A DNA stretch of 20,797 nucleotides. It comes from a virus. Location: IMG/VR virus record IMGVR_UViG_3300036792_000347, positions 1 to 20,797 of that record, one strand, 5' to 3'. How positions within the stretch are numbered: the first letter of the stretch is position 1; each line of letters opens with the position of its first letter. Position numbers and translations under genes: made by a program. Positions 1 to 20,797 of this stretch are shown here, one piece after another. The notes under the pieces were generated by a model. It made no database searches. It had not been told where the DNA came from and worked only from the letters and a program-made list of their open reading frames with translations.

Positions 1-1242
1 GTCCAGATTGTAACGCTGGACATCCAACGCCGCCACGTTGCTGGCTGTTCGAAGTTCGGTACCACTCAAGATTGCCCATCTGCCTCAAAGAAGAAATGTC
101 CTTACCGGCTCTTCGGGGTCGGTATTGACGAACATGGTGAGCGTGTCAAAATCCGCAAGGCACTCGGGACCAACAACCAGCAGATCGCGGCTGAGGAGTT
201 GGTTCGATACCGTCTTAACGTAGAAGCTTTGAATGAGCCTGTTGCTTCGACCGCTGTGACGATCGAGAACGCAATGAGCAAGTACTTCACTGAAGAATCT
301 GCCCGAGGCGTGTCGGATACTACATTGGTATCCTTCCACAAATTCTTGGATCGACGACGAGACGCGACACGGTTTAGCCCGACGCTCATCATGTATGCCG
401 AATCGAAGGGTATCACGTTCCTGTCCGAACTCACATCTGATCACATAAAAGAATGGCGCGGTCAATGGAAGGTCGGAGCGAAAACGGCGATGAAGCAATG
501 GGAACGCGTGAGGCAGTTCTTCCGCTATGCGCAAGATGCAGAGTGGATCACGATCAACCCTGCAATCAAGATCAAGAATCTCGTAAGCTCCCGAGACGAT
601 ATGCCGGTCACCGCGCTTTCAACCGCAGAGGTAACAGCCGTGCTCGATGCATGTGAAGGCGATGAATACTCGCGTACATTCTTGCTGACGCTGCTTCATT
701 CCGGCCTGGCGATAGTCGATGCCATCCAATTGAAACCCGAACGCCTCGAAGGAAAACACCTGAGACTTCATCGCACTAAAACGGGTAAATGGGTACGGGT
801 AATGCTGCCGCCGGAATTAATCGATAACCTGAAGAGGTTGCCAATTCAAGAGGGCGGTTACTGGTTCTGGAATCGTAGGGGCGGGAGCAGCAAACACGAG
901 ACCGCAACGGGCAATATGCGCAGAATGCTCAGGCCGATTTATCGCCGGTCGGGAGTCACGATCAAAGACAAACAAGGACACCCTGTGCCGATGATCAATC
1001 GAGAAACCGGTGCGGTGAGGCGGGATGCGGATGGTAAGGTGCTTCACGCGATGGTACACAGCCATCAGTGGCGACACACGTTTGTCCATCGACACCTGAA
1101 GCGGGGAACTCCGATCGAAGCCGTCGCCACGCTCATAGGCGACACCGTGAAAGTGGTGGCTGCAACCTATGCTCATTTCATTGAGGAGCGGCAGACTATG
1201 CTGGACGAGCACACCAAGGCGACCTGGGATCTGGCGAGTTAA
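1..1242 (+). CDS. int: Tyrosine recombinase (phage integrase), 5' truncated by window edge
   Basis: Site-specific recombinase that would integrate and excise the phage. The frame is open from base 1, so the start lies upstream; the first in-window ATG (199) is internal because clear family sequence precedes it, including a Cys-rich N-terminal knuckle with Cys at about codons 16, 25 and 33. A SAM-like core-binding part follows, then the catalytic domain: the TKTGK turn with the beta-hairpin Lys, HQWR (the HxxR box), and the Tyr nucleophile in ATYAHF at 1168-1170. Two positions are atypical: the first catalytic Arg, expected in a TGLR-type motif, reads SGLAIVDA, and the later His/Trp position reads GDT. 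It converges with the excisionase-like gene, with a 4-base end overlap. The class is certain; activity is less so because of the missing Arg. Confidence 0.93.
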   Translation, partial: VQIVTLDIQRRHVAGCSKFGTTQDCPSASKKKCPYRLFGVGIDEHGERVKIRKALGTNNQQIAAEELVRYRLNVEALNEPVASTAVTIENAMSKYFTEESARGVSDTTLVSFHKFLDRRRDATRFSPTLIMYAESKGITFLSELTSDHIKEWRGQWKVGAKTAMKQWERVRQFFRYAQDAEWITINPAIKIKNLVSSRDDMPVTALSTAEVTAVLDACEGDEYSRTFLLTLLHSGLAIVDAIQLKPERLEGKHLRLHRTKTGKWVRVMLPPELIDNLKRLPIQEGGYWFWNRRGGSSKHETATGNMRRMLRPIYRRSGVTIKDKQGHPVPMINRETGAVRRDADGKVLHAMVHSHQWRHTFVHRHLKRGTPIEAVATLIGDTVKVVAATYAHFIEERQTMLDEHTKATWDLAS

Positions 1243-1526
1243 CGAACAGACCAAGAGTTCAAGGTCGCTTCGAATACAGAAACAGGAATGAGCATGCGGT
1301 TGTATCCCCGTTTTCCACGTCGGGGCGGGGCGGGGACTATCAGTGTGCCGGGCACCCTTTCGAACCGACTGCGAATCCACTCCTCGGATTGCCCTAACCT
1401 GGTGGCTGCCTGTTGAACGGTAAGCGGCGGTGCTTCGTGCTGGGCCGAGATATGGGGCTGCGACGGTTGCATGCGCTGACGCATTGCATCTTGCCTCGAT
1501 TTGAGCGATTGGCGGTGGGTCACCAA
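1239..1526 (-). CDS. Small excisionase-like DNA-binding protein
   Basis: A protein of about 95 residues. An N-terminal Gln/Arg-rich tail is followed by a helix-turn-helix-like segment (LTVQQAATRLGQSEEWIRSR, about residues 35-54), then a basic turn with RRGKRGYNRM and a final strand/helix LIPVSVFEATL. This arrangement resembles the small MerR/excisionase-type proteins found beside integrases, which bend attachment-site DNA to favour excision. The neighbour supports that: the gene converges with the integrase and their ends overlap by 4 bases. The start is uncertain. TTG at 1526 and GTG at 1523 are adjacent, neither has a good ribosome binding site, and the frame stays open further upstream. 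The role is inferred from context and fold; no experimental family name can be given. Confidence 0.7.
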   Translation of the reverse strand: MVTHRQSLKSRQDAMRQRMQPSQPHISAQHEAPPLTVQQAATRLGQSEEWIRSRFERVPGTLIVPAPPRRGKRGYNRMLIPVSVFEATLNSWSVR

Positions 1527-1797
1527 GGCTAATACAAAAGCCTGTTTAGACTTTTTTGGTGAATAATCGAGGAAAACAGGGCTTTCCTATTTTCCTTGGT
1601 TATTTTTACTCGGAACACTACGGGCTCCTAATTACCAGGACCAACTTGGATTTCGTGGTCTGCCGCGAAAGTTACAAACGGGAGATTGGCCGAAGGTGAA
1701 CCAATATTAATGTCAATTTATGTAATAGGGCTAGTGTGTTTCAGGTAACCATGCCCGAATTTTGGCGGTCCTATATTACAACCGAAAGCTGCTCTAC

Positions 1798-1838
1798 AAC
1801 GCCCGCGCGGAAAACCTCCGATATTCCGCACGGGCGTT
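1798..1838. repeat. 15-bp inverted repeat with 11-base loop
   Basis: The arms are AACGCCCGCGCGGAA (1798-1812) and TTCCGCACGGGCGTT (1824-1838). They pair over 15 bp with a single C-A mismatch. No run of T follows on the plus strand and no run of A precedes it, so it is not a typical intrinsic terminator. It could be a protein binding site, a REP-like element or a folded RNA. Confidence 0.75.
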
Positions 1839-1920
1839 CCCGTCTTATTGAGCTAATAAAAGTACTCCTGAGAGTAATCCGGTCTATTAGCCACCTAAAG
1901 AGAAAGCCGTCTGCTTTACG

Positions 1921-1963
1921 CTGGAGATGCGACCCCCGGTGAAGTTATTCCGGGGGGCTCCAG
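1921..1963. repeat. Nested hairpin: CTGGAG/CTCCAG outside CCCCCGG/CCGGGGG
   Basis: The outer arms CTGGAG (1921-1926) and CTCCAG (1958-1963) flank the inner arms CCCCCGG (1933-1939) and CCGGGGG (1950-1956). The loop is about 10 bases, with an asymmetric internal bulge (6 bases against 1). It ends 50 bases before the start of the secreted-protein gene at 2014, so on the plus strand it would sit in that gene's leader. Its function is unknown. Confidence 0.65.
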
Positions 1964-2013
1964 GTCCCAGAGCTGTCAGCCGATAAGGCCCCAGTAAGCA
2001 ACGGACCCAAACC

Positions 2014-2610
2014 ATGAAGCCTTTGTTGGCCGTTCTCTCATTGATCGCATTTACTCCACCTGCATTGGATAAGCAGAGTGGGCCGAGCTGCGGTGTGATC
2101 CACATCCCTGCCGGAGCAATTACCAACCGCGAGAGCATGTCGCTGGCGGAAAAAGAAGGAAGGATGCAGGTCGCTGATATCCCAGACCCGGGATTGCGGG
2201 CATTTTCGCGGGGAATTGACGATGGAAGCAACGCAGCCGCTTTCTACAACCGGGTATCGAATACTCCTGAAGTCCAAGAGGACGAGACGCTTCAGATTAT
2301 TGATGAGGACGTCCTATTCGGCGAAGCATTGGCCTGCCGTGGTCAAAGCTGCCATTTAGTCTTCATCCGGCCTCTGACTCAAATTGCACTGCATTGGTTG
2401 GTGAGGATGCAGCGAGACTTTCAAGACCTTGCGGACATTAGACCCAAGAAGCCCGATGTAGACAAGTTCATTTCGGACATGAGGACCGCTGACGAGATGC
2501 CGGACTCTGGTTGGTCAAAGCTCACCGTGCTTTATTGCCGGTTGGAGCCGGACGGAAAGTACAAAGACCTCAGAGATTCGGTTGTGCTCTGTCGCGATTC
2601 ACACCACTAA
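2014..2610 (+). CDS. Hypothetical protein with N-terminal signal-like segment
   Basis: 198 residues, family not recognised. The N-terminus (MKPLLAVLSLIAFTPPALDK) looks like a short signal peptide: one Lys, a hydrophobic stretch and a possible cleavage near residue 17. The mature part is acidic and contains Cys residues at about 26, 108 and 113 and near the C-terminus, which would fit an exported, possibly disulfide-bonded protein. The ATG has no strong ribosome binding site but is the only start that gives the signal peptide. It is followed after 10 bases by the Cys/His-rich gene, so the three genes from 2014 to 3454 probably form one rightward accessory unit. An overlapping minus-strand ORF (1887-2231) lacks protein-like composition. 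That it is a real gene is likely but not certain. Confidence 0.55.
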   Translation: MKPLLAVLSLIAFTPPALDKQSGPSCGVIHIPAGAITNRESMSLAEKEGRMQVADIPDPGLRAFSRGIDDGSNAAAFYNRVSNTPEVQEDETLQIIDEDVLFGEALACRGQSCHLVFIRPLTQIALHWLVRMQRDFQDLADIRPKKPDVDKFISDMRTADEMPDSGWSKLTVLYCRLEPDGKYKDLRDSVVLCRDSHH

Positions 2611-2620
2611 AAGCCAACTT

Positions 2621-2824
2621 ATGAAAAAGCTCAAAACAAGCGAAACAGTGCCGATCAATCCAGCGTGCGACCATAAGTTTTTCGTGTCTTCGAAGCGTAT
2701 TGGTAACACACTTCACGCTCTTTGCCAGGGTTGCGGCGCGGTAGAACTAGAGCTGACTGAAGCTGGCAAGCGAGTGGATAGGGCGGACGATTTTACCTAT
2801 GGGCTTGACGGTGTGAGCTGCTAG
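2621..2824 (+). CDS. Small Cys/His-rich protein, possible zinc ribbon
   Basis: 67 residues from the ATG at 2621, which I prefer to an upstream TTG-type start because it lies just after the preceding stop. The pattern CDH (Cys16, His18) followed about 20 residues later by CQGCG looks like a single treble-clef or zinc-ribbon site, which in small phage proteins often mediates nucleic-acid or protein contacts. The rest is short and polar (ELELTEAGKRVDRADDF). No family is recognised. It lies 10 bases after the secreted protein gene and 21 bases before the membrane-anchored one, so co-transcription is likely. Zinc binding is inferred from the spacing of Cys and His only. Confidence 0.5.
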   Translation: MKKLKTSETVPINPACDHKFFVSSKRIGNTLHALCQGCGAVELELTEAGKRVDRADDFTYGLDGVSC

Positions 2825-2845
2825 CCCATTGTTAGAACAGATTTT

Positions 2846-3454
2846 ATGGATATCGATTTACTTGTGAAGTGGGCGACCATTGTGAATCCAGTCATTGGAA
2901 CTGTCACCTTGGTGATTCTGCTCTGGTACACCTTTGAGACCTACAAGTTGCGCACGACAGCACAAAGGCAGCTTATGCTCCCAATGATGCCGGTCGTTCT
3001 ACTGCGGATGGAACTTGGTATGATCGCCCCGAACAGGAATATGGCGAAAGAGCAGTCATTCACCTTAGCAGTGAGGAATGTAGGGGTCGGCCCAGCCTTT
3101 AATGTCCAGATCGAGCCGAGAAGCAAGGGCGGCATCGACGTACTATTTGACAGGATACCCTTCCTGGAGCCCAGCGATGAAAAACCGATTGAGTGCCAGG
3201 TCGAGGAGGAAGGTAAGAGTAAAATTGTGAGTTCTGTCGACCGCCTGAAGACTCTAATCCAGAATGACGAGTTTGACACGGTGAGTGATGTCGTCGTCAG
3301 TTACATTGACGCTGGCGGGACTTCCTACCGCTCAATTCACAAATTGAAGCCTGGAGATTTCATGTTCAATCTTGAAACGGTATACCAGAAGCACCAGGAA
3401 ATGAGGGCAGCTCGCTCCCTTTGGCAACGACTTATAGAGAGGTTCACCCACTAA
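2846..3454 (+). CDS. Hypothetical membrane-anchored protein with one N-terminal helix
   Basis: 202 residues. Residues about 8-30 (WATIVNPVIGTVTLVILLWY and flanks) form a single hydrophobic helix, followed by a basic stretch (YKLRTTAQRQL). The large remainder is soluble and probably beta-rich, with alternating hydrophobic residues (FTLAVRNVGVGPAFNVQIEP) reminiscent of an immunoglobulin-like fold. This plan, one helix plus a cytosolic domain, is common among bacterial proteins of unknown function; no specific role can be assigned. The ATG at 2846 gives the helix at the very N-terminus. It closes the three-gene accessory unit and is followed by a leftward gene, so transcription must stop around 3455-3537, where I see no clear terminator. 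Confidence 0.65.
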   Translation: MDIDLLVKWATIVNPVIGTVTLVILLWYTFETYKLRTTAQRQLMLPMMPVVLLRMELGMIAPNRNMAKEQSFTLAVRNVGVGPAFNVQIEPRSKGGIDVLFDRIPFLEPSDEKPIECQVEEEGKSKIVSSVDRLKTLIQNDEFDTVSDVVVSYIDAGGTSYRSIHKLKPGDFMFNLETVYQKHQEMRAARSLWQRLIERFTH

Positions 3455-3537
3455 AACGACATGCCCGTGATCATGCGCTTCGAGAGTCATCAACGTTCAC
3501 TAGTCGTTGGAAAATTGACACGCTTAAAAACAGCAAA

Positions 3538-3762
3538 TTATACCGCAGAATAAGTCGCAGTCGGCCCTGGCAGTCCATGCTCCTCGGCCAGCCCGGCGAC
3601 GGTAAGGACGTGGAGCTTATCCTTAATTACGGCGGCCTGGTTGAGACCAGCCGCGTCCGCTATTTCCTTCACCGTCAGCGGCTCTTTTGCAGTCTGTAAA
3701 TGATGCAGAACAATCTGCTCACCGGCGGTCATTGCCCCCAAGGGAAGGTAAGGGCGGGCCAT
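3538..3762 (-). CDS. Small winged-helix DNA-binding protein
   Basis: 74 residues. After a short lead (ARPYLPLGAM) the protein is a compact winged helix: GEQIVLHHLQ (helix 1), LTVKEIADAAGLNQAAVIKD (helix-turn-helix), LHVLTVAGLAEEHG (helix 3 and wing) and a final ATYSAV strand. MarR-, IclR- and ArsR-like phage regulators have this shape. Its start codon overlaps the stop of a 13-codon leader ORF (TAATG), so it is probably translated by coupling. The small regulator at 8721-8954 has the same plan. It is divergent from the gene at 3937, and a TAGAT-T-ATCTA palindrome lies in the shared spacer, so self-regulation is possible. The DNA-binding role follows from the fold; the target is unknown. Confidence 0.75.
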   Translation of the reverse strand: MARPYLPLGAMTAGEQIVLHHLQTAKEPLTVKEIADAAGLNQAAVIKDKLHVLTVAGLAEEHGLPGPTATYSAV

Positions 3763-3803
3763 TATTGACCGGCCTCTTTGGGTGCTTTATTTGCTGTGCT
3801 CAT
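3762..3803 (-). CDS. 13-residue leader peptide coupled to the winged-helix gene
   Basis: The ORF encodes MSTANKAPKEAGQ and is preceded by a strong ribosome binding site (AAAGGAG, 7 bases before the ATG). Its stop codon overlaps the start of the winged-helix gene in a TAATG arrangement. The downstream gene has only a weaker purine-rich site inside this ORF. The peptide is hydrophilic with three Lys residues and no signal or repeated rare codon. It probably acts in cis to deliver ribosomes to the regulator; a function for the peptide itself cannot be excluded. Confidence 0.55.
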   Translation of the reverse strand: MSTANKAPKEAGQ

Positions 3804-3886
3804 TGCGTTGCTCCTTTGATTAGCTCGTACTTGGGTTAATACCAAACTCCACAACTGTCTCCCCGGTTATTTTTGAATATTCTTTG

Positions 3887-3897
3887 TAGATTATCTA
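3887..3897. promoter_or_regulatory. Short palindrome in divergent spacer (possible operator)
   Basis: TAGAT and ATCTA flank a central T, within an AT-rich stretch between the leftward leader/winged-helix unit and the rightward gene at 3937. The position suits an operator for the small winged-helix protein, but an 11-bp palindrome in AT-rich DNA can arise by chance. No clear -35/-10 pair was found on either strand. Confidence 0.3.
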
Positions 3898-3936
3898 TAG
3901 AGAACAAACAGCGAAGATTTGTGGTAGCCTAATTCC

Positions 3937-4278
3937 GTGCAATCGTGCCGGGTATCGTTCCGAGACCGCCAGGGAATCGAGCATTCTGTGTACTTGGACG
4001 CGACCAACCGATTTCACGCGTTTGGCCGGGCGATGTACGAGATGAAGAAGTGCTCGTGGTGCAATCCGGACTTTCGCGAGGTTCAGCGAATGACAGTCCA
4101 AATCTTGGACGGGCAACTCAAGGGAACGCGTGTCGTGGTGACGCGGGAGCAATTTGAGGATTGGCTGAAGGAGAAACCGACGGCTGGGGAAAGTGATCGG
4201 GTGCGGGAGTACTTGAAAATGCTACTGGGACGGATTGAGCCAAGCCGCGATTTTAAGAAAGGGATGACGGCGCGATAG
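3937..4278 (+). CDS. Conserved-type hypothetical protein
   Basis: 113 residues from a GTG start. The N-terminal pattern CRVSFRDRQGIEHSVYLDA, a beta-hairpin-like lead with an IEHSV core, followed by a helix with FHAFGRAMYEM and a later VTREQFEDWLKE, matches a small alpha/beta protein type that I associate with acidobacterial genomes and their mobile elements; no function is established. It contains a CSWCNPDF pair of Cys residues. There is no strong ribosome binding site. It stands alone, facing right, divergent from the winged-helix gene. The coding call rests on amino-acid composition and the recognisable N-terminal pattern. Confidence 0.65.
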   Translation: MQSCRVSFRDRQGIEHSVYLDATNRFHAFGRAMYEMKKCSWCNPDFREVQRMTVQILDGQLKGTRVVVTREQFEDWLKEKPTAGESDRVREYLKMLLGRIEPSRDFKKGMTAR

Positions 4279-4780
4279 GGGTGAATTCCCCGGCGATTGT
4301 CGCTCGCGACCCCACGAAGTCAGCCGTGGATAACTTTTTTAGCTTCTTGGCGGAAATATGGGGTAGAAGTTCTCAGGAAACGTCTTGAAGATCTGAAAAA
4401 TAAGGTAAGTTGGAGTTGCAAACAGCTTTACCTCGCAAGCGTCGCAGTAGTTACAAAGACGGGGGTGAATTAGATTGGCTAATCACGGTGTTTGTAAATC
4501 TGTCGCGTGGAGTAGCTTTGACACTGAACCACTGGCCCGCCCTTGGTTGGCTCGCATTTACTTTTCGAAGATTGCGGATCGATTTCGACTTCCGCATCCG
4601 AATAAAATTTGAACCCGCCACGATTGCGAGAACGCTCACATATCGCGGATAACCATCGGGGTGGCTCAAACTGCCCCGGTTCCTTATAGTTTGAACGATG
4701 AGGAATCAGGTTCTTGGGGGACGATATTGCACTCTACTCGCTCCAACCTGAACAAGTACGGACCATTTCACCTTACATAT
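4279..4780. other. Gene-poor stretch, possibly degenerate
   Basis: About 500 bases without a confident gene. It holds a DnaA-box-like CGTGGATAA at 4325-4333 (one mismatch, isolated), the low-confidence small ORF at 4475-4612, and a hairpin CGGGGTGG/CTGCCCCG at 4657-4678 with two wobble pairs and a 6-base loop. The hairpin has only a weak T-rich tail. It lies downstream of the leftward operon's end on the far side of the strand and may be a remnant terminator. Confidence 0.4.
4475..4612 (+). CDS. Small hypothetical ORF or gene remnant
   Basis: A 45-residue ORF from a TTG start, preceded by a G-rich stretch (GGGGGTG). Its C-terminal half (LARIYFSKIADRFRLPHPNK) has a much more protein-like composition than the overlapping frames: amphipathic, with alternating aromatic and basic residues. 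The upstream part is less convincing. It may be the 3' end of a decayed gene in an otherwise gene-poor stretch. No family is recognised and no neighbour suggests a role. Confidence 0.25.
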   Translation: MANHGVCKSVAWSSFDTEPLARPWLARIYFSKIADRFRLPHPNKI

Positions 4781-5722
4781 TCAAAACTCATCGCCGTCTA
4801 CTTTACGATTCGTTGCCACTGATAGTCGTTTCGTTAGTTTCTTGCGAAGATCCCCGAGGTTCTCGTAAACCGGGCAATTGTAATCTTTCAAATCGAAATG
4901 GATAGTAGAACCTTTAGCTTGATACAACATCGGACGTTTACCAATCGCGTGAGCATACCCGACCTCATAATAGACACTCGGGCGCTCACCGGTTAGGTCC
5001 GCAAAAAGAAATTCCGATGTAGCTATTTCTTTTAAAATGCGGTCTGTAATTTTACCTTCGTGCTCAATCTCGTCGCCTCTAGTTGCCACGATGTCAAAGG
5101 ATTTGAAGGTATCCTTAATAGTATCCGTAACATCCTCCAAGTGACGATCGCTTGGGTCGATCCGCATAATTAAAAACGCTGTATTAGGACGATATGCCTT
5201 CAGATCTCGCCGGTCTCTGAGGTACGTAGCATCAAGACCCTCCGCTTTGTCTTCTGGAGCGGCGTACTCAAGCGTAATTAATATCGAATCGTAAGCGGAT
5301 TTGAATAACTTTGGGGCTTTGGAAGGTTCACGTGCGAGAGAATGTTCTACGTGGCCCGCTGGAATCACGCCGTCAGAGGAACCTGCCGCGTCCCATGCTA
5401 TATACTCCTTCATGTTCAACGCGGCGTCCATAGTGCGCGTGTGGCGCGCCAAATCGCGCAAGTCGACTTCAGATAGTAGGGGCGAGGTCTTTAGGACCTT
5501 TGCGACCACCGCCATAGTGCGTCGTATGTCGCTCCGCAACTCGTCGAGTCTCAATTGTTTGTCGGCGGGTATTTGCACCGGCGGCTCTTCACTGAAGTCA
5601 TAAAGACGCTTCCACTGGTCAATCACCCCTTTATATCCCACAACAATCTCGCCGAGGATGTCCAGCGACGAGTCGCGAATCCTCGTCAAATTCGCGCGAA
5701 GTACCGATAGTGGTTCCGACAT
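4781..5722 (-). CDS. Protein with C-terminal TIR-like / nucleoside deoxyribosyltransferase-like domain (putative defence effector)
   Basis: 313 residues. Residues 1-175 are largely helical and unrecognised, with a possible coiled segment around 55-80. Residues about 180-270 carry the hallmarks of the nucleoside 2-deoxyribosyltransferase / TIR-like fold: a first strand (AFLIMRID), a helix (VTDTIKDTFKSFDI), then DEIEHEGKITDRILKEI, FLFADLTGERPSVYYEVGYA and a final strand region. Glu253 in YYEVGYAHA is the probable catalytic Glu. Domains of this kind act as NAD- or nucleotide-cleaving effectors in several anti-phage systems; that role is inferred here. The gene is last in the leftward block, 13 bases after the basic-protein gene, so the N-terminal half may sense a signal or contact that partner. 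Confidence 0.8.
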   Translation of the reverse strand: MSEPLSVLRANLTRIRDSSLDILGEIVVGYKGVIDQWKRLYDFSEEPPVQIPADKQLRLDELRSDIRRTMAVVAKVLKTSPLLSEVDLRDLARHTRTMDAALNMKEYIAWDAAGSSDGVIPAGHVEHSLAREPSKAPKLFKSAYDSILITLEYAAPEDKAEGLDATYLRDRRDLKAYRPNTAFLIMRIDPSDRHLEDVTDTIKDTFKSFDIVATRGDEIEHEGKITDRILKEIATSEFLFADLTGERPSVYYEVGYAHAIGKRPMLYQAKGSTIHFDLKDYNCPVYENLGDLRKKLTKRLSVATNRKVDGDEF

Positions 5723-5735
5723 GTTGAACCTAAAC

Positions 5736-5981
5736 TCAGCTTTGTTTCTCAGCCGCTTTCCTTACAGCCGCCCAACGCTTCCGAGAAGCCTCCGCGATTC
5801 GCTCTCGGCCCTCATCGCTCATTACGCGCTTTTTCGTCGTCTTCTTGCTAGCGGTGACTTTCTTCGGTGCGGGTGACACCGCAGAGTCATCGTCGAACTC
5901 GCGCAATGCGGCGATCGCTTTGTCAATGGAGGCTTTCTGGGCTTCTAGTCGGTTGATAATGTCTCTGAAGTTGTTTAGCAT
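5736..5981 (-). CDS. Small basic, Lys/Arg-rich protein with N-terminal coiled coil
   Basis: 81 residues from the ATG at 5981, which has GAAAGG upstream; a longer frame to 6035 adds 18 unlikely residues. Residues 1-27 (FRDIINRLEAQKASIDKAIA) look like a short coiled coil. A linker rich in Pro, Lys, Ser and Thr follows, and the C-terminal part (KKRVMSDEGRERIAEASRKR and WAAVRKAAEK) is strongly basic. This type is familiar from acidobacterial small proteins and looks like a nucleic-acid-binding or histone-like protein; the function is unknown. It lies between the DUF3800 gene (76 bases upstream) and the TIR-like effector gene (13 bases downstream), so it could be an accessory or regulatory member of that cassette. 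Confidence 0.75.
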   Translation of the reverse strand: MLNNFRDIINRLEAQKASIDKAIAALREFDDDSAVSPAPKKVTASKKTTKKRVMSDEGRERIAEASRKRWAAVRKAAEKQS

Positions 5982-6057
5982 CGGCCTTTCTATACCATAG
6001 CTGCTGTCTTCTGGACTTTTCGCACAAACGCACACGCCCGAGCGCTAAATGAGCTGG

Positions 6058-6885
6058 TCACCTGACAATGTCGCCTAGGGACGGCATTATTCCAAGCGCA
6101 AGCCAGTTCATGATCGGGTAAGCGATGTCCTTTATCGCGTCCTCTGATATCACATGATCAAAATGTGATCTCCAGCTTGGTCCATCTAGATCGTTCTGGT
6201 CTACAAATATACCTTCCAGCGGGGAGAACTCTTCGGTCAGTCGGGCGAGTTGCCTTCTTCTCGCTGACCAAGCAATCATGTCGGCAGCCTGAAGCGCTGG
6301 CACCTTATCGTCAGTGTCGAAAGCAAAAAATCCAACGCTTTTATTAATTGTTGAATTTGAGTCGACTATTGCCTGATGAGCTTTTACCAGTTGCTCTGAA
6401 TGCCCAAACCCGTTGTCAACCAAATAGGAGATGGGGTGAGCGGCATAGTAACGACTTAGGCTTGAAAAGCTTGCGTTGACGGAAACGGTTACAAAGAAAC
6501 ACATCGCATACGGGCCGATCAGCTGCCTTCTAACATCCGGCGTCAATGCAGTATCATACGATTTAGAATCAACGGAGACAGATAGGCTGTAGAGTTTGTA
6601 TTTGTTTAAAACCGCGACGGCTTCCCGAAAAAGCGCCTTCTTAATCTCTGGGTAAATGCCGGAATACTTTCCGTACGGCTTTACAAAATCTGTCATGTGA
6701 AGCGGCGATTCAACACGAAATCTAGCCAAAAGCTTGTTCCATTCTTCCGAAAAACCAACGTTTGCCTCCATGGACAGTATAGGACCGCCAGTACAGGTCA
6801 GGGGCGAAAGGTCATCGCTGCCACTATCGTCCAAGTATGACGTGAGGGACATGGATTGATTATTAGGAAGATAGGAATGATGCAT
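6058..6885 (-). CDS. DUF3800 domain protein
   Basis: 275 residues with the landmarks of the DUF3800 family: an N-terminal strand YLDDSGS (Asp19, Asp20), SPLHMTDF (His63), a mid-protein strand SYLVDNGFG (Asp157) and ALQAADMIAW near 198-206 (Gln199, Asp202). The acidic residues on successive strands suggest an RNase H-like fold and a metal-dependent nuclease activity, but no biochemical role is established for the family. It recurs in defence islands and mobile elements. The start at 6885 is uncertain; the Met at residue 12 (6852) also precedes the core, and neither has a good ribosome binding site. It lies in the leftward block upstream of the basic protein and TIR-like genes. Confidence 0.85.
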   Translation of the reverse strand: MHHSYLPNNQSMSLTSYLDDSGSDDLSPLTCTGGPILSMEANVGFSEEWNKLLARFRVESPLHMTDFVKPYGKYSGIYPEIKKALFREAVAVLNKYKLYSLSVSVDSKSYDTALTPDVRRQLIGPYAMCFFVTVSVNASFSSLSRYYAAHPISYLVDNGFGHSEQLVKAHQAIVDSNSTINKSVGFFAFDTDDKVPALQAADMIAWSARRRQLARLTEEFSPLEGIFVDQNDLDGPSWRSHFDHVISEDAIKDIAYPIMNWLALGIMPSLGDIVR

Positions 6886-6935
6886 CAGTTACCAGCGATG
6901 CTCACACGACAGAACTCTCGCAGCATCGCATAGGG

Positions 6936-7184
6936 TTATTTTCGAGAGGCTTTATTCCTATCTGGAGTGTATCGCCGAATTGCGGTTGAAGAGTCTGCAG
7001 GCCAGTTCTCATTTGACTCGCGCTTGTGTATCCAAACAAAGTTCTCCCCAGTAGCGAGATCGTCAAACATCTTATAAGCATCTTCAATAGTTTCACATTC
7101 TTCGTACATAGTTTCCGCTCCTGGCACCTCCCATCCGACCTGATATCGGAACCCTAAGCTGAGATTTCTGGTTGAGTTACGCAT
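6936..7184 (-). CDS. Small hypothetical protein
   Basis: 82 residues from the ATG at 7184, which has a GAGAG-type site 8 bases upstream. A longer frame to 7265 overlaps the preceding gene and adds an unlikely hydrophobic tail. The composition is acidic and aromatic: LSLGFRYQVGWEVPG, then EECETIEDAYKMFDDL, GENFVWIHKRES and a basic end. The strand-helix-strand pattern resembles a small alpha/beta protein. No family is recognised. It lies 22 bases after the preceding gene and 50 bases before the DUF3800 gene, all leftward, so it is probably an early-operon member. Confidence 0.6.
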   Translation of the reverse strand: MRNSTRNLSLGFRYQVGWEVPGAETMYEECETIEDAYKMFDDLATGENFVWIHKRESNENWPADSSTAIRRYTPDRNKASRK

Positions 7185-7206
7185 TTCACACTCTCGATTT
7201 TGCCCT

Positions 7207-7431
7207 TTATTTGTTCGCGGGCAGATCGAGCCTATCACAACCGCGAGGACGACCAACGAACACAAAATCCTGGTACCAAGCCGGGCGTTGATATAGGTTC
7301 ACCGTTTTCTTCTGGGTGACGGAGGGAACAGGCTCAGCTTTCAAGCGGGCCCTTAGATCCTCGATCCTCCGTTTCTCCCAATACGCGTCATCTTGGTACT
7401 CCATTTGTCGGATACGCTGTGCAAGTGTCAT
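7207..7431 (-). CDS. Small hypothetical protein
   Basis: 74 residues, unrecognised. The N-terminal half (LAQRIRQMEYQDDAYWEKRR and IEDLRARLKAE) is a charged amphipathic helix, probably a coiled coil. The C-terminal half (NLYQRPAWYQDFVFVGRPRG) is aromatic and may form strands. The ATG is preceded by a CGGGGA stretch 6-10 bases upstream. It lies 49 bases after the gene at 7481-7762 and 22 bases before the next, in the leftward block. The composition and the packing argue for a real gene; nothing points to a role. Confidence 0.65.
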   Translation of the reverse strand: MTLAQRIRQMEYQDDAYWEKRRIEDLRARLKAEPVPSVTQKKTVNLYQRPAWYQDFVFVGRPRGCDRLDLPANK

Positions 7432-7480
7432 GGTTTATCCCCGTTTCTATCTATAGGTCCGTTAGTTCGTTTTTACCCAG

Positions 7481-7762
7481 TTATAATATTGCTCTTCTCC
7501 ACCATGGCTCCGGACCAAAAATGTAGCGGTCAATCATTTCGGCCAGATGCTCGCCCAGGTCTCGGCAATCCTCGATGTTCGAATCGTACGCAGCAACCTT
7601 CCTCACCAAAAAATCGCAGAGGGCAGCCTCAGACAGAGGGGTGTCGGCGATCGACCACCTGAGCTTGTAACCCACCTTCGCCGAATGGTCGACGGGGTGA
7701 AAGCTTTGGTGGTCGGGCATCTGCTCTTTCATGTAGATGATCAACTCCGCGATGGTTACCAT
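7481..7762 (-). CDS. Stand-alone copy of the C-terminal domain of the upstream HTH protein
   Basis: 93 residues. Its body aligns with residues about 192-275 of the protein encoded immediately upstream. Shared landmarks are MPDHQSFHP against MPNHRSFQP, then an Asp, an SE pair after a variable helix, and DLGEHLAEMI against NLGAYLAKAI. This implies duplication of one domain into a separate gene. The start codon lies inside the end of the upstream gene, overlapping it by 7 bases, so translation is probably coupled. The domain family is not recognised. A natural guess is that the free copy competes with or joins the domain on the larger protein, but this is untested. Confidence 0.75.
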   Translation of the reverse strand: MVTIAELIIYMKEQMPDHQSFHPVDHSAKVGYKLRWSIADTPLSEAALCDFLVRKVAAYDSNIEDCRDLGEHLAEMIDRYIFGPEPWWRRAIL

Positions 7763-8721
7763 GATCGCTCCTCTGCATACGCAGCGGCTTCATCGGCATA
7801 GTCGCGGGGATCGTAACTTTGATCGTCGTCATCGCTGTCACCGCTGTCGATACCGTCACCCTCTGCTTCTTCCTTTTCCTCATCTGCGAGATCATTGGCA
7901 ATCGCTTTGGCTAGATAGGCACCTAAATTAATAGATTGCTCGATAAACGGGCGGGCCTCCTCATCGAGGTACATCTGGGCTCCAATCGAAACAAACTCCA
8001 GCTCTGATACCTGACAATCGGTAACACCTTGCTTTAATGCCCGAATCACGCACGCAGTATAGTCGCGAGGCTGAAAACTTCGGTGATTTGGCATTTTCTT
8101 TTGCAGCCATTCCACGAGAACCTCGACGGTATCGATAGTCCTTGGTCCGGCGGGCACTTCTTCGACGGCCACACTATCCGGGCAGCCTTCACCCTCATCT
8201 TCGAGTTCAAATTCAAAAAAGGGCTTGGGCCGGTTACCTGGCTTGGTTGCCACGAGAGCGGCTACCTTCTTCGCTGGCGGCGGGGCCAAGACGACATCGA
8301 TGACGGACGTATCAGTTTCAAGCCCTGCATCAAGTGAGCCTGCGAAAGACTGCGCGGTGTCGGCGGTTTCGCGGGGATAAAGGTCCGGCAGTTGGTTGGC
8401 GAGAATGAGCGGCCAGTTGACAATTGTGTCGCGGGAGGATCTATAACCATTCGCGCGTAACTGCCTGGATATCAACCCCAAAGCCAGCAACTTCTTGATG
8501 GCCCGCCCTACACTGGCGGCGGACCATGATGTCTGATAAGCGAGGGTCTCGACGGAGACCCACGTTTTGGCCGGAGTATCATCCGAACAATAGCTTGCCA
8601 ATGCAACCAAAATAGATTTCGTTTTTCCATCAAGTCGGGCATCGACTTGGCCGTAGTTCCGGGCCAGAGCGACACGGGTAATACCATGGCCGACATTAGG
8701 GTGCTTTTTGGCGGTAGACAT
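7756..8721 (-). CDS. Helix-turn-helix protein, possible phage replication initiator
   Basis: 321 residues from the ATG at 8721, which overlaps the upstream stop as TAATG; a longer frame is rejected. Residues about 32-90 carry a winged helix of the HTH_36 type: GKTKSILVALASYC, WVSVETLAYQTSWSAASVGR and AIKKLLALGLISRQ. This arrangement is typical of phage and plasmid replication proteins. A Pro/acidic linker follows, then a domain (about 192-275) that is also encoded alone by the next gene, and a very acidic tail (DSGDSDDDDQSYDPRD). The tandem repeat array at 9260-9354 lies about 540 bases upstream and would suit an initiator. A transcriptional regulator is the alternative; I see no helicase or polymerase motif. 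Confidence 0.75.
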   Translation of the reverse strand: MSTAKKHPNVGHGITRVALARNYGQVDARLDGKTKSILVALASYCSDDTPAKTWVSVETLAYQTSWSAASVGRAIKKLLALGLISRQLRANGYRSSRDTIVNWPLILANQLPDLYPRETADTAQSFAGSLDAGLETDTSVIDVVLAPPPAKKVAALVATKPGNRPKPFFEFELEDEGEGCPDSVAVEEVPAGPRTIDTVEVLVEWLQKKMPNHRSFQPRDYTACVIRALKQGVTDCQVSELEFVSIGAQMYLDEEARPFIEQSINLGAYLAKAIANDLADEEKEEAEGDGIDSGDSDDDDQSYDPRDYADEAAAYAEERSW

Positions 8722-8954
8722 TAGACCACCTCGGCAGAGGACTGAACGGACGGGATGAAGTACTCCGTGGTGCCGTCGCACTTGCGTTTCGAGATCGTTC
8801 CCGTTTTGACCAGTCTGCGGGATACTTTGCAGAGCGTATGGATCGAAATTCCGGTTGCGATCGCGATTTGGATCAACGTCTGCGGGCTGGTAGACGACTC
8901 AAGGTAGGTCACCACCAATCGGTCCGATGAGGTCATTCTCTTAACTTTGTTCAT
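8721..8954 (-). CDS. Small winged-helix regulator, first gene of the leftward operon
   Basis: 77 residues with a good ribosome binding site (AAGAAGGA) before the ATG. The fold is a winged helix: SDRLVVTYLESSTSPQTLIQ (helix 1 and turn), IAIATGISIHTLCKVSRRLV (helix-turn-helix) and TISKRKCDGTTEYFI (wing). It has the same plan as the 74-residue protein at 3538-3762. It is the first gene after the control region, and its stop overlaps the start of the possible replication initiator. Early-operon phage regulators occupy this place, so it may control replication or the lysis-lysogeny choice. Binding to the palindromes at 9095-9115 or 9191-9206 is a reasonable guess. Confidence 0.75.
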   Translation of the reverse strand: MNKVKRMTSSDRLVVTYLESSTSPQTLIQIAIATGISIHTLCKVSRRLVKTGTISKRKCDGTTEYFIPSVQSSAEVV

Positions 8955-9094
8955 TTTGATTCCTTCTTTCGTTTAGCCGTTCAAATCGACCGGCTTCTAA
9001 CTAAGGAACCGATAGTGTTTTACTTGAATTTAGTGATGTTGCTGATAATAAAGGAGATCCTGGTTTTGCCCAAAAATGGGGGGTGTCCGCCGAG

Positions 9095-9115
9095 AAATTA
9101 TTTTGAAAATAATTT
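9095..9115. promoter_or_regulatory. Perfect 10-bp-arm palindrome (candidate operator)
   Basis: The arms AAATTATTTT (9095-9104) and AAAATAATTT (9106-9115) are separated by one G. The symmetry is perfect over 10 bp per side. It lies about 140 bases upstream of the leftward operon's first ATG (8954). A dimeric regulator such as the winged-helix protein encoded there could bind it. AT-richness raises the chance of an accident, but ten matching pairs is a lot. Confidence 0.6.
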
Positions 9116-9190
9116 TGTTGAGAGGTGGGAATCGTGGTTCTCCGGGCGGGAAGTCCCTTTGGGGGGTGGATTTGGCGGCGCTCTGTACGC

Positions 9191-9206
9191 AACCTTATAT
9201 AAGGTT
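9191..9206. promoter_or_regulatory. Perfect 16-bp palindrome (candidate operator)
   Basis: AACCTTATATAAGGTT is fully symmetrical with no spacer. It lies about 55 bases left of the tandem repeat array and contains a TATA core that could also serve as a -10 on either strand. Operator or origin element are both plausible. Confidence 0.6.
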
Positions 9207-9259
9207 AGAGTTTGAACGGGATTATGAGGCTGTTTTGGAAACTAGTACAAATCAACGTG

Positions 9260-9354
9260 CGCTCACACAGCTAGTGGTAGCACTCACACAGCTAGTGGTA
9301 GCACTCACACAGCTAGTGGTAGCACTCACACAGTCGATGGTTGCGCTCTGTGTG
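9260..9354. repeat. Tandem 21-bp direct repeats (iteron-like array)
   Basis: Four consecutive 21-bp units start at 9260, 9281, 9302 and 9323. The shared core is CTCACACAGCTAGTGGTAG. Units 2 and 3 are identical, unit 1 differs at one base and unit 4 diverges in its second half. The array ends with CTGTGTG (9348-9354), an inverted copy of the CACACAG core. Two helical turns per unit, position upstream of a possible initiator gene and adjacent A-rich DNA all resemble plasmid and phage iterons. A spurious plus-strand ORF reads the array as a 7-residue repeat. Confidence 0.8.
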
Positions 9355-9709
9355 ATAGGCGTAAATACAATCCAAACACCAAATAAATGCAAATAAGCAA
9401 ATTCCAGTCAAACGCCTTTGGCGGGGTTGCAAGTGAAAACTTGACAACAGGTAGAAGTATCCGTCTTCGAGAGCGGGAATACTTGGGTGACTTTTTGGAT
9501 TGGATATGGACTGGACAGCGCTTCGCGCTTATTTTTTCGAACTTAGATTTTGCGGATAATAATACCCGCTGAGATGGATTGAGGTAAACGGAGAGATAGA
9601 GAAGGACAGATAGAGAATACAAGCCCGCAATGGAAAGATCTCGTGAATAGCTACGGCAAAGGATTAACAACTGTAGAACGCGAAAGAGAGCCGTTTCCCT
9701 TGAATGACG

Positions 9710-9737
9710 GTGACATGGTAAACCGCAGGGCTATAAT
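9710..9737 (+). promoter_or_regulatory. Sigma-70-type promoter for the TIR gene, overlapped by a palindrome
   Basis: -35 GTGACA (9710-9715, one mismatch to consensus), a 16-base spacer, and a perfect -10 TATAAT (9732-9737). Transcription would begin near 9744, giving a leader of about 15 bases with the ribosome binding site GAGGA before the ATG at 9759. The -10 sits inside a perfect palindrome, GGCTAT-A-ATAGCC (9729-9741), so a repressor could block it. Confidence 0.65.
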
Positions 9738-9758
9738 AGCCGTGGCAAAGAGGAATAA

Positions 9759-10535
9759 ATGAAAGTTTTCATAACGTGGTCGGGAGAGACTAGTCGGCGG
9801 ATAGCGCATGCACTCCACGATTTCATCCCGAAGATATTGCAGGTGGTGGAACCCTTCATGTCGGAAAAGGATGTGGACAAGGGAACCCGCTGGCAATCGG
9901 GTCTTTCAGCCGAGTTGGATGCTTCTGCTATGGGCATTATCTGCCTTACACCCGATAACTTAACCGCACCGTGGATTCTGTTCGAAGCAGGTGCCTTATC
10001 GAAAAAGCTGGAAAAAGCGGAGTCGCGAGTTTATACCTACCTGCACAAGGTAGCGTCCGCTGACATTAAATTTCCTCTGTCGATGTTCCAATACACTTTT
10101 GCCACCAAGGAGGATACGCGCAAGCTGCTGCACAGCATCCGCAACTTCACTAAGACGGCAAGTCCTTCCGCACAGTCGCTCGACGAATTATTTGAACTCA
10201 TGTGGCCGAAGTTTGAGTTAACACTCAATGAAGTGGCACCGGAACCCAAATCTTCGCCGCGTTCAACAGATGAAATGGTGGCGGAAATATTGGAGTTAAC
10301 CCGAGGTATGGCTACGGCTCAGCAGGCGCAACTGGCGTCCGCAGGCGCATATAACGACTGGTTCCAAGCTTTTAAACAGACCGCCGCGATTACGGGTATT
10401 CTATCGAATAGGTCTACGGTTGCAGATTTAGTGCATGGAATACTGGCTGAACGAGATAACATCATTGAGGCAAGCTGGCACGCCACCCATAAACCGACTG
10501 ACAATTCAGGGAAGATCAAAGACGAAGACGCGTAA
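9759..10535 (+). CDS. TIR-domain protein (putative NAD-cleaving effector)
   Basis: 258 residues. Residues 1-130 form a bacterial TIR domain: KVFITWSGETSRRIAHAL (first strand and helix), VEPFMSEKDVDKGTRW (BB-loop region), GLSAELDASAMGIICLTPDN, and APWILFEAGAL with Glu76 at the position of the catalytic Glu of NAD-hydrolysing TIR proteins. The C-terminal part is helical (DEMVAEILELTRGMATAQQA and on) and may mediate oligomerisation. Family knowledge links this TIR type to anti-phage abortive infection by NAD depletion; activity here is inferred. It has its own promoter, a good ribosome binding site (GAGGA) and no close partner on the same strand. It converges with the membrane protein gene 34 bases away. 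Confidence 0.9.
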   Translation: MKVFITWSGETSRRIAHALHDFIPKILQVVEPFMSEKDVDKGTRWQSGLSAELDASAMGIICLTPDNLTAPWILFEAGALSKKLEKAESRVYTYLHKVASADIKFPLSMFQYTFATKEDTRKLLHSIRNFTKTASPSAQSLDELFELMWPKFELTLNEVAPEPKSSPRSTDEMVAEILELTRGMATAQQAQLASAGAYNDWFQAFKQTAAITGILSNRSTVADLVHGILAERDNIIEASWHATHKPTDNSGKIKDEDA

Positions 10536-10569
10536 ACCACCACGTTGAGGATGTGTCGCGGCCCGCGAG
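10536..10569. terminator. Possible bidirectional terminator between convergent genes
   Basis: The short gap between the convergent TIR and membrane-protein genes contains TCGCGG-C-CCGCGA, a perfect GC palindrome, enclosed by GTTGA and TCAAC. There is no T run on either side, so intrinsic termination would be weak. It may instead be a chance feature of GC-rich spacer DNA. Confidence 0.35.
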
Positions 10570-11307
10570 TCAACCTTCCCGGTCAATAAGGACAACGCCA
10601 ACGCGACTGGGCCAAGGATACACGGCGGAACCGATGAGGTGATCCTTACCTGATCCGTCCACAACAAACAATCGCAGTTCCGAGCCGTCTTCGAGGTACG
10701 GAACCAAACCCGGGAAAACGAATTTCAGCCATCCCTCTCGGTGATTATGCTTTGCCAGCCCTAAGAAGTTGTCCAGTAGCACACTCGGTAAAGGGCTTCG
10801 ATTAGTAGATCCATCGCGCTGGTTGTGAGAGACGAATCCTTTTATGGGCTGTGAGTCGGAGGTGCGAGCGGTAAGCGTCCCGCCTAAACAGTCGATTTGG
10901 CAGACGAACTCCTTGACAGTAGGAGAAACGACAGCTGATTCATTGAAGATCTCCGCCTTTATAATCACGGGTGCATCGAATTTGTTGATTTCCGCCACGG
11001 GTCTATAGACTTCTAGTAAACTGCCACGAATATCTGCACTGGCGGTGAGTCTGCCGATCTCGCTGTTCAGCTTGTCGATCTGCTCCTTATGCTGACCCGC
11101 GAATATAGTAAGTTTCTTCTCCGACTCAGCCCACGCTTTGTAGAAAGAGACCATGAGGCAGACAACCGTAAGTACAAAAAATGATCTGACCGACCAGATG
11201 TTACCTAAATTGAAAGCAGCTAGAACGATGCCCTGAAGTGTGAACACCGTACAGCTCATCCACACCCACCAATGCCTAAACACCGCTTTTATAAACTGCC
11301 AAACCAT
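10570..11307 (-). CDS. Membrane protein with two N-terminal helices and a coiled coil
   Basis: 245 residues from the ATG at 11307, chosen because AGGATG lies 7 bases upstream; an ATG at 11316 is too close to it. Residues about 15-60 form two hydrophobic helices (WWVWMSCTVFTLQGIVLAA and SFFVLTVVCLMVSF). Then a coiled coil (EKKLTIFAGQHKEQIDKLNS, about 65-95) and a large soluble beta-rich domain (VIIKAEIFNESAVVSPTVKE and GWLKFVFPGLVPY) follow. This plan resembles membrane-bound partners in some defence loci, but I recognise no family. It converges with the TIR gene, so it is a neighbour rather than an operon mate. An independent accessory gene is equally possible. Confidence 0.7.
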   Translation of the reverse strand: MVWQFIKAVFRHWWVWMSCTVFTLQGIVLAAFNLGNIWSVRSFFVLTVVCLMVSFYKAWAESEKKLTIFAGQHKEQIDKLNSEIGRLTASADIRGSLLEVYRPVAEINKFDAPVIIKAEIFNESAVVSPTVKEFVCQIDCLGGTLTARTSDSQPIKGFVSHNQRDGSTNRSPLPSVLLDNFLGLAKHNHREGWLKFVFPGLVPYLEDGSELRLFVVDGSGKDHLIGSAVYPWPSRVGVVLIDREG

Positions 11308-11403
11308 GGCTGTCATCCTATCACCGATGGTTATCCGATCCAGCAGAAAATGCGAGCCCCTAGGTCAACTCCGGGTCCGCACCGTAGATAAGCCTGGTTA
11401 ACG

Positions 11404-11465
11404 AGTAAGTAAACCAAAAACAAACTTCCCGTTCCATTTACAGAGCCGCAAAGCAAAACAGGCTC
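11404..11465 (+). promoter_or_regulatory. Leader element, copy A, with hairpin before the ribosome binding site
   Basis: A stretch in which blocks such as AGTAAGT, ACTTCC, GTTCC and TTTACAGAGCCGCA recur in the same order as in copy B (12159-12219). It ends in a hairpin whose arms are GAGCC (11443-11447) and GGCTC (11461-11465), directly followed by AGGAG. It precedes the gene at 11479. Confidence 0.6.
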
Positions 11466-11478
11466 AGGAGAGAAATCA

Positions 11479-11769
11479 ATGGACACCATCAAAAACCATA
11501 TTTTCATCGGACACGTCATCAAGCCAGCCGTCAAGGCTTTCGATAGCGGACTATCGCCTGACGAAATTGAACAGGTCGCCTTTCTAGTGCCGTCGTTTAT
11601 TCACGAATACGCACTGGCTCAGTTCGATTCCCCGTTTCAGTCCGCGATCGAACTGGCAGCGTCGTACGTTCTCGGACTTCGGGACCCGGACCAGTATCTT
11701 GGCGATCGAATCAAAACGTTGGTATCAGCAATGCCTCGATGTGCGGCCAAATCAGAAAAGAATAAGTAG
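11479..11769 (+). CDS. Small hypothetical protein, first gene of the rightward late block
   Basis: 96 residues with a strong ribosome binding site (AGGAGAG) before the ATG. It is mostly helical: DTIKNHIFIGHVIKPAVKAF, LSPDEIEQVAFLVPSFIHEY and FQSAIELAASYVLGLRDP, with a polar basic tail. It has no signal, membrane span or metal motif. No family is recognised; small helical proteins at this place in phages are often regulators, but nothing in the sequence proves that. It lies behind leader copy A and is followed 8 bases later by the weaker ORF at 11778. Confidence 0.7.
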   Translation: MDTIKNHIFIGHVIKPAVKAFDSGLSPDEIEQVAFLVPSFIHEYALAQFDSPFQSAIELAASYVLGLRDPDQYLGDRIKTLVSAMPRCAAKSEKNK

Positions 11770-11777
11770 GGCCCACA

Positions 11778-12065
11778 ATGATCATTCACTCACCGGCACG
11801 CATCCAAGACGTACAAGACGCCCGAGAGACCATCCAAAGCCGCATCGGTTTCCCACCGCCGCCCGCCAGTAGTGAGAGGGCGCTGAGCCTCAGCCGATCT
11901 GTTGACCACGTCCGTGGAGGCTCAGTTTCCGCGTCCAGCAAGAGGGGGCACAACTACGACGTCAGCGACGCTCGGCGGACTCATTCTCGCAGATACTGGG
12001 AGGCTGTGTTTAACGATAGGCGCAGTTTAGTATCAACCTCGAAGTCGCGTTCACAGGTTAAGTAA
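11778..12065 (+). CDS. Possible small basic protein, overlapping a structured segment
   Basis: 95 residues starting 8 bases after the previous stop, with no strong ribosome binding site. The composition is Ser/Arg-rich and low in hydrophobic residues, so it would be mostly disordered. The DNA also contains a strong nested structure (CTGAGCCT/AGGCTCAG enclosing CCACG/CGTGG, 11883-11925). Either a small disordered protein or an RNA-structured 3' region of the previous transcript is possible. The ORF is followed 14 bases later by a strong terminator, as expected for the end of a unit. Confidence in coding is moderate at best. Confidence 0.4.
   Translation: MIIHSPARIQDVQDARETIQSRIGFPPPPASSERALSLSRSVDHVRGGSVSASSKRGHNYDVSDARRTHSRRYWEAVFNDRRSLVSTSKSRSQVK
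11883..11925. repeat. Nested inverted repeat inside the weak ORF
   Basis: CTGAGCCT (11883-11890) pairs with AGGCTCAG (11918-11925). Inside it CCACG (11906-11910) pairs with CGTGG (11913-11917) across two bases. Both pairings are perfect. It may indicate a folded RNA or a protein binding site. Confidence 0.55.
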
Positions 12066-12079
12066 GTAACCCCTGCTTT

Positions 12080-12133
12080 AAAAAGCCTCGCTCCTGCCTA
12101 ACAAAGGCGGATTCGAGGCTTTTGTATTTTTAA
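12080..12133 (+). terminator. Strong intrinsic terminator
   Basis: AAAAAGCCTCG pairs with CGAGGCTTTTG (a stem of 10-11 bp), with a nested GCCT/AGGC hairpin in the loop, followed by a T-rich tail (TTTTGTATTTTT). It ends the transcript of the genes at 11479 and 11778. The A-rich left arm could also terminate leftward transcription. Confidence 0.85.
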
Positions 12134-12158
12134 TCGCTAATAAGCAGGTAAAAGCATA

Positions 12159-12219
12159 AGTAAGTCACAAACGGACTTCCTGTTCCTTTTACAGAGCCGC
12201 ACAAAACTTCAACCGGCTC
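12159..12219 (+). promoter_or_regulatory. Leader element, copy B, with hairpin before the ribosome binding site
   Basis: This is the second copy of the element seen at 11404-11465. Its hairpin arms GAGCCG (12194-12199) and CGGCTC (12214-12219) are one base pair longer than in copy A and have a different loop. It is followed by a near-perfect ribosome binding site, AAAGGAGG (12223-12230), for the gene at 12240. The copies begin just after a gap in the preceding gene or terminator, so a shared promoter, antiterminator or cis-acting RNA is plausible. Confidence 0.6.
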
Positions 12220-12239
12220 ATTAAAGGAGGCATTTAAAA

Positions 12240-12506
12240 ATGCCACATCAGGAAGCACCGAATACACCATCTGTCGCAGAAACCGCAGAGATCATGCGCG
12301 AGGCGATAGTCCAGCTCCGCGAAATGTACGTCTACTGCAAGCTCCGAACACTGCCGTATGAGTTTTCAGAGATTGAACGAGCCGAGGCTGACAAGCTGAT
12401 CGCCGATTTACCTCCCGACGTTGGCTGCCGCGATGCCCTCGACTCCATAACCACGACTCTCTACCGTAATCGTCTGGCGCAAAGCAAGGAGAATGGCCAT
12501 GTCTAA
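12240..12506 (+). CDS. Small hypothetical protein upstream of the sigma-like gene
   Basis: 88 residues with an excellent ribosome binding site (AAAGGAGG). A Pro-rich lead is followed by helices: VAETAEIMREAIVQLREMYV, YEFSEIERAEADKLIADLPP and DALDSITTTLYRNRLAQS. It contains Cys at about 34 and 62. No family is recognised. Its 3' end overlaps the start of the sigma-like gene by 8 bases and the two share leader copy B, so they form a tight two-gene unit. A regulator or anti-sigma-type partner would fit such a pairing but is only a guess. Confidence 0.7.
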   Translation: MPHQEAPNTPSVAETAEIMREAIVQLREMYVYCKLRTLPYEFSEIERAEADKLIADLPPDVGCRDALDSITTTLYRNRLAQSKENGHV

Positions 12507-13074
12507 CCCGCAGCCGTCAGTCCTTACAGCCGAGGCCGCCCTCGCGAAATATGAGTCCACCATTCGCCACCTGGCTACGACCCACCAGAAGCGCTACGGG
12601 TTGCCAACCCCCGATGTCGATGATCTCATTTCTGCTCTTCAGCTTCATCTAATCCAAATCGATCCCGTGAAATGGTCAATCGACGACTATGTCTTTATCG
12701 CATTGCGCAACGAAGTCCGGAGACTCGCGGCCATAACGCGTAAGCACAATGACCGTTTGATCTCTGGCGATTCACCCACAGAACCCGATGGCACCCCCGT
12801 ATTTGATCGCCTGCAGGCGCCTGGCGTGCCTCCCGACGCTGATAGGCGTCCCACGGTGGCCGAATTCCTGGCCGTGCTCACCGACCGACAGAAAAAGATC
12901 ATTACGGCAATGTACGGCCTAGACGGGCTAGCGGCGGTCACTGATTTGTATAAGCTCGCTCCAATCGCAGGTCTAAAAGTCGACCAAAGAAAACAGGTCC
13001 AACACGAGATCGATTGCGCCATGTTCCGCATGCGGCGGCTGGCCGGAGTTCCGGAAAAGCTGAGAAAGCTGTAA
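12499..13074 (+). CDS. Sigma-factor-like protein (putative late transcription factor)
   Basis: 191 residues from the ATG at 12499, set by AAGGAG 7 bases upstream; the ATG at 12493 is too close. Residues about 37-85 resemble sigma-70 region 2 (DVDDLISALQLHLIQIDP and DDYVFIALRNEVRRLAAITR). A linker follows, then residues about 122-145 (EFLAVLTDRQKKIITAMYGL) resemble the start of region 4, ending in a basic helix (FRMRRLAGVPEKLRKL). Both regions are weakly conserved, so this may be a diverged phage sigma factor or a terminase-associated regulator. It lies just upstream of an intergenic hairpin element that recurs before a virion gene, which suits a late activator. Confidence 0.65.
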   Translation: MSNPQPSVLTAEAALAKYESTIRHLATTHQKRYGLPTPDVDDLISALQLHLIQIDPVKWSIDDYVFIALRNEVRRLAAITRKHNDRLISGDSPTEPDGTPVFDRLQAPGVPPDADRRPTVAEFLAVLTDRQKKIITAMYGLDGLAAVTDLYKLAPIAGLKVDQRKQVQHEIDCAMFRMRRLAGVPEKLRKL

Positions 13075-13075
13075 G

Positions 13076-13123
13076 TCAACCCCATATTTAGACCATCACG
13101 GGCACTATTACTATTTAGTGCCC
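13076..13123 (+). promoter_or_regulatory. Repeated intergenic element, copy C (conserved block plus hairpin)
   Basis: The block TCAACCCCATATTT (13076-13089) follows the sigma-like gene's stop almost at once. About 10 bases later a hairpin GGGCACTA/TAGTGCCC (13100-13123) has an 8-base loop. The same block and the same CACTATTAC hairpin edge recur as copy D (15818-15861). It lies upstream of the HNH gene. Confidence 0.65.
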
Positions 13124-13169
13124 TCCGTTAAATTGACCGCTACGCCAATCTCCGCCACGCGCGGTTTGT

Positions 13170-13529
13170 ACGCCTAGCGCTGCAAAGCGACCCTGCTTAA
13201 TGCCGGGTTGCAAGAATCTCGTGGTTGGCGGTTATTGCCCCGACCACGAGAAACACCGTCCGACGAGAATCTATGACCGGGATCGGGGAACACCAGACGA
13301 ACGCGGGTATGACTCTCGATGGAAAGCTTTTCGGCTTAGGTACCTATCGAAACCTGAAAACGTGATGTGTCGGGATTGCGTTGCATGCGGCGCTATGCCT
13401 CCGCAGATATCGACTGAAGTACATCATATCGAAAGACTGAAAAATCGGCCCGATCTGAAGTTTGAGGAATCGAATCTGATGGCGTTATGCAAACCATGCC
13501 ATTCAACGCGGACAAGCAATGGAGAGTAA
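13170..13529 (+). CDS. HNH endonuclease with N-terminal zinc knuckle; start codon unclear
   Basis: Phage HNH nuclease that normally works with the terminase at cos-type packaging. The first ATG is at 13200, but the frame upstream to 13170 encodes PSAAKRPC, which completes the usual N-terminal knuckle (Cys, PGC, YCPDH). At 13170, where a start would be expected, the codon is ACG. The core shows RGYDSRW, MCRDCVACG, EVHHIERLKNRP (HH pair), ESNLMALCKPCHSTRTS (CxxC and the final His). The 13170-13199 part is therefore either untranslated by ordinary rules, started at ACG, or lost its ATG by mutation. It lies 2 bases before the cupin gene. The function is secure; the exact start is not. Confidence 0.85.
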   Translation, partial: TPSAAKRPCLMPGCKNLVVGGYCPDHEKHRPTRIYDRDRGTPDERGYDSRWKAFRLRYLSKPENVMCRDCVACGAMPPQISTEVHHIERLKNRPDLKFEESNLMALCKPCHSTRTSNGE

Positions 13530-13531
13530 TA

Positions 13532-13912
13532 ATGAACGGATCTAAAACCTGCCTTCAAGTAATAGAGCATGTTTCGGGGAATATTTTCTTGCGTCCGAAC
13601 ATCGGCGGCAAAGGCGATAAAGTCGGCGGACACAAACACAATTTCGACCACACAACGTTTATCATCCGTGGCTCGATCCATGTAAAGTTCGGCTGCCCCT
13701 GCCAGGCCACTTACCGCGAGGAGACCTATCAAGCTGGCGATCACTTCTTAGTCAAAGCTGAAATCGAACACTTTATTGAATTTCTGGAAGACAACTCGCT
13801 TTTTTACTGCGTCTACAGCCATCGGGACCCGACCGGTGAGGTCGTTCAAGAGTACCCAGGCATTGGTACTCCCCATGAATTAAGTGTGGGCAGCGAGTCC
13901 GCTTACCAGTAA
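13532..13912 (+). CDS. Cupin-fold protein
   Basis: 126 residues from the ATG at 13532, preceded by GGAGAG; an ATG at 13487 lies inside the HNH gene and is rejected. A single cupin barrel is visible: GGHKHNFDHTTFIIRG (His34, His36, His40 as metal ligands, with His40 in place of the usual Glu), a middle strand pair, and YQAGDHFLVKAEIEHFIEFL (His80 as fourth ligand). A short insert CPC lies at 55-57. Metal binding is thus likely; the substrate is unknown. Cupins are unusual between an HNH nuclease and fibre genes, so this may be a virion-associated sugar-modifying or binding protein, or cargo. It lies 2 bases after the HNH gene and 10 before the fibre gene. Confidence 0.8.
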   Translation: MNGSKTCLQVIEHVSGNIFLRPNIGGKGDKVGGHKHNFDHTTFIIRGSIHVKFGCPCQATYREETYQAGDHFLVKAEIEHFIEFLEDNSLFYCVYSHRDPTGEVVQEYPGIGTPHELSVGSESAYQ

Positions 13913-13922
13913 GTGGACACCC

Positions 13923-15812
13923 ATGTCGATCACATTAGTACAAAGTAAGTCCACCACAGCGGGTGCGACGATCAGCTCCCCGCTGTCGGCCACGTTCAAC
14001 AGCGCGGTCACCATAGGTAATACAATTATAGTAGCTTTTTCGCATAATTATATAAATTGCTCGCCAAATGGTTGCACCGACAACTTAGGGAATGTCTACA
14101 CGCGCTACGGTTCTGGCCAATCGGCTGGTGGCACATCGATGTTTTTGTGGTTTTATTCAGCTCCCGTTACCGTGGCTGGAACTTGCACTCCCACAATAAC
14201 TTACGCTTGCGGGTCCAGCCGATCCGCATTCTGGACTGAGTGGTCCGGCATCTCTCTCACTTCGCCATTTGACGGAAGCATAGACGCGGCGAATGTAACC
14301 AGCCCGTGCTCCTCGGGAAGTTTAACAACCACGACAGCGGGCGACCTCTTACTAAGCTTCTTTAACGGCGTCGCCCTGCCGGTGTGGACAGGCGGTAGTG
14401 GGCAAACCGTAATTGGCACAAATGGAATGAACGATATGTGCCAGTTTTCCATTGCTGGAGCAGCGGGGAGTTATTCGGCCAGTGCGTCCGCTTCGGGTAT
14501 AGGTGGGGTCTACAAAGGGTTTGCTTATCTCGGTGCTTGGAAAGCCGCTTCTTCGGGTACCGCTAACAACAAAAGCGTATCCGACAGTTATTCGATTGCC
14601 GAGCTATTACTTAGATCGACCTCCAAAAGGCCATCCGACTCGATCTCGCTCGTCTCGTCGCTATTGCGCCAACCTGCAAAGATTCTATCTAGTCCGATCA
14701 CGCTAGCCGACGCAGCTACGAAAGCTACAGCTAAAGCGCCGTTACCGGAATCGATTGCAACATCAGAGAGCATTGTCAAGAATCCGGCCAAAGTTGCATC
14801 GGATTCATTCTCGCTGAATGAAACGTTCTCTAGGGTAGCGTCTCTGATTCGTTCTTTTGCGGATTCCTTCAGTCTAAGTGATTTCTTGTCGAGCGCAAAA
14901 GCTAAACTGCTGGCTTTTTCCGAGTCTCTGGCTCTATTTGAACTGGTAACGACTTCTACCGCACGAGCCCGTTCTTACATTGACTCAATCAGCCCTGTCG
15001 AGACGTTATCGACCGCAGCCTCGCGCATTCGTGCGTTTGTTGAGTCGATCAGCGTATTTGAAGCGCTCAGCAGCAAGAAAGGGAAGCTGTTGGCGCTGTT
15101 GGACGACTTAACGCTCAGTGAGACGCTATCCCGCAGCATCAACAAAGTCCACCAGGACGCTCTAGCGATCACAGATGGAATCCGGAAAGCGACGCAACGT
15201 GTTGTAAATGAAGTACTCAGCATTGCTGATGTGATCACTTCGGTTCGTGGAAAGATCGCAACGTTTGTTGAGTCTCTGGCGATCAGCGATCTGATCACAA
15301 GACTTACAGGTCGTTCGCTGACGGACCAACTCAGTCCGAGCGAGACTATCAAGCGGTCCATCAGCCGCAGTCTGGCGGACGCTATAAGCCTGATCGATGC
15401 TGTGAGAGCGGCACTATCGGGCGCTAATGAGGCCGTTCGCAAGTTCTTTGCTGAAGTGCTCCAAAGACTTTGGCCCCTAAATAAACAAATCAGAACCTGG
15501 TCGCTCTATGCGGTCGAGCGGACGTGGAACGCATCGGAGAACAACATGATACACACGATTAAAGATCCTGCAGCGAGCGAGGATTTCGAAATTGATTGGT
15601 CGGCAGAACTCGGCGCGGACACCATCGCATCCAGCGTTTGGTCGGCACCGTCAGGCATAACCCTGACAAATCAGACCAACACGTCGACCACGGCAACAGC
15701 CCGGGTTGGTGGCGGAACGCTCGGAAGGATCTACAAAGTCGCTAATACAGTGACAACCGCCTCTGGTCAAGTCAAGGTCCAGCACATATCTATGACTATT
15801 GCGACGATTTAG
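13923..15812 (+). CDS. Tail-fibre / adhesin-like protein with about 15 short repeats and a C-terminal virion domain
   Basis: 629 residues from the ATG at 13923; an earlier ATG overlaps the cupin gene. Residues 1-215 form a beta-rich domain with Cys pairs (CSPNGCTDNLGNVY, WTEWSGI, TTTTAGDLLLSFF), like phage receptor-binding or lectin-type domains. Residues about 215-510 contain about 15 imperfect 18-20-residue repeats following the pattern K/R-x-DSxSLxExLSR, probably a trimeric shaft. A short linker (FFAEVLQRLWPLNKQIRTWS) follows, then a C-terminal domain from IHTIKDPAASEDFEIDWSAE to the end that resembles a small virion protein often encoded alone. An in-frame ATG at 15546 with GGAGA in front may also yield that domain separately. 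Confidence 0.75.
   Translation: MSITLVQSKSTTAGATISSPLSATFNSAVTIGNTIIVAFSHNYINCSPNGCTDNLGNVYTRYGSGQSAGGTSMFLWFYSAPVTVAGTCTPTITYACGSSRSAFWTEWSGISLTSPFDGSIDAANVTSPCSSGSLTTTTAGDLLLSFFNGVALPVWTGGSGQTVIGTNGMNDMCQFSIAGAAGSYSASASASGIGGVYKGFAYLGAWKAASSGTANNKSVSDSYSIAELLLRSTSKRPSDSISLVSSLLRQPAKILSSPITLADAATKATAKAPLPESIATSESIVKNPAKVASDSFSLNETFSRVASLIRSFADSFSLSDFLSSAKAKLLAFSESLALFELVTTSTARARSYIDSISPVETLSTAASRIRAFVESISVFEALSSKKGKLLALLDDLTLSETLSRSINKVHQDALAITDGIRKATQRVVNEVLSIADVITSVRGKIATFVESLAISDLITRLTGRSLTDQLSPSETIKRSISRSLADAISLIDAVRAALSGANEAVRKFFAEVLQRLWPLNKQIRTWSLYAVERTWNASENNMIHTIKDPAASEDFEIDWSAELGADTIASSVWSAPSGITLTNQTNTSTTATARVGGGTLGRIYKVANTVTTASGQVKVQHISMTIATI
15546..15812 (+). CDS. Possible internal start producing the C-terminal virion domain alone
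   Basis: This is in the same frame as the fibre gene. ATG at 15546 is preceded by GGAGA, 5 bases upstream. It would give 88 residues beginning MIHTIKDPAASEDFEIDWSA, a beta-rich domain ending in VQHISMTIATI. In other phages this type of domain is, to my knowledge, usually a separate gene, so an internal start or a fusion of two genes is plausible. Confidence 0.4.
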   Translation: MIHTIKDPAASEDFEIDWSAELGADTIASSVWSAPSGITLTNQTNTSTTATARVGGGTLGRIYKVANTVTTASGQVKVQHISMTIATI

Positions 15813-15817
15813 GCAAC

Positions 15818-15861
15818 TCAACCCCATATTTGGATACCTCCGATCACTATTACATTAGTGA
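15818..15861 (+). promoter_or_regulatory. Repeated intergenic element, copy D (conserved block plus hairpin)
   Basis: TCAACCCCATATTT (15818-15831) is identical to copy C. Twelve bases later comes the hairpin TCACTA/TAGTGA (15844-15861) with loop TTACAT. The stem differs from copy C at its base while pairing is kept. It follows the fibre gene's stop and precedes the virion gene at 15917. Confidence 0.65.
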
Positions 15862-15916
15862 GCCCTATTTCCGCGCGAAGTTGCGGAGTGACTAACTTAT
15901 CCGAGGTAGCCCACGA

Positions 15917-16459
15917 ATGAAGACTGAGATCCTGGCCGTACGCGACACTAACACCGAGTTCGTCTTGCGCGACAAAGAAGGTAACATCAAGCAACTGTTC
16001 CAACCCAACGTGTTGGGTAATCTGACTGGCTTGCGTATTCCATTCGTGACTGGCACATATCAGGACAGTTATAAGCGGCATAATTTGGTGACCAACGTTG
16101 GGCATCAGGGTTGCGCTTCGAGATTGTCGAATCAAGGCAGTTTTTCACCGTTCGTGAATATTGCGATTGGTACCGGCACGACTGCTGCTGCTGTGACCAA
16201 CACTGCACTACAGACCGAGATCACGACAGGCGGTGGCGCTCGCAAGGCAGCCACTGCATCGTTGACCACCACAAATGTGTCGAACGACACGGTATCACTG
16301 ACCGCTGCGTTCACGTTCAGTTCGTCATTTGCGGTCACCGAAGAAGGCATCCTGGACAACGCCGTTTCTGGTGGAAATCTATTAGCGCATCAGGTGTTCA
16401 GCCCCCTTTCAGTCGCGAGCGGCGACAGCCTCACTGTGACCCACACGGTAGTGTGTTAG
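15917..16459 (+). CDS. Phage virion (tail-type) structural protein
   Basis: 180 residues, preceded by CGAGGTAG. It is beta-rich with a pattern known from phage structural proteins: LVTNVGHQGCASRLSN, FVNIAIGTGTTAAA, NTALQTEITTGGGAR, then paired strands NDTVSLTAAFTFSSSFAV, TEEGILDNAVSGGNLLAH and VFSPLSVASGDSLTVTHTV. Such proteins are annotated in other phages as tail or fibre-associated proteins; the exact place in the particle is unclear. The N-terminal 40 residues (TNTEFVLRDKEGNIKQLFQP) look like a separate small strand domain. It lies after repeat copy D, away from the usual head-tail order. Confidence 0.75.
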   Translation: MKTEILAVRDTNTEFVLRDKEGNIKQLFQPNVLGNLTGLRIPFVTGTYQDSYKRHNLVTNVGHQGCASRLSNQGSFSPFVNIAIGTGTTAAAVTNTALQTEITTGGGARKAATASLTTTNVSNDTVSLTAAFTFSSSFAVTEEGILDNAVSGGNLLAHQVFSPLSVASGDSLTVTHTVVC

Positions 16460-16473
16460 TGCTAGACGACAAA

Positions 16474-16491
16474 GATTAACGACAGTTAATC
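16474..16491. repeat. Perfect hairpin after the virion gene
   Basis: GATTAAC (16474-16480) and GTTAATC (16485-16491) flank the tetraloop GACA, 15 bases after the preceding stop. There is no T run, so it is not a typical terminator. The rest of the 154-base spacer up to the terminase gene holds a T-run near 16556-16564 and no clear ORF. Confidence 0.5.
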
Positions 16492-16613
16492 AGTGACATC
16501 AGGTAGGGGCGGTAAATCTCTCATTCTAAAAGGGTTGCGCGTACCGACGTGGAAGTCTTTTTTTCATGTCCTCAATATTCCATTAATCTTTTCAACACGT
16601 TAGGAGCCGCAAA

Positions 16614-17045
16614 ATGGGTCGCCCTCGGAAACCTTTGGCTTTGGTGAACCCCGGCAGTCTTAAGCATAACTCTGGACGTTACGCCGGTCGGGAGAATGCT
16701 CCACAGCCGACGAAGGAAATTGGCCCCGCACCTAAATGGTTTTCCAAAGAGTTGAAAGCGATCTGGCGAGAGATGGTCGCAGCCATTCCTCCGGGTGTGG
16801 TCGGCAACTCAGATCGCATCTTGCTTGAGATCACGTGCCAGCTGACGAACACGATGCGTATTGGAATCGCCACTAGCCAAGAGATGGCTCAGCTAACCAG
16901 CTGCCTTGGCAAGCTCGGCTTGACCCCAAGCGACAGACAGAAGATGGCAGGCCCGCCCTCGATGAAACCAGCAAAACAGGAAGGTAATCCGTTCGCCAAA
17001 TTCTTGAATGACTCACGCACAGATCGCAACGCAGTACGCAACTAA
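16614..17045 (+). CDS. terS: Terminase small subunit (P27-like)
   Basis: 143 residues, preceded by AGGAG 8 bases upstream. This is the DNA-recognition part of the packaging motor. It opens with a basic tail (MGRPRKPLALVNPGSLKHNS) and continues with WFSKELKAIWREMVAAIPPG, then the helical body with LTSCLGKLGLTPSDRQKMAG, where the GLTPSDRQK signature is typical of P27-type small terminases. The C-terminal tail is polar and disordered. Its end overlaps the large terminase gene by 38 bases, as is usual for this pair. It follows the fibre and virion genes instead of the HNH gene. The assignment is firm from signature and context. Confidence 0.9.
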   Translation: MGRPRKPLALVNPGSLKHNSGRYAGRENAPQPTKEIGPAPKWFSKELKAIWREMVAAIPPGVVGNSDRILLEITCQLTNTMRIGIATSQEMAQLTSCLGKLGLTPSDRQKMAGPPSMKPAKQEGNPFAKFLNDSRTDRNAVRN

Positions 17046-18702
17046 CGTCGTTGCTGGTCGCATCATTGCGTGCAAATGGATCAAGCTAGCTTGCCAAAGA
17101 CATCTTGACGATTTAGAGACATCTACGGACGCGAGTTATCCGTACAAGTTTGATGAGGCGAAGGCTTCACGGGTCTGTGACTTCATAGAGAACCTACCGC
17201 ATGTCAAGGGTAAATGGGCGGCCAAAAAGGAACTGCTAAAGCTTCAGCCGTGGCAGATTTTCGCGGTAAGCGGCATCTTCGCGTGGGTCCATAAGTCAAC
17301 TGGCCTCCGGAAGTACCGGGAAGTTTATCTTCTGGTACCGAGGAAAAACGGCAAGTCGCCGTTGGCAGCGGCCATCGCGCTCTACATGCTTGCGTGCGAC
17401 AACGAAGCAGGAGCGGAAGTATATTGTGGCGCGACTTCTGAGAAGCAGGCGATGGAAGTGTTCAAGCCTGCAAAGTGGATGGCTGAACGTACTCCGGATT
17501 TACGGGAAGCGTTGGGGATTGAAGTAAACGCCAAGTCCCTTGTAGTGACCGAGAACGGAAGCTCATTCAGCCCCGTAATCGGCAAGCCTGGTGACGGAGC
17601 CTCTGTTTCCTGCGGGATTTGCGACGAGTATCACGAGGCCGTTACCCCGGTGCTCTATGACACGTTCCGGACTGGGATGGTCGGCAGAGAACAGCCGTTG
17701 CTGCTTACGATTTCGACTGCCGGATTCGATCTAGCGTCACCCTGCTACACGCTCCAGCTTGAGGCACAAAAAGTTCTAGAAGGTGTTCTCCAGAACGAGC
17801 GCATGTTCGTTTTGATCTACACGATCGACGCGGAAACGGATTGGGCATCAGAAGAAGCCATTTTAATGGCGAACCCGAACCATAACGTCTCAGTATTCGG
17901 GGAAACTTTGGCGCTGGATCAGGAGTTGGCGGTACAGGATTCAGCCAAGCAAAACGTTTATAAGACCAAGCATCTGAACGTCTGGTGCAACGCAAACTCG
18001 ACCTGGATCAATGTTCAATTCTGGCAAAAGGCCGCTGATAAGAGCCTAGAAGAGGACGATTTCCTCAATGATCCTTGTTGGATTGGCGTCGATCTTGCGT
18101 CCACCGTGGATCTTTCAGCCGTAGTCAGGATTCACGTTAGGAACATCGAGGGTAAGACTCACTATTTCATCTTTGCTCGGCATTACCTCCCCGAGGCCAG
18201 GATCAATAAGCCCGAATGTCAGCATTATCAGAAATGGCACCACGATGGGCACTTGCTTTCGACCGATGGAGCGGCTATCGATTACGCGGTGATTAAGTCC
18301 GGACTGAAAGCGGACAGTGAGACATATCAAGTCAATGAAATCTGTTATGACAAAACTTATTGCGGACAGTTGATGCAGGAGCTTTCGAGTGAAGGCATCG
18401 TCACCGTGGAGGTCCCCCAGAGAGTTCAGTTTCTATCGCCCGCAATGAAGGCATTGGAAGCAGCGATCTTGGATGGCCGAGTACATCACAACGGAGACCC
18501 GGTCCTTAACTGGTGTTTGAGCAACGTTGTAGCTCACCCGGATAAGAATGACAATTTATTCCCCAACAAAGATAAGCCGGAACTCAAGATCGACGCGGCT
18601 GTGGCAATGATTACGGCCTGGAATCGAGTAGGAACGGCTGGTGAATCGGGCAAGCGCACGATCAACGACGTATACGAAGAGCGCGAGGTCAGGTGGTTAT
18701 GA
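17008..18702 (+). CDS. terL: Terminase large subunit
   Basis: 564 residues. ATPase and nuclease of the headful/cos packaging motor. The ATPase half shows Walker A VPRKNGKS (110-117), Walker B GICDEYHE (Asp206, Glu207) and the coupling motif TISTAGF (235-240). The nuclease half has the RNase H-like acidic residues on strands: WIGVDLAS (Asp362), EICYDKTY (Asp448) and LKIDAAVAMITAW (Asp529). The length is normal for HK97-type large terminases. The ATG at 17008 lies inside the small-subunit gene; no better start exists. Its stop overlaps the next small ORF (ATGA). All essential motifs are intact, so the gene is probably functional. Confidence 0.96.
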   Translation: MTHAQIATQYATNVVAGRIIACKWIKLACQRHLDDLETSTDASYPYKFDEAKASRVCDFIENLPHVKGKWAAKKELLKLQPWQIFAVSGIFAWVHKSTGLRKYREVYLLVPRKNGKSPLAAAIALYMLACDNEAGAEVYCGATSEKQAMEVFKPAKWMAERTPDLREALGIEVNAKSLVVTENGSSFSPVIGKPGDGASVSCGICDEYHEAVTPVLYDTFRTGMVGREQPLLLTISTAGFDLASPCYTLQLEAQKVLEGVLQNERMFVLIYTIDAETDWASEEAILMANPNHNVSVFGETLALDQELAVQDSAKQNVYKTKHLNVWCNANSTWINVQFWQKAADKSLEEDDFLNDPCWIGVDLASTVDLSAVVRIHVRNIEGKTHYFIFARHYLPEARINKPECQHYQKWHHDGHLLSTDGAAIDYAVIKSGLKADSETYQVNEICYDKTYCGQLMQELSSEGIVTVEVPQRVQFLSPAMKALEAAILDGRVHHNGDPVLNWCLSNVVAHPDKNDNLFPNKDKPELKIDAAVAMITAWNRVGTAGESGKRTINDVYEEREVRWL

Positions 18703-18770
18703 GTTTCATTGGCAGTTTAGCTGACGCAATCATATTCGTCTTCCGTTTGTTGACCTACAGACGCAAATAA
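18699..18770 (+). CDS. 23-residue hydrophobic peptide gene between terL and portal
   Basis: This ORF is very short but well placed. Its ATG overlaps the terL stop as ATGA, and it has GAGG/AGGTGG upstream. It starts MSFIGSLADAIIFVFRLL and ends in a basic tail (YRRK), so it would be a single membrane-spanning peptide with positive-inside tail. It is followed after 11 bases by the next small membrane protein. Such peptides can be holin-like or assembly factors; the function is unknown. The overlap and the hydrophobic pattern are the evidence, and a chance ORF remains possible. Confidence 0.5.
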   Translation: MSFIGSLADAIIFVFRLLTYRRK

Positions 18771-18781
18771 AGAAGGTGCAA

Positions 18782-18961
18782 GTGACCAAGATTGACATTC
18801 TATTCATTTCCGGTATCGCATTAATAACGTCCGGTATTGCGGTAATGTATTGGCCGTTAGCTTTGATCTTCGCGGGCATGATGATATCCATAGCCGCGCT
18901 TCATCTGGCCAAAACGGAACAGGCTGCTAAGAATACCGCTGAACCCGGCGAGGCCGAATAA
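18782..18961 (+). CDS. Small membrane protein with two hydrophobic helices
   Basis: 59 residues from the GTG at 18782, chosen because AGAAGG lies 5 bases upstream; an in-frame GTG at 18776 overlaps that site. Two hydrophobic helices are packed closely: IDILFISGIALITSGIAVMY and WPLALIFAGMMISIAALHLA, followed by a charged tail (KTEQAAKNTAEPGEAE). Its stop overlaps the portal start (TAATG), so the two are translated together. Small membrane proteins next to portals are common in phages of this type; the role is not established, with holin-like or assembly functions as candidates. Confidence 0.7.
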   Translation: MTKIDILFISGIALITSGIAVMYWPLALIFAGMMISIAALHLAKTEQAAKNTAEPGEAE

Positions 18962-20676
18962 TGGGATTTCTTACCAGACTTACCCGCAGCAATATACTGG
19001 AAAATCCCGCCGTCCCTTTAAGCTCCTTAGCTTCTCCATCGGGATGGTTTTTAAATTGGGCGAACGGGGAACCAACGGCCAGCGGCGAGCATGTCACACC
19101 ACATACCGCGCTACAAGTTACGACGATTGTGGCTTGCGTAAAACTTATCAGCGAGGGCATCGGCCAGATGCCCATTCATGTAGTTGAGCGACTTGAACGC
19201 GGTCAGAAGGTTGCAAACAATCATCCCTATTTCGATCTTTTAGCCTCCGAGTGGAATCCTGAAATGACCGCTACGGTCGCTATGCAAGTCTCCTTGGTCC
19301 ACGCGCTCCTTTGGGGTACTTCCTACGTCGAAATCGTACGAGACAACGGCAATCGTGTTGCCGAACTATGGCCTCGCAAGCCCTGGTGCACCGAACCAAA
19401 ACGTGACAAAACAGGCGCTCTAGTCTATGAGACCAGGGATACCGGAGACGGCCACCCTAGAATCATTCAAGCTGCCGACATGCTATGCATCCCTGGTCTT
19501 TCACTTGACGGGTACATAGGTCAACACACGACCCAAATCGCCCGCAACACCGTCGGGTTGGCGCTCGCCCTCCAAAGACACGCCGGTCTGTTTTTCTCTA
19601 ATGGTGGAGTGAGCGCTGGAGTTATTGAGACTCAGAACGAGTTAACTCCCGCCGCTTACCAACGCTTAAAGACCGCGATGGATCGGCAAAACACCGGTGA
19701 TAACAAACATCGAACTTTATTACTTGAGATGGGTGCAAAGTGGAATCAGATTGCCTCCCAGAACGATCAAGCGCAGTTCCTTGAGAGTCGGCGGCTAATA
19801 CGCTCCGAGCTTTGCGAATTGTTTCGCGTCCCTCTTTATTTAATCGCAAGTGATGAAAGCAAGGGTGTAAAAAGCAACACTGAGCAAATAGCCAATGACT
19901 TTTTGACGTTTTCCCTCAACCCGTGGTTAGTTAAATACGTTCAAGAGATCGACAGAAAGATTTTCCCTAAAGTTGGCCGTACGTCCGGAAAATATGGCGT
20001 ACGTTTTGAAATCAAGGCTCTGATGGCCGCTGACTCGGCTGGACGCATGAGCTATTACGTGCAGGGACGCAACAGCGGGTTGCTCACGGCGAATGAGTGC
20101 CGACTTGATGAGGGCCTGGAGCCTGCAGGACCTGAGGGCGACATTTTGATGGTCCCGCTAAATATGATTCCGGCGACGGAACTGTTGAAGGAGGAAGACG
20201 ACACAGCACCCCCGCCAGTTGTTGAGCCACCCGCACCACCGGCAGACCCCAAAGCAGCGGATACGGAGCCCGCTACAGAGGATACACGGTCCACACCGCT
20301 GTTGCCGCGACTCACCCGGGCATATTCGCCACTGTTTATTGACGGCTTCAGTAGGCTTTCCAATCGTTCAAAGCGCGATTCGACCTCGATTAGGCAGTGT
20401 TTACAACCCGCTCTGGAGGCCGTTTCAGCGTCCTTACGCGACATGCTGAGCATACAAGACAAGACGCAAGCCGGTGATGCGGAATCAAAACGGGCAATCG
20501 ACAAATACTTGGATGGATTAGCTGTCCGATACAACGCGGCAGCCGACCAGACAGCCGAAATTAACCGGGCGTTGAAATCGCTCACGCATGCAGCTTACAG
20601 AGATGTAGCAGCCGCTAAGGCTAATGAAGCACTAAAGGAGACCGAAAATGAAACCATCGAAACTGAAGTTGAATAG
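18961..20676 (+). CDS. HK97-family portal protein
   Basis: 571 residues. It forms the dodecameric vertex through which DNA enters and leaves the head. Family landmarks include VTTIVACVKLISEGIGQMPI (about 53-72), HALLWGTSYVEIVRDNGNRV, a stem/wing region with AELWPRKPW, SNGGVSAGVIETQNELTPAA, LLLEMGAKWNQIASQNDQAQ and ESRRLIRSELCELFRVPLYL. HK97-type portals usually end near residue 420. Here a Pro/acidic linker (PPPVVEPPAPPADPKAADTE) leads to a C-terminal helical extension of about 130 residues (about 440-571). The start overlaps the small membrane gene; the end overlaps the protease gene by 29 bases. Confidence 0.95.
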   Translation: MGFLTRLTRSNILENPAVPLSSLASPSGWFLNWANGEPTASGEHVTPHTALQVTTIVACVKLISEGIGQMPIHVVERLERGQKVANNHPYFDLLASEWNPEMTATVAMQVSLVHALLWGTSYVEIVRDNGNRVAELWPRKPWCTEPKRDKTGALVYETRDTGDGHPRIIQAADMLCIPGLSLDGYIGQHTTQIARNTVGLALALQRHAGLFFSNGGVSAGVIETQNELTPAAYQRLKTAMDRQNTGDNKHRTLLLEMGAKWNQIASQNDQAQFLESRRLIRSELCELFRVPLYLIASDESKGVKSNTEQIANDFLTFSLNPWLVKYVQEIDRKIFPKVGRTSGKYGVRFEIKALMAADSAGRMSYYVQGRNSGLLTANECRLDEGLEPAGPEGDILMVPLNMIPATELLKEEDDTAPPPVVEPPAPPADPKAADTEPATEDTRSTPLLPRLTRAYSPLFIDGFSRLSNRSKRDSTSIRQCLQPALEAVSASLRDMLSIQDKTQAGDAESKRAIDKYLDGLAVRYNAAADQTAEINRALKSLTHAAYRDVAAAKANEALKETENETIETEVE

Positions 20677-20797
20677 GGACACGACTCCCAAACTGGAGCG
20701 ACGCACCATCAACACTCAGGAGATGCGCTCAGTCTCCACCGATTCCGGTCACGTCGCCAGCGGAACGTGCATCGTCTACAACAGTCTCTCAGAGGAC
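20648..20797 (+). CDS. Prohead protease, 3' truncated by window edge
   Basis: The first 50 codons are visible from the ATG at 20648, inside the end of the portal gene. The start of the HK97-type (U35-like) prohead protease is recognisable: LERRTINTQEMRSVS, then GHVASGTCIVYNSLSED, the beginning of the strand that leads to the catalytic His further on. It would process the scaffold and major capsid protein. Position after the portal is the standard one. The catalytic residues are off the window. Confidence 0.85.
   Translation, partial: MKPSKLKLNRDTTPKLERRTINTQEMRSVSTDSGHVASGTCIVYNSLSED

Follow-up and report, generated by a model that had tools for sequence, protein, structure and literature searches.

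A repeated intergenic element with a rigidly spaced 36-base core was identified in two copies in a 20,797-nucleotide stretch of viral DNA (IMG/VR record IMGVR_UViG_3300036792_000347, positions 1 to 20,797; hereafter the window) and in a third copy on another contig, L054. The repeat is real. With moderate confidence, the element may be read as a phage-specific late promoter, or a promoter combined with an activator site, plausibly recognized by a small sigma-like protein encoded by the last gene before the first copy. The source phage is temperate and little known, and the three 50-base sites together with one candidate protein would constitute a candidate late-expression switch for it.

Copy 1 (13076-13123, + strand) consists of the 14-mer TCAACCCCATATTT at 13076-13089, a CG at 13099-13100, CACTATTAC at 13103-13111 and a dyad at 13100-13123. 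In copy 2 (15818-15861, + strand) the corresponding parts lie at 15818-15831, 15841-15842, 15845-15853 and 15844-15861. The two 14-mers match exactly and are followed 13 bases later by CACTATTAC, in agreement with the first-pass annotation, which had described an identical 14-base block at both sites. It had also proposed a scan for further copies of the block, and a database scan yielded a third full copy (L054:789-832, + strand), outside the window and between the prohead protease and major capsid genes. In all three copies the CG occupies element positions 24-25 and CACTATTAC starts at position 28, so that the core reads 14-mer, nine bases, CG, two bases, CACTATTAC. The sequence of the nine-base spacer varies between copies; the internal spacing is constant. 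Each full copy is intergenic and on the sense strand, beginning 1, 5 or 11 bases past a stop codon, with the next gene 94, 99 or 156 bases downstream (copy 1 being measured to an ACG). The third copy, the common CG and the stop-codon offsets were absent from the first-pass annotation. The hairpins that it had reported, sharing CACTATTAC and TTAGTG with different pairs at the foot, were seen at both window sites (G-C vs T-A): copy 1 forms GGGCACTA-TTACTATT-TAGTGCCC (13100-13123), a perfect 8-pair dyad, and copy 2 forms TCACTA-TTACAT-TAGTGA (15844-15861). The hairpin is less constant than the core, as the loop varies and the second dyad arm floats by two bases among copies.

Matches to the 14-mer with up to one mismatch numbered three in the window and zero in each of 100 shuffles; with up to three mismatches there were seven, against a chance mean of 1.44. 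When the 18 intergenic stretches of the window (3307 bases) were shuffled 2000 times with dinucleotides preserved, 25 of the shuffles gave an exact repeat of at least 14 bases between stretches. A chance origin is untenable given the identical offset of CACTATTAC in all three copies and the recovery of the third copy from a public-collection scan. The remaining window match with one mismatch, TCTACCCCATATTT at 4354-4367 (- strand), carries the block without the CG, CACTATTAC or the dyad. It is beyond chance, is on the opposite strand and not in the late region, and is possibly a relic or unrelated.

The end of the window (20742-20797) is shared with the starts of two contigs, over 54 bases with L054 and 56 bases with L057. 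L054 probably continues the same phage, in which case the copies are spread over about 8.5 kb. The window, L054, 44 loci of terminase large subunit (TerL) relatives and 79 capsid-gene loci yielded no additional full copy, the compared loci being contig parts that include several near-duplicates (L060 and L005 are one contig). The motif model used for scanning was derived from the three copies themselves, so that their own scores under it follow from its construction. Several weaker candidates were rejected. Two loci in genome contigs, L003 and L004, fitted a loose form of the pattern but had 6 and 2 bases, not 13, before CACTA and lacked CACTATTAC; about two such loose-pattern matches are estimated to be expected by chance over the collection. 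Six of the seven matches from the public-collection scan had a G+C content of 0.28-0.39 and no dyad like that of the element. BLAST returned 64 records, none aligned over more than roughly a third of the query, and a second search returned one record (E 6); these matches were short, and the annotated ones among those listed sit in unrelated genes or hypothetical proteins.

The gene neighbourhood agreed with the first-pass placement of the copies before an HNH gene and a virion gene. Copy 1 is followed by an HNH endonuclease gene (13170-13529, + strand), in which the ACG at 13170 coincides with the start codon of relatives and the first ATG is at 13200. Copy 2 lies between a gene for a fibre-like protein with a Gp77 adaptor domain (13923-15812, + strand; start inferred, the longest frame running from 13884) and one for a Gp80-like fibre protein (15917-16459, + strand). 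The sigma-like protein preceding copy 1 (12493-13074, + strand; 193 aa) matched phrog_351 (E 2.8e-4) and, below the cut-off, the sigma70-ECF family TIGR02937 of NCBIfam (E 0.009). It had no Pfam match and, in searches with sequence profiles only, no match to the RinA/ArpU families, and its predicted structure (pLDDT 45) was uninformative. No relatives were found in the viral contigs or phages searched; a sigma relative in one of 398 genomes (E 7.2e-4) was within the range of chance for that many genomes and was set aside. In the locus L005, the best of the 44 TerL relatives (63%), a clearer sigma factor (match to Pfam Sigma70_r2 at E 2.3e-9, above the cut-off) is encoded before HNH, from which two small frames separate it; the family search was run on 4 of the 44 listed upstream frames. 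The survey of the loci for repeats covered all but L001, L002, L056, L058, L059, L139 and those shorter than 4000 bases.

If the element is a promoter, the 14-mer would form the -35 side and CG-NN-CACTATTAC the -10 and start side, with transcription starting roughly at the dyad's loop or 3' arm. A regulator of the phage itself, in the simplest case the sigma-like protein, would bring host RNA polymerase to the copies. Copy 1 would then serve HNH onward, copy 2 the Gp80 fibre, terminase, portal and protease genes, and copy 3 the major capsid and tail genes. The 36-base core is promoter-sized, as long as the stretch between the -35 element and the start site in bacterial promoters, and a two-base float of the second dyad arm is as expected beyond a start site. 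Promoter activity, the start site and the reading protein are inferred. The first-pass suggestion that the block is a recognition site for the sigma-like protein stands in part: the bipartite spacing of promoter length, the single orientation, the confinement of full copies to the late region, including the pre-capsid gap, and the clearer sigma factor of L005 favour it, but the similarity to sigma factors is weak. Promoter scans listed no consensus sigma-70 promoter at the three sites and an 11-of-12 consensus match at 9710, before a TIR gene. The missing consensus promoters say little, since the scans listed fewer sites than they did in shuffles (6 vs 10.3 and 5 vs 10.2).

Several observations count against a promoter. 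A dyad is not needed for a promoter, but that of copy 1 is perfect over eight pairs; 14 invariant bases exceed a -35 hexamer; transcripts reading through from the sigma operon could reach copy 1; the sigma-like protein is only weakly similar to sigma factors and its predicted structure is of no help; the 14.5 kb examined of L005 held no intergenic repeat of at least 13 bases; and the block-only match at 4354 is beyond chance on the other strand and outside the late region.

The sibling contig L057 provides a contrast. Its DNA is 75% identical over 12 kb, and the 14-mer is absent from its capsid-gene gap, where CTATTA and AGTGAGA are retained. Only 6 of the 14 positions of the 14-mer are kept, compared with 31 of 34 at the adjoining end of the protease gene. 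Such loss of the block would be the behaviour of a specificity determinant, and the contrast suggests fast turnover of late-promoter specificity between otherwise similar phages. If L057 shares the left half of the window, the same regulator would meet a capsid gap without the element, which would count against the promoter reading. L054 and L057 are identical over 125 bases and then diverge, which shows that the phage is a mosaic.

It is possible, if somewhat unlikely, that the element acts as RNA on through-running transcripts, as a nut-like antitermination signal, as a site of processing or stabilisation, or as an attenuator between late genes. All three copies have a block, a spacer and a small stem-loop and begin shortly past stop codons. 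For copies 1 and 2 the predicted fold is more stable than that of shuffled sequence (z -4.1 and -3.7 for short stretches, -2.4 and -2.5 for longer ones), and one pair is compensated (G-C to U-A). The fold of copy 3, however, is unremarkable (z -1.35, matched by 19 of 200 shuffles), the compensated pair is one of eight and was equalled in 177 of 500 shuffles, and the block shows, by eye, no resemblance to the boxA consensus. In L057 the 3' dyad arm is kept but the 5' arm is lost, so that the hairpin does not form and the region folds no better than shuffles. Rfam searches gave a sole, unrelated match elsewhere in the window (3276-3341, at E up to 5) and none at gathering score in L054 and L057. 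Intrinsic termination, which the first-pass annotation had raised as an alternative along with a processing element, was rejected: no T-tract follows the hairpins and no terminator was listed at the three copies, in a scan that was insensitive. It also missed a terminator-like hairpin at 12081-12123 (+ strand; -24.1 kcal/mol, z -4.95), the apical part of which is too large. This hairpin lies upstream of the operon encoding the sigma-like protein, and its T-rich tail contrasts with the element. A stop-codon read-through signal was discarded as the offsets of the block from the stop (1, 5, 11) do not keep one frame. A T7-type promoter was likewise discarded: CACTAT resembles the core of such promoters, but the block is too far upstream.

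A DNA operator of the stoperator kind, at which a phage repressor or another DNA-binding protein on the block or dyad would block transcription, is unlikely. The element is asymmetric, oriented with transcription, intergenic and absent from the sibling, and the lone block at 4354 would suit such a protein. Against this, there are just three full copies, all in the late region, and the two-base difference in dyad arm spacing is awkward for a single dimer. We regard it as very unlikely that the element is a boundary sequence with no regulatory role that recombination or the exchange of gene cassettes has spread. Copies 1 and 2 do flank the HNH-cupin-fibre genes (13170-15812) in a mosaic phage, but no inserted cassette is seen around copy 3, between protease and capsid, and the spacing kept while the nine-base spacer varies points to selection. 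Decidedly improbable, too, is a dual signal, in which a sigma-factor promoter with a hairpin start region would also act on through-running RNA and the block would be swapped wholesale between siblings as an immunity-like code of late-expression specificity.

The element can be set beside several known systems. The lambda nut site consists of boxA, a spacer and the boxB hairpin; the element likewise has a block, a fixed spacer and a small stem-loop, but it differs in its block, as compared by eye, in the loss of the hairpin in the sibling and in its late position, and no N-like gene was noticed. Start Associated Sequences (SAS) of Cluster K mycobacteriophages are described as asymmetric, 13 bp long, phage specific, present in several copies and mostly in one orientation, about half having an associated inverted repeat (extended SAS), and as tied to translation starts in the non-structural half (PMC3203893). 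So described, they share with the element a short asymmetric phage-specific repeat in one orientation with an inverted repeat, but the element lies 94-156 bases upstream of genes, among virion genes. Cluster A stoperators, which are regulatory, and the 17-bp dyad repeats of Cluster O, the role of which is given as unproven, are both reported to be phage-specific (PMC4351075), as is the element. The Cluster O repeats are symmetric, in more than 30 copies and about a third inside genes (PMC4351075), unlike the three full copies between genes found here. RinA is described as binding repeated DNA that precedes terS (PMC9867676). RinA/ArpU systems resemble the present one in a regulator gene near packaging genes and DNA repeated upstream of late genes; here the sigma-like protein has no match to the family, and the copies, provided that L054 continues the phage, are scattered across some 8.5 kb and not clustered before terS.

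In the Bacillus subtilis prophage PBSX, the gene for Xpf (PCF) lies just upstream of the late operon, and there is one late promoter. Xpf is described as a 20-kDa sigma2-sigma4 positive control factor of the prophage (PMC10141391). The present phage likewise has a small sigma-like protein, the gene for which lies just before copy 1; unlike PBSX, it shows weak sigma similarity, and its sites are three and dispersed. The phage group is known here from viral contigs alone. Should the element prove sigma-dependent, the Xpf-like scheme, in which the late genes are headed by the gene for a small sigma factor, would extend to this group, and the element and its factor would be available as an orthogonal pair.

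The block TCAACCCCATATTT occurs exactly at two sites in the window, 13076 and 15818, both on the plus strand. In both copies a second block, CACTATTAC, begins at element position 28 and is followed by a dyad whose foot differs between the copies, bearing out the first-pass annotation, which had described an identical 14-base block in two places, each followed by a hairpin with a different foot. An exact 14-base repeat among intergenic stretches was obtained in 25 of 2000 shuffled sets; because the second block additionally lies at the same offset, a chance origin is very unlikely. Scanning further for the block, as had been proposed, yielded a third full copy at position 789 of L054, a separate viral contig, and a match with one mismatch at window 4354-4367 on the minus strand. 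The latter consists of the block only, with neither second block nor dyad, in a stretch with no clear gene. No match with up to one mismatch arose in 100 shuffles; this near match is beyond chance.

When aligned, the three copies have in common TCAACCCCATATTT, CG, CACTATTAC and AGTG, in this order; nine variable bases separate TCAACCCCATATTT from CG, and two more separate CG from CACTATTAC. The distance up to CACTATTAC is invariant in all three, and the second dyad arm shifts by two bases. A stop codon lies 1, 5 and 11 bases ahead of the respective copies, and the next gene follows 94, 99 and 156 bases downstream. The first of these gaps was measured to an ACG at 13170, the position of the HNH start in relatives: the N-terminus TPSAAKRPC in the window corresponds to MPSAAKRPC in L044 and VPSAAKRPC in L021 and L022, and the next ATG (13200) falls within the conserved cysteine region.

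The third copy emerged when 2.9 million viral contigs were scanned with the pattern ACCCCATATTT, 6-34 bases, CACTATTA. Seven records matched; the whole element was present in L054 (IMGVR_UViG_3300036792_000540, 14761 bases) and not in the other six (G+C 0.28-0.39). The first bases of L054 are the window's last 54, and its gene order runs from a prohead protease (Peptidase_S78) through the element to the major capsid protein; L054 therefore most likely continues the same phage. A sibling contig with the same sample number, L057 (capsid 71%; DNA 75% identical over 12 kb), starts with the window's last 56 bases, so the assembly branches there. The end of the window (20742-20797) is shared by both sibling contigs from their position 1; they agree at every base over the first 125 and diverge beyond that point, because the assembly branches between strains or because sequence was exchanged recently. 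The shared element and the slightly closer four-letter composition of the late half (0.86 for L054 vs 0.83 for L057) only weakly favour L054 as the continuation. Hairpins also lie 3' of the capsid gene (L054:2191-2232, L057:2187-2208); their stems differ, with the piece TGTAAGCC common to both.

A covariance model built from the three copies was run with filters off on the window, L054, L057, L005 and L006. Strong scores (66-72 bits, by construction) were confined to the three copies; the next best, 12.4 bits (E 0.14), lay inside the sigma-like gene, and the 4354 site scored 9.8 bits. The other 42 TerL loci gave one weak match (13 bits, E 0.71), and 79 capsid loci nothing up to E 1. Against 50,697 phage records, copy 1 had no match and copy 2 short matches only, none credible; copy 3 had no credible match in plasmids, and no Rfam family matched the element. 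The element is real, with three full late copies, and is absent from the sibling L057 and the relatives searched. Exact intergenic repeats of at least 14 bases were present in the window and five others (L048, L051, L052, L075, L117) of 133 records of at least 4000 bases. In L051, a 347-kb viral contig with many other intergenic repeats, TATAATAGATAT recurs at 118, 660, 1759, 2778 and 3315, by eye near apparent start codons.

The element is best read as a late promoter, a reading with about an even chance of being right. Its rigid core of 36 bases has promoter length, and two registers fit, TCAACCC-N16-CG or a -10 at CTATTA; the AAC and spacing of the former are usual for ECF promoters. Neither a consensus sigma-70 promoter nor a terminator was listed at the three sites by scans that have little power, since they find no more sites than in shuffles and miss a strong T-tailed hairpin at 12081-12123. 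An RNA element is the next reading and a less likely one. The hairpin folds well in copies 1 and 2 but poorly in copy 3, and one of eight pairs is compensated, not beyond shuffles. The homologous gap before the L057 capsid gene retains CTATTA and AGTGAGA, and the hairpin does not form there. Identity in this gap is 6/14 for the 14-mer, 5/14 for the spacer, 6/9 for CACTATTAC and 7/10 for the 3' arm, against 31/34 at the protease end and 35/51 and 37/60 downstream. It thus appears, from one comparison with one sibling, that the start-side letters and not the pairing are conserved.

The candidate reader of such a promoter is the 193-aa product of the sigma-like gene (12493-13074, plus strand). 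It matched PHROG 351, a sigma-factor family, at E 2.8e-4, NCBIfam sigma70-ECF at E 0.009 (below cut-off), no Pfam family at E 0.1 and, among solved structures, only RpoS (E 0.4); its structure model was poor. In L005, which ranks first among the 44 TerL relatives (63%), two small frames separate HNH from a sigma factor encoded upstream of it. This sigma factor matches Pfam Sigma70_r2 at E 2.3e-9, above cut-off, and NCBIfam sigma70-ECF at E 4.5e-9, yet below that model's cut-off. The family search covered 4 of 44 upstream frames, giving one sigma factor, one Q-like antiterminator (upstream of TerL in L027) and two others. A late regulator at this place therefore has parallels, and the sigma-like protein is a reasonable, not proven, candidate; from its position and from L005, we infer that it may read the element. 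The 14.5 kb of L005 examined held no intergenic repeat of at least 13 bases.

Elsewhere in the window, another repeat occupies 11396-11466 and 12147-12236. It comprises a 55-base block, 80% identical between the two places, then a GAGCC/GGCTC hairpin and a Shine-Dalgarno sequence, and stands in front of two small genes, of which the second leads on to the sigma-like gene. A near-consensus sigma-70 promoter (11/12, 9710-9737) precedes a gene for a TIR-like protein (9759-10535; Pfam TIR_2 at E 2.7e-5, which falls short of the curated cut-off) that may serve in defence against phages, and a DUF3800 protein (Pfam, above cut-off) is encoded at 6058-6885 on the minus strand.

Among the papers listed by literature searches on known systems, nothing concerned the element; the searches targeted systems, not these letters, and are no evidence that it is unpublished. 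Passages of PMC4243946 contributed nothing further. Among known systems, the Xpf protein of PBSX acts as a positive control factor of the sigma2-sigma4 type (PMC10141391), and the repeat to which RinA binds lies upstream of terS (PMC9867676). The Cluster K SAS/ESAS (PMC3203893) and Cluster O repeats (PMC4351075) are phage-specific, as is the element, which differs from them in position or symmetry.
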